From: Saccharopolyspora sp. NFXS83
GTDB lineage: Bacteria; Actinomycetota; Actinomycetes; Mycobacteriales; Pseudonocardiaceae
DNA: 64,000 bases
Direction of reading: 5' to 3'
Assembly: GCF_026241095.1 (NCBI RefSeq)
Contig: NZ_JAPFGB010000010.1
Span: 62,001 to 126,000 of the forward strand
Part shown: positions 1-64,000 of the stretch, one piece after another
Layout: each line of letters begins with the position of its first letter
Numbering within the stretch: the stretch's first letter is position 1
Position numbers and translations under genes: made by a program
Notes under the pieces: model-generated
The model's database searches: none
What the model was told of the DNA's origin: nothing
What the model saw: only the letters and a program-made list of their open reading frames with translations

Positions 1-1819
1 CCGCCCAGCGCCATGCCGATCGGTTCGCGCGCAGCGCACCGATCTGCAGCTCCTCCAGCGAATGCGCGTGCGAGAGCAACCCCGGCCCCGATCCGCCGGT
101 GCGGGGCCGCGGCTCGGTCTCGAAGGTGGCGATCGCCGGGGCCCGGTCCGGCACCGGCTGCCCCGGTCGTCGTTCGACGACGAGCCCCGGCACCTCGACC
201 GCGATCGCCAGCGCGGCCGGGTACTCCTTGGTGAGCGCGATCCGGTTGGCGTGCATGTCGTCGAACACGGCGATCACGTCGAGCTCGCCGAATTCCCGCA
301 GCCGCGCCACTTTCAGCTCCGGGATGGGCCGCGTCCGGTCGTCGGGCATGCACAGCAGTGGCGCGTCGGGGACTCCAGCCGCTTCGAGCACGGCCGCGGT
401 GTGGTCGCGGACCCGTTCGCGCCTGCCGGTGCAGAACACGACCTGCCCGCCCGCGTCCCGCACGTCCCACACGAACCGGGCGAGCCCGGCGTTGACCTCG
501 TCGGTGCGCAACCGGTTCCAGGGCCGGGCGAAGGCCCGGAAGAACTCGGTGTGCACCGCCCGCCAGTCCACCTCCGGGTACTTCTCGTGCAGGCCGCTGA
601 GTTCGAGGAACGTGTGCCAGGTCGAGTCGGCGTAGGTCGGCAGCACCGGCAGCGAATCCGGGTCGGCGAGCTCCGGGATGCCGTTGGGCGCACCGGGCCG
701 GGGCCCGGCGACCGCGCGGGTCGCTTCGACGGTGCGGCGCAGCGGGATGATCCCGCACAGGTCGAGGTCGATGACCACGGCCGGTTGCGGCAGCTCGCGG
801 TTCCAGCGGCGGCGCCGCGTCCGGTCCTGCACGGTGTCGAGCACGTGGCGCAGGATCGTGTGCTGGTCGGCGTCGACGTGGTGGACGTGGGGCCGGAGCT
901 CGGTGCGGGCGAGCAGCCTGGCGGTGGGCCGGTCGAGGTGGCGCAGCTCCTCGGCGAGCACCCGGTCGATCGCGGCGCGCACGGAGTCGCCGCGGGGCGG
1001 CGCGTAGCCGATCCGGCGGAATCCGTCGGCGAGGTCGGCGAACACCGCGAGCAGGGTGCGGGCGGCGTCGCGGGCGGCGTGTTCGTCGGGGGCGGGCGCG
1101 GCCGTGTCGGTGATGACCCGGCCGGTCGCCTCCAGCTCGGTGGACAGTTCGAAGGCGAGCGCGTCCGGTGCCGCGAACAGCGCGGTGCGCCGCACTTCCA
1201 GCGCGTGCCGGAACGCCCGCAGCGGTGGTCGCACGAAGTGCTCCACGAAGAACCGGAGCTCGTGCTCCCGGTGCCCGAAGCGGTTGTCGATGACCAGCCG
1301 CAGCAGGCCGGGCGCCCCGTCCGGGCCCGGAGCCAGCAGCGCCTCCGGCCGCACCGCGACGGTGCCACCGGGATGTTCCGGGTGCGGCGGGGCGGGCAAC
1401 CCGCCGGTTCCGCCCGCGACCGCTCCGCCCGTGGCTCGCCGCGCGGACTCGGGCACCAGCGTGGCGCAGTGCATCCGCAGCAGCGGATCCTCCAGCACCG
1501 TCCGCGTCAGCGGATCCTCCCCCGCCGCGGCGCGGGTCCCGGCCGGGCCGGATGCGCCGAGGGTGGCGGTGAGCCGCGCCAGCCATCCGGGGTCGTAGCG
1601 CCGGCGCCTGCGCCGGAGCCGGACCAGCAGTCGGTAGAGCTCGGCCCAGGTCGGTTCGACGCCCAGCGGCACTCCGCTGCCCGCGCCTTCGCCGACCAGG
1701 CGGAACATTCCGGCGCGCCACCGCACCCGCAGGTCGTAGCCGCCGTCGCGCAGCAAGCTGTCCGCCTCCGGGACCGACAGCGGAGCCCACAGGTCCTCCG
1801 CGGGCCGGTCCGTCCACAT
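1..1819 (-). CDS. HAD-superfamily hydrolase domain protein, C-terminus cut by window edge
   Basis: About 606 residues are visible and the reading frame stays open to the left edge, so the C-terminus is missing. The HAD motifs appear in order: DLDLCG near residue 350 (nucleophile and general acid aspartates), FCTGR near 460, a lysine in the PELK segment shortly after, and FDDMH near 517. This order is that of HAD phosphatases. The first roughly 340 residues match no family I recognise and are rich in Arg, Leu and Glu. I chose the ATG at 1819; upstream in-frame GTG codons cannot be excluded because no strong ribosome site is visible. Substrate unknown. Confidence 0.6.
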   Translation of the reverse strand, partial: MWTDRPAEDLWAPLSVPEADSLLRDGGYDLRVRWRAGMFRLVGEGAGSGVPLGVEPTWAELYRLLVRLRRRRRRYDPGWLARLTATLGASGPAGTRAAAGEDPLTRTVLEDPLLRMHCATLVPESARRATGGAVAGGTGGLPAPPHPEHPGGTVAVRPEALLAPGPDGAPGLLRLVIDNRFGHREHELRFFVEHFVRPPLRAFRHALEVRRTALFAAPDALAFELSTELEATGRVITDTAAPAPDEHAARDAARTLLAVFADLADGFRRIGYAPPRGDSVRAAIDRVLAEELRHLDRPTARLLARTELRPHVHHVDADQHTILRHVLDTVQDRTRRRRWNRELPQPAVVIDLDLCGIIPLRRTVEATRAVAGPRPGAPNGIPELADPDSLPVLPTYADSTWHTFLELSGLHEKYPEVDWRAVHTEFFRAFARPWNRLRTDEVNAGLARFVWDVRDAGGQVVFCTGRRERVRDHTAAVLEAAGVPDAPLLCMPDDRTRPIPELKVARLREFGELDVIAVFDDMHANRIALTKEYPAALAIAVEVPGLVVERRPGQPVPDRAPAIATFETEPRPRTGGSGPGLLSHAHSLEELQIGALRANRSAWRWA

Positions 1820-2620
1820 CGGATCCGGTGGTACCTGGCCGAAGGTGGTCGAGGCCGGTCGGGTGACCGGCGTGCGCGCGGTCACCGGGCGGTCGGGCGA
1901 GGTGCCGGAACCTGGCCCGCGCGGCTACCGGGCGGAGCGGGGTGGACGTGCGCGGCCGGTCTGGCGATGGCGGGACGGGCGGCGGGGATCGGCACGAGCC
2001 GAATCCGTCCGGCGGCCTGTCCCGGCGCGAAGTCGCGGGGAGTTCGGATGCGGGGAGAACGAGGCGCGACGCCGCAGTAGCTCACGATCACCTTTCCGTC
2101 ACAGCTCGAATCGATTCGCCTCACGCTAGATAGTGACTATGTGCGTCGGCAACGTGACCGAATGCATACGCCATGTAGTAACTCCGACCCGAACGCAGTG
2201 ACTTGGAACACTATGAGGGTGACCCGGCCGCGCAAGCCACCCCTTCCGCCGAGCGGGACGGCCCCGCGCAGCGGCACCCCTTCGGTGGACACCGGGCTCG
2301 GCGAGTCCACTGCCAGCACCGACGCCGCGAGCGGCACACTGGAGCGGATCGACCGAGTGCGCCGTACCGTCGTCGTGCACCACCCCGATCCGCCACGACG
2401 CCCGGCACTCGGGCCGGAAGCCCCGGTTCCCGCTCGGCTCCTCCGCCGTCCGCGAACCGGCGACCGACGAACATGATCTCGATGATTGAGATGATCTCGG
2501 ACGCAACCGCCTGGGATGATCTCGCGGCGAGGCCGTCTCGGAAGCTCGGGACCGTCCACGGCGGAGCACCGCCCCGGACGCTCCGCCGACACGGCCCGCA
2601 CGAGTGATCAAGGAGTCGCC
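1820..2620. other. 800-base stretch without a convincing gene
   Basis: This interval separates the HAD gene from the tetR gene. Open frames here are Arg/Pro-rich on both strands and lack ribosome sites or recognisable domains. Around 2120-2220 the GC content falls, including a tagtgacta palindrome near 2132, which fits a promoter region for the leftward HAD gene. The right end holds the candidate operator described separately. Confidence 0.5.
2473..2524. promoter_or_regulatory. Candidate operator for the adjacent TetR regulator
   Basis: The 9-mer ATGATCTCG occurs three times, at 2473-2481, 2491-2499 and 2516-2524. The first overlaps an inverted repeat ATCTC-N7-GAGAT at 2476-2492. It lies about 100 bases before the tetR start, where TetR proteins often autoregulate. 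Function is inferred from position and symmetry only. Confidence 0.4.
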
Positions 2621-3265
2621 TTGCCCGCCGAAGTCGCCCCCCTCCGCCGCAAGCCGGTCCAGCAGCGCAGCACCCAGCGCGTGGAGAAGATGCTGGAATC
2701 CTGCGCCCAGCTCATCGACGAACTCGGCTACGAAGGGGTCACCACCACCCTGATCGCCGAACGCGCCGGCGTCGCCGTCGGATCGCTCTACCAGTTCTTC
2801 CCCGACAAGCGAGCCGTCGTGCAGGAACTCACCCGGCGCAACCTGAACCGCTTCGTCGACGCCATCGGCGAACGCTTCGCCACCAGCGACCTCGCGAACT
2901 GGTGGGACGCCGTGGACACGGTGATCGACGTCTACATCACCATGCACCGCGACGTGCCCGCGTTCAGCAGGCTGCACTTCGGCGACGTGGTGGACCTGCG
3001 GCTGCTCGACGAGAGCCAGGACAACAACGCCGTGATCGCCGAGAAGCTCATCGCGCTGCTCGCCGAGCGGTTCACGCTGGACGAGCAGCACCTGCTGCTG
3101 CCGCTGTCGGTGGCCGTCGAAGCCGCCGACGCGGTGCTGAACCTGGCGTTCCGGCGCGATCCCTCGGGCGACTCCGAACTCGTCGCCGAGACCAAGGAGC
3201 TCGTGCGCGGCTACCTGGCGAACCGGATGCCCGATCAACCGAACGACATGGCCTCGCCCCGGTAG
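2621..3265 (+). CDS. TetR/AcrR-family transcriptional regulator
   Basis: A 214-residue one-component regulator. The N-terminal helix-turn-helix is clear: TTTLIAERAGVAVGSLYQFF near residues 40-60 is the typical TetR recognition segment ending in the YxFF signature. The remainder is helical and would form the ligand-binding and dimer domain. I start at the TTG at 2621 because AAGGAG at 2610-2615 sits five bases upstream; the ATG at 2516 has no such site and would add a non-family extension. The 3' end overlaps the convergent PLP-enzyme gene by 31 bases. The likely targets are itself and neighbouring metabolic genes; the ligand is unknown. Confidence 0.85.
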   Translation: MPAEVAPLRRKPVQQRSTQRVEKMLESCAQLIDELGYEGVTTTLIAERAGVAVGSLYQFFPDKRAVVQELTRRNLNRFVDAIGERFATSDLANWWDAVDTVIDVYITMHRDVPAFSRLHFGDVVDLRLLDESQDNNAVIAEKLIALLAERFTLDEQHLLLPLSVAVEAADAVLNLAFRRDPSGDSELVAETKELVRGYLANRMPDQPNDMASPR

Positions 3266-4452
3266 GTGGGCACCGTGGCGACCACCTGATCGCCCTCGAC
3301 CAGGTGGTAGTGGTTGAACCGCTCGGCGAGCTCGCCCGCCTTGGCGTGGCGCAACCACACCCGGTCGCCGAGCCGCAGGTCGCGCGCGGCCGTGCCGGAC
3401 ACCGGGGTCTGCACCTCGCCGGCGCCTTCGGCCGCGGTCAGCCGCAGCCCTCGCGGCAGGTGCACGCCCGGTGCCCGGCTCGGCCCGGTGGGACCGGAGG
3501 CGATATAGCCGCCGCTGAACAGCGTCGCGAACGAACCGCCGGGACGGCGCACCACCGGCAGCGCGTAGAGCACCGCGGGCCGCGGCCGGAACGCGCGGTA
3601 GGCGTCGAACAAGGTGGGGCCGATGAGACCGGAGCCCGCGGCGATCTCGGTGACGCTGCCGTCGGCCCCGGTGCTCTCGATGCTGCCGGTGCCGCCGCCG
3701 TTGACGAACTCCAGCGGCGCCACCGCGCGCACCGCCGCCACCGCCTCCGCGCGGCGTTCGGCCAGCTCGGCCGCCGACCGGCGCTGCATCCAGCGCAGCA
3801 CCGCGGCCAGCAGCGGCTTGCCGGGCGGGGCGTCGCCGAGGCCCGCGATCTGCCCTTCGTAGGCCATGATCCCGACCAGCCGGAACCCGTCGCGCCGCAC
3901 GATCCGCTCGGCGAACCGGCGGGCTTGGGCCGGGGTGTGCACGGGTGAGCGGCGCGGGCCGACGTGCGCGAGCCCGCCCGGTACCGGATGCCAGGCCGCG
4001 TCCAGCTCCAGGCAGACCCGCAGCGGCTCGCGTTCCGGGCCGACGACGGCGTCGACGTGGTCGAGGTGCGCCACCGAGTCGACCAGGATCGTGATGGCGG
4101 CGGCAGCGGCCGGGTCGGCGGCGAGTTCGCGCAGGGCGTGCCGGTCGATCGTCGGGTAGGCGACGAGGATGTCGTCGGACGCGCCTTCCCGGTGCAGCCA
4201 GAGCGCCTCCGGCAGGCTGTAGGCCATCAGCCCCGCGAAGCCGGGCGTGTCCAAGGTGCGGCGGAGCAGTTCCCTGCAGCGCACGGACTTTGAGGCCACC
4301 CGGATCGGAGTGCCCGCGGCGCGGTGGCTCAGGTCGTCGGCGTTGTGGCGGAACGCTTCGAGGTCGACCACCGCGAACGGCGGGTCGAGATCGCGGGTCG
4401 CCCGGTCCAGGCGGTCGCGCTCAGCGCTCTCGGACGTCGGGGGCTCGGGCAA
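3235..4452 (-). CDS. Alanine-racemase-fold PLP enzyme, amino acid deaminase/aldolase family
   Basis: A 405-residue protein of the fold III PLP family that includes D-threonine aldolase and D-serine dehydratase. It opens with FAVVDLEAFRHNADDL, the usual entry to the TIM barrel. The lysine expected to bind PLP lies in RVASKSVRC near residue 50. GIMAYEGQ and EFVNGGGTGS are further barrel motifs, and the C-terminal FNHYHLVEGD resembles the metal-site region of the D-serine dehydratase group. The TTG at 4452 is preceded by AGGAGA at good spacing; a GTG at 4488 would add 12 residues but lacks a ribosome site. Exact substrate not assignable. It converges on tetR and diverges from the oxidase gene. 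Confidence 0.75.
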   Translation of the reverse strand: MPEPPTSESAERDRLDRATRDLDPPFAVVDLEAFRHNADDLSHRAAGTPIRVASKSVRCRELLRRTLDTPGFAGLMAYSLPEALWLHREGASDDILVAYPTIDRHALRELAADPAAAAAITILVDSVAHLDHVDAVVGPEREPLRVCLELDAAWHPVPGGLAHVGPRRSPVHTPAQARRFAERIVRRDGFRLVGIMAYEGQIAGLGDAPPGKPLLAAVLRWMQRRSAAELAERRAEAVAAVRAVAPLEFVNGGGTGSIESTGADGSVTEIAAGSGLIGPTLFDAYRAFRPRPAVLYALPVVRRPGGSFATLFSGGYIASGPTGPSRAPGVHLPRGLRLTAAEGAGEVQTPVSGTAARDLRLGDRVWLRHAKAGELAERFNHYHLVEGDQVVATVPTYRGEAMSFG

Positions 4453-4517
4453 CGGGTCTCCTGGGGAGGACGCGGGAGTGGGGGGCACTCACCCACGGTA
4501 GGCGGCGCGGGGTTGTT

Positions 4518-4536
4518 ATGTGAATCTCATTCACAT
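4518..4536. promoter_or_regulatory. Perfect palindromic operator between divergent genes
   Basis: ATGTGAATctcATTCACAT is a perfect 8-base inverted repeat with a 3-base centre. It lies between the leftward PLP-enzyme gene and the rightward lactone oxidase gene, in the only AT-rich patch of a very GC-rich interval. Size and shape fit a dimeric regulator. The TetR protein next door is one candidate binder, but its own upstream repeats look different. Confidence 0.6.
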
Positions 4537-4647
4537 ACTTTCTTGCGGCACCGCCCCGAACCGGACCGCCCGGCCACCGCCGGACGACGATTCCGGCGCA
4601 TCCGGCCCGGCCACCTCGGCGAGCCGCGCCACAGGAGGTCTGTGATC

Positions 4648-5958
4648 ATGCCGCGACCAGGCTGGACGAACTGGGCGGGGACCGTCGCCCGCACTCCCGG
4701 AGGCACCGCCCGCCCCCGCGACCTGACCGAGGCCGCCACCCTGCTGCGCGCCGCCGCCCGCGGTGGCCGCACCGTGCGACCGCTCGGCAGCGGGCACTCG
4801 TTCACCGGCGTCGGCGCCCCAGCCGACGGCGCGCTGGCCCTGGACCTGGCGCACTGGTCCGGCATCGAACGCGTCGAACCGCCCTACGTCACGGTCCGCG
4901 CGGGCACCCCGCTGCACCGGCTCAACCGGGAACTCGGCGAACTCGGGCTCGCGCTGCCCAACCTCGGCGACATCGACCGGCAGACCGTGGCCGGCGCGAT
5001 CTCCACCGGCACCCACGGCACCGGCGCCGCGCTCGGCGGGCTCGCCACCCAGGTCACCGAGCTGGAGCTGCTGCTCGCGGACGGCACCACGCGGCGCTGC
5101 TCGGCGGACCAGGACCCGGAGCTGTTCGCCGCCGCCCGCGTGAGCCTCGGCGCGCTCGGCGTGCTGACCCGCGTGACCTTGCGCTGCGTGCCCGCGTTCC
5201 ACCTCGTCGCCGACGAACGACCCGAACCGCTCGACGACGTGCTGGCGCGGTTCGAGGAGCTCGCCGACGGAAACGACCACTTCGAGTTCTACTGGTTCCC
5301 GCACAGCACCCGGACCTTGGTCAAGCGCAACAACCGGTTGCCCGCCGGGCAGGAGCCGAGCCCGCTGAGCCCGCTGCGGGAGTTCTTCGAGTACGAGCTG
5401 ATGGAGAACCGGGCGTTCGGCGCGCTGTGCCGCCTCGGCCGCGCCCGGCCCGGACTGGTCCGGCCGCTCAACCGGTTCTGCGCGGCGGCCTGGTCGGCCC
5501 GGCACTACAGCGACCTGGGGCACCGGGTGTTCGTCACCCGGCGGCGGGTCCGGTTCGCGGAATCCGAGTACGCGGTGCCGCGCGCCGAGCTGCCCGCCGT
5601 GCTCGCCGAACTCCGGGCGGCGGCCGGGCGGCTGGCCGATCCGGTGATGTTCCCGGTGGAGGTCCGGGTCGCCGCCGCCGACGACATCTGGCTGTCCACC
5701 GCGCACCGGCGCCCGTCCGCGTACATCGCGGTGCACCAGTTCACCGGGATGCCGCACCGCGCCTGGTTCGACGCCTTCTCGTCCATAGTGGACTCCGTCG
5801 GCGGCAGGCCGCACTGGGGCAAGATGCACCGGCTCACCGCCGACGACCTGCGCGAGCGCTACCCGCGCTTCGACGACTTCCGCGCCCTGCGGGCGGAACT
5901 CGACCCCGGCGGCCTGTTCGCCAACCCGTACCTGGACCGGGTCCTCGGACCCGTGTGA
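4648..5958 (+). CDS. FAD-linked sugar-1,4-lactone oxidase (D-arabinono-1,4-lactone oxidase family)
   Basis: A 436-residue flavoprotein of the VAO family. The N-terminal FAD domain shows VRPLGSGHSFTGV near residue 45 and TVAGAISTGTHGTG near 115; the second is the pyrophosphate-binding stretch. The C-terminal ALO domain ends with HWGKMH and RALRAELDPGGLFANPYLDRV, both typical of gulonolactone/arabinonolactone oxidases. The HWxK motif is the substrate-site signature. ATG 4648 follows AGGAGG at 4633-4638; an in-frame GTG at 4642 is too close. Family members oxidise aldonolactones using O2 or another acceptor; the natural substrate here is not predictable. The palindrome upstream probably controls it. 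Confidence 0.85.
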   Translation: MPRPGWTNWAGTVARTPGGTARPRDLTEAATLLRAAARGGRTVRPLGSGHSFTGVGAPADGALALDLAHWSGIERVEPPYVTVRAGTPLHRLNRELGELGLALPNLGDIDRQTVAGAISTGTHGTGAALGGLATQVTELELLLADGTTRRCSADQDPELFAAARVSLGALGVLTRVTLRCVPAFHLVADERPEPLDDVLARFEELADGNDHFEFYWFPHSTRTLVKRNNRLPAGQEPSPLSPLREFFEYELMENRAFGALCRLGRARPGLVRPLNRFCAAAWSARHYSDLGHRVFVTRRRVRFAESEYAVPRAELPAVLAELRAAAGRLADPVMFPVEVRVAAADDIWLSTAHRRPSAYIAVHQFTGMPHRAWFDAFSSIVDSVGGRPHWGKMHRLTADDLRERYPRFDDFRALRAELDPGGLFANPYLDRVLGPV

Positions 5959-5965
5959 GCGACCG

Positions 5966-6622
5966 TCAGGCGACCGCCGCGCGGACCGCCTCGACGACCG
6001 GCGTCGGGCCGTTGATCAGGGTGAAGGTGCGGCCGGCGGACTTCGGCTCGTCGAGCAGCGCCACCAGCACCGCGGCGACGTCGGCGCGGGTGATCTCGTC
6101 CCGGCGGGTCTGCTCGGCCAGCTCGATCCGGCCCGTCGGCCGGTCGTCGGTGAGGGCGCCTGGGCGCAGGATCGTCCAGTCCAGGTCCCGGCCGCGCAGG
6201 TCCACTTCGGCGGCCCGCTTGGCGTCGAGGTACGCGCCGAACACCTCGCCCACGTCCGGCGGGTTCGGCTCGTCCAGGCCGATCGCGCTCACCTGCAGGA
6301 AGCGCCGCACCCCCGCCTGCTGCGCGGCGTCCGCCAGCAGCACCGAACCCGCGCGGTCCACGGTGTCCTTGCGCGCCACACCGCTCCCGGGGCCGGCGCC
6401 CGCGGCGAACACCACGGCGTCAGCGCCGGACAACCGCTCGGCCACCCCGGCGGCGTCGGTGGATTCCAGGTCCAGCACCACCGGTTCCGCGCCGTCCGCG
6501 CGCAGGTCGTCGGCGTGCTCGGGATCGCGGATCAACCCGACCGCGGTGTCCCCGCGCTCGGCGAGCAACCGCCCGAGATGGCGCGCGATCTTCCCATGTC
6601 CTCCGGCTACCACGACTCGCAT
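5966..6622 (-). CDS. NAD(P)-binding SDR-like protein (NAD(P)H-binding, YwnB/YesF type)
   Basis: A 218-residue atypical short-chain dehydrogenase. MRVVVAGGHGKIARHLGRLL is a GxxGxxG Rossmann motif at the very N-terminus, and LQVSAIGLDEP, YLDAKRAAE and WTILRPGALTD match the NAD(P)H-binding group in which a YxxxK replaces classical SDR geometry. Members act as quinone or flavin reductases or have no known reaction. It ends 8 bases from the convergent oxidase gene and no terminator fits between them. Start is the ATG at 6622. No pathway is implied by the neighbours. Confidence 0.8.
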   Translation of the reverse strand: MRVVVAGGHGKIARHLGRLLAERGDTAVGLIRDPEHADDLRADGAEPVVLDLESTDAAGVAERLSGADAVVFAAGAGPGSGVARKDTVDRAGSVLLADAAQQAGVRRFLQVSAIGLDEPNPPDVGEVFGAYLDAKRAAEVDLRGRDLDWTILRPGALTDDRPTGRIELAEQTRRDEITRADVAAVLVALLDEPKSAGRTFTLINGPTPVVEAVRAAVA

Positions 6623-6638
6623 GAGCCCACCCTAGGCC

Positions 6639-6675
6639 CGGTGGCCGCCTGAACGCTCCCACCAGGCGGCCACCG
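6639..6675 (-). terminator. Stem-loop terminator for the 6731-7369 gene
   Basis: A 13-base perfect stem (6639-6651 with 6663-6675) with an 11-base loop lies just beyond the stop of the leftward hypothetical gene. There is no clear U-tract, as is common in actinomycetes. Confidence 0.55.
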
Positions 6676-6698
6676 AGTCGTGCTCCCGCCACGGCTGA

Positions 6699-6748
6699 TC
6701 GGGGTCAGCTCCGCGACGGGGCGGTCGGGGTCAGCTCCGCGACGGGGC
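6699..6748. repeat. 24-base tandem duplication with 26-base period
   Basis: The 24 bases at 6699-6722 recur exactly at 6725-6748. The second copy contains the stop codon and the last residues (APSRS) of the hypothetical gene at 6731-7369, so the duplication occurred at its 3' end without altering the product. Confidence 0.8.
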
Positions 6749-7369
6749 AGGCGCTTCCGCCGCGAGCAACTGCTGGTAGACGACCTCGTTCACCCAGCGG
6801 GACACCGCGGTGTGCTCGATCGGCGGCGCGTCCGCGAAGGAACGGCCTTCGAGCTCCACCTGGACGTCGTCCGCCTCCGCGCTGAGCACCGCGACGCCGA
6901 ACTGCCGTGCCCGGATCAGGCAGGTGGACATGAAGTCCTTCGCGAGCGTGACGCTCTTCGGCACGATGATCGCGGTGCTGGTGAACCGGGCGAACGGCAC
7001 CGCCGCGGTCAGCGCGGTCCGCCAGTGCCGCGCGGGAGCGAGCATGCCGACGAGGTGCGCGCTCGGCGGCGGCACCCGCCCGTCCATCTCGGGCCACACC
7101 CAGGTGGAGATCTCCGCGCGGTCCAGCACCGGCTCGCTGCCGAAGCACAGCCGCTCGGCGTGCGCGTCCGGGACGAGCTCCGCCACCGGAACCACGTGCC
7201 TGCCGAGCATCTTCACCGGCGGCAGCACGGTTCCCGACCAGGCGAGGGCATCCGCCGACAACGCGGTGAGCCTACCGATGGAGGCGGGTAAATCGAGCGG
7301 AGATCGTGCGTGGGTAGAGCTGATCCGGACCTCGTTGTCGACCGTGGCACGTCCCGGCATTCCGGTCAC
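6731..7369 (-). CDS. Hypothetical protein
   Basis: A 212-residue protein with no domain I recognise. It is mixed alpha/beta in composition, without signal peptide or membrane segment. Recognisable landmarks are GRHVVPVAELVPDAHAERL in the middle and a C-terminal HTAVSRWVNEVVYQQLL helix. GTG 7369 is preceded by GGGAGG at workable spacing; ATG 7360 (three residues later) and an ATG at 7426 are alternatives. Codon third positions are strongly G/C, supporting a real gene. It is followed by a good stem-loop terminator. Function unknown. Confidence 0.6.
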   Translation of the reverse strand: MTGMPGRATVDNEVRISSTHARSPLDLPASIGRLTALSADALAWSGTVLPPVKMLGRHVVPVAELVPDAHAERLCFGSEPVLDRAEISTWVWPEMDGRVPPPSAHLVGMLAPARHWRTALTAAVPFARFTSTAIIVPKSVTLAKDFMSTCLIRARQFGVAVLSAEADDVQVELEGRSFADAPPIEHTAVSRWVNEVVYQQLLAAEAPAPSRS

Positions 7370-7615
7370 GGCTCCCCGCCTCCCTCGATGCACTGGCTGC
7401 AACAAAAAGCGCTCACTGCCCGGCATTCGTTCTTCCCAGGCAGTCCGACTAAAACAGGTCGGGAGCGATTCCTCTGCGCTGACGCGGTGGTCCTGCGACC
7501 GGCGGCGGCGAGCGGTCGGTGACCGGTCGGTGAGCGGTTGGACGACTTCAGCCCGGCGGTGCGGCCAATCAGGTGACGCTCAGAAGGGGATGGTTCCGGG
7601 GTTCGCGAGCGCGGC

Positions 7616-8398
7616 TCACCCTGCGTCGGATCGCGCGAGATCGTGCTCGGCCAACCGCCTGCGAATCGCCTCCGCCGCCGGTAGCAACGGCTTGACCAGC
7701 TTGGAATGCTCCGCCCGGACGCTGCGGGCGACCAGCCCGAGCGCCGCGACGACCGTTCCGGCGCCGTCCCGCACCGGAACCGCCACGGAACAGTTACCTA
7801 GTGTCATCTCTTCGGACGTTCGCGCGAACCCCCGGCTGCGCACCGCCTGCAATTCACGCGCCAGCCTCCCAGGTTCGGTGATCGTGTAGGGCGTGTGCCG
7901 GGACAGCCCCCGCTCGCAGTACTCCTGCACGACCTGCGCCGGAGCGTGCGCGAGCAGCACCCGGCCGACTCCGGTCGGATGCAGCGGCAACCGGCCACCC
8001 GTTCGGGAAACGATCGAGACCGATCGAGGGACCGCCAGCTTCTCCACGTACACGGCCTCCCAGTGATCCCGCACCGCAAGATGCACGTTCTCCCGCGTGT
8101 TCTCGCACAGCTCCTGCATGAACGGCAGCGCCGCCTCCCGCAGCGCCGTGTGCACCGGGGCGAGCAGCCCGATCTCCCACAGCCGCAGGCCGATCGCGTA
8201 GCGCCCGTCGTCGTCGCGGTGCAGCGCTCCCCACGCCTCCAGCTCGCCCACGAGGCGGTGCGCGGTCGCCAGCGGAATCGCGGCGCGGCGCGCGATCGCG
8301 GTCAGCGTGAGCCTCGTGTGGTCGACGTCGAACGCGGTGAGCACGCTCAACGCCCGCCCGGTCACCGATCGCCCGGAATCCCGGCTGTTGCCCGCCAT
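7616..8398 (-). CDS. IclR-family transcriptional regulator
   Basis: A 260-residue protein. The N-terminal winged helix reads LTLTAIARRAAIPLATAHRL near residues 30-50, followed by the IclR effector domain with NVHLAVRDHWEAVYVEK, PLHPTGVGRVLLAHAP and a C-terminal CSVAVPVRDGAGTVVAALGL. These are characteristic of PcaR/PobR-type regulators of aromatic catabolism. ATG 8398 has GGGAGG eight bases upstream. It lies 152 bases downstream of the enol-lactonase-like gene on the same strand, supporting a role in regulating a beta-ketoadipate-type step; an effector such as beta-ketoadipate is inference. Confidence 0.85.
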   Translation of the reverse strand: MAGNSRDSGRSVTGRALSVLTAFDVDHTRLTLTAIARRAAIPLATAHRLVGELEAWGALHRDDDGRYAIGLRLWEIGLLAPVHTALREAALPFMQELCENTRENVHLAVRDHWEAVYVEKLAVPRSVSIVSRTGGRLPLHPTGVGRVLLAHAPAQVVQEYCERGLSRHTPYTITEPGRLARELQAVRSRGFARTSEEMTLGNCSVAVPVRDGAGTVVAALGLVARSVRAEHSKLVKPLLPAAEAIRRRLAEHDLARSDAG

Positions 8399-8550
8399 CA
8401 CGACCTCCCGGCCGGCTGCCCCTGCGGCCTGCCCGGCACCGCACCGTCCGAGCCCAGCCCAGCACAGTCCCGCTCCCCCGCCAAGGCCCGAGCACCGGCG
8501 AACACCGGTCTTCGATCCGCGCCGAGCCGACGCCGGCGTGCCCCCACCCG

Positions 8551-9339
8551 CTACCGGGACCACGCCGAACGGTCGGCGAGCAGCAGCGAGTTCACCTCCG
8601 CCGCGCGTTCCACGTTGGCGAGGTGCGCGGCGTGGTCGACGACCTCCAACCGGGCGTTGCCGCCGATGCCGTCGGCGATGGCGGCGCCGTGCTCCGGCGG
8701 GGTGGCCGGGTCCTCCGCGCCGGAGATCACCAGCGTCGGCGCGCTGATCGACGACAGCTCCGCGCGCAGGTCCGCGCGCGCGAGGACCTCGCAGCACCGG
8801 GCGTAGGCCTCGTCGTCGGCGCCCGCGATCATCGCCGCGTAGCTCGCGGCCTCCTCCGCGTGGCGCTCCCGGAAGTACGGCGTGAACCACCGCTCGATGG
8901 TCGGCGCCACCAGTTCGTTCGTGCCGTGCTCGCGGGCCGCCCGCGCCCGGTCGAGCTCCGCGTCCCGCCGGTCCAGCCAGGCCGAGGTGCCGCACACGGT
9001 CAGCGCGTCGATCCGCTCCGCGGCGTGCGCGCCGAGCCACAACCCGATCACACCTCCCAGCGAGGCGCCCGCGAACGAGGCCGACGGCACCTCCAGGTGG
9101 TCCAGCAGCGCCAGCACGTCGCCCGCCAGGTCCTCCAGCAGGTACGGCCCCGGCAGCACCGGCGATCCGCCGTGACCGCGCTGGTCGTAGCGCACGACCC
9201 GGTAGTGCTCGGTGAGCGCCGCCAGCTGCGGATCCCACATCGCGGCCGTGCCGCCGAGCGCGTTCGACAGCACGAGCACCGGCGCGTCCCGGCGGCCGTC
9301 CGCCAGCCAGTTCAGGCCCAGTTCCTCCCACGTGGTCAC
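8551..9339 (-). CDS. pcaD: Alpha/beta hydrolase, 3-oxoadipate enol-lactonase (PcaD)-like
   Basis: A 262-residue alpha/beta hydrolase of PcaD size. LVLSNALGGTAAMWDPQL supplies the oxyanion region, RYDQRGHGGS is the strand-4 motif, FAGASLGGVIGLWLG is the nucleophile elbow (Ser in GASLG), LVISGAEDPATPPEHG carries the acid, and VVDHAAHLANVE the catalytic His. These fit enol-lactone hydrolases, which convert 3-oxoadipate enol-lactone to 3-oxoadipate. GTG 9339 has GGAAGGGG five bases upstream; the ATG at 9405 would add an unrelated leader. The neighbouring IclR gene fits PcaR-type control, though no other pca genes lie in the window, so specificity remains a family-level inference. Confidence 0.75.
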   Translation of the reverse strand: MTTWEELGLNWLADGRRDAPVLVLSNALGGTAAMWDPQLAALTEHYRVVRYDQRGHGGSPVLPGPYLLEDLAGDVLALLDHLEVPSASFAGASLGGVIGLWLGAHAAERIDALTVCGTSAWLDRRDAELDRARAAREHGTNELVAPTIERWFTPYFRERHAEEAASYAAMIAGADDEAYARCCEVLARADLRAELSSISAPTLVISGAEDPATPPEHGAAIADGIGGNARLEVVDHAAHLANVERAAEVNSLLLADRSAWSR

Positions 9340-9498
9340 GTGCGCCCCTTCCGCCGTCGCACGGCTCGGGTTCCCCGCCCCGGGCGGATCCACGCCGACG
9401 ATCACTATCCGAGACCGGCCGGTTCACTCCACCGATACCTGTTGATCCTTCAACGTCCCGATTAGCGTGGCCCGCACCGCGAGCGCAGGGGAGGCACG

Positions 9499-9732
9499 AT
9501 GCGGGAAACGGTGTACTGGCTGGTAGGGCCAGGCGCGAAGGTTCGGCACGCAGTGGAGTTCGCGCCCGGCACGTTTCCCGGCGGGCAGCTGCTGCCGACC
9601 GTCTGCCACCGCTGGATCAAGGTGCCGTTCGCCGGTCGCGGCGCGGCCATCGACGCGATCACCGACCGCTGCCACGACTGCACCGACTCGGTCCGCCCCC
9701 ACCAGCCCTGCGAAGTCACCTGGAACGCGTGA
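9499..9732 (+). CDS. Small cysteine-containing hypothetical protein
   Basis: A 77-residue protein with GGGGAGG seven bases before its ATG. The C-terminal half carries four cysteines in TVCHRWIK, DRCHDCTDS and HQPCEV, so a zinc site is possible. There is no signal peptide or membrane helix. Third-position G/C is high (for example CTGCTGCCGACCGTCTGC), supporting coding. It is divergent from the pcaD-like gene and isolated from the tRNA on the right. I do not recognise the family; function unknown. Confidence 0.6.
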   Translation: MRETVYWLVGPGAKVRHAVEFAPGTFPGGQLLPTVCHRWIKVPFAGRGAAIDAITDRCHDCTDSVRPHQPCEVTWNA

Positions 9733-10018
9733 GGCGCCGCGCGGACGGCGTTCTGTCAGCAACGCCACACCACTCCGGTTCGGGCACCGACCTGCGGTGC
9801 ACGAGATCCGGGCGCGGGCTTTCGTCCCAGCCGATGCCGCCGATCGGACCAGCTCGGCGATCGGTGGGATCCCGGGCCGCAGCGCGCCACGCCCGGCCGC
9901 ACCAACTTCGCTCTCCGCGAACCATGACGAGCCCCACCGCGGAGATCGGACATTCGCCCCGAACCGGCATTCCGCCGCCCGAGCGAGCGGGCGAGCAGGG
10001 ATTCTCCCGAACATGACG

Positions 10019-10049
10019 AAGGGCCCCACCGGATTCCGGTGGGGCCCTT
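10019..10049 (-). terminator. Terminator of tRNA-Leu
   Basis: A perfect 15-base inverted repeat (10019-10033 with 10035-10049) starts seven bases after the 3' end of the leftward tRNA-Leu. It is symmetric, with A/T pairs at its base, and could work on both strands. Confidence 0.8.
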
Positions 10050-10055
10050 CGGGAG

Positions 10056-10138
10056 TGGGCGAGGAGGGAGTTGAACCCTCACGTCCTTACGGACACACGG
10101 ACCTGAACCGTGCGCGTCTGCCATTCCGCCACTCGCCC
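10056..10138 (-). tRNA. tRNA-Leu (anticodon CAG)
   Basis: The minus strand folds as an 83-nt class II tRNA. The acceptor GGGCGAG pairs with CTCGCCC, the anticodon loop is TTCAGGT giving CAG, a long variable arm GTCCGTAAGGAC follows, and the T loop is GTTCAACTC. CCA is not encoded. Confidence 0.95.
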
Positions 10139-10358
10139 GTGGCTGATCAAAGCTTATCCTGCCCTGCTTGGACCATCTGCACCGGGGTCCGTTTCACCTG
10201 GCTGGTGTTCCGCGCCCCGTCGTGCTGGCTGAGAAAGATTAGCACCCGCCGACAGGCGTCCCGCGGCGGGGGTGGCACGAGTTGGGAACTGGTCGGTGTC
10301 CCGCCCCGTCGACCCAGATACGATGGGCGCCGGAGTCGTACGCGTGGAGGGGATCGTC

Positions 10359-11666
10359 GTGGGCCTCGTGCAGCGCTTCGAGCGCAAGCTCGAAGGCATG
10401 GTCGGCAATGGCTTCGCGCGTGTGTTCGGCGGGAAGGTGGTTCCGCAAGAGGTCGCGCAGGACTTGCAGCGTGAGGCTGAAGTCCAGCTGCGCGAGCTCG
10501 CGGGGGGCCGGCTACTGGCGTGCAACCACTACGTTGTGCTCCTGAGCCCGTCCGATCACGAACGGCTCACAGGTGATGAGGCTCGGGTGACCGACCTCCT
10601 CACCGACTGCGTTCAGGAGCACCTCACCGAGCAGGGGTGGGACACATATGGTGACGTCGTAGTCTCCCTGGAGCGCTCTGAGACGCTGCACACGGGACAG
10701 TTTCGTATCAAGTCGTCCGTCGACCCCGACATCAACCGACGGACGGCAACACCTCGTACCGCAGGAGACCGACCCATGAGCCAGCCACCGGGCCACTATC
10801 CCCAGGGAGATCCGTACGGCCAGCAGCAAGGGCAGTACGGCTACGACCAGGGCTACGGCCAAGGCCAGTACGGGCAGGACCCCAACTACGGCTACGGCCA
10901 GCAGCCCGGTTACGACCAGGGCTACGGCCAGCAGCAGCCGGGCTACGGCCAGCAGCCGCCGCAGCCCGGTTACGACCAGGGCTACGGCCAGCAGCAGCCG
11001 GGCTACGGCCAGCAGCCGGGCTACGACCAGGGTTACGGCCAGCCGCCGCAGCCGGGTTACGACCAGGGCTACGGCCAGCAGCCGCCGCAGCCGGGTTACG
11101 GCCAGCCGCAGCAGCCCGGTGGGGGCTACCCGCCGAGCACGCCCGGCGGCTTCCCGCAGCAGCCCGGCTACGACCAGGGCTACGGCCAGCCGCAGGGCTA
11201 CGACCCCGGTTACGGCCAGCAGCCCGGTTACGACCAGGGCCAGGGCTATGGCCAGCAGCAGCCCGGTTTCGACCAGGGCTATGCTCAGCCGCCGCAGCCG
11301 GGATTCGATCAGGGCTTCGGTCAGCCCGGTGGGGCCTACCCGCCGAGCGCTCCGGGCGGATATCCGGACGCGCGCCAGCAGACGGCGATGCTCCAGCTCG
11401 ACGACGGGTCCAACCGGTCGTACACGCTGCAGCACGGTTCGAACGTGATCGGTCGCGGTCAGGAAGGCCAGTTCCGGCTTCCCGACACCGGTGTGTCCCG
11501 CAAGCACATCGAGATCACCTGGGACGGCATGTCGGCGATGCTGGCGGATCTCGGTTCGACGAACGGCACCACGGTCAACGGCACTCCGGTGCAGACTTGG
11601 CAGCTGGCGGATGGCGACGTGATCCGTGTCGGCCATTCGTCGTTGGTGTTCCGCAGCCAGGGCTGA
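10359..11666 (+). CDS. fhaA: FhaA: FHA-domain protein with DUF3662 N-terminus and Gln/Gly/Tyr/Pro-rich linker
   Basis: A 435-residue phosphothreonine reader. Residues 1-120 are the DUF3662 domain ([37 protein letters not shown]). Residues about 150-345 are a low-complexity linker built on [11 protein letters not shown] units. The C-terminal FHA domain has [20 protein letters not shown] and [10 protein letters not shown]. In mycobacteria FhaA binds the phosphorylated pseudokinase linked to MurJ and helps control peptidoglycan precursor supply. GTG 10359 has GGAGGGG six bases upstream, and the resulting N-terminus matches the family. It leads the seven-gene fhaA-pknB operon. Confidence 0.95.
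10790..11340 (+). repeat. In-frame tandem repeat encoding GYGQ(Q)PGYDQ units in fhaA
   Basis: Degenerate 15-30 base units (gctacggccagcagc, ccgggttacgaccagg) repeat about twenty times. They stay in the fhaA frame and differ mainly at third positions and in unit number, so selection at the protein level is likely. The tract is prone to length changes and assembly error. Confidence 0.85.
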
Positions 11667-11705
11667 GCCCCGGCTCACAAGACGGAGTAGGAGCGTTCAC
11701 AACAA

Positions 11706-12170
11706 GTGCCAGAGCTGGTGATTCAGCTGACCAGAGCAGGGTTTCTCGCCCTGCTCTGGTTGTTCGTGCTGGCCGCGCTTCGCGTGGTTCGTTCCGATCT
11801 GTATTCCGCCTCCGGCATGCGGGTGTCGATGCCGGGGGCGGGCAAGACGTCGAGCAAGCAGGCCCGCGGCAAGAGCAAGGCGCCACGCCAGATGGTCGTG
11901 ACGCACGGTCCGCTCGCGGGCACCCGCATCTCGCTCGAAGGTCGGCCGATCATGATCGGCCGAGCCGACGACTCCACGTTGGTGCTGGACGACGACTTCG
12001 CGTCGACCCGGCACGCACGGTTGTCGCTCCGCGGCACCGACTGGTACGTGGAGGATCTAGGCTCCACTAACGGCACATACCTCGATCGGGCGAAGGTCAC
12101 GGGAGCCACCAAGGTCCCGCTCGGCGTTCCGATCAAAATCGGCAAGACGGTGATCGAGCTGCGCTCATGA
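11706..12170 (+). CDS. fhaB: FhaB (FipA-type): membrane-anchored FHA protein
   Basis: A 154-residue protein with one N-terminal membrane helix (LTRAGFLALLWLFVLAALRVV, residues about 8-28) and a cytoplasmic FHA domain: IMIGRADDSTLVLDDDFASTRHA contains the GR...SxxH phosphothreonine site and [13 protein letters not shown] the second loop. In mycobacteria the orthologue links kinase signalling to the divisome. It starts at GTG 11706, 39 bases after fhaA, and its stop overlaps the pstP start (ATGA), indicating translational coupling. Confidence 0.93.
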   Translation: MPELVIQLTRAGFLALLWLFVLAALRVVRSDLYSASGMRVSMPGAGKTSSKQARGKSKAPRQMVVTHGPLAGTRISLEGRPIMIGRADDSTLVLDDDFASTRHARLSLRGTDWYVEDLGSTNGTYLDRAKVTGATKVPLGVPIKIGKTVIELRS

Positions 12171-13600
12171 CCCTCGTCCTTCACTACGCTGCCCGCAGCG
12201 ACCGCGGCCTGGTGCGCTCGAACAACCAGGACTCGGTCTACGCCGGCCCACGACTTCTCGCCCTCGCGGACGGCATGGGAGGCCATGCCGCCGGTGAGGT
12301 CGCCAGCAAGGTCGTCATCGCGGCCCTAGCGCCGCTCGACGACGACGAACCCGGCGACGACCTGCTCGGGCACCTGCGGCAAGCAGTGCTGTCCGGAAAC
12401 GGCGCGATCTCCGAGCTCGTATCCCAGGACCCAGACCTCGACGGTATGGGCACGACGCTGACCGCGGTCTTGTTCGCGGGCAGCAAGCTGGGGCTGGTGC
12501 ACATCGGTGACTCACGTGCCTACATGGTGCGCGACGGCGAGCTTTCCCAGATAACCCACGACGACACCTTCGTCCAATCGCTGATCGACGAAGGTCGGAT
12601 CACCGAGGAGGAGGCCGCCAACCATCCGCAGCGCTCCCTGCTGCTGAAGGCGTTGACCGGCCATGAGGTCGAGCCCAGCCTCGCGGTTCGCGAGGCGCGG
12701 GCGGGCGACCGCTACCTGCTCTGCTCCGACGGCCTGACGGGCCCGGTCAGCGAGGAGACGATGGCCGACGCGCTGCGGATCCCCGATCCGCAGGCCTGCG
12801 CCGACCGCATGATCGAGATGGCGTTGCGCGGCGGTGGGCCGGACAACGTCACCGTGATCATCGCGGACGTCGTGGACGTCGAATTCGGCGAGGACGCCCC
12901 GATCGTCGGGGGCGCCGCGGGAAACGGAGAGGAGGACCCGCAGCCCGACTCTTCGGCGGCCCGCGCGAGCGCGGCCACCATGCCGAAGCCTCAGCAGCAG
13001 CGGTACGACACAGCCCCCCCTCCTGACCGGGGCACGCACCGGCGAGGCTGGCTGCGTGCACTCTTCGTCCTAGCCGGTGTGCTCATCGTGCTCGTGGGAG
13101 CGGGCTTGGTGGGCCGCTGGTGGCTGCTCCAGCAGTACTACATCGGGGTCAACGACGCCGATGACGTCGTGATCTTCCAAGGCCTCCAGGGCAGCGTCGT
13201 CGGTGTGTCGCTGCGCTGGCAGGTCGAGGACTCCTGCCCGCAGGGATCCGCACCGGACTGCCAGCCGATCGGCATCAACGATCTGCAGGAAGCCCGGCGG
13301 ACCGACGTGCGCAGCGGCATCACCGACGTCGACGGGCTGGACTCCGCGCGCGACGCGATGCGGCGGCTGCGGATGACCGCGCTGCTGCCGCAGTGCGAAG
13401 AGCCGGAGCCGACTCCGCCGGCGAACACTCCCCCGCACGAGCAGAACCCGCCGGCGAACACGCCGCCGGAGTCGCTGCCGCCGGGGCAGACCTCGGTGCC
13501 GGGTGAACCGCCCGCGCCGGGCGCTCCGCCGTCGCCGACCGACACTCCGCTGGCGTCGGCGGAACAGACACCCGGTGTCACTTGCCGGACGGTGAGCTGA
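12167..13600 (+). CDS. pstP: PstP: PP2C-family Ser/Thr protein phosphatase
   Basis: A 477-residue membrane phosphatase that reverses PknA and PknB phosphorylation. The PP2C domain (1-235) shows SDRGLVRSNNQDSVY, LADGMGGHAAGEVAS, HIGDSRAYMVRDGELSQIT, LLCSDGLTGPVS and GGGPDNVTVI, including the metal-binding aspartates. A membrane helix (WLRALFVLAGVLIVLVGAGL) follows near residue 285, then an extracytoplasmic domain ending in about 80 residues rich in Pro and Thr. It overlaps fhaB by 4 nt and its stop shares one base with the rodA start. Confidence 0.96.
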   Translation: MTLVLHYAARSDRGLVRSNNQDSVYAGPRLLALADGMGGHAAGEVASKVVIAALAPLDDDEPGDDLLGHLRQAVLSGNGAISELVSQDPDLDGMGTTLTAVLFAGSKLGLVHIGDSRAYMVRDGELSQITHDDTFVQSLIDEGRITEEEAANHPQRSLLLKALTGHEVEPSLAVREARAGDRYLLCSDGLTGPVSEETMADALRIPDPQACADRMIEMALRGGGPDNVTVIIADVVDVEFGEDAPIVGGAAGNGEEDPQPDSSAARASAATMPKPQQQRYDTAPPPDRGTHRRGWLRALFVLAGVLIVLVGAGLVGRWWLLQQYYIGVNDADDVVIFQGLQGSVVGVSLRWQVEDSCPQGSAPDCQPIGINDLQEARRTDVRSGITDVDGLDSARDAMRRLRMTALLPQCEEPEPTPPANTPPHEQNPPANTPPESLPPGQTSVPGEPPAPGAPPSPTDTPLASAEQTPGVTCRTVS

Positions 13601-15006
13601 TGTCGCTGCCGGGTACCTCCGAAGGCACCGGTTCGAGCGCCGTCCCGCAGGTGAACACCCGCCGGGGAACCGAACTGGTGCTGCTGGTGATCTCCGCCGT
13701 GATCGTGACCTTCGCGATCATGCTGGTGGAGATCAGCCAGGAGAACACGATCACGCGCCAGCTGTTCTACTACGGCGCGGCCTACTTGGCGCTGTTCGGC
13801 GCGGCGCACTTCGCGGTGCGCAAGTGGGCTCCGTACGCGGACCCGTTGATCCTGCCCCTGGTGGCGCTGCTCAACGGGCTCGGGCTGGTGATGATCCACC
13901 GGATCGACATCGCCAAGGACACCGAGTACGCCGTGCGGCAGATCGCGTGGCTGGCGCTGAGCCTGGTGCTGTTCACGCTGGTCCTGGCGTTCATCAAGGA
14001 CCACCGGACGCTGGCGAAGTACAGCTTCACCTGCGGGTTCGTCGGGCTGGTGCTGCTCGCGCTGCCCGGTCTGCTCCCGAGCGCGATCTCCGAGGTCAAC
14101 GGCGCGAAGCTGTGGATCAAGTTCGGGCCGTTGGGGCAGGTGCAGCCCAGCGAGTTCGCCAAGATCCTCCTGATGATCTTCTTCGCCTCGTTCCTGGTGT
14201 CCAAGCGCGAGCTGTTCACCACCGCGGGCCGCAAGTTCCTCAACGTGGAGCTGCCGCGACCGCGGGACCTGATGCCGATGCTGGTGGCCTGGGTCGCCGC
14301 GATCGGCATCGGCGTGCTGGAGAAGGACCTGGGCACGTCGCTGCTGTTCTTCGGCATCGTGCTGGTGATGCTCTACATCGCCACCGAGCGCGCGATCTGG
14401 GTGGTGCTCGGGCTGTCCCTGTTCGCGCTGGGCGCCTTCCTGGCGTTCCAGACCGTCACCCGCGTGCAGTCGCGGGTGAACGTGTGGCTGGACCCGCTGC
14501 ACCACGAGGACGGCTACCAGCTCAAGCAGGCACTGTACGGGCTGGGCAGCGGCGGGATCGGCGGATCCGGCCTGGGCAACGGCAGCCCCGAGACGGTGCC
14601 GTTCTCCAACAGCGACTTCATCATCACTTCGATGGGTGAAGAGCTCGGGCTGATCGGCCTGATCGCGATCTTCATGATGTACCTGCTGCTGATGATGCGC
14701 GGCCTGCGCAGCGCGCTCGCGGTGCGGGACTCCTTCGGCAAGCTGTTCGGCGGCGGGCTGTCGTTCACCATCGCGCTGCAGCTGTTCGTGGTCGCGGGCG
14801 GTGTCACCGGCCTGATCCCGCTGACGGGTCTGACCGCGCCGTTCCTCGCCTACGGCGGTTCGTCGCTGCTGGCCAACTACATCCTGATCGCGATGCTGCT
14901 GCGCATCTCCGACGCGGCCCGCAGGCCGCAGACGCCGGCGAAGCCGAAACCGCAGCAGGCCCCGATCGCCGAAGCACACACCGAATTGGTGGAACGTCCC
15001 CGATGA
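13600..15006 (+). CDS. rodA: RodA/FtsW-family SEDS peptidoglycan glycosyltransferase
   Basis: A 468-residue polytopic protein with about ten membrane helices. Signature segments include WIKFGPLGQVQPSEFAKI, the lytic WLDPLHHEDGYQLKQALYGL loop (the SEDS extracellular region), GSPETVPFSNSDFIITSMGEELGL and a C-terminal PLTGLTAPFLAYGGSSLLAN. SEDS proteins polymerise lipid II with a partner class B PBP; here pbpA follows with an ATGA overlap, so they probably form the pair. The start at 13600 (TGATG overlap with pstP) is preferred over 13582, which lacks a ribosome site. Confidence 0.95.
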   Translation: MSLPGTSEGTGSSAVPQVNTRRGTELVLLVISAVIVTFAIMLVEISQENTITRQLFYYGAAYLALFGAAHFAVRKWAPYADPLILPLVALLNGLGLVMIHRIDIAKDTEYAVRQIAWLALSLVLFTLVLAFIKDHRTLAKYSFTCGFVGLVLLALPGLLPSAISEVNGAKLWIKFGPLGQVQPSEFAKILLMIFFASFLVSKRELFTTAGRKFLNVELPRPRDLMPMLVAWVAAIGIGVLEKDLGTSLLFFGIVLVMLYIATERAIWVVLGLSLFALGAFLAFQTVTRVQSRVNVWLDPLHHEDGYQLKQALYGLGSGGIGGSGLGNGSPETVPFSNSDFIITSMGEELGLIGLIAIFMMYLLLMMRGLRSALAVRDSFGKLFGGGLSFTIALQLFVVAGGVTGLIPLTGLTAPFLAYGGSSLLANYILIAMLLRISDAARRPQTPAKPKPQQAPIAEAHTELVERPR

Positions 15007-16454
15007 ACAAGCCGCTACGACGAGTCGCCCTGGCCATGATGGCCATGGTGCTGTTGCTGATGGCCAACGTGACCTACGTGCAGGTCATCCAGGCGGATGA
15101 CCTGCGCAACGGTCCCGGCAACGGCCGCACGCAGCGCGCCGAGTACGCCAAGCAGCGCGGTCAGATCATCGCGGGCGGGCAGTCGCTGGCGAACTCGGTG
15201 GAGACCGGCGACGAGCTGAAGTTCCAGCGGACCTACCCGAACGGGCCGCTGTACGCGCCGGTCACCGGGTTCGACTCGCCGACCTACGGCTCCAACGGCG
15301 TCGAGCGGGCGATGGACACCATCCTCAACGGCTCCGACGACAGCCTCGCCTTCAACCGGCTCTCGGACATGATCACCGGCCGGGCACCGACGGGCGGCGA
15401 CGTGGAGCTGACGATCAACCCGGCCATGCAGAAGGTCGCCTACGACGAGCTGACCGCGAAGGGCTTCCAGGGGTCCGTGGTGGCCCTGAACCCGAAGACC
15501 GGCGAGATCTTGAGCATGGTCAACTCGCCTTCGTACGACCCGAACCCGCTGGCCTCGCACGACAACAACGCCGCCGCCGAGAGCTGGCAGCAGATGGAGA
15601 ACGCCGAGGGTTCGCCGATGAGCAACCGCGCGGTCTCCGAGATCTACCCGCCCGGCTCGACCTTCAAGCTGATCACCACGGCCGCCGCGCTCGACAGCGG
15701 TTACCAGCCGAACAGCCAGGTCACCGACGCGGCCTCGATCACGCTGCCGAACACCAACACGCCGCTGCCGAACTACGGCGGCAAGACCTGCAAGGGCAGC
15801 ACCCTCACCGAGGCGCTGGCGCACTCCTGCAACACCGCCTTCGCCGAGATCGCGGGCAAGGTCGGCGCGGACAAGATGCGCGAGACGGCGGCGAAGTTCG
15901 GCTTCAGCACCGACCTGCAGATCCCGATGACGGTCGCCAAGTCGGACCTCGGCCCGATGTCCGACCAGGCCTCGCTGTACCAGAGCGGCATCGGTCAGCG
16001 CGACGTCCGCGTCACCCCGATGCAGAACGCGATGATGGCCGCCGCGATCGCCAACGACGGCAAGCTGATGAAGCCGCAGCTGGTCAAGAGCACGCGGGCC
16101 CCCGACATGGAGGTCATCGACGAGCTCAAGCCGGAGGAGATGAGCCAGGCCGTCTCCGCGAACGCGGCCAACCAGATCCGCGAGATGATGTTGAAGTCGG
16201 AGCAGAACACCAAGGGCTCCGGCAAGATCTCCGGGATCGACATCGCCTCCAAGACCGGTACCGCCCAGCACGGCGACGAAGCCGACAAGCCGCACGGCTG
16301 GTACGTGGCGTTCGCGCCCGCCGAGGACCCGAAGATCGCGGTCGCGGTGATCGTCGAGAACGGTGGCGACGAGGGCGCGGAGGCCACCGGCGGCTCCATC
16401 TCGGCCCCCATCGGCCGCGAGGTCATCCGGGCGGGTCTCCAGGGAGGTGGCTGA
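15003..16454 (+). CDS. pbpA: PbpA: class B penicillin-binding protein (transpeptidase)
   Basis: A 483-residue protein with an N-terminal membrane anchor (ALAMMAMVLLLMANVTYVQV, residues 9-28). The transpeptidase domain carries all three active-site motifs: STFK (serine 219, lysine 222), SCN (275-277) and KTGT (417-420). It cross-links peptidoglycan and is a target of beta-lactams. In mycobacteria PbpA is controlled by PknB. It overlaps rodA by 4 nt and ends three bases before pknA. Confidence 0.96.
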   Translation: MNKPLRRVALAMMAMVLLLMANVTYVQVIQADDLRNGPGNGRTQRAEYAKQRGQIIAGGQSLANSVETGDELKFQRTYPNGPLYAPVTGFDSPTYGSNGVERAMDTILNGSDDSLAFNRLSDMITGRAPTGGDVELTINPAMQKVAYDELTAKGFQGSVVALNPKTGEILSMVNSPSYDPNPLASHDNNAAAESWQQMENAEGSPMSNRAVSEIYPPGSTFKLITTAAALDSGYQPNSQVTDAASITLPNTNTPLPNYGGKTCKGSTLTEALAHSCNTAFAEIAGKVGADKMRETAAKFGFSTDLQIPMTVAKSDLGPMSDQASLYQSGIGQRDVRVTPMQNAMMAAAIANDGKLMKPQLVKSTRAPDMEVIDELKPEEMSQAVSANAANQIREMMLKSEQNTKGSGKISGIDIASKTGTAQHGDEADKPHGWYVAFAPAEDPKIAVAVIVENGGDEGAEATGGSISAPIGREVIRAGLQGGG

Positions 16455-16457
16455 TCC

Positions 16458-18158
16458 GTGCTGACCTCCGGCCAGTTGCTCGCCGACCGGTACCGGCTGG
16501 GTCGGCGCATCGCCGTGGGCGGAATGGGCGAGGTGTGGGAGGCCGTCGACGTCCGGCTGGACCGGACGGTCGCGGTGAAGGTGCTCAAGCCGGAACTGTG
16601 CGGTGACGCGGAGTTCCTGCACCGCTTCCGCACCGAGGCCCGCACCACCGCCTCGCTGAACCACCCCGGAATCGCCGCCGTGCACGACTACGGCGAAACC
16701 GCGGCCATCCCGGACGGACCCGAGGACACGGCCTACCTGGTCATGGAACTGGTCGAGGGCGAGCCGCTGGCGGCGGTGCTGGCCCGCGAGGGCCGGATCG
16801 CCGTCGAGCACACCCTGGACATGTTGGAGCAGGCGGGCAACGCGCTGCAGGCCGCGCACGAGCGCGGCCTGGTGCACCGCGACGTCAAACCCGGCAACAT
16901 CCTGATCACCCCGACCGGGACGGTGAAGCTCACCGACTTCGGCATCGCCAAGGCGGCGGACGCGGCACCCGTGACCCGCTCCGGCATGGTGATGGGCACC
17001 GCGCACTACATCGCGCCGGAACAGGCGCTGGGCAGCGAAGCGAGCCCGTCCAGCGACGTGTACTCACTGGCCGTGGTCGGTTACGAATGTCTCAAGGGGC
17101 ATCGTCCGTTCCTGTCCGACAACGCGGTTACCGTCGCGATGATGCACATCCGCGAAGTGGCCCCGCCCCTTCCGCCGGACGTGCCGCCGGGCGCTCGCGC
17201 ACTGGTCGAGGCGACGCTCGTGAAGGACCCGCGCAGGCGCTACGGGACCGGCGGCGAGTTCGCGAAGGCGGTCGCCGCGGTCCGCGCGGGGTTACCGCTG
17301 CCGACACCGGCGACGATGGTGGTACATCAGCAACCGGCACCGAGGAATGTGGGGGCACCCGCGGGCGGCGTGCCCCCGTTGCATGTCGGGCCGCCGTCCC
17401 CGCCGCCGCAGCAGCCTCCGCAGGCGGGGCCGATGGGCAACACCTACCCGCCGGGAGTGATCCCGCCGCAAGGCCGGATGCCGCAGCAGCACCCGCACCA
17501 GTCGGGACCGCCCACCTCGGGCATCCCGGTTCCCGCGCCGTACCCGGCCGCGCCGGCGGGGCGGCCCCGGGTCTGGCTGTGGGTCGTGCTCGCGCTGGTG
17601 GGCCTGGTGCTGCTCGTGCTGCTCGGGGTCGGCGCGTGGGCCTTGTCGCCCGCGCCCGGGCCGGGTGCCGCGGGGTTGGCGCTGCTCGGTCTCGGCTTCC
17701 CGGGGTGGCGGCGGCTCCCGCTGCTCGGCGGACGGCGCCCGGGCGATGCGCCGACGGGAGTACCGGCAGACGCCGCAACCGGTTCTGCGACTATGGGAGT
17801 CACTCGCGTGGACCTGTGGCGGTGCGCCGGGAAGCTGACGCTTCTGGATTCTTCGGAACAGATCCGACAGACTGCGCTACGGCAATTCGGTCAGGATTGC
17901 GCGCGCCACGACGGCGCGGCGTTCCGACGGTCGCGACGGCATCGGCCCACGCACTGCCGGGGCTCTGGTCCCGGTAGCGCGTGGATCGGTGCCGAGACGC
18001 GTGTCGTGGCGGCAGGATCCGGGACCGGCGGTTCCGGTGCACCGGAACCAGGAACACACCACGCAGGTCGTCGCCACCGCACGGCGGCGATCGGCAGCAC
18101 ACTGCGGGTCGGCATGATGGGACGATCATTGACGAGGATCGGGACGACGCATCGATGA
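16458..18158 (+). CDS. pknA: PknA: transmembrane Ser/Thr protein kinase with an atypical C-terminal tail
   Basis: A 566-residue kinase. The catalytic domain has the glycine loop VGGMGEV (20-26), Lys41, HRDVKPGN (140-147), DFG (160-162) and [11 protein letters not shown] in the activation segment. A Pro/Gln-rich linker leads to a membrane helix at 371-396. Relatives usually end soon after this helix; here the frame continues about 170 residues. From about 17757 (residue 434) third-position GC drops and no domain is recognisable. The stop nevertheless overlaps the pknB start as ATGA, the coupling seen elsewhere in the operon. Kinase assignment is firm; the tail after residue 430 may be a frameshifted or non-functional extension. 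Confidence 0.9.
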
Positions 18159-20134
18159 GCTCACCGCGACTTCTCAACAACCGCTACGAAATCGGGGACA
18201 CGCTCGGTTATGGCGGTATGTCGGAGGTGCACCGCGGCCGGGACATCCGGCTGGGGCGCGACGTGGCGGTCAAGGTACTGCGTGCCGACCTCGCCCGTGA
18301 TCCGACGTTCCAGCTGCGGTTCCGCCGCGAGGCGCAGAACGCCGCCGCGCTGAACCACCCGGCGATCGTCGCCGTCTACGACACCGGCGAGACGGACACG
18401 GAAGACGACCAGCTCCCGTACATCGTCATGGAGTACGTGGACGGCCGGACGCTGCGCGACATCGTCAAGTCCGAAGGTCCGCTGCCGCCGCGCCGCGCGA
18501 TGGAGGTCATGGCGGACGCCTCGGCGGCGCTGGACTTCAGCCACCGGCACGGCATCGTGCACCGCGACGTGAAGCCCGCCAACATCATGATCACTCGCTC
18601 CGGTGCGGTGAAGGTGATGGACTTCGGCATCGCGCGGGCGCTCGCCGACGGCCAGGCCGCGGTCACCCAGACCGCCGCGGTGATCGGCACCGCCCAGTAC
18701 CTCTCGCCGGAGCAGGCCCGCGGTGAGTCCGTGGACGCCCGATCCGACGTGTACGCGGCGGGCTGCGTGCTGTTCGAGCTGCTGACCTCGGAGCCGCCGT
18801 TCACCGGTGACTCGCCGGTCGCGGTCGCCTACCAGCACGTGCGGGAAGACCCGCGCAAGCCGTCCGACGTGAACTCGACCGTGCCGGCCTCGCTGGACGC
18901 GGTGGTCCTCAAGGCGCTGAGCAAGAACCCGGCGAACCGCTACCAGTCGGCCGCGGAGATGCGCGCCGACCTGGTGCGCGTGCTGTCGGGGCAGCGCCCC
19001 AAGGCTCCGATGATCATGTCGGAGGAGGACCGCACCGCGATGATGGCGCCGCCCGCGGCGACCGAGGTGTTCACGCCGGGCAGGCACCGCTCGCCGGACC
19101 GCCACACCGGCACCACCTCCGCCGTGGCGATCGGCGATGACGACGACGGCAAGCGCCGCCGGAGCTGGCTGATCGCGTTGGTCACCCTGGCCTGCGTCGG
19201 CGTGTTCATCCTGGTGGCGTGGCTCGCGACCAGCCTGTTCGCCGGTCCGGAGCAGCCGAAGAAGACGGCCGTCCCGCCACTGGAGGGCCAGACGACGAGC
19301 GCGGCCAGATCCACGCTCAACTCGATGAACTGGCCGTTCGACATCACCCAGTGCGAGTCGTCCGCCGAGAAGATCGGCACGGTCGTCAAGGTGACGCCGG
19401 CCCCCGGCACCTACGTGGTCAAGGAGAACCAGCGGCTCATCGTCTGCGAAGGCGGCGGCCCCGCGTTCGTCCCCGTGCCGGACCTGTACGGCAAGGACAA
19501 GAGCGAAGCCTCCACGATGCTGCGCGACCTCGGGCTGGTGCTCGGCTTGGACGACCAGGAGACCGAGGTCGAGGACAGCAACCTGGTCGGCAAGATCGTC
19601 GACTGGGACAGCAAGGGCGACGGCGCCGCCCGCGGCACCACGATCAACGTGACCGTCGGCAAGGAGATCGCGAAGTCCCAGGTCCCGGACGTGCGCAGCC
19701 TGTCCTACGACCAGGCCAAGAGCAATCTGGAAGCGGCCGGGTTCAAGGTCAAGCGCGAGGAGCGCGACTCGGACCAGGAAGCGAACACCGTCCTGGAGCA
19801 GTCCCCGTCGGCGGGCGAGAGCGTCCGGAAGGGCTCCGAGATCACCCTGGTCGTCTCGAACGGCGCGCAGCTCACCATGCCGTCGCTGACCGGCAAGTCG
19901 AAGGACGAGGCCGAGAAGGCGCTCAAGCAGATGGGCTGGAACGGCTCGATCCAGGAGCAGGAGACCGAGACCGACGACCTCAGCAAGGACGACAAGGTCA
20001 TCGGCAGCTCTCCCGCGGAGGGCCAGAAGATCGGCAAGAACCAGACGGTGACCTTGCAGATCGGCAAGTACGACTCGAATCCGAGCACGAGCAACCCGCC
20101 CACGTCGGACGGCCTGTTCCCGCCGTTCGGCTGA
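18155..20134 (+). CDS. pknB: PknB: transmembrane Ser/Thr kinase with four PASTA domains
   Basis: A 659-residue receptor kinase. Kinase motifs: LGYGGMSEV (18-26), Lys40, HRDVKPAN (136-143), DFG (156-158), [11 protein letters not shown] membrane helix lies near 331-355 and four extracellular PASTA units follow (starting at [49 protein letters not shown]), which bind muropeptides or lipid II. It regulates growth, division and cell-wall synthesis, with CwlM among known substrates in mycobacteria. It starts inside the pknA stop (ATGA) and is the last gene of the operon; 150 bases downstream lies a parS site. Confidence 0.97.
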
Positions 20135-20284
20135 CGTCCGCATCGTCGGAGTACCCGGAGGCGCTTCGCGGATCCGGCGCGGTTCGCCCTCGCTCCGCGG
20201 GGAACGAGCCCGCCACCGCGAGCCCTCCGGGCATTGTCGCGTCCGGAGGCCGATCGGCTCCGAGTAGCACGCGCTCGACGTCGC

Positions 20285-20298
20285 GTTTCACGTGGAAC
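20285..20298. other. parS site (GTTTCACGTGGAAC), distal copy
   Basis: This 14-mer is the reverse complement of GTTCCACGTGAAAC, the variant present three times in the cluster upstream of rsmG. It lies in the 197-base gap between convergent pknB and pabA, about 25 kb from the main parS cluster. ParB binding is inferred from the sequence match. Confidence 0.8.
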
Positions 20299-20331
20299 CG
20301 GCGTTCTAGGTGGTCAGCGCAGCGAAAAGGA

Positions 20332-20976
20332 TCAAGAGCGGTGCGCGGCGGCGGCCAGCGAGCGCATGCCGCGCTCCAGCTCGTCCACCAGCTCCGCGCG
20401 GACCGGGTGGCCGGCGGCGGCCATCCAGTTCGCCAGCATCCGGTGCCCGCCGTCGGTGAGCACCGACTCCGGGTGGAACTGCACGCCCTCGATGGGCAGT
20501 TCGCGGTGCCGCATGCCCATCACGATGCCGCTGCCGGTGTGCGCGGTGACCTCGAAGTCCGCGGGCACGCTCACCGCGCGCACGATCAGCGAGTGGTAGC
20601 GCGTGGCCACGAACGGCTGCGGCAACCCGGCGAACACGCCCGCACCGGAGTGCTCGATCAGCGAGGTCTTGCCGTGCAGCAGTTCCGGCGCGCGCTCGAC
20701 GACGCCGCCCCAAGCCGCACCGATCGCCTGGTGCCCCAGGCACACGCCGAACAGCGGGCGCCGGTCGGCGGCGCAGGTCTCCACGAGCTCCATCGACCGC
20801 CCCGCCCGATCCGGCGTGCCGGGTCCCGGGCTGAGCAGGATGCCATCGGCGGCGGCCACGTCCTCGTCGGTGACGGCGTCGTTGCGCCGCACCACGCAGT
20901 CCGCGCCCAGCTGGGCGAGGTACTGCACGAGGTTGTAGACGAAGCTGTCGTAGTTGTCGACGACGAGTACGCGCAC
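20332..20976 (-). CDS. pabA: Class I glutamine amidotransferase (PabA/TrpG)
   Basis: A 214-residue amidotransferase subunit that supplies ammonia for aminodeoxychorismate or anthranilate synthesis. LLSPGPGTPDRAG is the oxyanion strand, GVCLGHQAIG holds the catalytic Cys, and EGVQFHPESVLT gives the His-Glu pair. The gene beside pknB in actinomycetes is conserved (Rv0013 position). No PabB or TrpE partner is in the window, so use in folate versus tryptophan synthesis cannot be told; dual use is common. Starts at ATG 20976, 23 bases after the stop of the 51-residue membrane protein. Confidence 0.9.
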   Translation of the reverse strand: MRVLVVDNYDSFVYNLVQYLAQLGADCVVRRNDAVTDEDVAAADGILLSPGPGTPDRAGRSMELVETCAADRRPLFGVCLGHQAIGAAWGGVVERAPELLHGKTSLIEHSGAGVFAGLPQPFVATRYHSLIVRAVSVPADFEVTAHTGSGIVMGMRHRELPIEGVQFHPESVLTDGGHRMLANWMAAAGHPVRAELVDELERGMRSLAAAAHRS

Positions 20977-20999
20977 GCCGTCAGCCTACCGGCGCGGCA

Positions 21000-21155
21000 T
21001 CACACCGTGGTGACGTCGTTGAATGGCAGCAGCGGTTCCAGCCACGGGAACACCACGAACAGCAGCAACGCCACCACCATCAGCACCAGCACCACCGCTT
21101 CGACGATCTTCACCGGTGCCGGTCCCGGAAGGCGCCGCCAGATCCAGCCGTACAT
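21000..21155 (-). CDS. Small single-pass membrane protein (51 residues)
   Basis: The frame opens with MYGWIWRRLPGP, has one hydrophobic helix (VEAVVLVLMVVALLLFVVF, residues about 18-36) and ends PFNDVTTV. AGGAG lies five bases before the ATG, and the ATG shares a base with the sortase stop (TGATG), so it is translationally coupled to srtE. Positive residues before the helix suggest the N-terminus faces the cytoplasm. I know no family; location suggests a partner of the sortase. Too small for most gene callers. Confidence 0.7.
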   Translation of the reverse strand: MYGWIWRRLPGPAPVKIVEAVVLVLMVVALLLFVVFPWLEPLLPFNDVTTV

Positions 21156-21994
21156 CAGGACTCCTCCAGCTCAGGTGGCCGCAGCTCCCGGTGCACCGGG
21201 TCCTTCGGGTACTGCTTGACCAGCACGCCGTGCACGATCAGCCGCTGCGCGGCGGAGAACCGCGGGTGGCAGGTGGTGAGCGTGATCAGCCTGGTCTGCT
21301 GGTCGGTCGGGAGCGCGTCGCGCGGGCGCCCCGGCACCGGGTAGATCACCTCGCCCTGCTCGGGCCGCACGATCTCCTGCCCCGACACGCCCCGGTACGG
21401 TCCGCCGATCGGGGCGACTCCCGCGCATCGCGGATCGGCGGCCGGGTCCCAGTCCGCGACCTGCTCGCGCATCGGCAGCACCCGGTAGACGTACCAGTCC
21501 GAAGCGGTCTCCACGATCAGCGCGTCGCACGCGACGAGCCGGTCGAGGTCGCCGAAGGGGGCGCCCTTGCCGATGCGGTGCCCCGCGATGGCGAGGTTGC
21601 CCTGCTCCCCCGGCAATGCGGTGCCCGCGTAGTGGCCGGGGCCCGCGGCGAGGGTCTTCGCGTCGGTGCCCTCCAGCACGGTGTAGCGGAAGCCGGGGCC
21701 GAACGCCGGGATGTAGAGCTCGGCGAAGCCCTCCCCCGCCGTCGCCGGTGCCGGCGGTGCTTCGGGTGCGCGCTGGTCCCACTGCGCGCGCAGCCGATCA
21801 CTCGCCTCGGCTTGCCGGTGGGCGCTGAACCAGTCGGTGACGTGCACGGCGTAGAAGACGAACAGCAGCAGGACCAGCCCGAGGGTGATCAACACCTCGC
21901 CGCCGATCCGGATGCCGCCGCGCAGCCGCTCACCTCGACGATCCGGCGGTGGGGCCGCCACTACCTCGGACGTTTCCAACGGTATCCCTCTCAT
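21155..21994 (-). CDS. srtE: Class E sortase
   Basis: A 279-residue membrane transpeptidase. A hydrophobic helix (GEVLITLGLVLLLFVFYAV, about 32-50) anchors the catalytic domain outside. NLAIAGHRIGKGAPFGDL holds the catalytic His, LITLTTCHPRFSAAQRLIVHG the Cys (TLTTCHP) and the Arg. Class E enzymes attach LAxTG-type proteins to the cell wall in high-GC Gram-positives; no substrate is evident here. I start at ATG 21994, after a weak AGG; GTGs at 21997 and 22000 are alternatives, and the ATG of the longer frame (22228) would overrun the divergent promoter region. Confidence 0.88.
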   Translation of the reverse strand: MRGIPLETSEVVAAPPPDRRGERLRGGIRIGGEVLITLGLVLLLFVFYAVHVTDWFSAHRQAEASDRLRAQWDQRAPEAPPAPATAGEGFAELYIPAFGPGFRYTVLEGTDAKTLAAGPGHYAGTALPGEQGNLAIAGHRIGKGAPFGDLDRLVACDALIVETASDWYVYRVLPMREQVADWDPAADPRCAGVAPIGGPYRGVSGQEIVRPEQGEVIYPVPGRPRDALPTDQQTRLITLTTCHPRFSAAQRLIVHGVLVKQYPKDPVHRELRPPELEES

Positions 21995-22043
21995 CACGAC
22001 CTGTGCCGCACCGGCGAAGGGGTGTTCGGTCAGGCGCGCGATT

Positions 22044-22053
22044 ACGTTAACGT
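22044..22053. promoter_or_regulatory. ACGTTAACGT palindrome in the srtE-crgA divergent region
   Basis: A perfect 10-base palindrome sits 50 bases upstream of the sortase start and about 190 bases upstream of crgA. It is in the most AT-rich part of the interval, where promoter elements for srtE would be expected. Confidence 0.35.
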
Positions 22054-22242
22054 GTGAGTGGAGAACGAGACGCGTCGTGATCGGTTCCGCTGGCGTGGGC
22101 CAGGCCCGCTCCGATACGTCGGCCGGGCCGTCCCGGAGCGGCGGACCGGGGCCGCCGCCGGTCGGTTCCGGATCCCCCGGCGCGTTCACCGCCGCCGAGC
22201 AGGCTCGGACGCTGCCGGCCCGCACCACCTGGCGAGGACATC

Positions 22243-22512
22243 ATGCCGAAGTCAAAGGTCCGCAAGAAGGACTCCTCTTCCACCCCGGTCGCGGATCGCC
22301 GCACGCCGGTGAAGGCGAAGTCGGTCGGCCCGTCGCACCCGATCTACGTGGTCGTGATGCTCGGCGTGATGCTGATCGGCTTGCTGTGGCTGGTCGTGAA
22401 CTACCTGGCGGGCGAGCAGATCCCGTTCATGGCGGAGCTGGGCGCGTGGAACTTCGCGGTCGGTTTCGCGTTCATCATCGTCGGCCTGCTGATGACGATG
22501 CGGTGGCGCTGA
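22243..22512 (+). CDS. crgA: CrgA cell division protein
   Basis: An 89-residue protein with two membrane helices ([23 protein letters not shown] and [16 protein letters not shown]) separated by a short loop, after a basic N-terminus beginning MPKSKVRKK. This architecture is diagnostic of the actinobacterial CrgA family (Rv0011c), a small FtsZ/FtsI-associated divisome protein that coordinates septation. It lies beside the srtE and PH-like genes as in related genomes. Confidence 0.95.
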
Positions 22513-22624
22513 GCCGTTCCGCGTTCCGGAACCCGCGCACGCGTCGTCCCACTTCCGTGTTCGTGATGTTCACGCGCACGTTGGACCCGGGTCACCGAAC
22601 AACACGCGTGTAAGTCATCCCCAG

Positions 22625-22646
22625 TGTGGACAACTCCTGTGGACAA
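22625..22646 (-). promoter_or_regulatory. Pair of perfect DnaA boxes
   Basis: TGTGGACAA occurs at 22625-22633 and again at 22638-22646, 13 bases apart and in the same orientation. Reversed this is TTGTCCACA, the form used in the oriC of this window. They precede the PH-like gene start by 40 bases, so DnaA could regulate it or titrate there. Confidence 0.7.
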
Positions 22647-22685
22647 CTCCGTTCGGTGCAGGTTCGAAACACCACCGAGGTGGCC

Positions 22686-23090
22686 GTGAACACCTTCCGC
22701 GAGTGGTCGACTCCGCTCGGTCTGATCAGCTGCGGGTGGGCGCTCGCCGCGTGCAGCGCGGCCTGGTGGTGGCTCGCCGAGACACCGACCGACCGGCTGT
22801 TCGTCGGCGTGCTCACCGTCGTGCTGGCCGTCGCCTCCGGCTGCGGCAGCGTGCTGCGACCGCGGCTGCGCGCCGATCCGTCGGGCATCGCGCTGCGCGG
22901 GTTCACCGGCACCCGCCACCACCCGTGGTCGCAGGTCAGGTTCCAGGTGCGTTCCCGCCAGCGCCTCGGTCTCACGTCGTCGACGCTGGAACTGGACACC
23001 GAGTCGGGTGAGCTCGTCGTCCTGGGCAAGCTCGACCTCGGCGAGGATCCGCAGGACGTCGCCGACGCCCTGGAGGACCTGCGGGCTTGA
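22686..23090 (+). CDS. PH-like domain membrane protein
   Basis: A 134-residue protein with two N-terminal membrane helices (LISCGWALAACSAAWWWLA; LFVGVLTVVLAVASGCG) followed by a PH-like domain (LRADPSGIALRGFTGTRHHPWSQVRF..LELDTESGELVVLG). This matches the actinobacterial family represented by Rv0010c. Role unknown. GTG 22686 has GAGG eight bases upstream; starting at 22626 instead would overlap the DnaA boxes and add residues outside the family. Confidence 0.8.
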   Translation: MNTFREWSTPLGLISCGWALAACSAAWWWLAETPTDRLFVGVLTVVLAVASGCGSVLRPRLRADPSGIALRGFTGTRHHPWSQVRFQVRSRQRLGLTSSTLELDTESGELVVLGKLDLGEDPQDVADALEDLRA

Positions 23091-23111
23091 AGCGCCGCAG
23101 GCGCTCGAACG

Positions 23112-24020
23112 TCACTGCGGGATGCACCGCATGGGCGTGCAGGCCCACTCGCCCAGCTGCACGTCGCGGAAGACCAGCAGCACCAGCAGCAGCACCAGCA
23201 GTCCGCCGAGCGCACCGGCCTGCACGGCCGTCCGCCGCTCCCGCGGCGCGTACACCAGCGCCGCGGTCGCCGCCCCGCCCAGCACGAGCCCGCCGAGGTG
23301 GCCGAGCAGCGAGATGCCGGGCAGCGACACGCTCAGCACGATGTTCAGCGCGATCACGATGAGGACCGGGCGCAGGCTCACCTTCAGCCGCAGCGCCGCA
23401 ACGGCGATGCCGCCCATCAGGCCGTACACCGCGCCGGAGGCACCCGCGACGGAGCTGTCGAGTCCGTCGAACAGGAACACCGCGGCGCTGCCGCCCAGCA
23501 GGGCCAGCAGGTAGACGGCCGTGAAGCGCAGTCGCCCCAACACCGTCTCCAGGTCCCGCCCGATGACCCACAGCGCCACCATGTTCAGCAGCAGGTGGAT
23601 CGGGCCGAAGTGCAGGAAGCCCGAGGTGAACAGGCGGATCCACTCACCGCCCGCCACGGCGACCGGCCACAGCGAGAACTGGTTGAACAGCTCCGAGCTC
23701 AGGTAGTTCTGGAAGTTTCCGGACTGGATCGCCGTCACGGCGTAGGCCAGGACGTTGAGCACGATCAGCACCGGCACCACGATCGGCTTACCGCCGATCC
23801 GGGCGCCCGCGACGGTCACGGCCTCGCGACCGCCGCGGCGGCTCTGCGCCAGGCAGTCCACGCAGTGGTAACCGACGGAGGCTTCGCTCAAGCACTCCGG
23901 GCAGGCCGGGCGTTCGCACCGGGTGCAGCGCAACCCGGTCGGGCGGTCGGGGTGCCTGGCGCAGAACCGCTGCTGCGCGGCTTCCTCCGGACCGGCGGGT
24001 TGACCGGGGGGAACGCTCAT
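23112..24020 (-). CDS. Rhomboid-family intramembrane serine protease with zinc-ribbon N-terminus
   Basis: A 302-residue protein. Residues 19-57 hold a zinc-binding cluster (CARHP, CTRCERPACPECL, CVDC). The membrane domain has about seven helices with WIRLFTSGFLHFGPIHLLLNM, the catalytic GASGAVYG serine, and LGHLGGLVLGG bearing the histidine. Rhomboids cleave membrane helices; substrates are unknown. The C-terminus ends near VFRDVQLGEWACTPMRC. It starts two bases after the ppiA stop, so the two are probably co-transcribed. Confidence 0.9.
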   Translation of the reverse strand: MSVPPGQPAGPEEAAQQRFCARHPDRPTGLRCTRCERPACPECLSEASVGYHCVDCLAQSRRGGREAVTVAGARIGGKPIVVPVLIVLNVLAYAVTAIQSGNFQNYLSSELFNQFSLWPVAVAGGEWIRLFTSGFLHFGPIHLLLNMVALWVIGRDLETVLGRLRFTAVYLLALLGGSAAVFLFDGLDSSVAGASGAVYGLMGGIAVAALRLKVSLRPVLIVIALNIVLSVSLPGISLLGHLGGLVLGGAATAALVYAPRERRTAVQAGALGGLLVLLLVLLVFRDVQLGEWACTPMRCIPQ

Positions 24021-24021
24021 G

Positions 24022-24576
24022 TCACTCGCCGAGCTCCACGGAGACCTTCTCGATCACGATGTCGGTCAGCGGACGGTCCTGCGCGCCGGTCGCGGTGTGC
24101 GCGATGGCGTCCACGACCTCGCGGGACTCCTGGTCGGCGACCTCACCGAAGATCGTGTGCTTGTAGTTCAGGTGCGGCGTGCGCGCCACGGTGATGAAGA
24201 ACTGCGAACCGTTCATGTTCGGCCGGCCGGGGTTCGCCATGCCCAGCACGTACGGCTTGTCGAACTGCAGCTCCGGGTGGAACTCGTCGACGAACTCGTA
24301 GCCGGGGCCGCCGCGGCCGGTGCCGGTCGGGTCGCCGGTCTGGATCATGAAGCCGTCGATGACCCGGTGGAAGATCACGCCGTCGAAGAAGGGGCCGGAG
24401 CGCTCCCCGCGCGCGTTCGGGTTCGTGTACTCCTTGGTGCCCTCGGCGAGGCCCACGAAGTTGCCGACGGTTTTCGGCGCCTGGTTCGGGAAGAGTTCGA
24501 CCCGGATGTCGCCCTGCGAGGTGTGCAGGGTCGCGGTCACGGTCTTCCCGACGAGCGATCCGTTGTCTTCAGCCAC
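24022..24576 (-). CDS. ppiA: PpiA: cyclophilin-type peptidyl-prolyl isomerase
   Basis: A 184-residue cyclophilin. Key motifs: FFDGVIFHRVIDGFMIQTGD (catalytic Arg), GSQFFITVARTPHLN (Phe and Leu of the proline pocket) and HTIFGEV. It catalyses prolyl cis/trans isomerisation in the cytosol, as no signal peptide is present. GTG 24576 aligns with the family N-terminus; ATG 24585 would add three residues. Confidence 0.95.
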   Translation of the reverse strand: MAEDNGSLVGKTVTATLHTSQGDIRVELFPNQAPKTVGNFVGLAEGTKEYTNPNARGERSGPFFDGVIFHRVIDGFMIQTGDPTGTGRGGPGYEFVDEFHPELQFDKPYVLGMANPGRPNMNGSQFFITVARTPHLNYKHTIFGEVADQESREVVDAIAHTATGAQDRPLTDIVIEKVSVELGE

Positions 24577-24702
24577 GCAACCCATCCTGCCATCGGAAAG
24601 CGGGAACCACGTGCCTGGGTGCAGTATTGGTGGTGATCGTCGCGTGCCGGTTACCGTCGGCACGGCAGGACGACCGGTGAACGCCGGCCAAGGAGGCACA
24701 CG

Positions 24703-25254
24703 ATGGACGAGGTGGAGGCGATGGCCCGAACTGGTGAGAACGTGGGCAGGGCGGTCGGCACGGGAGTGCGCACCGCGCGCGAAGGTGCCGTCCGTGCGGG
24801 CAAGGCTGGTCGTACCGCGACCAAGCAGGCCATTCTTCGCGCGGAACAGGAGCTCACCGAACGCGGACTCTCCCCGGAGCACCTGCCGGAGCTGCTCGCC
24901 CAGAAGGCCACCGGGCTCTCCCGCGAGGACCTCGCCGAGCGCAGCCGGAAGGCGCGCAAGCAGTGGGAGAAGACCCGCAAGGACTGGGACAAGAAGACCG
25001 CGAAGTCGCGCAAGCGGCTCGCGAAGAACGCGGAGCAGGCCCGCAAGGAGCTCGCCTCCCGGATCGACCCGACGCCGAAGCCGCGGCGGAAGTGGCCGTG
25101 GGTGCTGCTGGTGCTGGCCGCACTCGCCGGTGTGGCCGTGGTCGCGCTGTCGCGTCGCCCGGAGGAGCTGCCGATCGCCGAGGCGGAGGACTTCCCGACG
25201 CACGAGGACGGCCTGTCGCGCAACCCCGGTGCGCGTCCCGACGCGGACCTCTGA
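24703..25254 (+). CDS. Coiled-coil membrane protein of unknown function
   Basis: A 183-residue protein starting eight bases after AAGGAGG. Residues 15-125 are charged and helix-forming (SREDLAERSRKARKQWEKTR, KDWDKKTAKSRKRLAKNAEQ) and probably coiled coil. One membrane helix follows (WPWVLLVLAALAGVAVVAL, about 131-149), then an acidic tail. Similar proteins occur next to ppiA in related actinomycetes; no function is established. A strong stem-loop lies immediately downstream. Confidence 0.8.
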   Translation: MDEVEAMARTGENVGRAVGTGVRTAREGAVRAGKAGRTATKQAILRAEQELTERGLSPEHLPELLAQKATGLSREDLAERSRKARKQWEKTRKDWDKKTAKSRKRLAKNAEQARKELASRIDPTPKPRRKWPWVLLVLAALAGVAVVALSRRPEELPIAEAEDFPTHEDGLSRNPGARPDADL

Positions 25255-25262
25255 GAACGAAC

Positions 25263-25298
25263 CGACGCGGCGGCGCCCCCAGGGGTGCCGCCGCGTCG
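25263..25298 (+). terminator. Terminator after the coiled-coil membrane protein
   Basis: A perfect 12-base stem (25263-25274 with 25287-25298) encloses a second CCCC/GGGG pairing. It begins nine bases after the stop codon. Confidence 0.75.
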
Positions 25299-25338
25299 TC
25301 GTCTCCGCCCGGCGCCCGGCGCGCGTAATGTCGATCTA

Positions 25339-25839
25339 GTGACTGATGAGAACGCACCCCAGCTGGCTCTGGACCACTCGACCTTCGTCGAGGCGGCCCC
25401 GGAACGGATCTACCCATTGATGAGCGACATCACGCGGTTCGGCGAGTGGAGCCCGGAGAGCACCGGCGGCGAGTGGCTGACGGGCGCCCCGGGAGAGGTC
25501 GGCTCCCGGTTCCGCGGGGACAACAGCAACGGCGAGCGCGACTGGTCCAGCGAGTGCGAGGTCGTCGCCGCCGAGCCCGGCAAGCGCTTCGCCTTCTGCG
25601 TGGTGACCGGTTCGGAGCGCACCAACAACTCCGTGTGGTCGTTCGAGGTCGAGCCGGAGGGCTCGGGCTCCCGGCTCACCCAGCGGTACGTGCTGCACGA
25701 GCTGACCGGGCCGATCAGGGAGTTCCTCGACCAGCAGGAGGACGGTGGCGCGCAGTTCATCGCCACCCGCACCGAGCTGCTCCGCGACGCGCTGCGCCAG
25801 ACCGTGGAAGGCATCAAGAAGACCGCCGAGCAGAACTGA
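25339..25839 (+). CDS. SRPBCC (START-like) family protein
   Basis: A 166-residue protein of the polyketide cyclase/dehydrase superfamily: FVEAAPERIYPLMSDITRFGEWSPES is the conserved N-terminal strand-helix, with VWSFEVEPEGSGSRLTQRYV and a long C-terminal helix completing the helix-grip fold. Such proteins bind hydrophobic ligands; no catalytic residue pattern fixes a role. GTG 25339 gives the family start; the ATG at 25285 lies inside the preceding terminator, arguing against it. Confidence 0.8.
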   Translation: MTDENAPQLALDHSTFVEAAPERIYPLMSDITRFGEWSPESTGGEWLTGAPGEVGSRFRGDNSNGERDWSSECEVVAAEPGKRFAFCVVTGSERTNNSVWSFEVEPEGSGSRLTQRYVLHELTGPIREFLDQQEDGGAQFIATRTELLRDALRQTVEGIKKTAEQN

Positions 25840-25843
25840 GCAC

Positions 25844-25876
25844 GCCGGTGGCGCCGCTCGAGTCGGCGCCACCGGC
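25844..25876. terminator. Bidirectional stem-loop between convergent genes
   Basis: GCCGGTGGCGCCG pairs perfectly with CGGCGCCACCGGC around a 7-base loop, between the stops of the SRPBCC gene and the leftward MFS gene. Confidence 0.8.
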
Positions 25877-25916
25877 TGCTCGCCTCCGGCAGCCGGGCGG
25901 TGGGCCGTCCTGGTGT

Positions 25917-27173
25917 TCAAGCGGCCCCGGAGGTTTCGACGCCGGGCCGGCTCCCAGCGCGTTGCGGCGTGCGGACCAGCGCGATCCCCACCGCTCCGAG
26001 CACCCCGACCGCCGCGTACGCGTAGAAGCCCCACGGGTAGGCGATCCCCGCGGTGAGCAGCGCGCCGCCCAGCAGCGGTCCGCAGATCGCTCCGATCCGC
26101 CCGACCCCCGACGCCCAGCCGAGCCCGGTGGCCCGCGCTTCCGCCGGGTACGCGCGCCCGATGTAGGCGTAGACGAGCACCTGGGCGCTGAACACGAACG
26201 CGCCGGCGAGGAACACGACCACGTACACGCCCGCGCCGGGCAGCCGGATGCTCAGCGCGGCGAGGAACACGGCCGCCGCCGCGAACCAGACGACCGTCAC
26301 CGGCCGGATCGAGGCGCGGTCGGCGACGTAACCGGCGACGACGAGCCCGACCACGGCACCCAGGTTCAGCGTGAGCAGCAGCCCGAGGGCCGCGCCGAGC
26401 GGATACCCGGCCGCCCGCATGATCTCCGGGAGCCAGGTGTTGAGCCCGTACACCAGCAGCAGGCCCATGAACGCGGCCATCCAGAACGCGAGGGTGCTGC
26501 GCGCGAAGCCGCCGCGGAACAGCGAGGCGACGGTGTCCAGGCCGCCGCGCAGTCCTGCCCCGGCGGTCGCGGAACGCTCGAACGACTCGGATTCCGGCAG
26601 GTAGCGCGCCATCAGCGGCACCAGCAGCAGCGCCGGCGCCGCTCCGAGCAGGAACATCCACCGCCAGCCCAGCGAGGGCAGCACCAGGATGCCGAGCACC
26701 GCGGTGAGCACGGCGCCCACGTGGTAGCCGGTCATGATCGTGGTGCTGGCACCGCCGTTGCGGCCGGGCCGCGAGTGCTCGGTGACGAGCGCGATGGCCG
26801 TGGGCACGCAACCGCCGAGGCCCACCCCGGCGAGGAAGCGCAGCACGCCGAAGATCAGCAGCGACGGCGCGGCGGCGCACAGCGCGGTGAGCAGCGAGAA
26901 GCTGACCACCGAGAGGATCAGCGCTTTGCGGCGGCCGATGACGTCGGTGATGGTGCCGATGGCGAGCGCGCCCAGGACCATGCCCAGCAGCCCCGCGGTG
27001 GAGGCCAGCGACGCGGTCGCCGGGGTCAGCCCCCACTGCCCGAGGTCCAGCAGCGTCGGCAGCACGCTGCCCAGCACCACCAGGTCGAACCCGTCGAGCA
27101 GCACCGCGCTCCAGCACAGCGGCACGACCCATCCGGCGTGCGCGGCTCGTCCAGCGTCGGTTCCGGTAGCCAC
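25917..27173 (-). CDS. MFS transporter, aromatic-acid:proton symporter-like
   Basis: A 418-residue, 12-helix carrier. DGFDLVVLGSVLPTLL in helix 1 and GTITDVIGRRKAL between helices 2 and 3 are signatures of the AAHS (4-hydroxybenzoate/aromatic acid) branch; GWRWMFLLGAAPALLLVPLM and a second-half GYVADRASIRP follow. GTG 27173 has GGAGG five bases upstream; the frame open to 27404 reads Arg/Pro-rich and is unlikely. The presence of a PcaD-like hydrolase elsewhere in the window fits aromatic-acid uptake, but the genes are 16 kb apart. Substrate not provable from sequence. Confidence 0.85.
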   Translation of the reverse strand: MATGTDAGRAAHAGWVVPLCWSAVLLDGFDLVVLGSVLPTLLDLGQWGLTPATASLASTAGLLGMVLGALAIGTITDVIGRRKALILSVVSFSLLTALCAAAPSLLIFGVLRFLAGVGLGGCVPTAIALVTEHSRPGRNGGASTTIMTGYHVGAVLTAVLGILVLPSLGWRWMFLLGAAPALLLVPLMARYLPESESFERSATAGAGLRGGLDTVASLFRGGFARSTLAFWMAAFMGLLLVYGLNTWLPEIMRAAGYPLGAALGLLLTLNLGAVVGLVVAGYVADRASIRPVTVVWFAAAAVFLAALSIRLPGAGVYVVVFLAGAFVFSAQVLVYAYIGRAYPAEARATGLGWASGVGRIGAICGPLLGGALLTAGIAYPWGFYAYAAVGVLGAVGIALVRTPQRAGSRPGVETSGAA

Positions 27174-27459
27174 GCCGTCCTCCGTCGAGTTGGGTGATCG
27201 TTCGCACTCGTTGCCGACGGATGCTGCCGCTCCGGGCGCACCGCACCACCAACTCCGCTTCCGCTCAACGAAAGCCCCGCGCGAACCGCGCACCGGATTC
27301 CGCCGTGCGCGACGGCTTCCCGGCGAGGAACCCGCAGACAGGAGGGGCGGCCTGCCGGTTCGTCGAGAACCGGTGGACCGTGAGACCGACGCGGAGCAGA
27401 GCACCGGCGTGCCCTTGGCGAGCTGGCGAGCGGCGCACCGGCCGCGAGCTCAGCGGATG

Positions 27460-27660
27460 CTCGGCGGCGACCGGTTCCCGCTGCTGGCGGCGATGCCCGA
27501 AGCGGCGGTCGACGACCTCGAGGGGCTCTTCGCGCATCACCTGCTCGTAGGCGGGATAGGCGAGGCGGTGATCACCGTCGGCCGCGGCGAGCTCCCCGGC
27601 CAGCTCGTAGGTTTCGTCGACCGCGCCCAGGCATTCGCCCGCGGGGCGGGCGACGCGAAC
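27460..27660 (-). pseudogene. Possible remnant of an FAD-dependent monooxygenase C-terminus
   Basis: On the minus strand the frame reads CLGAVDETYELAGELAAADG then DHRLAYPAYEQVMREE. This resembles the terminal helical segment of FAD-binding aromatic hydroxylases, where 'AYxLAGELAxxxGDHxxAFxAYE' is common. No FAD-binding GxGxxG or GD motif precedes it and no start codon with ribosome site is seen. It lies in the 543-base gap between the MFS gene and the DUF4177 gene. Resemblance is from memory of the family, so confidence is low. Confidence 0.35.
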
Positions 27661-27716
27661 GGCAGCACGCCGTTCCCCCGGATCCTCTCCTCCGGCGTGC
27701 ACTTGCTCGATGGTCC

Positions 27717-27908
27717 TCAGTCGCGCGACCGCGTGAGCACGACGACGATCTCGTGGGTCTGCCCGCTGCCGATGGCCGGAGCGATCGTGCCCACCGCCTG
27801 CCAGCCGTGGCGTCCGAGTTCGTCGAGCTCCTTCTCGAGCCGGTCGTAGTCGAAGCCCCTCCAGGTCTGCTTGCACTTCAACACCTTGTGTTCGAACGAT
27901 GCGCTCAT
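27717..27908 (-). CDS. DUF4177-like small protein
   Basis: A 63-residue protein: FEHKVLKCKQTWRGFDYDRL then LDELGRHGWQAVGTIAPAI and EIVVVLTRS. The strand-helix-strand pattern with 'LnelGxxGWelv' is typical of DUF4177. AAGGAGG lies seven bases before ATG 27908; the longer frame to 28079 starts in non-coding sequence. Function unknown. Confidence 0.8.
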   Translation of the reverse strand: MSASFEHKVLKCKQTWRGFDYDRLEKELDELGRHGWQAVGTIAPAIGSGQTHEIVVVLTRSRD

Positions 27909-28333
27909 GGATCGCCTCCTTGAGCTCCAGGGCACACCGTGACCTCGCGTCACACTCAAGGATTCGACACCGGTGATGTGCGGCGCACCAAGGCCGTGCT
28001 CCGGCCGGGTGCTCGAACCCCCGGCGATCAGAAGCGGACCGGCGCAGCGCGCATCTGGGACGATCGTGGCCGCGTCCACGCGTCGGCGAGGTCAGCCCGT
28101 CCAGGAACACCCGAAGAAGGAAACCAGATGCTCTGACCAGGTCTTCCACAGTGGCGGCCAAGAAAGCCCGGTCGACACCGAACCGCTGGTCGGTGAGCAG
28201 GCCGGGAACCCTCCCCAGCGAAAGAAGCCCGACGCACCCCGGCCACCGCACCGTAGGGGCCTACGGGGGGCTCGGCCCCCGTACGAGCAAAAAGGAGCCG
28301 GGAAGACGCAACGCGTCAACCAGACTCCTCGAG
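27909..28333. other. Gene-less interval between DUF4177 gene and tRNA-Ala
   Basis: 425 bases without a believable frame. Near its left end GTGAC-N5-GTCAC (27939-27953) is a possible operator for the DUF4177 gene, and the right part holds the paired hairpins after tRNA-Ala. Confidence 0.5.
28252..28283 (-). terminator. Overlapping hairpins downstream of tRNA-Ala
   Basis: CGTAGG/CCTACG (28252-28265) and TACGGGGG/CCCCCGTA (28262-28283) share bases and are mutually exclusive. They lie 50-80 bases past the tRNA 3' end, with a TTTTT run before them on the transcribed strand. Probably the tRNA terminator. Confidence 0.45.
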
Positions 28334-28406
28334 TGGAGACGAGGGGAATCGAACCCCTAACCCCCGCCTTGCAAAGGCGGTGCTCTGCCAATTGAGCTAC
28401 GTCCCC
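28334..28406 (-). tRNA. tRNA-Ala (anticodon TGC)
   Basis: 73 nt on the minus strand. Acceptor GGGGACG pairs with CGTCTCC (one G-U), the anticodon loop CTTTGCAAG gives TGC, and the T loop GGTTCGATTCC is normal. It follows tRNA-Ile and DLW-39, the usual order beside gyrA in actinomycetes. Confidence 0.95.
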
Positions 28407-28544
28407 GTCGGTGCCGGAGCACCTGGTCGCCGGAACTCTGCCGCTGCCGTAAGAGCGTACTCAGGCGACCACTTCAGGGTCGAGGTAGAGATCCGCGACC
28501 GCGGGGGCTGGCCGACAGGGCCGACCGGTGAGCCGAATGTCGGC

Positions 28545-28664
28545 TCACACCTCGCCAGCGGTGGCCTCGCGCCAGAGGTCGGCCTCGGCCTTGGCAGCGC
28601 GGTTGCGGCGGACGACGAACAGAACGGCACCGGCAACGACGGCGAGTGCGAGCAGCTTCTTCAT
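28545..28664 (-). CDS. DLW-39 family protein
   Basis: A 39-residue protein: MKKLLALAVVAGAVLFVVRR then NRAAKAEADLWREATAGEV. The hydrophobic N-terminal helix and the ADLW motif near the C-terminus define the actinobacterial DLW-39 family, known for its location between the tRNAs next to gyrA. AGGAGG lies eight bases before ATG 28664. Function unknown; it is below the size cut-off of most gene callers. Confidence 0.92.
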   Translation of the reverse strand: MKKLLALAVVAGAVLFVVRRNRAAKAEADLWREATAGEV

Positions 28665-28734
28665 TTCCGGTCGCCTCCTAGAACGGGGCACCCGCGGACC
28701 GCGGGCATCGGGGAAACATCCTTGACAGGAAGGG

Positions 28735-28808
28735 TGGGCCTAGAAGGACTTGAACCTTCGACCTCTTCGTTATCAGCGAAGCGCTCTAACCGCCTGAGCT
28801 ATAGGCCC
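28735..28808 (-). tRNA. tRNA-Ile (anticodon GAT)
   Basis: 74 nt on the minus strand with acceptor GGGCCTA/TAGGCCC, anticodon loop CTGATAA (GAT), and T loop GGTTCAAGTCC. Confidence 0.95.
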
Positions 28809-28906
28809 TTGGTGTGACTCGAAGATTACACGACCCCCGGCGTCCGCCACGCAGGGGGGTCCGGGCTCCGGGGCGGCGATCGCGCGGACCGCCGCCCCGG
28901 ATTCGA

Positions 28907-29725
28907 TCACTCCCGCTCGGACAGCGTGACCTCGACGCCACCGGCGAAGTCGGCGGCCACGTTGTAGATGAACGCGCTCACCGTCGCCAGTGCCGTGAAC
29001 AGCACGATGTTGATCGCACCGATGATGGAGGCGACGCCGAACACGCGGCCCGCGCTGATCAGTTCCTCGCTGGCCGCGTCCTCCGGCGAGGTGAGCTCGG
29101 TGAACGTGCCGTTCAGCGAGTCCCAGACGCCCATGCCGTCGAGCACGCCGTAGAGCACCGCGACCGCGATCATCCACACGAAGAACATCGCGACGCTGAG
29201 CACCAGCGCCAGCTTCAGCACCGACCACGGGTCGAGCCGCTTGACCTGCAGGCTCGCCCGCCGCGGTCCCCGGCTGGGCCGGCGAGCGCTGGGCGTCTGC
29301 GCCCCCGGGCGGGCCGCCGCACCGAAGTTCACCGCGCTGCGCCCGTCGGAGGAGCCCTGCGAGGGGATCTCGGTTCGGACGGTCTCCTGGTCGTACCCGG
29401 TCGTCGGGATGCCCTGGGTCTGCGCGGTGTCGAAGCCGGATGTCGCCGGGGTTTCGGCGTGGCCGTCGGCGGCACCGGTTCCGGCACCGGTGCGCTGCCA
29501 CGGCGGCGGCGTCTCGGTGCCCTCGAAGGTCTCGGACCCGTTCGGCTTCGAGGCCGTGTCGCCGTTGGCCCCGTCGGCCGCGGCCGACACCTCGCCGTCG
29601 CTCTGTGCGGCGTCGGTCTGCCCGGTCATCACCGAGGTGTGCTGGGAGTTCTGGCCGGTCGTCTGGTCGGCATCCTGGTCACCCGGGTGCCCGTCCGGAC
29701 GCTCCGGCTTCTCGGAAGATGTCAC
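28907..29725 (-). CDS. DUF3566 membrane protein downstream of gyrA
   Basis: A 272-residue protein. The first 150 residues are acidic, Gly/Thr/Gln-rich and likely disordered. The C-terminal DUF3566 domain has two membrane helices: LALVLSVAMFFVWMIAVAVL near 170 and VASIIGAINIVLFTALATVS near 230, with VKRLDPWSVLK leading in. Orthologues occupy the same place in most actinomycetes (Rv0007). Starts at GTG 29725, 32 bases after gyrA, so co-transcription is likely. Function unknown. Confidence 0.9.
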   Translation of the reverse strand: MTSSEKPERPDGHPGDQDADQTTGQNSQHTSVMTGQTDAAQSDGEVSAAADGANGDTASKPNGSETFEGTETPPPWQRTGAGTGAADGHAETPATSGFDTAQTQGIPTTGYDQETVRTEIPSQGSSDGRSAVNFGAAARPGAQTPSARRPSRGPRRASLQVKRLDPWSVLKLALVLSVAMFFVWMIAVAVLYGVLDGMGVWDSLNGTFTELTSPEDAASEELISAGRVFGVASIIGAINIVLFTALATVSAFIYNVAADFAGGVEVTLSERE

Positions 29726-29757
29726 GAGAGATCCTTCATGATCGTCATCGGCGGTCG

Positions 29758-32253
29758 CTACTTCGTCGGCTCAGGCCCGGCGGCGTCCGGATCGGCGGCC
29801 TCGTCGGCGCTGCGCGCGATGGCCACCACCGAAGTTCCGTCGCCCAGGTTCATCAGACGCACCCCCTTCGTCTGCCTGCCTGCCTTGCGAACCTCCTTGG
29901 CGGTGGTCCGGATGACGCCGCCGGTGGAAGTGATCGCATAGAGCTCATCGTCCAGGTCGACGATGAGCGCCCCGACAAGCCTCCCACGTTTGCGGTCGTA
30001 CTGAACGGTGAGCACACCCTTGCCGCCGCGGCCCTGGACCGGGTAGTCGTCGATCTCGGTCCGTTTGGCGTAGCCCCCGTCGGTGGCGACGAGGACGAAG
30101 CGACCGGCCCGCACGACGCCCATCGCGAGCAGCTCGTCACCGGCGTTGAACCGCATGCCGAGCACGCCTGACGTGGCGCGTCCCATGGGGCGCAGCGCCT
30201 CGTCGGTGGCGTGGAACCTGATCGACTGGCCTTCGGCGGAGACCAGCAGCAGGTCGTCCTCCTCGGAGCACAGCACCGCCCCGACCAGCTCGTCCTCGTC
30301 CTTCAGGTTCACCCCGATGAGTCCACCCGAACGGTTCGAGTCGAAGTCGGTGAGGCGAGACTTCTTGACCAGGCCGTTCTTGGTGGCGAGCACCAGGTAG
30401 GGCGCGGCGGTGTAGTCCTTGATCTGCATGACCTGGGCGATGTGCTCGTCCGGCTGGAACGCGAGCAGGTTCGCCACGTGCTGGCCGCGGGCCGTGCGGT
30501 TGGCCTCCGGCAGGTCGTAGGCCTTCGCCCGGTAGACCCGGCCCTTGTTCGTGAAGAACAGCATCCAGTCGTGGGTGGAGCACACGAAGAAGTGCGACAC
30601 GATGTCGTCCTGCTTGAGCTGCGCGCCCTGCACTCCCTTGCCGCCGCGCTTCTGCGCCCGGTACAGGTCGGTGCGGGTCCGCTTCGCGTAGCCGGTGCGG
30701 GTGATCGTGACGACGACGTCCTCGTCGGCGATGAGGTCTTCCATGGAGACTTCGCCCTCGTAGGGCACGATCTTGGTGCGGCGGTCCTCGCCGTACTTGT
30801 CGACGATCTCCATGAGCTCGTCGCGGATGATCTGCCGCTGCCGCTCGGGCTTGGCGAGGATGTCCTTGTAGTCCTCGATCTCCAGCTCCAGCTCGGCGAG
30901 CCGGTCGACGATCTTCTGCCGCTCCAGCGCGGACAGCCGCCGCAGCTGCATCTCCAGGATCGCGTCGGCCTGGACCTCGTCCACGTCGAGCAGCGCGATC
31001 AGGCCGGTGCGGGCCTCGTCGACGGTGGGCGACCGGCGGATCAGCGCGATCACCGCGTCCAGCGCGTCCAGCGCCTTGACCAGGCCGCGCAGCACGTGGG
31101 CGCGTTCCTCGGCCTTGCGCAGCCGGAACCGGGTGCGCCGGACGATGACCTCGATCTGGTGGTTGACGTAGTACCGGATCACCTGGTCGATGCGCAGCGT
31201 GCGGGGCACGCCCTCGACCAGCGCCAGCATGTTCACGCCGAACGTGGTCTGCAGCTGGGTGTGCTTGTAGAGGTTGTTGAGCACGACCTTCGGGATCGCG
31301 TCCCGCTTCAAGGTGAACACGATCCGCATGCCGCGCCGGCTGTTGGACTCGTCGGCGATGTCGGAGATCCCGCTGATCTTGCCGTCGCGGTGCATCGCCG
31401 CGATGTTCTCGATCAGGTTGTCCGGGTTCACCTGGTACGGCAGCTCGGTGACGATCAGCGAGGTGCGGCCCTTCGCGTCCTCCTCGACGGAGACGACCGA
31501 GCGCATCTTGATGGAGCCGCGACCGGTGCGGTACGCGTCGGCGATCGCGTTGGTGCCGAGGATGAGCCCGCGGGTCGGGAAGTCCGGTCCCTTGACCCGC
31601 CGGATCAGCTCCTCGAGCAGCGTCTCGTCGTCTACGTCGGGGTTCTCCAACAGGTAGACGACGCCGTCGGCGACCTCGCGCAGGTTGTGCGGCGGGATGT
31701 TCGTCGCCATCCCGACCGCGATCCCGCTACCGCCGTTGACCAGCAGGTTCGGAATGCGCGCAGGCAGCACGTCCGGTTCCTGCGTGCGGCCGTCGTAGTT
31801 GTCGGAGAACTCGACGGTGTCCTCTTCGATGTCGGCGAGCATGTGCATCGCCAACGGCTTCAGCCGCGACTCGGTGTACCGCATGGCCGCGGCAGGGTCG
31901 TTGCCCGGCGAACCGAAGTTGCCCTGGCCGTCGATGAGGGGGTGGCGCATCGCCCACGGCTGCGCCAGGCGGACCAGCGTGTCGTAGATCGCCGAGTCGC
32001 CGTGGGGGTGGTAGTTGCCCATCACCTCGCCGACGACGCGGGAGCACTTCACGTACCCGCGGTCCGGCCGGAAACCGGAGTCGTACATCGCGTAGAGCAC
32101 CCGGCGGTGCACCGGCTTGAGCCCGTCGCGCACGTCGGGCAGCGCCCGCGCGACGATCACGCTCATCGCGTAGTTGATGTAGGAGTTCTGCATCTCCTGC
32201 TGGATGTCGACCGGTTCTACGCGGCCGTTCTCCGGCGGCAGGATGTCCGTCAC
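29758..32253 (-). CDS. gyrA: DNA gyrase subunit A
   Basis: An 831-residue type II topoisomerase subunit. The catalytic tyrosine is Y126 in [10 protein letters not shown]. The quinolone-resistance region [11 protein letters not shown] has Ser87 and Asp91, the residues associated with susceptibility. The C-terminal domain contains the GyrA box KRGGKGVQG and several beta-pinwheel blades. GTG 32253 start. It lies 148 bases downstream of gyrB on the same strand, with a hairpin in the gap. Confidence 0.98.
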
Positions 32254-32299
32254 GAGTGGAGGTTCCTTTCAGGCGGGTTGGGCGGGTTCCTGCGCCGGC

Positions 32300-32332
32300 G
32301 CGACACGGGTGAGCGGTGCTCTCCCGTGTCGC
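32300..32332 (-). promoter_or_regulatory. Hairpin in the gyrB-gyrA gap
   Basis: GCGACACGGG (32300-32309) pairs perfectly with CCCGTGTCGC (32323-32332) around 13 bases. It lies about 45 bases before gyrA and 70 after gyrB, so it could attenuate, process or stabilise the gyrBA message. No T-tract follows. Confidence 0.45.
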
Positions 32333-32401
32333 GGCGAGCCGGGCGCTGCGGCCTGGCCACGGCGGTCGATCCCGTTCGAGCGAGTGCGGGCGGAGCCGGG
32401 A

Positions 32402-35407
<3,006 letters not shown>

Positions 35408-35418
<11 letters not shown>

Positions 35419-36583
35419 GGCTGACCTCCCCGTCCCGAACGTCGAAGCGGGTACCAGCGAGCTCGGCGGGCACGTCCTCCCCCACCGCGGCGGTCACCAG
35501 CACCTGCTCGGCGCCCGCGACCAGCTCGGCCAGCCGTGAACGCCGCCGCCGGTCCAGCTCCGCGAACACGTCGTCGAGGATCAAGACCGGTTCCGCGCCA
35601 TCTTCGGCGAGCAGGTGGTACGAAGCCAGCCGCAACGCCAGCACGAACGACCACGATTCGCCGTGACTCGCGTAGCCCTTCGCCGGCAGCTCGCCGAGCA
35701 CCAGGTCCAGGTCGTCGCGGTGCGGTCCGACCAGGGACACGCCCCGCTCCAGCTCCTGGCCGCGCACCCGCTCCAGCTCCACGACCAGCGCGGACTCCAG
35801 CGCGGCCCGGTCGGCCCGCGGCCCCATCGGCACGCCGTACCCCTCGGGAAGCGAGTCGCCGAGGCTGCTGCGGTACCGCAGGTCCGCGACCCGCCCGGCA
35901 GGAGCGCTGTCCGTGCCCGTCTCGGCGACGCTGGCATAAGCGCTGGTCACGTGCGGTGCGATGTCGGCGACCAGGTCGAGCCGCGCCGCCAGCAGGTCCG
36001 CGCCGTGCTTCGCGAGGTGGCCGTCCCAGACCTCCAAGGTCCGCAGGTCCGGCGCCTGACCGCCGCGGCGCGCGCCGCCCGCCGACTTCAACAGCGCGCT
36101 GCGCTGCCGCAACACCCGCTCGTAGTCGGAGCGCACCCCCGCGTACCGCGGCGACCTCGACACCAGCAGCTCGTCCAGGAACCGGCGCCGCTCCCCCGGA
36201 TCACCGCGCACCACCGCGAGGTCCTCCGGCGCGAACAGCACCGTGCGCAGGATGCCCAGCACGTCGCGCGGCTTGCCGGGCGCCCCGCGGTTGATCCGCG
36301 CGCGGTTCGCCTTGCCCGGCGTGATCTCCAGGTCGACCAGCAGCTCCCGGCCGTCGTTGATCACCGCGGCCCGCACGAACGCCCGCTGCGAGCCGTAGCG
36401 CACCAGCGGCGCATCGCTCGACACGCGGTGCGACCCGAGGGTGGCGACGTAGCCCAGTGCCTCGACCAGGTTCGTCTTGCCCTGACCGTTGGAACCGACC
36501 AGCACGGTCGGCCCCGGTTCGAAGGTCAGGTCGGCCTGCGGCCACGAGCGGAAGTCGGTCACTTGCAGATGTCGGACGTACAA
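35408..36583 (-). CDS. recF: RecF DNA repair ATPase
   Basis: A 391-residue SMC-like ATPase that loads RecA at gaps. Walker A is GSNGQGKT (30-37), the signature [15 protein letters not shown] follows in the middle, [11 protein letters not shown] is conserved, and Walker B is [14 protein letters not shown] start at TTG 36583 ([14 protein letters not shown]) because this is the exact family N-terminus and GGGAG precedes it; the ATG at 36688 adds a Gly/Arg-rich leader. Stop overlaps the dciA-like start. Confidence 0.95.
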
Positions 36584-36729
36584 AGCGCTCCCACCGGATC
36601 GGGTCGCACGAGCGGGACGCGCGCGGAACCGGCCGCAGCCGAGGAACCCCCGGCCGGGCACGTGGTGAGGTGACCCGCTCGGGATCACCTCACCGACATG
36701 TCACCGTGTCGACATGGCGACTCGGCGAC

Positions 36730-37617
36730 TCAGCCCTCGTTGGTCTCCACCGCGTGCCCGCCGAACTGGTTGCGCAGCGCGGCGACGGCCTTCATCGCGG
36801 GCGAGTCGTCCTGCCGGGAGGCGAACCGTGCGTAGAGCGCGGCCGTCATCACCGGGGTCGGCACGGCGTTGCGCACCGACTCCTCCACCGTCCAGCGGCC
36901 CTCGCCGGAGTCCGAGACGTACCCGCGCAGCTTCTGCAGCTCCGGGTCCTCGTCCACCGCGCGCACCAGCAGGTCCAGCAGCCAGGAGCGGACCACGGTG
37001 CCGCGGCTCCACGCCTTGATCGTCGCGGGCACGTCGGTGACCACATCGGAGGCAGCCAGCAGTTCGAAGCCCTCGGCGTAGGCCTGCATCAGGCCGTACT
37101 CGATGCCGTTGTGCACCATCTTCGCGTAGTGCCCGGCGCCGACCGGGCCCGCGTGCGCGAAGCCCTCCTCGCGCGGACCCTCCGGGCGCAGCGCGTCGAA
37201 GATCGGCAGCGCGCGCTCGACGTCCGCGGCGTCGCCGCCGGCCATCAGCCCGTAGCCGTTCGTCGCGCCCCACACCCCGCCGGACACGCCGACGTCGACG
37301 TACTTCACGCCGTGCTCGGCGAGCAGGGCCGCGTTCGCCTGGTCCTCGGTGAACCTGGAGTTGCCGCCCTCGATCACCAGGTCTCCCTCGGAGAGGACCT
37401 CGGCGAGGGCGGCGATGGTCTGCTTGGTCGGTTCACCGTGCGGAACCATGATCCACACGATGCGCGGGCCGGGCAGCCCGTCCACCAGGTCGGCGATCGA
37501 GGCCACGTCGCTGACCTCTTGGTTCCGGTCGTAGCCGACGACCTCGTGCCCGGCGGCCCGCAGCCGCTCGCGCATGTTGAAGCCCATTCGGCCGAGACCC
37601 ACAAGTCCCAGTTGCAC
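36730..37617 (-). CDS. gnd: 6-phosphogluconate dehydrogenase, short NAD-type
   Basis: A 295-residue enzyme of the short (about 300-residue) 6PGDH class, which oxidatively decarboxylates 6-phosphogluconate to ribulose-5-phosphate. QLGLVGLGRMGFNM is the N-terminal dinucleotide motif, IEGGNSRFTED and VGVSGGVWGATNGYGLMAGG bind substrate, and GHYAKMVHNGIEYGLMQ has the catalytic Lys and Glu. GTG 37617 follows GAAGGGGA. Placement between dnaN and recF is typical of actinomycetes. Confidence 0.93.
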   Translation of the reverse strand: MQLGLVGLGRMGFNMRERLRAAGHEVVGYDRNQEVSDVASIADLVDGLPGPRIVWIMVPHGEPTKQTIAALAEVLSEGDLVIEGGNSRFTEDQANAALLAEHGVKYVDVGVSGGVWGATNGYGLMAGGDAADVERALPIFDALRPEGPREEGFAHAGPVGAGHYAKMVHNGIEYGLMQAYAEGFELLAASDVVTDVPATIKAWSRGTVVRSWLLDLLVRAVDEDPELQKLRGYVSDSGEGRWTVEESVRNAVPTPVMTAALYARFASRQDDSPAMKAVAALRNQFGGHAVETNEG

Positions 37618-37726
37618 CGGATCTTCCCCTTCGAGACTGGTTGTTGCCCGAGCCTGCCGTTCCGGCGCGACCCGGTGTCGCACGTGATCGACGCCCGCGC
37701 GGATCGCGGCGGACGCCGGGACCACC

Positions 37727-38851
37727 TCAGCCCGGCAGGCGCACCGGCATCAGCAGGTAGAGGTAGCCCTCGACCACCTCACCATCCTCCCCGACCGGTT
37801 TGAGCAACGCGGGGCGGTTGGATGTGGTGAACAGCATCTGGGCGCGGTCGGTCTTGAGCGCTCCCAGGCCGTCGAGCAGGTACGTCGGGTTGAACGCGAT
37901 GGTCAGCGGCTCACCGGCGAGCTCCACCGGGAGCTCCTCTTCGGCGCTGCCCTCGTCGTCGCCACCGGCGGTGAGGCGCAGTCCGGAGTCGGAGAACTCC
38001 AGCCGCACCTGGGTGCCGCGCTCGGCGACCAGCGACACGCGCTTGATCGCCTCGACGAGCGGGGCCACGTCGATGATCGCGGTCGCGGCGGTCTCGGACG
38101 GCAGCAGCTGGCGGTACTTGGGGAACTCCGCGTCCAGCAGCCGGGTCGTGTTGCGGCGGGTCGTCCCGGACAGCCCGAGCAGGCCGTCGCCGGAGGCGAG
38201 CGAGATCTCGACCTTCGCGCCGGAGCCGCCGAGGGTCTTGGCGGACTCGGCCAGGGTCTTGGCCGGGACGAGGATCGCGGTGTCGTTGATCGACTCGTCC
38301 GGCTCCCAGGTGAACTCGCGCATCGCGAGCCGGAACCGGTCGGTGGCGACCATGGTGAGCCGGTCGGCGTTGATCTCCATGCGGACGCCGGTGAGCATCG
38401 GCAACGTGTCGTCCCGGCCGGCCGCGACCGCGACCTGGGCCACGGCGGCGGAGAACAGATCGCCGGGGACCGCGCCGGCCCGTTCCGGCATCGCGGGCAG
38501 TTCCGGGTAGTCCTCGACCGGCATGGTCGGGAGGCTGAACCGGGAGCTGCCGCAGGTGATCGTCACGCGGGAACCGTCGACGGTGATCTCGACGGGCCGG
38601 TTCGGCAGCGACTTGGTGATGTCGGCCAGCAACCGCCCGGAGACCAGCGTCTTGCCGGTGGAGTCGATGGAGGCCTCGGTCGTGACCTGGGCGGAGACCT
38701 CGTAGTCGAAGCCGGAGATGGTCAGCGCTTCGCCGGAGCTCGCGTCCAGCAGCACCCCGCCCAGCACCGGGACCGGTGGCCGCGACGGCAGGCTGCGCGC
38801 GACCCAGGCGACGGCGTCGGCAAGACCGTCACGTTCCACGCGGATCTTCAT
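37727..38851 (-). CDS. dnaN: DNA polymerase III beta clamp
   Basis: A 374-residue sliding clamp. It begins [20 protein letters not shown] and ends [11 protein letters not shown], both normal for DnaN, with the three clamp repeats in between (e.g. [46 protein letters not shown]). ATG 38851 follows AAAGGA. It lies on the same strand as dnaA, across the oriC region, with 321 bases before the first DnaA box. Confidence 0.98.
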
Positions 38852-39172
38852 CGATGTCCTTTCGGTTTCGGCCGAGGCCGGCTGCCGGGGAGAACGCTGC
38901 TGGCGCCGTGGGGGCGGCCAGCTCCGGGAGTGCTGTTGCTGCGTGCGGGGCTTTCGGAGGTCGGAGCTCCGCGACGTCGCTCGGGGTGCGGGCCACCTGA
39001 GGCGGGCGGCACCTGGTTCGAGGCGCTTCGGAACTCGTCCCACGAGATGGCCGGGAGCTCGGGGCTCCGCTTCGGACGACCATCGCGGGAGTCCCACCGT
39101 AGAGCGTTCGGCGTGATCGCCGCATCCGGGTCCAGGCTCTCGAAGCGCTCGGTTCTGGCCGTCGAGGCGAAG

Positions 39173-39620
39173 TTGTCCACTTGTCCACCGCCCCTCTCTC
39201 TTCTTTTTTTCTTCATTCAAAAGAAAAGAAAAGAGAGCAGTAGTAGTAAGGGTTGTGGGTTGTGGGGATAACCCTTGTTTTGGCTGCTCAAAGCACCCGG
39301 TCAGCTGTGGATGGGGACTGGGGGTAACCGGTGGATGGTCTGAACGGGTCGTGGACAACTTTTGACCGATCCGAGGTTGTCCACATCGAGCCCATGTTGT
39401 CCACACCTCCATCCACAGCTGACCCCCGAGTTGTACCCAGCCTCTGCGGATGAACCGGTGTTTCGGGCACCTCCACCGATCGGGTTGTGGGCAGATCTGT
39501 GGGTTTCCTGTGGCCAACCGGGGGATGGCCTGTGGGCAGGTCGGGGATCGTTGTGCACAGGGTGTGCATGGATTGGGGAAAACTCCAGCTCAGACCTGGG
39601 GACAGCCGAGCTGTGGACAA
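39173..39620. other. oriC: oriC: DnaA-box region between dnaN and dnaA
   Basis: DnaA boxes: TTGTCCACT 39173 and TTGTCCACC 39181 (overlapping), CGTGGACAA 39350, TTGTCCACA 39377 and 39397 (both perfect), TTGTGCACA 39551 (one mismatch), TGTGGACAA 39612 (perfect). Weaker forms lie between, including TTATCCCCA-like sequence at 39261. Location between dnaN and dnaA is the standard actinobacterial origin. The interval (38852-40408) contains no believable gene. Confidence 0.93.
39190..39250. other. Candidate DNA-unwinding element with DnaA-trio
   Basis: A T-rich then A-rich tract (39191-39238) with CTCTC/GAGAG ends is by far the most AT-rich stretch seen. It is followed by AGTAGTAGTAA at 39239-39249, then GGGTTGTGGG and the DnaA boxes. 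This matches the order DUE, TAG trinucleotides, GC patch, boxes described for B. subtilis-type origins. Assignment is by analogy. Confidence 0.6.
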
Positions 39621-39636
39621 GTCGGCCACATCGCGG

Positions 39637-39685
39637 CTTTTCTGGCGAGGGGTGAGGGCAAGACCACTTCGCCTGTGCAGAAAAG
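39637..39685. repeat. oriC dyad copy A: CTTTTCTG-N33-CAGAAAAG
   Basis: 8-base perfect inverted repeat separated by exactly 33 bases, next to the last DnaA box. Internal pairing GCGAGG/CTTCGC is possible. Two similar dyads follow at 39866 and 40010. Confidence 0.6.
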
Positions 39686-39865
39686 TCGGTGCCCGCGAAC
39701 GCCCCTAGACGAGGATCGGGCGCTCGACCCGGCGTGCTGCGTGCGCTGTGCGTCCAGATGTGCGCGGAGCGTGCCGATTTTCGGGTTCTCCACAGGCGTG
39801 CACCGGCTGCTGGTGGCCGCGCGGGGACCGCTGAGCGGTCGTTCGGACCCGGTCGGCGGCTGAAT

Positions 39866-39912
39866 CTTTCTCCCGGAGCGGGGTGGAGCGGCTTCGCGGG
39901 TCCAACAGAAAG
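39866..39912. repeat. oriC dyad copy B: CTTTCTC-N33-CAGAAAG
   Basis: CTTTCT pairs with AGAAAG across the same spacing. It is extended outward as CTGAATCTTTCT (39860-39871), which is repeated inverted at copy C. Internal CCCG/CGGG pairing is possible. Confidence 0.6.
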
Positions 39913-40009
39913 GTGCGGCGCCCGTGGTCGCACGGGGAGGTCCCGGCGTGGTGCCGCGAGCGGACGCCGCCCGGTGCCGGGGCGCGGACCCGCGGAGGAC
40001 GGCGACGAA

Positions 40010-40056
40010 CTTTCTGCTGAGGCGGCCCGGTCGCGGCCGGGTCCCACGGCAGAAAG
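40010..40056. repeat. oriC dyad copy C: CTTTCTG-N33-CAGAAAG
   Basis: Perfect stem CTTTCTGC/GCAGAAAG with an internal GGCCCGG/CCGGGTC stem. It extends to AGAAAGATTCAG (40051-40062), the exact inverse of CTGAATCTTTCT at copy B. Confidence 0.6.
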
Positions 40057-40408
40057 ATTCAGCGGTTCCGGCCGGGAGGACGCCCCGGCGGCTAGGCCGC
40101 CCGCGCGGCGGCCATGAACATCAGCACCGGCTGCCCGAGCGCTACGAGCACCGTTCGACACGGGCGCTGGAGGACTGAGGCAGGTGCCCAACGGCTCGAT
40201 GCAGTGACGTGCAGCGACTCAGTGATACCACTGGCGCGTGCCGCTCAGTGCTTCTCCGGAAGTGCCGCCGACCCGCTCAGCCACCGCGTGAAAGGCTCCT
40301 GAGCTGGAATGACGGTGGCGAATCGGCTGCGGCTCGAACCATCGGGACCCGCGAACGAGGCCGCCGGAGAGACCGCACCCGCCGCCGGACGGGACGCTCG
40401 ACGACCGC

Positions 40409-42268
40409 TCAGCCGCGCGACTGCTGCTTGATCCGGGAGGTCAGCTCCTGCACCTGGTCGTAAACCCGGCGGCGCTCGGCCATCTCCTTGCGGATCTTCT
40501 TGTCCGCGTGCATCACCGTCGTGTGGTCCCGGCCGCCGAAGCTCTGCCCGATCTTCGGCAGCGACGAATCGGTCAGCTCCCGGCACAGGTACATCGCGAT
40601 CTGCCGGGCCTGCGCCAGCGCCTTCGTCTTGCCCGGACCGCACAGATCGTCGATGGTGACCGCGAAGTACTCCGCGATCACGGCCATGATGGTCGGCGCG
40701 GTGATCTCCGGGGTCTGCGAATCGGGGATCAGGTCTCGCAGCACGATCTCCGCGAGCTGCACGTCCACCGGCTGCCGGTTCAACGACGCGAATGCCGTGA
40801 CCCGGATCAGCGCCCCTTCCAGCTCGCGGATGTTGCGCTCGATCCGGGCGGCGATGAACTCCAGCACCTCGGCCGGCGCCGCCATCCGGTCCTGCGCGGC
40901 CTTCTTGCGCAGGATCGCGATGCGCGTCTCCAACTCGGGCGGCTGGATGTCGGTGATCAGCCCCCACTCGAACCGCGTCCGCAGCCGGTCCTCCAGCGTG
41001 CGCAGCCCCTTCGGCGGCCGGTCGGAGGACACCACGATCTGCTTGTTCGAGTTGTGCAGCGTGTTGAAGGTGTGGAAGAACTCCTCCTGAGTTCCTTCCT
41101 TGCCCTCCAAGAACTGGATGTCATCGACCAGCAGCACGTCCACGTCGCGGTAGCGGCGCTGGAACGCCACCTGCCGGTCGTCGCGCAGCGAGTTGATGAA
41201 GTCGTTGGTGAACTCCTCCGTGGACACGTACCGCACGCGCATCCCGGGGAACAGCCGCTGGGTGTAGTGCCCCACGGCGTGCAGCAGGTGGGTCTTTCCC
41301 AGCCCGGACTCGCCCCAGATGAACAGCGGGTTGTAGGCGCGGGCCGGTGCTTCCGCCGCCGCCACCGCCGCCGCGTGGGCGAACCGGTTCGAGGCGCCGA
41401 TGACGAAGGTGTCGAAGGTGTACTTCGCGTTCAACCGGGTCTGCGAGGTCGGCGGCGCGTGCTTCGGCGCGGTGAACGGCTGGCCCGGTGGATGCTGCTC
41501 GGCGTGCTGGCCGCGGCCGAAGGTCGGCCACACGTTCGCCTCAGTCGGCGTGGAGTCCTCCTGGTCGGCGGACTCCTCCTCCACCTCGTCCTCGTCCTGC
41601 TCGGCGACGGGGTCCTGCGCCGTCGGCCACTGCTCGGCGTAGCGCTCCGGCTCGGCCCGGCCTTCGGAGGAGTACTGCGGCTCGGCCGAGTACTGGGATT
41701 CCGGCGCGTAGGACGGTTCCGGGCTGTACTTCGGCTCCGGCGCGTACTGCGGTTCCGAGGCGTACTGCGTGCCGACCTGCTTCGCGGGAAGCGAACCGCT
41801 GATCGAACCGCTCTGCGCGGAGCTGCCGAACGCCTCCGGACGGCGGGACTGCGCGGAGTAGGCGGTGGGGCCGCTCGCGATGTACGGCGAGGAGTCGTAG
41901 GCGATGCCGAATCCGGCGGGCCGCTCGGCCGCGGGCTCGGATCCGGTGCGGGCCGGGGTGTCGGGGCGTGCTTCCGGCGCGGCCAGGGGACGGGTCGGCG
42001 CGGGCACCGCGGTGTCGACCTTGACCGCGAGCGAGACCTCCCGGCCCAGCCGGCGCGAGAGCGCATCGGTGATCGGGTCGCGCAGCGCCCGCTCGATCGC
42101 TTCCTTCGCGAAGTCACTGGGAGCGGCCAGCAATGCCGTACCATCCAGTAGGCCGATCGGCCGGGTCACGCGCATCCAGGCGCGTTGTTGCGGCGACAGC
42201 GTGCCGGAGGACAACTCCAGCACGACCTCGTCCCAGACCCGACCAAGCTCGGATTGGTGGTCGGACAC
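40409..42268 (-). CDS. dnaA: DnaA replication initiator
   Basis: A 619-residue AAA+ initiator. Domain I begins [14 protein letters not shown]; domain II (about 90-270) is long, acidic and contains Tyr-Ser/Ala-x-Glu-Pro repeats. Domain III has Walker A GESGLGKT and Walker [16 protein letters not shown]; domain IV ends with [15 protein letters not shown], the box-reading motif. GTG 42268 follows GGGGAG; the longer frame to 42316 is unlikely. It is transcribed toward oriC, and perfect DnaA boxes lie upstream for autoregulation. Confidence 0.98.
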
Positions 42269-42859
42269 CCCTGCGCTCCCCTCGCCGGCACGTGACCCGC
42301 ACCGTGACTCCCACACCTGTTGCCAGTGCGGTGCTGCCGGCGCGGGGTGATGATGAACTGGCTCCGCGAACGCCCGGGACAGGTATCCACAGAGTTATCC
42401 ACAACTGTGCATGAAGGTACGGCAGCGAACCTCGGACATCCCCCCTGGGGCCCCGCCGCGGCTGCGATCCAGGTGACGCTCGGTGCCGACGGCTCCCACA
42501 CCGCCGGGCGCGCCTCGCAGGAGGGACAACCTAACAAGGCCGAGATCACCTCACAAGGCGGGTGCTCGCAGGCCTCCGGGGCCCGGCTGAGCACCCCGGT
42601 GACCGGGCATCGGAGCAGGCGGCGTAGCCTCGTGCAGTCCCCCGCCGCACGAGCGGGAATGTCGCCGCGCTTGGATTTCGCCAGATCTCCGAGCACAGTG
42701 CGCGGGGCACCACCCGGTGTCACCGCGTGCAGACTCCCCTCGTTCAACGGGGGTGAGCTCGACACGATGGCCGCTACGGCGGGCGGGGACATCTTGACCG
42801 AGCCATCGGGCCGAGCACGTGCCTGTTTCAACGGGCCTGAAGTAACGGGGAGATCCACC
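42269..42859. promoter_or_regulatory. dnaA-rpmH divergent promoter region
   Basis: 591 bases without a gene. DnaA boxes GTATCCACA (42383-42391, one mismatch) and TTATCCACA (42395-42403, perfect) lie about 115-140 bases before dnaA and fit autoregulation. TTCAACGGG recurs at about 42744 and 42827 toward rpmH. No convincing -35/-10 pair was found. Confidence 0.7.
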
Positions 42860-43003
42860 GTGAGCAAGGGCAAGCGCACCTTCCAGCCGAACAACCGTCG
42901 CCGTTCCCGCAAGCACGGGTTCCGGCTTCGCATGCGTACCCGCGCCGGTCGCGCCATCGTGTCCGCGCGTCGCCGCAGGGGCCGCAGCTCGCTGACCGCC
43001 TGA
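42860..43003 (+). CDS. rpmH: Ribosomal protein bL34
   Basis: A 47-residue basic protein, [20 protein letters not shown] then [20 protein letters not shown], unmistakably L34. GTG 42860 follows GGGGAG. The reading frame is open far upstream (to 42320), but those residues are not part of the family. It leads the rpmH-rnpA-yidD-yidC-jag cluster. Confidence 0.97.
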
Positions 43004-43013
43004 TTACCGGTCA

Positions 43014-43643
43014 GTGCTACCCGCGGCCGCCCGGCTGACCACTAGCCAGGAGTTTCGCCTGGCGGTCCGTCGTGGCCGCCGTGCGGGTCGTGCCCGGCTG
43101 GTGGTGCACCTGCTGACACCGAACGCGGCGGCTCGGACCGAGGTCCGGGGCGCCGTGGCCGGTTCTGCACGTCCGGAGGTCGGCGCAGCGTCGATCGGAC
43201 CGGATCGCGATCGCCGGGATTCGGCGGTGGGCGACTCCGGCCGAGCGGTGCGTCCGGAGCCTGCTCCGGGGCGTACCGCCGAGGTCGCGCACGCGCTGCC
43301 CGCCTCGGGCGGTCCTGGTGCGGAACCAGCGGCGTCGTCCGCGGAGAACTCGCGGCCGACCTCGGACATCGAACCCACTCGGGATACCGGCGAACCGGCC
43401 CGCGTGGGTTTTGTCGTGAGCAAAGCCGTGGGCAACGCGGTGCTGCGGCATCGGGTGACCCGGCGACTCCGGCATCTGATGCGTGACCGCCTTCCACTGC
43501 TGCCCGCTGGCACACTGGTGGTGGTGCGCGCACTCCCTCCGGCTGCGAACGCACCGAGCCGTGATCTCGGATCGGATCTTGATGCGGCGCTGCGCAAATT
43601 GCGCGTGGCGCAGCCCGGCGGTCCGGTGGCGGGTTCCAGATAG
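43014..43643 (+). CDS. rnpA: RNase P protein component with a long insertion
   Basis: A 209-residue protein where the family is usually about 115-135. Residues 1-37 ([29 protein letters not shown]) and 127-209 ([40 protein letters not shown]) are normal RnpA. Between them are about 88 residues rich in Ala, Gly, Pro, Ser, Arg and Glu with no domain. The insertion sits in the loop between the first two beta strands and keeps frame. GTG 43014 is 10 bases after the rpmH stop. It processes tRNA 5' ends with the RNA subunit. Confidence 0.92.
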
Positions 43644-43658
43644 CGGCGGAGGCCCCGG

Positions 43659-43982
43659 ATGTCGGAAACGCATGACCACGGCGGACCAGCACGGCCGAGT
43701 CCGGCCGCCTGGCTGCTGCTGGGCCCGGTGCACGTGTACCGAAAGATCATCTCGCCGCTGCTCCCGCCGACCTGCCGGTTCTACCCGAGCTGCAGCGCCT
43801 ACGCGGTCGAAGCGCTGACTGTGCACGGAGCGCTCTACGGCAGTTGGCTCACCGCGCGGCGGTTGTTGCGCTGCGGCCCATGGCACCCCGGCGGCCTCGA
43901 CTTCGTCCCACCTCGGCGGGACCGCGCCGGGCGATCGGCGGCCGAACCGGGCGAAGCGCCCCGATCCCCCGCGGAGGACTAG
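43659..43982 (+). CDS. yidD: YidD membrane protein insertion efficiency factor
   Basis: A 107-residue protein with the YidD core [20 protein letters not shown] then [20 protein letters not shown] and [18 protein letters not shown]. Its three conserved Cys and amphipathic N-terminal helix place it at the inner face of the membrane, assisting YidC. The C-terminal 22 residues are variable. Its TAG stop shares a base with the yidC GTG. Confidence 0.95.
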
Positions 43983-45031
43983 TGCTCGACTTCATCTACT
44001 ACCCGGTCTCGGCGATCCTCTGGTTCTGGCACGAGATCTTCGGCTTCGTCCTCGACCCCGCCAGCGGGTACGCCTGGGCGCTGTCGGTGGTGTTCCTCGT
44101 CTTCACCTTGCGAGCGTTGCTGTTCAAGCCGTTCGTGCACCAGGTGCGGTCGATGAAGAAGATGCAGGAGTTCGCCCCGCAGGTCCGCTCCCTGCAGGAG
44201 AAGTACGGCCACGACAAGCAGCGGCTCGCGCAGGAGATGCAGAAGCTCCAGCAGGAGCAGGGGTTCAACCCGATCTCCGGTTGCCTGCCGATGCTGGTGC
44301 AGGTGCCGGTCTTCATCGGTCTGTTCCACGTGCTCAACGGGTTCCGTCCCGGCGCGGACTCGAACTTCGTGTTCGGCAAGGAGGAAGTCGCCTCCTTCGT
44401 GTCCGCCGACCTGTTCGGGGCGAAGCTGTCGAACACCATCAGCCAGGCCCCCGACGTGCTCGCGGCCTTCGGCACGGACCGGACGTCGATGTTGGTCGTC
44501 GGCGTGCCGCTGATGATCGCGGCGGCGATCGCCACCCACTTCACCTCGCGGCACTCGGTGCAGCGCCAGACTCCCGAAGCGGCGCAGAACCCGCAGACCG
44601 AGATCATGAATCGCATGGTGCTGTGGGTCTTCCCGATGTTCGCCATCATCGGTGGCCCGTTCCTGCCGCTGGCGATCCTGCTGTACTGGCTCGCCAACAA
44701 CTTCTGGACCTTGGCCCAGCAGCGGATCGTCTACACCCGCATCGACCGCGAGGAAGCCGAGTCCGCCGCTACGGCGATCGTGATCGACGGGACCGCGGTC
44801 ACCACGACCGCCCCGGAGGCGTCGACCACCGCGGCCTCCGCCTCGGAGGCCGCTCCCGCTCCGGCGATCGATGCGACGCCCGCGACTGCGGAGCCGGACG
44901 AACCAGCCCGCGACGAGGAGGCCGACGACGCCTCCCCCGTGCGGCCGGCCGCCACCACAGACCAGCCCGGTGATGCTCCCGGGGTGCTCGAAGACCGTTC
45001 CCGCGACAACCGGCCAGGCGAGTCCCGCTGA
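43982..45031 (+). CDS. yidC: YidC/Oxa1 membrane protein insertase
   Basis: A 349-residue insertase of the Gram-positive type without a large periplasmic domain. Five membrane helices are visible (PVSAILWFWHEIFGFVL; WALSVVFLVFTLRALLF; MLVQVPVFIGLFHVL; MLVVGVPLMIAAAIATHF; VFPMFAIIGGPFLPLAILLY). ISGCLPMLVQVPVFIGL is a family signature. The tail is Ala/Thr/Glu-rich with no lipobox. GTG 43982 overlaps yidD. Confidence 0.97.
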   Translation: MLDFIYYPVSAILWFWHEIFGFVLDPASGYAWALSVVFLVFTLRALLFKPFVHQVRSMKKMQEFAPQVRSLQEKYGHDKQRLAQEMQKLQQEQGFNPISGCLPMLVQVPVFIGLFHVLNGFRPGADSNFVFGKEEVASFVSADLFGAKLSNTISQAPDVLAAFGTDRTSMLVVGVPLMIAAAIATHFTSRHSVQRQTPEAAQNPQTEIMNRMVLWVFPMFAIIGGPFLPLAILLYWLANNFWTLAQQRIVYTRIDREEAESAATAIVIDGTAVTTTAPEASTTAASASEAAPAPAIDATPATAEPDEPARDEEADDASPVRPAATTDQPGDAPGVLEDRSRDNRPGESR

Positions 45032-45065
45032 TCGACGTCGCGTACCCCTGGAGAGGAGACGCCCA

Positions 45066-45614
45066 GTGTCTGAAACCGTGCAGGAACCGACCAAGGTCGA
45101 GGAGTCGGCGGAGTCCACGCCGAACGCCGACCAGGAGCGCAGCAATACCGAGACCCTGCTCGTCCAAGAGGGCGACGTGGCCGGTGACTACCTGGAGCGG
45201 CTGCTCGACCTGCTGGACTACGACGGCGACATCGATCTCGACGTCGAGGCGGGCCGCGCGGTGGTGAGCATCGAGGGCGGCGGCGATCTGGAGAAGCTGG
45301 TCGGCTCGCGCGGTCAGGTCCTGGAGGCCCTGCAGGAGCTGACCCGGCTCGCGGTGCAGCAGGACACCGGGGTGCGCAGCCGGCTCATGCTGGACGTCGC
45401 CGGGTGGCGCGCGGGTCGCCGCGAGGAGCTCAGCACGCTCGGGCGCACCACGGCCGAAGAGGTGCTGGAGTCGGGCACCGAGGCGCGGCTGCGCCCGATG
45501 ACCCCGTTCGAGCGGAAGATCATCCACGACGCGGTCGCGGCGGTGGACGGAGTGCACAGCGAGAGCGAAGGCGAAGAGCCGAGCCGCAAGGTCGTCGTGT
45601 TCAAGTCCAGCTGA
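45066..45614 (+). CDS. jag: Jag/KhpB-type RNA-binding protein (KH and R3H)
   Basis: A 182-residue protein. Residues 70-110 are a KH domain (IEGGGDLEKLVGSRGQVLEA), and the C-terminal R3H domain contains RLRPMTPFERKIIHDAV with the ER..IH signature. The N-terminal Jag_N domain is missing. GTG 45066 follows GGAGAGGAG. Binds RNA; in firmicutes partners regulate cell-wall synthesis, not shown here. A strong terminator follows. Confidence 0.93.
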   Translation: MSETVQEPTKVEESAESTPNADQERSNTETLLVQEGDVAGDYLERLLDLLDYDGDIDLDVEAGRAVVSIEGGGDLEKLVGSRGQVLEALQELTRLAVQQDTGVRSRLMLDVAGWRAGRREELSTLGRTTAEEVLESGTEARLRPMTPFERKIIHDAVAAVDGVHSESEGEEPSRKVVVFKSS

Positions 45615-45650
45615 TTCCACTCCCCGCGTGGCGACGCGGATGCTTGATCG

Positions 45651-45682
45651 GACGCCCGGCCGGGATCTCCCGGCCGGGCGTC
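45651..45682 (+). terminator. Intrinsic terminator of the rpmH-jag operon
   Basis: A perfect 15-base inverted repeat (45651-45665 with 45668-45682) with a 2-base tip is followed by TTCTTGT, the nearest to a canonical U-rich terminator in the window. Confidence 0.9.
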
Positions 45683-45835
45683 TTCTTGTCCGCAGCCCCC
45701 GGCCGGTCGTTGTTCGTTCGGCCCGCCGCCGGAGCGCGGCTGCTGCCGGCGCCCGGTCGCCGAGTCGACTTCGGGCCACCCCGCTCCCCCGGCTCGTTCC
45801 GCGTCCTGACTCCCCGATCGCCCTGAACGTTGCGG

Positions 45836-46089
45836 GTTTCACGTGAAACAGCGCCGGCTCCCGGCCGAAGCTCGTTCCACGTGAAACCGCAGATCTCCCG
45901 CCGCGCGCGTTTCACGTGAAACCAGGCGCGAGAGCAAGAGCGACTTCGGGCTGAGATGATGAAGGACGTCGCGCGGGCCCCCTGATCCGGTCCGTGTTTC
46001 ACGTGAAACCCGAGCGCCGCCCGTCGAGCCCGTTCCACGTGAAACAACTCCGTACCGACTTGGTGGACGCGCCCCGTTCCACGTGAAAC
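45836..46089. other. parS: Cluster of six parS sites
   Basis: GTTTCACGTGAAAC at 45836-45849, 45909-45922 and 45996-46009; GTTCCACGTGAAAC at 45874-45887, 46032-46045 and 46076-46089. Both match the parS consensus (TGTTTCACGTGAAACA core). Starts are 35-87 bases apart. All lie in the gap between jag and rsmG, which is otherwise gene-free apart from the terminator. Confidence 0.95.
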
Positions 46090-46111
46090 AACGAGAACAG
46101 GATGGAAGACT

Positions 46112-46822
46112 GTGATCGCAGCAGAAGGTGATCCGATCCCGGTTCCGGCGACCGCTCAAGCGGTCTTCGGCGATCGTCTTCCGGGAGCGGAGCGGTTCGC
46201 CGCGATGCTCGCCGAGCAAGGTGTGCGACGCGGATTGATCGGCCCACGCGAACTTGACCGACTGTGGGACCGCCATCTGTTGAACTCTGCGGTACTCGCG
46301 GAGTTGCTGCCACCGAATTGCCGTGTCGTGGACGTAGGCTCAGGGGCAGGGTTGCCGGGCATCCCGCTGGCGATCGCTCGCCCCGATATCGAGCTGGTTC
46401 TGCTGGAGCCGATGGCTCGACGAGTGGCATGGCTGCGGGAAGTCGTCGAGGAACTGGATCTCTCCGTAGAGGTGGTGCGTGGGCGTGCCGAGGAAGGCCC
46501 GGTGCGTGATCGGCTCGCCGATCAGGACGTGGTCACCGCTCGGGCCGTGGCACCGATGGAGCGCCTCACCGCGTGGTGCCTTCCCCTGCTGCGTCCCGGC
46601 GGGCGGCTGCTCGCGTTGAAGGGATCCACCGCTGCGGAAGAACTGGAACGCGACGCGGCCGCGATTCGAGCGGCCGGTGGCAGCCCCGGTGAAGTGAAGT
46701 CGTGTGGCGATGAAGTGCTCGATGTACCGACGACGGTCGTCGTCGTGGAGCGGGTGTCCCAGAAAGCGCCCGGTCGGCGTCGTGACGGCGGCCGTAGAGC
46801 GAGGAAGGATCGTGGACGGTGA
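46112..46822 (+). CDS. rsmG: RsmG 16S rRNA m7G527 methyltransferase
   Basis: A 236-residue SAM-dependent methyltransferase. VVDVGSGAGLPGIPLAIARP is motif I, with LDRLWDRHLLNSAVLAELLP before it and VTARAVAPMERLTAWCLPLL after; these are conserved in RsmG/GidB. Loss of this gene gives low-level streptomycin resistance in other bacteria. Last residues are basic. It begins at GTG 46112, 22 bases after the last parS of the cluster, and ends overlapping parA (GTGA). Confidence 0.95.
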   Translation: MIAAEGDPIPVPATAQAVFGDRLPGAERFAAMLAEQGVRRGLIGPRELDRLWDRHLLNSAVLAELLPPNCRVVDVGSGAGLPGIPLAIARPDIELVLLEPMARRVAWLREVVEELDLSVEVVRGRAEEGPVRDRLADQDVVTARAVAPMERLTAWCLPLLRPGGRLLALKGSTAAEELERDAAAIRAAGGSPGEVKSCGDEVLDVPTTVVVVERVSQKAPGRRRDGGRRARKDRGR

Positions 46823-47823
46823 CGGAGTCGAACGGAGCGGATCGTGTTTCACGTGAAACGAAGGGGCGCGTGATGGGTTCCATGCGTTTTCCTTCGGGAG
46901 CGGAAGAGCGCGTTCAGCAGGCGAATGAAGCATTCCCCGCGGATGGCGTGGGCTGGACTCCGATCATGGAAGAAGCTCAGCGAGCGACCCGCGTGCTGCA
47001 CCCCGAGACGATGCAGCTGCCCCGCCCGGACCGGCGGCGGATCCTCACGGTCGCCAACCAGAAGGGCGGCGTCGGTAAGACGACGAGCACGGTGAACCTC
47101 GCCGCCGGGCTGGCGGTGCAGGGACTGAAGGTGCTCGTGATCGACCTGGACCCGCAGGGGAACGCGAGCACCGCGCTCGGCGTGGACCACCGGTCCGGCG
47201 TCCCCTCGGTGTACGAGGTGCTGCTCGGCGAGATCAGCATCGCGGACGCGGCGGCGGTGAGCACCGAGTCGCCGAACCTCTACTGCGTCCCGGCGACGCT
47301 CGACCTGGCCGGCTCCGAGATCGAGCTGGTGTCGATGGTCGCGCGGGAAGGACGCCTCAAGGAAGCGCTCAAGTCCGACGCGATCGAGCAGATCGCCCCC
47401 GACTACGTCTTCATCGACTGCCCGCCGTCGCTCGGCCTGCTCACGGTGAACGCGATGGTCGCCGCGCACGAGGTGCTGATCCCGATCCAGTGCGAGTACT
47501 ACGCGCTGGAAGGTCTCGGGCAGCTGCTCCGCAACATCGAGCTGGTGCAGGCGCACCTGAACCCGGCGCTGTGGGTCTCGACGATTCTGCTGACGATGTA
47601 CGACGGTCGCACCAAGCTGGCGGATCAGGTGACCAACGAGGTCCGCGGGCACTTCGGTGAGCTGACGCTGCGGACGGTCATTCCGCGCAGCGTGAAGATC
47701 TCCGAGGCGCCGGGCTTCGGGAAGACGGTGCTGAATTACGATCCCGGTTCGCGGGGTTCGATGAGCTACCTGGATGCGGCGAAGGAGATCGCCGAGCGGG
47801 GTGTGGAGAGGAAGACGGCATGA
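46819..47823 (+). CDS. parA: ParA chromosome-partitioning ATPase
   Basis: A 334-residue ParA with deviant Walker [21 protein letters not shown] near residue 76, [24 protein letters not shown] and [13 protein letters not shown]. It drives segregation of ParB-parS complexes. The N-terminal 70 residues precede the ATPase core and are variable. GTG 46819 overlaps rsmG; the parS at 46846-46859 lies inside this 5' segment, coding VSRET. Alternative starts at 46870 (GTG) and 46873 (ATG) would put that parS upstream. Confidence 0.95.
46846..46859. other. parS: parS site at the 5' end of parA
   Basis: GTTTCACGTGAAAC, a perfect palindrome, 27 bases after the assigned parA start. Confidence 0.95.
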
Positions 47824-48845
47824 CCGAACGCAAGGGTGGTTTGGGGCGCGGTCTCGCGGCGCTGATTCCGAGCGGTCCTCCTGCCGAAGACGGCGGTTCT
47901 TCCACCGGAGTCGCCGTTCGCGGGGCCGGCTTCACGCCACCCTCCTCCCCCATCTCGGGGGACGGTGCGAGCGCGCCGGAGCCGGTTTCACGTGAAACGG
48001 GCGGCGGAACGGTGGCGGGCGCGACGTACCGGGAGGTCGTGACCGCGTCGATCACGCCGAACCCCCGGCAGCCGCGGCAGGTCTTCGACGAGGAGGCGCT
48101 GGCCGAGCTGGAGCACTCCATCCGCGAGTTCGGGCTGATGCAGCCGATCGTGGTGCGTGAGGTCGAGCCGGATCAGTTCGAGCTCATCATGGGTGAGCGG
48201 CGGTGGCGCGCTTCGCAGCGTGCCGGCCTGGAGTTCATTCCGGCGATCGTCCGGGAGACCCAGGACGATGCGTTGCTGCGGGACGCGCTGCTGGAGAACA
48301 TCCACCGCGTTCAGCTGAACCCGCTGGAGGAAGCGGCGGCGTACCAGCAGCTGCTGGACGAGTTCGACGTGACGCACGACGAGCTGGCCGAGCGCATCGG
48401 CCGGAGCCGTCCGGTCATCACGAACACGATCCGCCTGCTGCGGCTGCCGATGCCGGTGCAGCGGCGGGTCGCCGCCGGGGTGTTGTCGGCGGGGCATGCT
48501 CGCGCGCTGCTCGCCTTGGACGAGTCGGGGGACCAGGAGGAGTTGGCTTCGCGAATCGTCGCCGAGGGACTGTCGGTGCGGGCGACCGAGGAGGCGGTGA
48601 CCCTCAAGAAGAGCGAGGGCCCGGCGAAGGAGAAGTCGGCTCCGCGCAAGCAGCTGCAGTCCCCCGGCCTTCAGGGGTTGGCGGAGAAGCTGTCGGATCG
48701 CTTCGACACGAAGGTCAAAGTGGATCTGGGGAAGCGGAAGGGCCGGATCGTCGTGGAGTTCGGCTCGGTGGACGACTTGGAGCGGCTTGCCGAGTTGTTG
48801 TTGCCCGGAGAGGCCGAAAAGCTCCGCGAGATCCACGAAGGATGA
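47820..48845 (+). CDS. parB: ParB chromosome-partitioning protein
   Basis: A 341-residue CTPase/DNA clamp. [20 protein letters not shown] contains the GERRxRA CTP-binding box, [20 protein letters not shown] is the helix-turn-helix that reads parS, and the C-terminal dimer domain ends [20 protein letters not shown]. The N-terminus ([19 protein letters not shown]) is the ParA-contacting motif. It overlaps parA by 4 nt, and a parS lies within its own coding sequence. Confidence 0.97.
47985..47998. other. parS: parS site inside parB
   Basis: GTTTCACGTGAAAC in the segment coding the variable linker; here too it encodes VSRET. Confidence 0.95.
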
Positions 48846-49061
48846 CACCGGGGTCTTTCGTCACGGTGACGGTCGATATTTTGGGCGATATGCCGGAATC
48901 CGCAACTTAGATCGGCATCGGACCCCAACGGGTTTTCAGTGCAAGCGAATCGCCACGGAACCTCGTGGGTCGGTCGCCGATCATGCCGACGAGACTCGTC
49001 GCCGAGTCCGACCACTCACCGGTAGCCGAGATCGGCTCAGCGGTGAGAGTGAACAAAGAAG

Positions 49062-49091
49062 AGCCGCCGATGCGACGAGACATCGGCGGCT
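49062..49091. terminator. Stem-loop between parB and the ligase gene
   Basis: AGCCGCCGATG pairs perfectly with CATCGGCGGCT around 8 bases, in the 344-base gap between convergent genes. The rest of the gap has no gene. Confidence 0.7.
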
Positions 49092-49143
49092 TGCTCCGGA
49101 GTGGCTCCGGTCGACCCGGTGGTCGCCACTCCCCTATTGCGTT

Positions 49144-49157
49144 GTTTCACGTGAAAC
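49144..49157. other. parS: parS site downstream of parB
   Basis: GTTTCACGTGAAAC, perfect palindrome, in the convergent gap near the ligase stop. Confidence 0.95.
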
Positions 49158-49189
49158 GCGGCGCCGGACGTTCCGGTGGCGCGAGCGGA

Positions 49190-50140
49190 TCAGTGCCCGC
49201 GGTTGATCGCCTTCTCGACGAGACCGGCGAACACCTCGCCGAGCGAACGGTTCGCGGCCTCCACGGCCATTGGGAACAACGAGGTCTCAGTCAGGCCGGG
49301 CGACACGTTCACCTCCAGGAAGTGCGGCACCCCGTGCTGATCGATGATCGCGTCGGTTCGGGACACATCGCGCAGCCCGAGCAACTTGTGCGCCGCGACC
49401 GCCAACTCCCCCGCCCGACCCGCGACTTCGGGCGCCAGGTCGGCCGGTGCTTCGTAACTGGTGAGCCCGGCGGTGTAGCGAGCCGTGTAGTCGTACACGC
49501 CGTCGGCCGCTTCGATGCGCACTGCGGGAAGCGCCTCCGGGCCGTCCGCGGTGTCCACTACGCTCACGGCCACCTCGACGCCCTCGACGAACTGCTCGAC
49601 GAGCACGGTGTCGCCGTAGGCCAGCGCGCCCACCATCGCCGACGGCAGCTCCGAGGCTTCCCGGACCACTCGCGCGCCCAGTGCCGAGCCGCCCTGATCC
49701 GGCTTGAGCATCAGCGGCAGGCCCAGCTTGCCGACCAATGCGTCCAGCACCGCCTGGGCGCCGAGCTCGCGGAACGTGGCGTGCGGCAGCACGACCCAGT
49801 CCGGGGTGCTCAGGCCGGCGCGGGCGAGCTCGGCCTTCGCGGTCGGCTTGTCCCAAGCGCGACGGCAAGCGTGTTGGTCGGTGCCGACGTACGGAACGCC
49901 GAGCATGTCCAGCACGGACTGCACGGCGCCGTTCTCACCCTCGCCGCCGTGCAGCGCGATGATCACGGCGTCCGGCCGCTCTTCCTGGATTCGCGTGACC
50001 AGCCGGGAGTCGGCGTCCCACTCCCCCACGGTCATGCCGACGGAGCGCAGCGCGGTGGACAGCCGGCGTCCGGAGCGCAGCGACACCTCGCGCTCGTGCG
50101 ACAACCCACCGGACAGCACGGCGACCCAACGATCGGACAT
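49190..50140 (-). CDS. D-alanine-D-alanine ligase-like ATP-grasp enzyme
   Basis: A 316-residue ATP-grasp ligase. SGGLSHEREVSLRSG and IIALHGGEGENGAVQSVL match the Ddl N-terminal pattern, MLKPDQGGSALGARVV and HFLEVNVSPGLTETS the ATP/metal region (Glu and Asn ligands). The usual GEDGT and SAxxMDK segments are altered (GENGA, CRRAWDK), so the substrate could be a different dipeptide or D-lactate. It lies outside the mur cluster, which carries the main Ddl in most bacteria. Followed on its strand by the gene-free parS gap. Confidence 0.8.
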   Translation of the reverse strand: MSDRWVAVLSGGLSHEREVSLRSGRRLSTALRSVGMTVGEWDADSRLVTRIQEERPDAVIIALHGGEGENGAVQSVLDMLGVPYVGTDQHACRRAWDKPTAKAELARAGLSTPDWVVLPHATFRELGAQAVLDALVGKLGLPLMLKPDQGGSALGARVVREASELPSAMVGALAYGDTVLVEQFVEGVEVAVSVVDTADGPEALPAVRIEAADGVYDYTARYTAGLTSYEAPADLAPEVAGRAGELAVAAHKLLGLRDVSRTDAIIDQHGVPHFLEVNVSPGLTETSLFPMAVEAANRSLGEVFAGLVEKAINRGH

Positions 50141-50165
50141 TGGTCGAACACCCCTGAAAGTAAGA

Positions 50166-50194
50166 GTCCACTGCGCACCAGGTGCGCAGTGGAC
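50166..50194 (-). terminator. Terminator of the aminotransferase or ligase junction
   Basis: GTCCACTGCGCACC pairs perfectly with GGTGCGCAGTGGAC around a single base, in the 81-base gap after the aminotransferase stop and before the ligase start (both leftward). Confidence 0.75.
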
Positions 50195-50221
50195 CGATCG
50201 AATCGTGCGGCAGGAACGAGG

Positions 50222-51586
50222 TTACGCCGTGTCCGGAGAGGGAGCTTCGGGGCCGGAGACCGAGCGCTGCGGCACGCTGCCGAAGGTCCGCACCAGTTCC
50301 ATCTCGTCGGTGAGCGTGTTGGCGAGCCTGCGGACGCCCTCGCGGAGGCGCTCCGGCGTCGGATAGCAGTAGGACAGCCGCATCTGCCGCGAGCCCAGCG
50401 CATCCGCGTAGAAGCCGGTTCCGGAGGCGTAGGCGACCCGCTGGGTCACGGCCCGCGGCAGCATCGCCTTGGTGTCCACGCCTTCCGGAGCGGTGAACCA
50501 CACGTAGAACCCGCCGTCGGGCTTGGTCCAGCTGCAGCCTTCCGGCATGTGCTGCTCCAGCGCGCTGAGCATCGCGTCGCGGCGTTCCCGGTACTGCTCG
50601 CGGAAGGTCTTGATCTGGCCCTTCCAGTCGTGCGTGCTCAGGTAGCGGGACACGATCATCTGGTTCAGCGTGGGCGGGCACAGCGTCGCCGATTCCGCGG
50701 CGAGCACCAGCTTCTCGCGCACCGCGTGCGGGGCGAGGACCCAGCCGACGCGCAGGCCGGAGGCAAAGGTCTTGGAGAACGAACCGAGGTAGACCACGTT
50801 GTCCGGGTCCAGGCTGCGCAGTGCCGGGTAGGTCTGGCCGTCGAAGCCGAGCAGCCCGTACGGGTTGTCCTCCAGCACGAGGATGTCGTGGCGGCGGCAG
50901 ATCTCCAGGATCTCGGCGCGGCGCTGCACGGCGAGCGTGACGCCGCCGGGGTTGTGGAAGTTCGGGATGGTGTAGAGGAACTTGATCCGCTCGCCGCGGC
51001 TGGTGACCTCGGAGATCGCGTGCCGCAGCGCTTCCGGCTGCAGCCCGTCGTCGTCCATCGCGACGTGCACGACCTTCGCCTGGTAGGCGTTGAAGGAGCC
51101 GAGCGCGCCGACGTAGGAGGGGCCTTCGGCGAGGACGACGTCGCCCGGGTCGCAGAACAGCCGCGTGACCATGTCCAGCGCCATCTGGGAGCCGACGGTG
51201 ACCATCACGTCGTCGGGATGCCCGGTGATGCCTTCCATGGCCATGATCTCGCAGATCTGCTCGCGCAGCTCCGGAACGCCATGCGCGGAGCCGTACTGCA
51301 GCGCGGCCTGGCCGTCGATGGAGATCAGCCGGGAGACCTCGGTGGCCAGCGAGTCCAGCGGCAGCGCGGCGAGGTTCGGCATGCCGCCGGCGAGCGACAC
51401 GACCTCGGGGCGGCTCGCCACGGCGAACAGTGCCCGGATCTCCGATGCGGTCATGCCTGCGGTGCGCTGGGCGTACCGGTCGCGGTGCGCGTCGAGGTTG
51501 CGCGCCGCTCCCGCCTGCTGCACCGCTGCCTCCTGCTGGGGGCCGGGCTGCTGCGGATCGGTCGGGTTGCTGCCGTTCTCGGACAT
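50222..51586 (-). CDS. PLP-dependent class I/II aminotransferase (2-aminoadipate/MocR-like family)
   Basis: A 454-residue fold-I enzyme. YLGSFSKTFASGLRVGWVLA carries the PLP lysine, NFHNPGGVTLAVQRR and LEDNPYGLLGFDG the cofactor pocket, and MRLSYCYPTPERLREGVRRL is the C-terminal signature. No helix-turn-helix domain is fused, so it is an enzyme, not a MocR regulator. The substrate is probably an alpha-amino acid such as 2-aminoadipate, valine or kynurenine; unresolved. The N-terminal 30 residues are Gln/Pro-rich. Confidence 0.85.
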   Translation of the reverse strand: MSENGSNPTDPQQPGPQQEAAVQQAGAARNLDAHRDRYAQRTAGMTASEIRALFAVASRPEVVSLAGGMPNLAALPLDSLATEVSRLISIDGQAALQYGSAHGVPELREQICEIMAMEGITGHPDDVMVTVGSQMALDMVTRLFCDPGDVVLAEGPSYVGALGSFNAYQAKVVHVAMDDDGLQPEALRHAISEVTSRGERIKFLYTIPNFHNPGGVTLAVQRRAEILEICRRHDILVLEDNPYGLLGFDGQTYPALRSLDPDNVVYLGSFSKTFASGLRVGWVLAPHAVREKLVLAAESATLCPPTLNQMIVSRYLSTHDWKGQIKTFREQYRERRDAMLSALEQHMPEGCSWTKPDGGFYVWFTAPEGVDTKAMLPRAVTQRVAYASGTGFYADALGSRQMRLSYCYPTPERLREGVRRLANTLTDEMELVRTFGSVPQRSVSGPEAPSPDTA

Positions 51587-51684
51587 TCCGCGCTCCGTGG
51601 ATCGGGTGTGCGCTGTAGTGATCGTCTCCTGTTACCGCTAGGTGACGTTCGCGCGAGTCTATCTGTGCTATCGCGTCCGCCGGT

Positions 51685-51714
51685 GGTTTGTGTAACGGGC
51701 GCCTCGCACAAACC
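51685..51714. promoter_or_regulatory. Inverted repeat in the aminotransferase-GNAT divergent region
   Basis: GGTTTGTG (51685-51692) and CACAAACC (51707-51714) form a perfect 8-base dyad with a 14-base spacer, between divergent genes and about 100 bases from the aminotransferase start. A regulator dimer site is possible. Confidence 0.4.
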
Positions 51715-51855
51715 GGCTTGACGGTAACCCATCTCACCATTTCGAGTGGCACTGGGAAGGGTGAGGAGCTTCCGGCGGCAGGACGCGGCGGCTTATCCTG
51801 GCCACGAGTCCCACCTGCCATGCGTGGGTTCTTGGCGGATTCGCAGGAGGTCAGG

Positions 51856-52476
51856 GTGTCGCGACGCGTCGTAGGCGTCACGCTGGACAACCTCGACCAC
51901 TTGCCACCGAAGTGTCGTCGCTGCGTGTTCTGGGAACTCGCGCCGCACATCCGGGAGCAGGCCGAGGAGTTCGGCGAAACCGGCCTCGAAAAAGAGGCCT
52001 GGGTGTCCAACGTGCTGCTGGACTGGGGATCCTGCGGCCGGGTGCTGTACGTGGACGACGTTCCGGCCGGCTATGCGCTGTACGCCCCGCCCGCCGCGGT
52101 GCCGCGCGCCGCCGCGTTCCCGTCCGGCCCGGTCAGCGCGGACGCGGTGCTGCTCACCGCGTTGCGGGTGATCCCGGAGTTCGAGCACGGCGGGCTGGGT
52201 CGGGTGCTGCTGCAGAACGTGGCGAAGGACCTGACCAAGCGCGGAGTCCGCGCGATCGAGGCGTTCGGCGATCTGCACGAGGACGACGAGGGCTGCCTGG
52301 TCCCGGCGGGATTCCTGCAGCAGGTCGGGTTCAAGACGGTCCGCCAGCACCCGAAGTGGCCGCGGTTGCGGTTGGAGCTGCGCACGGCGATCTCCTGGAA
52401 GGAAGACGTCGAGGCGGCGCTGGAGCGGCTGCTGAGCACGGTGTCGGTGAAGACCGCCGAGCCCGCGCTCGGCTGA
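51856..52476 (+). CDS. GNAT-like acetyltransferase family protein
   Basis: A 206-residue protein. AVLLTALRVIPEFEHGGLGR is the acetyl-CoA segment with the Q/RxxGxG/A motif in a diverged form (EHGGLGR), and VRAIEAFGDLHEDDEGCLVP then FLQQVGFKTVRQH complete the fold. It starts CRRCVFWEL, a feature of the actinobacterial relatives next to parB (Rv3916c position). GTG 51856 follows AGGAGG. Substrate unknown. Confidence 0.78.
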   Translation: MSRRVVGVTLDNLDHLPPKCRRCVFWELAPHIREQAEEFGETGLEKEAWVSNVLLDWGSCGRVLYVDDVPAGYALYAPPAAVPRAAAFPSGPVSADAVLLTALRVIPEFEHGGLGRVLLQNVAKDLTKRGVRAIEAFGDLHEDDEGCLVPAGFLQQVGFKTVRQHPKWPRLRLELRTAISWKEDVEAALERLLSTVSVKTAEPALG

Positions 52477-52498
52477 GACCACCGGAGCCCCTGCCGTC

Positions 52499-52520
52499 GC
52501 CCGCGCCGTGCGGCGCGGGC
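52499..52520. terminator. Bidirectional stem-loop between GNAT and cwlM genes
   Basis: GCCCGCGCCG/CGGCGCGGGC with a 2-base tip lies between the convergent stops at 52476 and 52534. Confidence 0.7.
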
Positions 52521-52533
52521 GGGCGGGACGTGC

Positions 52534-53691
52534 TCAGGCGCCTTCGGCTCGGGTGAGCTCGTGGCGCAGCAGGTCGTCGAAGGTGAAGGTGCCCGTCGGC
52601 TGGTCGTCCTTGCCGAGCAGGTAGAGCCGTTTCACGGCGACGAGCAGGCCTTCGGCGATGATGTCCCGGAACGCGGGGTCGAGCAGCCGACGACGATCGT
52701 CGGGGTTGGTGAGGTAACCGATCTCGGTGCGCACCGCGGGCATCCGGGTGAGGCGCAGGACCTCCCACGTCTTCGGGTGGATGCGGCAGTCCAGCATCCC
52801 CGTGCGGGCGACGATCTCGCGCTGCAGGAAGCCGGCCAGCGCCTCCCCCACGGTGGAGGTGGTGCCGTTGCCGGTGCCGAAGTGGAAGCTCGCGACGCCC
52901 TGCGCGGCGGGCGCCGAGTTGGCGTCCATGTGCAAGGACAGGAACAGGTCGGCGCCCGCTTCGTTGGCGAACCCGGCGCGGTCGGCCTCCGGCGGGCAGG
53001 AGTGCGGTCCGCGCGTGATCAGCGCTTCCATGCCGGTGGCGACCATGCGGCCTTCGAGCCTGCGGACCAGGTCCCAGGCGAGGTCGGCTTCGTTGACGCC
53101 GCCCACGGTCACGCCGCGGTCGGTGCCGCCGTGGCCGGGGTCCAGCACGATGCGCTTGCCGCGCAGCAGCGGACCGGATCGACGGACCTTCTCCTGCTCC
53201 CGCAGGTAGACGGGGCGACCGCCGCGGACCTTCGGGGCGAGCTGTTTGAGCGCGCGCAGCGTGTTCGGGCCGCAGATGCCGTCGTTGCCGAGCCCGTAGT
53301 CGCGCTGGAAGCTGCGCAGCGCCTGCTCGGTCTGCCAGCCGAAGATGCCGTCGGGCCTGCCCGCGTCGAAGCCGAGTTCCAGCAACCGCTCCTGCAGCGC
53401 GAACACGTCATCGCCGCTGATGGGCTTGGACACCAGGTAGGCGAGGGACCGGTCGCCCAAGCGCCAGCGCGCGTCGATGAGAGCGCGGTAGGTGGCGGGG
53501 CCGACGACGCCGTCGGTGATCAGGCCACGTCGCTGCTGGAAGACGCGCACCGCTTGTTCCACCGCCGCGTCGAAGTTCGCGGGGCCGGTGGCGGTTCCGT
53601 TTGGGGGGGCCGGTAGGAGACCCAGCGCAGCAAGGGTGTTCCTGATCTCGGCAACGGCCGGACCGACGTCACCGCGGTGGAGCAGCTGCAT
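52534..53691 (-). CDS. cwlM: CwlM: peptidoglycan-regulating amidase-like protein
   Basis: A 385-residue protein with two N-terminal peptidoglycan-binding repeats (RVFQQRRGLITDGVVGPATY; LRSFQRDYGLGNDGICGPNT) and an N-acetylmuramoyl-L-alanine amidase-3 domain (IVLDPGHGGTDRGVTVGG; DLFLSLHMDANSAP). In mycobacteria CwlM is cytoplasmic, phosphorylated by PknB, and activates MurA; the C-terminal TGTFTF segment where it is modified is present here (DDQPTGTFTFDDLLRHELT). No signal peptide, consistent with that role. Start at ATG 53691 (GAGGAG three bases upstream); GTG 53763 would add 24 residues. Confidence 0.9.
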   Translation of the reverse strand: MQLLHRGDVGPAVAEIRNTLAALGLLPAPPNGTATGPANFDAAVEQAVRVFQQRRGLITDGVVGPATYRALIDARWRLGDRSLAYLVSKPISGDDVFALQERLLELGFDAGRPDGIFGWQTEQALRSFQRDYGLGNDGICGPNTLRALKQLAPKVRGGRPVYLREQEKVRRSGPLLRGKRIVLDPGHGGTDRGVTVGGVNEADLAWDLVRRLEGRMVATGMEALITRGPHSCPPEADRAGFANEAGADLFLSLHMDANSAPAAQGVASFHFGTGNGTTSTVGEALAGFLQREIVARTGMLDCRIHPKTWEVLRLTRMPAVRTEIGYLTNPDDRRRLLDPAFRDIIAEGLLVAVKRLYLLGKDDQPTGTFTFDDLLRHELTRAEGA

Positions 53692-53892
53692 GCACTCCTC
53701 GCTCGATTCAGGCGCCGGTGATGGATCCGGCGCGTAGGACGGTCGTACTCCCCCGATGTCCACTTCTGGGTGGATGGGTTCGGACGGGAACCCACCGGCT
53801 CATTGTGCCTTGCCTGCAATGCAGCGGCGCTGCGGGCCGCTCGCAGGGCGCCGCGCAGGGGGTGACCTCCCACGCTTCGCCGAGAACGAGGA

Positions 53893-53934
53893 AACCCCGC
53901 ACATCTCCGCGCGGTGGCGGAGATCTGCGGGGTT
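53893..53934 (-). terminator. Terminator of the trxB-trxA operon
   Basis: An 18-base near-perfect stem (53893-53910 with 53917-53934, one mismatch) with a 6-base loop lies 30 bases after the trxA stop. Confidence 0.8.
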
Positions 53935-53964
53935 CCGGCTCGGTGCGTTGCGGTCAGCGCCGCA

Positions 53965-54291
53965 TCACAGGTAGTCCTCCAGGTCGGACAGCAGCGCGGC
54001 CTTCGGCTTTGCGCCGACGATCTGCTTGACCGGCTCGCCGTTGGAGAACAGCAGCAGCGTCGGCACGCTCATCACCTGGTAGTCGCGGGCGATCGACGGG
54101 TTCTGGTCGATGTCCAGCTTGGCGACGGTGATCTTGTCCTCGTGCTCGGAGGCGATCTCCTCCAGCACCGGGGCGACCATCTTGCACGGGCCGCACCAGG
54201 TTGCCCAGAAGTCGACGAGCACGGGCTTGTCGCTGCTCAGCACGTCGGCCTTGAACGAATCGGCGTTGACGGTCACGGTGTTGCCGGCCAT
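53965..54291 (-). CDS. trxA: Thioredoxin
   Basis: A 108-residue thioredoxin with VLVDFWATWCGPCKMVAPVL (redox cysteines 33 and 36) and the cis-Pro loop SVPTLLLF. It reduces protein disulfides using electrons from TrxB, encoded 46 bases upstream on the same strand. ATG 54291 follows GAGGGAG; the longer frame to 54372 is not supported. Confidence 0.97.
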   Translation of the reverse strand: MAGNTVTVNADSFKADVLSSDKPVLVDFWATWCGPCKMVAPVLEEIASEHEDKITVAKLDIDQNPSIARDYQVMSVPTLLLFSNGEPVKQIVGAKPKAALLSDLEDYL

Positions 54292-54337
54292 GTCATCTCC
54301 CTCGAGAAGTGTGGATCCAGGTTGGTTCGGCGTCGCT

Positions 54338-55339
54338 TCAGCGCGCCGCGGCGGTCTCGGGCGCGTAGCCACCGCCGACGTGTTCGGCCGCGACGTGCGC
54401 GGACTCGCTCACCTCGTGCTCGGCGAGCCACCGCTCGGCGTCCATCGCGGCCGAGCAGCCGGACCCGGCGGCGGTGATGGCCTGCCGGTAGGTGTGGTCG
54501 ACGAGGTCGCCCGCGGCGAACACGCCGGGGATGCCGGTGTGCGTCGTGGGCTGCTGGACGGCGACGTAGCCCTCGTCGTCGACCTCGACCTGGTCGCGCA
54601 CGAGTTCGCTGCGCGGGTCGTGGCCGATGGCGACGAACATGCCGGTGACGTCGAGCTTCGAGTCCTCACCGGTCACGGTGTCGCGCAGCTTCAGGCCGGT
54701 GACGGCGGTATCGCCGAGCACCTCGGTGACCGCGGCGTTGGTGCGCCAGCGGATCTTCTCGTTGGCCTTGGCCCGCTCCAACATGATCTTGGAGGCGCGG
54801 AACTCGTCGCGACGGTGGATGATCGTCACCGAGTCCGCGAACTTGGTGAGGAACGTGGCCTCCTCCATCGCGGAGTCGCCACCGCCGATCACGGCGATGT
54901 GCTGCTCGCGGAAGAAGAACCCGTCGCAGGTCGCGCAGGCCGAAACACCGTGGCCGAGCAGCTTCTCCTCGCCGGGGATGCCCAGGTAGCGGGCCGCCGC
55001 GCCCATCGCCAGGACGATCGCCTTGGCGCGGTACTCGACGCCGTTGGCGGTGACCTTCTTCACGTCGCCTTCGAGGTCGATGTGCTCGACGTCCTCGGCG
55101 CGCAGCTCACCCCCGAACCGCTTCGCCTGCTCCCGCATCTGCTCCATGAGATCGGGACCCATGATGCCGTCCCGGAAACCGGGGTAGTTCTCCACATCGG
55201 TGGTCGTCATCAACGCACCACCGAACTGCGTTCCCTCGAAGACCAAAGGCTGGAGTTCGGCCCGTGCGGCGTACACCGCAGCGGTGTATCCGGCGGGGCC
55301 GGAGCCCACGATGATGAGGTTGCGGACGTCGTCGGTCAC
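54338..55339 (-). CDS. trxB: Thioredoxin reductase
   Basis: A 333-residue NADPH flavoenzyme. [20 protein letters not shown] is the FAD motif, [11 protein letters not shown] holds the redox [18 protein letters not shown] binds NADPH, and [20 protein letters not shown] the FAD end. GTG 55339. Pairs with trxA; located beside sigM as in other actinomycetes, where the regulon includes thioredoxin genes. Confidence 0.97.
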
Positions 55340-55457
55340 CGCGCCCCTTCCGTTGTCGCGTGCCGCCCGCCGCGCTGAACGCGCGAGCGTACTCGGGTCA
55401 ACGCGATCCTAGGCGCGTGTGTTCCCGGCTCCGCCGCGCGTGACGAGCCTGACCCGC

Positions 55458-56261
55458 TCAGCCTCCCAGGGTGCTGTCGGAGATCGTCGCGGGGCGGTCC
55501 GGGCCGCAGTCCTGGCCGACGACGAGGATGCGGAACCGGCCGATCCCGCCGCCTTGCAGCACCAGCGCCCTGGCCGGCTCGCCGTCGATCGTGACTTCGC
55601 GGGCACCGAGCGGGTTTCCGCTGTTCACGCCGTTGGCTTGCAGGCATCCGAGCAGCTGTGCGGGGTCGGCGAGCGCGCCGTACTGCTCGGATCCGAGCGC
55701 TTCGCCGAGCCGATCCGCCGGGAACGCGTCTCCGCGCAGCGCCAGTGGCGGCGGGCCGTCCTGGGACGGCGCGGCGGAGTTGTCGGTCTCCCCCTGCTGG
55801 GGTCCGCCGGTGCCGAGCACCACGATCCCCGTCACCGCGGCGGCCGCGGTGATCAGGCCCGCCGTCCAGCCCGCCCGCTTGCGCCTGCGGTGGCGAGCGG
55901 CGGCGAGGTCGAGCACCGGGGCGGGCTCGGCTTCGGCGTCCTGGCCGGTGGCCCCGGCGTCCGCGGAGTCCGAGGTCGCGGCCTCGGGAACCATGGACCA
56001 GGAGCGCAGTTCCGCCGCGAGCGCGTCGTCCAGCTTGGCCGCGACGTCGTCGGGCACGGCCGGTGCCGGCAGGTTCGCCAGCTCGGCGCTGGTGGCTTCC
56101 AGCGCGGCGAGCAGCTCGCTCGCCTCCGGGTCGGCCTGGATGCGCGGCAGCAGCTCGTCGACCGTCTCCTGATCGAGCACTCCCGCGTGCAGATCGGCCA
56201 CCAGATCCAGCGACCACGGTGGGCCTTGCGGCGTTTCGGGGCGCCGTTGTTCGCCGCTCAT
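55458..56261 (-). CDS. rsmA: Anti-sigma factor, SigM-associated
   Basis: A 267-residue membrane protein. The cytosolic N-terminal part (about 1-130: LDLVADLHAGVLDQETVDEL ... PDDVAAKLDDALAAELRSW) would bind sigma; one membrane helix follows (AGWTAGLITAAAAVTGIVVL) and then an extracytoplasmic domain with two Cys (LLGCLQANG; GQDCGPDR). It overlaps sigM by 4 nt. No ZAS motif, so sensing differs from RsrA-type anti-sigmas. Assignment to the SigM pair is from gene order and architecture. Confidence 0.85.
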   Translation of the reverse strand: MSGEQRRPETPQGPPWSLDLVADLHAGVLDQETVDELLPRIQADPEASELLAALEATSAELANLPAPAVPDDVAAKLDDALAAELRSWSMVPEAATSDSADAGATGQDAEAEPAPVLDLAAARHRRRKRAGWTAGLITAAAAVTGIVVLGTGGPQQGETDNSAAPSQDGPPPLALRGDAFPADRLGEALGSEQYGALADPAQLLGCLQANGVNSGNPLGAREVTIDGEPARALVLQGGGIGRFRILVVGQDCGPDRPATISDSTLGG

Positions 56262-56866
56262 CGTCCCTCCCGTCGACGCTTGGCGTTGGCGTCATCTGGG
56301 ACGTTCGCATCCGCACTCGGGTTCCGCAGGTGTCCCAGAAGTTTCGCCAGCTTCACCCGGCCGCGGGCGCAGCGGCTCTTCACGGTGCCTTCGGCGACGC
56401 CGAGGACGGCGGCGGTGTCGGACACCGAATAGCCCTCCACGTCGACCAGCACGATGGGCGCGCGCTGCTCCTCCGGGAGGGCGGCCAGCGCGTCCTGCAC
56501 GGCCATCCGGGTGTCCTGCTCCTCGATCGCGTCGCGCGGAACGGCCGGCTCGGCCGGCCCGGTATCGGGCAAGGGCACCGTCGGTCTCGCCTGGCGTCGG
56601 CGGATGCGATCCAGGCAGGCGTTCACCACGATGCGGTGCAACCAGGTGGTGACCTGGGATTCCGCTCGGAACGATGCTGCGTTTCGGAACGCGGAGATCA
56701 TCGCGTCCTGCAGCGCGTCGGAGGCGTCCTCGTGATCGCGCATGGTGCGCAGCGCGACCGCCCACAACCGATCGCGGTGCCGGCGGAACAACTCGGCGAA
56801 CGCGTGTGGGTCACCGCTGGTGTGCGCCGCTATGAGGTCGGCGTCCGATCTGACGGGGGCAGACAC
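56258..56866 (-). CDS. sigM: ECF sigma factor SigM
   Basis: A 202-residue ECF sigma. Region 2: DALQDAMISAFRNAASFRAE with the -10-reading helix; region 4: EEQRAPIVLVDVEGYSVSDT then AAVLGVAEGTVKSRCARGRV. Linkage to its anti-sigma, trxB and trxA matches the SigM locus. GTG 56866. In mycobacteria SigM acts under oxidative or late-growth conditions; its role here is inferred. Confidence 0.93.
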   Translation of the reverse strand: MSAPVRSDADLIAAHTSGDPHAFAELFRRHRDRLWAVALRTMRDHEDASDALQDAMISAFRNAASFRAESQVTTWLHRIVVNACLDRIRRRQARPTVPLPDTGPAEPAVPRDAIEEQDTRMAVQDALAALPEEQRAPIVLVDVEGYSVSDTAAVLGVAEGTVKSRCARGRVKLAKLLGHLRNPSADANVPDDANAKRRREGR

Positions 56867-56970
56867 GTCTGAGCACTCTACTGATCGTGAGGTCGCCCAC
56901 GATCACCGCGCCGCGGCCCGCGCGGGACCAGGACCGGGTTCGGTCTCGCGCGGGCCGGGAGGCGTGCTGC

Positions 56971-58542
56971 TCAGGCAGCCGTGCCGGAGATGCTGATCTC
57001 GTTGATCCGGGTCTGGAACTTGCCGCCGGACGGCGAGATCTGCGTCAGCCACACGATCACGTTCTGGGTGGGCTGCGCTGCGTTGATCGGGATCGTCGTC
57101 TTGCCCGCGGCCAGCGTCTGCTGCCCGAGCAGCGGGCTGGAGTCGAAGTTCGGGCTGGTGCCGTCGGCCGCCCGGATCTCCACCACGGTGCCCGCGCTGG
57201 GCGAGTCGATGACCACTTCGCGGACCGTCGTCGGCGCCGAGAGGCTGAGCACCGTGCCGGTGCCCGACTTGAACCCGTTGCCGAACTGGTCGTTGTAGGA
57301 GTCGGTCGCCCAGGACGTCGACGGGTCGCCGTCGAACAGGTTGCCGAGCTTGCCGGGGCTGTCCGGGGTCTGCTCCTTGACGAACGGGGTCCCGCCGGTG
57401 ACCTGGACCGGGATGGCCTGGTCCGGTGTCGGTGCCGGCTGCTGCGCGTTGTCGTCGCCCAAGGTCACGGACGGGCCATCGGCCTCCGGGTTGCCCGCGA
57501 ACATGCCGATGAGGTTGGCGACGATCCAGCCGACGACGAGCAGCGTGGCCACCGCCAGCGCGCCGACGCTGATCGCCAGCTTCTTGCGCTTGACCTTGTC
57601 CGGTTTGGGGTCCTGGGTGCTCCAAACCTCGTTGGTCTGGGGCGCGCCGCCCGCGGGGCCGGACTGCACGGCCGAGGACGAGGCCTCGAACGTGGCGTGC
57701 TGCTCCAGCACCCGCAGCACTGCGGCACCGGTGCGGACGCCGCCGGTGGTGCCGTGCGTGTCGGGGCTGCCGAGGGCGCGCAGGGCGACCGTGGACAGCT
57801 CCAGAGGCACCGTCGGGCGCAGCGTGCGCGGCGCGACGATGGTGCCGTCCGGACCGGTCGGCGCGGTCGCCAGTCCTTCGGGGGCGGAGTCCAACGCCCA
57901 GCGCCCGGTCAGCAACAGGTACAGCGCGGCGCCGAGCCCGCGCACGTCGTCACTGGAACTCGCGGTGGACAGCGGCCCCGGGAAGGCCATCCGGATCTCG
58001 CCTTCCGGCGTGACCCGGATCCGCTGCGGGTGGTCCGCACCGAGCACCAGCCCGGCGTGGTGCGCGGCTTCGACCGCGGCGGCCAGCGGTTGCAGCAGAC
58101 GCGCCGCGGTGCCCGGTTGCAGCGGCCCGTCCCCGATCAGCTCGATCAGGTCGGTGCCGTGCGTCCATTCGGCGATGACGACGCCGAGCACGCCCTGCGG
58201 GTCACCTGGTGCGGGTGTCACGACGTCGAGCACCCGCGCGACGCCGACGTGGTTGAAGGTGCTGGCGTGCATCGCGCGTTCCAGCGTGCGCCGCGCGCTC
58301 GTCGCCGCATCCGATTGGGAGCGGTCCCCGGTCAGGATGGTCAGCGCGACATCGCGTCCGAGCACACCGTCCTTGGCCCGCCACAGCTGCGCGTCGCACC
58401 GGGGATCGGTGCCGACCTTCTCCAGCAGGCGGTATCGGCCGTGGTCGAGTACCGCGCCGGGGGTCAGCTGTTCGGCGTCGTCCGCCGTCGAATCGCCCGC
58501 GTCACGTTCCGGCATCGCTTGCCTGGTCGGTTTGCTGCTCAC
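56971..58542 (-). CDS. Membrane pseudokinase with extracellular discoidin-like domain
   Basis: A 523-residue protein. The N-terminal 270 residues align with a Ser/Thr kinase fold (HGRYRLLEKVGTDPRCDAQL; AAVEAAHHAGLVLGADHPQR) but lack HRD, DFG and the lysine context, so it cannot be an active kinase. A membrane helix (ISVGALAVATLLVVGWIVAN) is followed by an extracellular beta domain (NLFDGDPSTSWATDSY; REVVIDSPSAGTVVEIRAAD). In M. tuberculosis this module is fused to MurJ (Rv3910) and its phosphothreonine recruits FhaA; here it is separate from murJ by 96 bases. GTG 58542 has the better ribosome site; ATG 58515 is an alternative. Confidence 0.88.
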   Translation of the reverse strand: MSSKPTRQAMPERDAGDSTADDAEQLTPGAVLDHGRYRLLEKVGTDPRCDAQLWRAKDGVLGRDVALTILTGDRSQSDAATSARRTLERAMHASTFNHVGVARVLDVVTPAPGDPQGVLGVVIAEWTHGTDLIELIGDGPLQPGTAARLLQPLAAAVEAAHHAGLVLGADHPQRIRVTPEGEIRMAFPGPLSTASSSDDVRGLGAALYLLLTGRWALDSAPEGLATAPTGPDGTIVAPRTLRPTVPLELSTVALRALGSPDTHGTTGGVRTGAAVLRVLEQHATFEASSSAVQSGPAGGAPQTNEVWSTQDPKPDKVKRKKLAISVGALAVATLLVVGWIVANLIGMFAGNPEADGPSVTLGDDNAQQPAPTPDQAIPVQVTGGTPFVKEQTPDSPGKLGNLFDGDPSTSWATDSYNDQFGNGFKSGTGTVLSLSAPTTVREVVIDSPSAGTVVEIRAADGTSPNFDSSPLLGQQTLAAGKTTIPINAAQPTQNVIVWLTQISPSGGKFQTRINEISISGTAA

Positions 58543-58638
58543 CTTCCCTCTCCCGCTCCTCCCGCTCCAGCCGGGGGGCACTGAACACCCCCTCCCCACG
58601 GGAGAAGACTTCCGCCCCGAGGGTACGTGACGCCAATG

Positions 58639-60582
58639 TCAACGACGACGCAGCAGAGCGGTGAGCCGCCCGATCGCAGGCTCCAGTTCGCGCACCCGGA
58701 GCAACGCCATCAATCCGAAGATGATCGCGAAGCCCACGATCGTGCCCGCCAGCAGCTGCAGCCAGCCCGTTCCGGCACCGGCGGGGCCGGGGATCAACGC
58801 GTCCACACCCGTCGTGGCGCCCCAGGCGGCGAGCCCGCCCAGCACCGACGCGAGCAGCGTCTTGCCCAGCGTCGCCAAGAACTTCACGCTGCCCAGCGGC
58901 CCGAGGCGTCGTCGCAACCACGCCTCGCCGACGAGCCAGCCGACGACGAAGCTGAAGGAGTTCACGAAGGCCAAGCCGTAGACGACGTCCTGCGGCCCCA
59001 GCACCAACGGCGTGAGCAGCGCCATGACGACCTTGACCGCGGTCATCACGACCATGATCAGGGTCGGGGTGCGGGCGTCCTTGAGAGCGTTGAACGTCCG
59101 CATCTGCATCATCGTGATCGCGTACGGCAGCACGCCGAACGACGAGACGGCGATGGCGAGCCCGACGCTGCTCGCGTCCGTGGCGGAACCCTTCAGGCTG
59201 AACAGCGCCAGCGCCAGCGGCACGCCCAGCACCGTCATCACGGCGCTGATCGGCATCAACGCGACCGTGGAGAGCCGGTTCCCCAGCGACAGGTCCTGGA
59301 CCACCCGCGGGTAGTCGTGGTCGGCGGCGGCCGAGCTCATCCGCGGCAGGATGGCGGTCATCACCGAGAACCCGATCACGCCGTACGGCAGCTGCAGCAG
59401 CATCCACGAGTACGTGTAGATCGAGTAGGAGCCCTCGTCGGCGGCCGTGGCGACCTTGGTGAGCGCGATCAGCCCGACCTGGCTGACGGCGACGTAGCCG
59501 ACCATCCACAGGGTCAGGCCGCCGAACTCGGACAGCCGCGAGTCCCATTCCCAGCGCCAGCGGAACTTGAACCCGGTCCGGCGCAACGCCGGGATCTGGA
59601 TCAGCGACTGCACGGTGACGCCGAGCGTCACCCCGATCCCGAGGGTGAGCAGGTGCGCGTCGTCCATGCGCACCGGGTCGACGGAGATCCGGCCGGGCAG
59701 CGAGGCGTAGACGCCGAGTGTGGCGAGCACGACGAGGTTGTTCACCACCGGCGCCCAGGCCGGCGGGCTGAAGATCTGCTTCGACTGGAGGATCGCACCG
59801 ACCAGCGCGCTGATGCCGTAGAAGAAGATCTGCGGGATCAGCAGGTAGCTGAACGCGGTGACCAGCGCGGGGTTCGACGAGTCCCCGTCGGAGATGAACA
59901 GCCAGGTGAGGGCGGGCGCGGCGACGACCGAGACCGCGGTGCCGACGATCAGCAGCACCGTGGAGATGGTCAGCAGCCGCTGCACGTAGGCCTCGCCGCC
60001 GTCGGCGTCGGACTTGGCGGCCCGGACCAGCACGGGGACGACGACGCTGGTCAGCACCCCGCCGAGCAGCAGCTCGAAGATGCTGTTCGGCAGCGTGTTG
60101 GCGACGGTGAAGGAGTCGTTCTCCACGCCGAAGCCGATGATCAGCGCGAGCAGGATCTTCCAGCCGAAGCCGGTGATGCGGCTGATGAGGGTGGCGATTG
60201 CCATCGAGCCGCTGGCGCGCAGCAGGGACTTGCCGCCGCCGGAGGAGCCGCCGGTGGGGCGCAGCACGCGGGTCTGCTCGGCGGCCTGCTCGGCGGCCTG
60301 GTCGAGGCCGGGTTCGGGCAGCACGGTCGGGATGGGCTGCGTCTCGGCCGCGTGCCAGCCGGGCGGCGGAGCGGCGCGGTGCGGCACGGTGCCGCGTTCG
60401 GAGGGCCCCGGCTGGGCGGCGCGCGGCGCCGGTTGCGAGCGCGGCGGTCCGCCCGGTTCGACGCGCGGGATCTGCTGCGTCCGGTCGTCGGCCGGGGGCA
60501 TCGGGCCGCCCGCGCCGGGACCTGCCGCGCCGGGACCTGCCGGTCCCGCCCGCCGTGCTTGCGCGTCGCTGTCTCGGTTCAC
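58639..60582 (-). CDS. murJ: MurJ lipid II flippase
   Basis: A 647-residue, 14-helix MOP-family transporter: GSMAIATLISRITGFGWKIL, NTLPNSIFELLLGGVLTSVV, FFYGISALVGAILQSKQIFS, and a long hydrophobic C-terminal half. The first 120 residues are a disordered Pro/Ala/Gly-rich cytoplasmic tail. It flips lipid II to the outer face. Unlike the mycobacterial protein it lacks the fused pseudokinase, which is encoded next. Confidence 0.95.
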   Translation of the reverse strand: MNRDSDAQARRAGPAGPGAAGPGAGGPMPPADDRTQQIPRVEPGGPPRSQPAPRAAQPGPSERGTVPHRAAPPPGWHAAETQPIPTVLPEPGLDQAAEQAAEQTRVLRPTGGSSGGGKSLLRASGSMAIATLISRITGFGWKILLALIIGFGVENDSFTVANTLPNSIFELLLGGVLTSVVVPVLVRAAKSDADGGEAYVQRLLTISTVLLIVGTAVSVVAAPALTWLFISDGDSSNPALVTAFSYLLIPQIFFYGISALVGAILQSKQIFSPPAWAPVVNNLVVLATLGVYASLPGRISVDPVRMDDAHLLTLGIGVTLGVTVQSLIQIPALRRTGFKFRWRWEWDSRLSEFGGLTLWMVGYVAVSQVGLIALTKVATAADEGSYSIYTYSWMLLQLPYGVIGFSVMTAILPRMSSAAADHDYPRVVQDLSLGNRLSTVALMPISAVMTVLGVPLALALFSLKGSATDASSVGLAIAVSSFGVLPYAITMMQMRTFNALKDARTPTLIMVVMTAVKVVMALLTPLVLGPQDVVYGLAFVNSFSFVVGWLVGEAWLRRRLGPLGSVKFLATLGKTLLASVLGGLAAWGATTGVDALIPGPAGAGTGWLQLLAGTIVGFAIIFGLMALLRVRELEPAIGRLTALLRRR

Positions 60583-60654
60583 TGCCTGTGCCCTTCACTC
60601 ACCGCCTGCGGCCCGGCGCGGGACGTCACTCCCGCGTGTGGCCGGACCAGGATG

Positions 60655-62940
60655 TCAGCTCGGGCCGCGGTCACTTTCGGTGGTGCTGCCGGGAGAGACG
60701 GGGAACATCCGGGGGTTGGTCGTTTCGCTCGCCGAAGGCGCGGGAGCGGAGGTCGCCGCGGACTCGCCCGCCTGGCCGCCGTTCGCCGCGGCCAGCCTGC
60801 TCCGGCGCGCTCGCAACCTGCGCAGGATGCGACGCGCGGAGAGGATCACCAGCAGCGCGCTGGCGATGGCGGTGAACCCGACGGTGAACGGGTCGTAGGT
60901 GTAGGACTGCAGCTGGATCCGCTTGGCCGGGCCCAGCTCGGTGCCCGCTTCGGTGACCACGTCCATGTCGACGGTGAACTGCCCGGCGCGGTGCACCTCG
61001 GTCTCCAGCCGGAAGTGCCTGCGCCCCTGCGCGGGCACCCGGATGACGCCGAGGTCGCGGGTCTCGATCCCGGCGGTCGCGGGGATGCGCAACCGCACCG
61101 ACACGGTCACCGGCAGGTCGTTGGTGACGGTCATCGGGATCGGCGCGTTCGACGCCGTGAGCGTGATCTTGCCCGCGAACTCGTCGAGCCGGACGCGGGC
61201 GAGCACGCCGTTGAGGGTGTCGGTGGCGACCCGCACCCAGTGCCGCGCGGCGACCGGGTTGTCGCGCCAAGCGCTGGACGCACCGCGCAGCAGCCCGTTG
61301 CGCAGCGGCGTGGTGAGCGCGGCCGGGTCGAGGTCCGCGGCCGGGTCCTTCTGGCTGGAGCGGTAGAGGTCGCCGACCTTGTAGTTCTGCTCCGCGAGCT
61401 GGTCGAGGACCGGCCGCGGGATCTCCTCCGCCGCGTTCTCCTGCGGGTAGTCCAGCCGGGACACCGGCAGCGCGGAATCGCTCTGCTCGGCCTGCCCGGT
61501 GGTCTCCGGCAGCCCGGCGGGCCGCACGTAGCCGGCGTCGGCCAGGCCGCGCATCCCGTCGAGCAGCGCGCGCAGGTCCTCGCCGCTGAGGTTCCACCGC
61601 CGCGGGGGCGCGAGCACCGAGGTCGCGCCGCCCTGCGCTCCGGCGGTGGCGCGGAACGCGAGCGCGCCGAGCGCGTTCTGCACGGTGGCGGCGCCGTTGC
61701 CGTCGGGCGACATCGCCGTGGTCTCCAGCGCGGAACCGTGCCTCGGGTCCAGCGCCTCGGACAGCAGCGGGTCGACGGGCACCGCCACCGGCCCGTCCTC
61801 GTAGAGCCGGGCCGGGGCCAGCGAATCGGTGGACATCGCGGACGGCTCCATCAGCATCGTGTCGATGCCGAAGCCGGCGAGCTTGCGGGCGGTGGACTCG
61901 TCCAGCGCGCCTTCGATGGGCCACAGCACGCTGCGGCGCGGTTCGACGCCCAGCACCTGCTGCACCACGCCCGCGCCGTCCAGCGAGCCCTTGATCAGGT
62001 CGGGGAGGTCGGCGTGGTCCAGCGCGGCCACGTCCGAGTCGGCGTAGGGCAGCGCCAGCACGCAGCGGCCTTCGGTGGCTTCGCGCAGCTTGTTCAGCCA
62101 CAGCTGGGCCGAGGCCGAGCCGGTGCCGTCGCGCATCCCGCCGTCGGCCTGGCGCACCTGGTAGCCGCGGCTCATGGCCTGCACGGTGGCCAGCAGGTCC
62201 GGGTCGATGGCGAAGCACAGGCCGTTGCCCAGCGGTGATCCGGCGCCCGCGTTGTCCACGACGGACTGCACGAGGTCGTAGAGCCGCCCGCCGGGGGTGA
62301 GCGAGCCCGCGAGCGCGTCGTCGGCGAGCACGGCGCGCTGGCCGGGCGTGCCCTCCTGCTGCATCCGCGGGTAGTCGACGACCGGCAGCAGCATCGCGAC
62401 GGGCGCGGGCTGCGCGGGTTTCGCGGGCGGGGCGCCGGGCGGCGCCAGCACCGGCAGCAGGAAGTGCGACTCGCCGATGCGAGCGCGGCCACCGTCCCCG
62501 GGCTGGCCGTTGACGTTGACCAGCAGCGGGAACACGCCGGGCTCGGTGATCTCCAGCGAGTCCGGGCCGTTGACCGGCACCCGCAGCTCGAACGGGGCCT
62601 GCTTCCCCGGCGCGAGGGTGTCGATCATGGGCCGGAAGCTGGTCTCGTTGACCGTGGCGGCGTTGCCGCGCAGCGCGTCCTGCGCGGCCGGGACGGACTG
62701 CGTCGGGTAGCCGCGCTGCACGCGGGCCTCGATGCCGTTGATCGTGTCGCCGGTCGTGTTCGTGATCCGGCCGCTGATCGTCACTTCACCCGGCGCACCG
62801 GAGATCACCGATGGGGTGACCTTGGTCACTTCGAGCCGGGTCGTGCTCGAATCGCCCTGCGCGCTCGCCGTGCGGGCCGCGGTGATCGGAATCCCGCTGA
62901 CCAGCAGGACCGCGACCACAGCGGCTAGCAGACACCTCAC
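60655..62940 (-). CDS. DUF6049 family protein
   Basis: A 761-residue extracytoplasmic protein with an N-terminal signal peptide ([20 protein letters not shown]) and a C-terminal membrane helix ([20 protein letters not shown]). The mid region contains repeated alpha/beta segments such as [14 protein letters not shown] and [20 protein letters not shown]. The family is conserved beside murJ in actinomycetes (Rv3909) and is often assigned to cell envelope function, which is not established. Its GTG start overlaps the Nudix stop. Confidence 0.88.
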
Positions 62941-63500
62941 CCCGGCTCCGTTCCCGTGTTCCGGGGAGGTTTCCGGCTCCCCGTCTCCGCCTCGCCCGTG
63001 CCCGGCTGCGCATCGCCGAGCAGCGTCAGCGCGTGCCGCACCAGACGCCGCTCGTCGGCGTAGGCCAGCACTTCGTCCAGTTCACCTAGCGGCACCCAAG
63101 CCACCTCGGTGACCTCCACGTCCTCGTCGGAAAGTTCTCCGCCGACCGCGTCCAGCAGGAAATGGTGCACCGTCTTGTGCACGCGCCGGTTACCGGCGAC
63201 GAACCAGTAGTCGATCGTGCCGATCGCCACCGTCACCCGTCCGATGATCCCCGTCTCTTCCGCGACCTCGCGCACCGCGGTCTGTTCCGGCGTCTCACCA
63301 GGCTCGATGTGGCCCTTCGGCAACGACCACAGCAATCGCCCTCTGCGGTCGGACCTACCGATGATCGCAGCGAGCCGTTCGGCTTCGGCGACCACCAGCC
63401 CCCCGGCCGAGGTCTCGTCCACGGTCCGCAGCCGCCGGCGTCGGCGCCGGTTCCGGCGCCCCGGCTGGGCGCCGCCGGAGCGGCCGGGCGACGGAGGCAT
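62937..63500 (-). CDS. Nudix hydrolase (MutT4 position)
   Basis: A 187-residue Nudix protein with the full box [20 protein letters not shown] followed by TGI. The first 26 residues are Pro/Arg-rich ([13 protein letters not shown]). It lies between DUF6049 and pcnA as mutT4 does in mycobacteria (Rv3908c), a possible nucleotide-pool sanitiser. Overlaps the DUF6049 gene by 4 bases. Confidence 0.9.
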
Positions 63501-63598
63501 GCGGCCGATGGTAATGCGATCAGCGCGGGTACCGGCGGTCGAACCGCTGCGGACCGAGGCCCGGAGATCCTCGGCTGAGCAGCCGATATCCTCCTCCC

Positions 63599-64000
63599 GT
63601 GGCCCCTTCGACCCGTGACGCCCCCGACGACGCCGACCTGCGCGCCCGCGAACGCGAGGCGCAGCGCAACGCGGTAGTCGAGCTCGTGAAGGTCGCCCCG
63701 GTGGCCGAGGAGCTCGCCGAGCGGTTCGCCGCGGCGGGCCACCGGCTGTACCTGGTCGGCGGCAGCGTCCGGGACGCGCTGCTGGGCAGGCTCGGCACCG
63801 ACCTCGACTTCACCACCGCGGCCCGCCCGCAGCAGGTGCGGGAGCTGCTCGACGGGTGGGCGGAGACGATCTGGGACACCGGGATCGACTTCGGCACCCT
63901 CGGCGCCTACAAGCGCGGTACGACCGTGGAGATCACCACGTTCCGCGCCGACAGCTACGACGGCGTGACCCGCAACCCGGAGGTGGCGTTCGGCGACACC
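63599..64000 (+). CDS. pcnA: CCA tRNA nucleotidyltransferase, cut by window edge
   Basis: 134 residues are visible. [20 protein letters not shown] then LDFTTAARP is the class II nucleotidyltransferase signature (GGxVRD and DxD). GTG 63599 follows directly a TATCCT -10-like hexamer (63587-63592, six bases away) with no ribosome site, suggesting a leaderless transcript. It is divergent from the Nudix gene. Only the start of the head domain lies in the window. Confidence 0.9.

Follow-up and report, generated by a model that had tools for sequence, protein, structure and literature searches.

The window analysed here is a stretch of 64,000 nucleotides from Saccharopolyspora sp. NFXS83 (contig NZ_JAPFGB010000010.1, positions 62,001 to 126,000), and contains dnaA (40409..42316, minus strand, with the start codon as given by the ORF finder) and dnaN (37727..38851, minus strand, 374 aa). 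Pfam comparisons of 20 of the 51 predicted window proteins revealed an ordinary origin neighbourhood, with a 6-phosphogluconate dehydrogenase, a DciA-domain protein, a YidC-family protein, ParA and ParB. The dnaA-dnaN gap contains a cluster of DnaA boxes that includes two perfect boxes TTGTCCACA on the plus strand (39377-39385 and 39397-39405, spanning 39377..39405). The gap also holds a perfect box TGTGGACAA on the minus strand (39612..39620). On the dnaN side of the main cluster lies an AT-rich segment with an adjoining TAGTAGTAG run (39194..39250, no strand assigned); the segment is almost invariant in an alignment of the window with three relatives, and we take it to be a candidate unwinding element and the run to be DnaA-trio-like. 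Elsewhere in the family, dnaA and dnaN are separated by 2.1-3.1 kb, roughly double the usual gap, in several genera (L153, L154, L164, L168, L177, L179, L180 and L184).

Inside this gap, between dnaA and the main box cluster, we located three long dyads, which the DnaA boxes separate from the AT-rich segment; their sequences, coordinates and common 33-base spacing, re-read in the window, were as the earlier note had described. Dyad C, the DnaA-box-proximal copy (39637..39685), has the arms CTTTTCTG and CAGAAAAG around a 33 bp interior, and its core (TTTCTG at 39639-39644 and CAGAAA at 39678-39683) is 18 bp from the perfect box TGTGGACAA. Dyad B (39866..39912; arms CTTTCTC and CAGAAAG, interior 33 bp) shows one mismatch in its left arm, C for G at the last base, and its 12 core bases are perfect in genomes G001, G002 and G003. 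Dyad A, proximal to dnaA (40010..40056), has the arms CTTTCTG and CAGAAAG, also with an interior of 33 bp; none of the three is assigned to a strand. Their conserved part is TTTCTG-N33-CAGAAA (hereafter N33), and the adjoining gAAnY is more loosely kept. Between dyads B and C, at 39786-39794, there is an isolated DnaA-like box TTCTCCACA, which reads within CCTGTGGAGAAC on the dnaA strand and, unlike its surroundings, is kept in the window and the three relatives.

The exact combination of TTTCTG arms and spacing 33 occurs twice within 39500-40408. Dinucleotide shuffling of this segment never produced two occurrences of one combination with AT-rich arms (at least four A/T of six) in 1000 shuffles, and did so in 14 of 500 when arms of any composition were allowed. 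The recurrence of the dyad is therefore beyond chance in the window alone, and the relatives give stronger support. The earlier note had also proposed that outer and inner arms share a centre at 39961. In the window this is exact, since CTGAATCTTTCT (39860-39871) and AGAAAGATTCAG (40051-40062) are inverted copies of each other around that point; in the alignment the relation is lost in G002 and G003 and persists, with one mismatch in 11 bases, only in the nearest relative, G001. We consequently set it aside as a feature, regarding it mostly as the half-site consensus GAATCTTTCT met twice.

To follow the element across the Pseudonocardiaceae, we searched 180 of its genomes for dnaA, finding the gene in 178, and took the region after dnaA from 60 of them (59 usable, L169 being left out with 64 bases) and from 20 more, 79 in total; for L176, L182 and L210, in which no dnaN start was found, the available sequence or fixed lengths were used. 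This sample is not random and favours genera where the element had already been found: all listed members of genera g1 and g26 were included for that reason, and 11 of the 20 later genomes belong to genera known to carry it (g20, g23, g17 and g2). With a criterion of TTTCTG...CAGAAA at spacing 31-34 and at most one mismatch, 39 of the 79 dnaA-dnaN regions, from 14 of 40 genera, carried the pair, in 101 readings that include at least one arm pair counted at two spacings (L140, 31 and 33). Three controls (reversed arms, and the true arms at spacings 21-24 and at 41-44) gave zero matches in the same 79 regions. The earlier note was right to regard the outer motif and its fixed spacing as the real evidence, and absence from other Pseudonocardiales origins, which it had named as a refutation, was not what these 39 regions showed; the TTTCTG-type pair was absent from the other 40 genomes and from 26 of the 40 genera.

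All sampled members of g1 (six genomes; the genus of the window), g13 (two), g26 (eight), g20 (six), g17 (five), g23 (three) and g2 (two) contain the element, which was also present in single genomes of g6, g14, g18, g24, g11, g30 and g101; those of g11, g14, g24 and g30 have one copy each, with one mismatch. At the level of single genomes, G017 has three perfect cores and G331 has none. Related genomes share copies by descent, so these counts are not independent events. In a DnaN protein tree (74 sequences, one gene), element-bearing genomes fall on both sides of the midpoint root, indicating that the element may be ancestral in the family, with subsequent losses or changes.

Beyond this sample, 36 of 80 named loci, mostly of other families, were scanned over the 1.7 kb after dnaA (spacings 20-59, at most one mismatch). 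Matches came from Saccharopolyspora L045, with three pairs, and from a Rhodococcus MAG, whose only pair, at spacing 33, carried one mismatch; among these loci, Pseudonocardia, Amycolatopsis regifaucium and two Pseudonocardiales MAGs gave no match. When whole loci were searched for 7-base arms 33 bases apart, allowing up to two mismatches, L043, L046, L099, L107 and L122 also gave one match each. A search of five groups of named loci for other recurrent long dyads found none of this kind, the exceptions being repeated palindromes in Nocardia and conserved blocks in Streptomyces. The Nocardia palindromes resemble ATTCCTCGAGGAAT, surround a TGTGGA word and occur after dnaA in all four loci inspected (L049, L050, L057 and L096); they are possibly another clade-specific origin site.

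The distance between the arms is remarkably constrained within lineages. Among the 19 genomes first found with the element, we counted 36 exact pairs at spacing 33 against four at the 83 other spacings (range 6-89), and in the 40 other genomes nine of 11 exact pairs had spacing 32. This grouping into 19 and 40 genomes was made post hoc, and the controls on the 79 regions and the 20 further genomes are fairer tests. In those 20 genomes, 11 of them carriers, all ten exact pairs fell at 31-33 of the 84 spacings examined, as did, at 31-34, 31 of 36 pairs with up to one mismatch. The exact pairs of g20 and g23 are at 32, with a few g20 copies at 31 and 33.

A weight-matrix scan of 34 genomes lacking a 32/33 pair, with the spacing-32 copy of L162 left out, retrieved five pairs at spacing 33, three at 34 and eight at 26, compared with a mean of 0.6 per spacing. 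Once these results were known, we relaxed the half-site of the 26-bp class to TTWYTG; in the 40 genomes without the main type, 15 of 19 such pairs had spacing 26, and they occurred in eight genomes of g54, g9 and g31 (L149, L154, L164, L178 and L226-L229). Eight of the 40 genomes without a TTTCTG-type pair thus have this sister form, TTATTG...CAGAAA/CAATAA, with exactly 26 bp between the arms. Its arms enclose two facing DnaA-like words, GTGGAc..cccTCCcCA, with an excess of GTGG/CCAC of z 6.6 in 15 copies. Spacing is therefore clade-specific: 33, 32, or exactly 26 with the variant half-site TTATTG.

Conservation within a copy is concentrated in the arms. Between genera, identity was 96-99% for the 12 core bases, 44-48% for the 33-base interior and 33-50% for the 50-bp flanks; the core value is partly built in, as copies were selected with at most one core mismatch, a weakness from which the zero controls are free. 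The half-site extends softly to A-n-Y-TTTCTG, or about gAAnYTTTCTG. One strand of the interiors is rich in C, a bias that would not be expected of a simple symmetric dimer site. Positions A, B and C can be traced in g1, g13 and g26, and the interior of dyad C shows partial conservation of its own, approximately GTGGYCTTCGCCTCACCC when read on the dnaA-coding strand and GTGGTCTTGCCCTCACCC in g1. All 15 printed copies of dyad C have a DnaA-box word, mostly cTGTCCACA, at 17-19 bp (18 bp in 11 of them), and one arm of this dyad has been lost in two g26 genomes, L137 and L138. In two g20 genomes a dyad continues straight into a DnaA box, CAGAAAAGTTGTCCACA, and one g23 copy continues into TTGTCCGAA, which is not a full DnaA box; in other genera, such as g17, g23 and g30, copies sit among the DnaA boxes. 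The distance from dyad to dnaN varies from 464 to 1283 bp, whereas that between dyad C and its DnaA box is kept.

This proximity raises the question of whether DnaA itself is the binder, the dyad being a composite DnaA site with weak boxes inside and arms that act as extra contacts or as a filament boundary. With duplicate sequences counted once, DnaA boxes with 0-1 mismatch occur in eight of 92 interiors, compared with 0.1 expected, and boxes with 2-3 mismatches in 22 of the 42 interiors of the N33 clade, compared with about 9.8; the facing words of the 26-bp variant and the constant distance of dyad C from a DnaA-box word point the same way. However, the conserved arms, TTTCTG/CAGAAA, are unlike the DnaA box TTRTCCACA, which forms no part of the conserved sequence, and 54 of the 92 interiors have no box within three mismatches. 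Moreover, all eight strong boxes trace to g2, g17, g23 and g30, genera whose dyads sit among DnaA boxes anyway, and among the genomes listed, both those carrying the element and those lacking it show about 89-100% identity over the C-terminal 302 residues of DnaA. The excess of GTGG/CCAC was z 2.4 in the N33 class, against z 1.6 in its flanks, a weak enrichment of DnaA-like words in interiors of the window's clade; in the N32 class it was z 1.7. Together, the interiors suggest a link between the dyads and DnaA, and we consider DnaA as the dyad-binding protein to be unlikely, albeit the best placed of the alternatives.

To examine whether the element is confined to origins, we searched 17 whole genomes. 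All 28 exact N33 pairs found in them adjoin dnaA at oriC; G018, G429, G459 and G027 contain no exact N33 pair. When one mismatch was allowed at spacing 33, 16 of the 17 genomes gave matches, partly further oriC copies and the rest elsewhere, several of which are repeated sequences (six in G027, three in G487), and the reversed-pattern control gave zero to two per genome. An order-wide search with exact 7-mer arms (a 14-base pattern) retrieved five genomes out of 397, of which four belong to the family, while the reversed pattern retrieved four genomes; the match from another family, in G058, was taken as chance, its locus lacking dnaA and dnaN (best dnaA match, E 0.29). With all 28 exact pairs at oriC, we rejected a mobile or dispersed repeat, or MITE.

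We also considered a regulon of half-sites, as GAAYYTTTCTGYYG (at most one mismatch) forms a dense cluster in the window's genome, on contig C8, and another cluster in G487, and rejected it: the C8 sites are members of a distinct palindromic repeat family (GGAAGGGAACCTTCCTGTCA...), which has no match in the window (E ≤ 10), and they were not counted as sites of the same factor. GGAAGGGAACCTTCCTGTCA and its inverse form a dense intergenic family, with 78 of the 80 C8 matches outside predicted ORFs, and eight of ten scanned C8 proteins belong to common enzyme or transport families. These repeats are gathered in one chromosomal block of about 125-250 kb (approximately 9.8-173 kb on C8 of G000, L201-L209; 5.303-5.444 Mb on G001:C1; 1.031-1.156 Mb on G002:C1; and 3.86-4.11 Mb on G487:C2). 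All listed matches lie inside the block in G001 and G487; G002 is covered by part of its matches, and G000 and G003 are represented by counts only. Where its distance to oriC is readable, in three genomes, the block lies some 1.0-1.4 Mb away; the repeat had no match in G005 and G017, and its reversed-pattern control gave zero in all seven genomes.

Restriction to the origin bears on two further explanations. The dyads could serve to anchor or segregate the chromosome, with a protein that tethers or organises the origin (parS-like or nucleoid-organising) and exerts no control of initiation. That exact N33 pairs are origin-restricted, multi-copy and dimer-like would fit such an element, as would the position of most copies outside the DnaA cluster in the window and close genera. 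Segregation sites, however, are usually spread over a wider region, and no exact N33 copy lies elsewhere in the 17 genomes; the phasing with the DnaA box likewise argues for an orisome role. The site of ParB, parS, is a GTTTCACGTGAAAC palindrome, of which none of 92 copies contained a version within four mismatches (0.5 in shuffles). We judge a pure anchoring role improbable, to a degree close to that of DnaA binding and slightly greater.

Less plausible still is that the dyads are operators for transcripts through the dnaA-dnaN gap, affecting replication via transcription only. The region is intergenic and inverted repeats are common among operators, but the absence of exact N33 pairs away from oriC in the 17 genomes means that no regulon is seen, and it is the distance to the DnaA box, not that to dnaN, that is kept.

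The earlier note had left three readings open, a structured RNA family, a cruciform-forming element and a spaced protein site, and had remarked that each copy could form a second, internal stem. For the first two, we analysed 43 distinct N33 copies, counting duplicate sequences once here and in the folding tests. Over 14 possible arm pairs, standard pairs occupied 68.6% of cells compared with 70.6% after shuffling, with a covariation score of 0.101 compared with 0.124 in shuffles; six of these pairs, the core, are nearly fixed by copy selection and hence uninformative, so that covariation bears only on stems extending beyond the invariant core. Position by position, six of 88 tests had p < 0.05, about the chance level, and the CAAAAA right arm of six of the 12 distinct dyad C copies would place a C-A mismatch in a stem. 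As plus-strand RNA, copies A and C, arms included, fold more favourably than sequences shuffled over their full length (z -5.3 and -3.3). Copy B folds poorly (z -0.5 and -0.7). When the interior alone was shuffled, in 58 copies (without the L162 copy at spacing 32), the mean z was -0.28 and -0.32 on the two strands; the inner stems are not conserved and look like chance. Rfam comparison of 36000-44000 gave seven weak matches, none at the gathering score and none overlapping the dyads. Despite the good folding of copies A and C, the few single positions with p < 0.05 and the invariance of the core, a structured RNA or DNA cruciform built from arms and inner stems is thus very improbable, given flanking pairs that do not covary and interiors that fold no better than shuffled ones. 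Symmetry without covariation is the expected trace of a protein dimer reading two half-sites.

The third reading, a spaced protein site, is supported by the fixed spacing, the restriction to oriC, the lack of covariation in the flanks and the phasing with the DnaA box. The dyads are a bipartite, inverted, multi-copy element of double-stranded DNA with fixed spacing, whose exact N33 form is restricted to the origin and phased to a DnaA box. A review of origin-binding proteins includes SeqA, Fis, IHF, Spo0A, CtrA, HP1021, AdpA, MtrA and IciA in its Table 2 (PMC4285127), and for actinobacterial origins its accessible text lists, besides DnaA, only AdpA, IciA and MtrA. As described in that part of the review, their sites resemble the dyads in being non-DnaA, sequence-specific, within oriC and often near DnaA boxes, and through them DnaA loading or unwinding comes under the control of a second protein; in the same text, TTTCTG/CAGAAA does not appear among the binding words, and no word is described as a pair of inverted half-sites 33 bp apart (PMC4285127). 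The MtrA boxes of the Mycobacterium tuberculosis oriC, as presented there, come close in being actinobacterial and in forming several two-part boxes dispersed between DnaA boxes (PMC4285127). Unlike the dyads, which are inverted TTTCTG words, the MtrA boxes are direct repeats of GTCACAgcg-like words.

In addition to parS, and to the DnaA box in the interiors, we scanned the 92 copies for the words of four of these proteins. The MtrA box GTCACAGCG, scanned as a single word with up to two mismatches, occurred in ten copies compared with 11.4 (sd 3.3) in shuffles. Likewise, with up to one mismatch, the AdpA site TGGCSNGWWY was found in seven (13.2 in shuffles, sd 2.5) and the HP1021 box TGTTWCW in 53 (62.9, sd 4.0), so that none of these three words is enriched. 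The Spo0A box TGWCGAA (up to one mismatch) was slightly above its shuffles, in 11 copies compared with 6.4 (sd 2.5); Spo0A is a firmicute protein. The 39-mers of the Vibrio cholerae chromosome II origin, regulatory sites of about 40 bp bound by the origin-specific protein RctB, are alike in architecture only, and differ in sequence, organism and initiator. The genome papers of Kutzneria albida (PMC4210621) and S. espanaensis (PMC3469384) mention oriC and, in their accessible text, describe no such element. We found no description of the dyads in the literature searched, a coverage outside which most subscription journals lie and which does not prove absence from print. A non-DnaA protein site in oriC is of a known kind, and what is new, as far as checked, is the sequence, the long fixed spacing and its clade-specific change.

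From the pattern of conservation, we consider that the dyads are probably double-stranded binding sites for a dedicated origin-binding protein other than DnaA, most likely a dimer or a dimer of dimers. The site would consist of inverted half-sites, about gAAnYTTTCTG, at a spacing fixed by lineage (33/32 bp, or 26 bp with TTATTG), present in the window and close genera in one to three copies, mainly on the side of the DnaA cluster away from the AT-rich segment and with one copy phased to a DnaA box. Measured between their centres, the half-sites lie 39 bp apart, or some 3.7 helical turns of 10.5 bp each, and a protein acting as a dimer or tetramer might bind both at once. Such dual binding could promote or limit the loading of DnaA at the adjacent box, and could act likewise on the weak DnaA-like sequences inside some dyads, so helping to set the timing of initiation. 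Weighing against this reading, the TTTCTG-type pair is missing in 40 of the 79 genomes and the element is not universal.

As for the gene of the binder, the 20 window proteins scanned with Pfam included no clear candidate; their only DNA-binding families are ParB, the DciA-domain protein and an ECF sigma factor (56258-56866), and the protein encoded at 55458-56261 had no Pfam match. More tentatively than for the binding site itself, and on the sequence comparisons presented here, we propose that an orisome protein dedicated to the origin and so far undescribed might exist in the Pseudonocardiaceae, perhaps since their common ancestor. It would clamp the two half-sites on either side of one or two DnaA protomers, and in this view the half-site has changed along with its spacing between clades. 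If this were true, a second, clade-tuned code for a partner of the initiator would exist beside the DnaA boxes, written as TTTCTG at 33/32 bp and as TTATTG at 26 bp. The dyad is a sharply defined bait of 45-57 bp, present in three copies in one oriC, which should pull down its partner directly, and the site would thus make the control of initiation in these actinomycetes testable.
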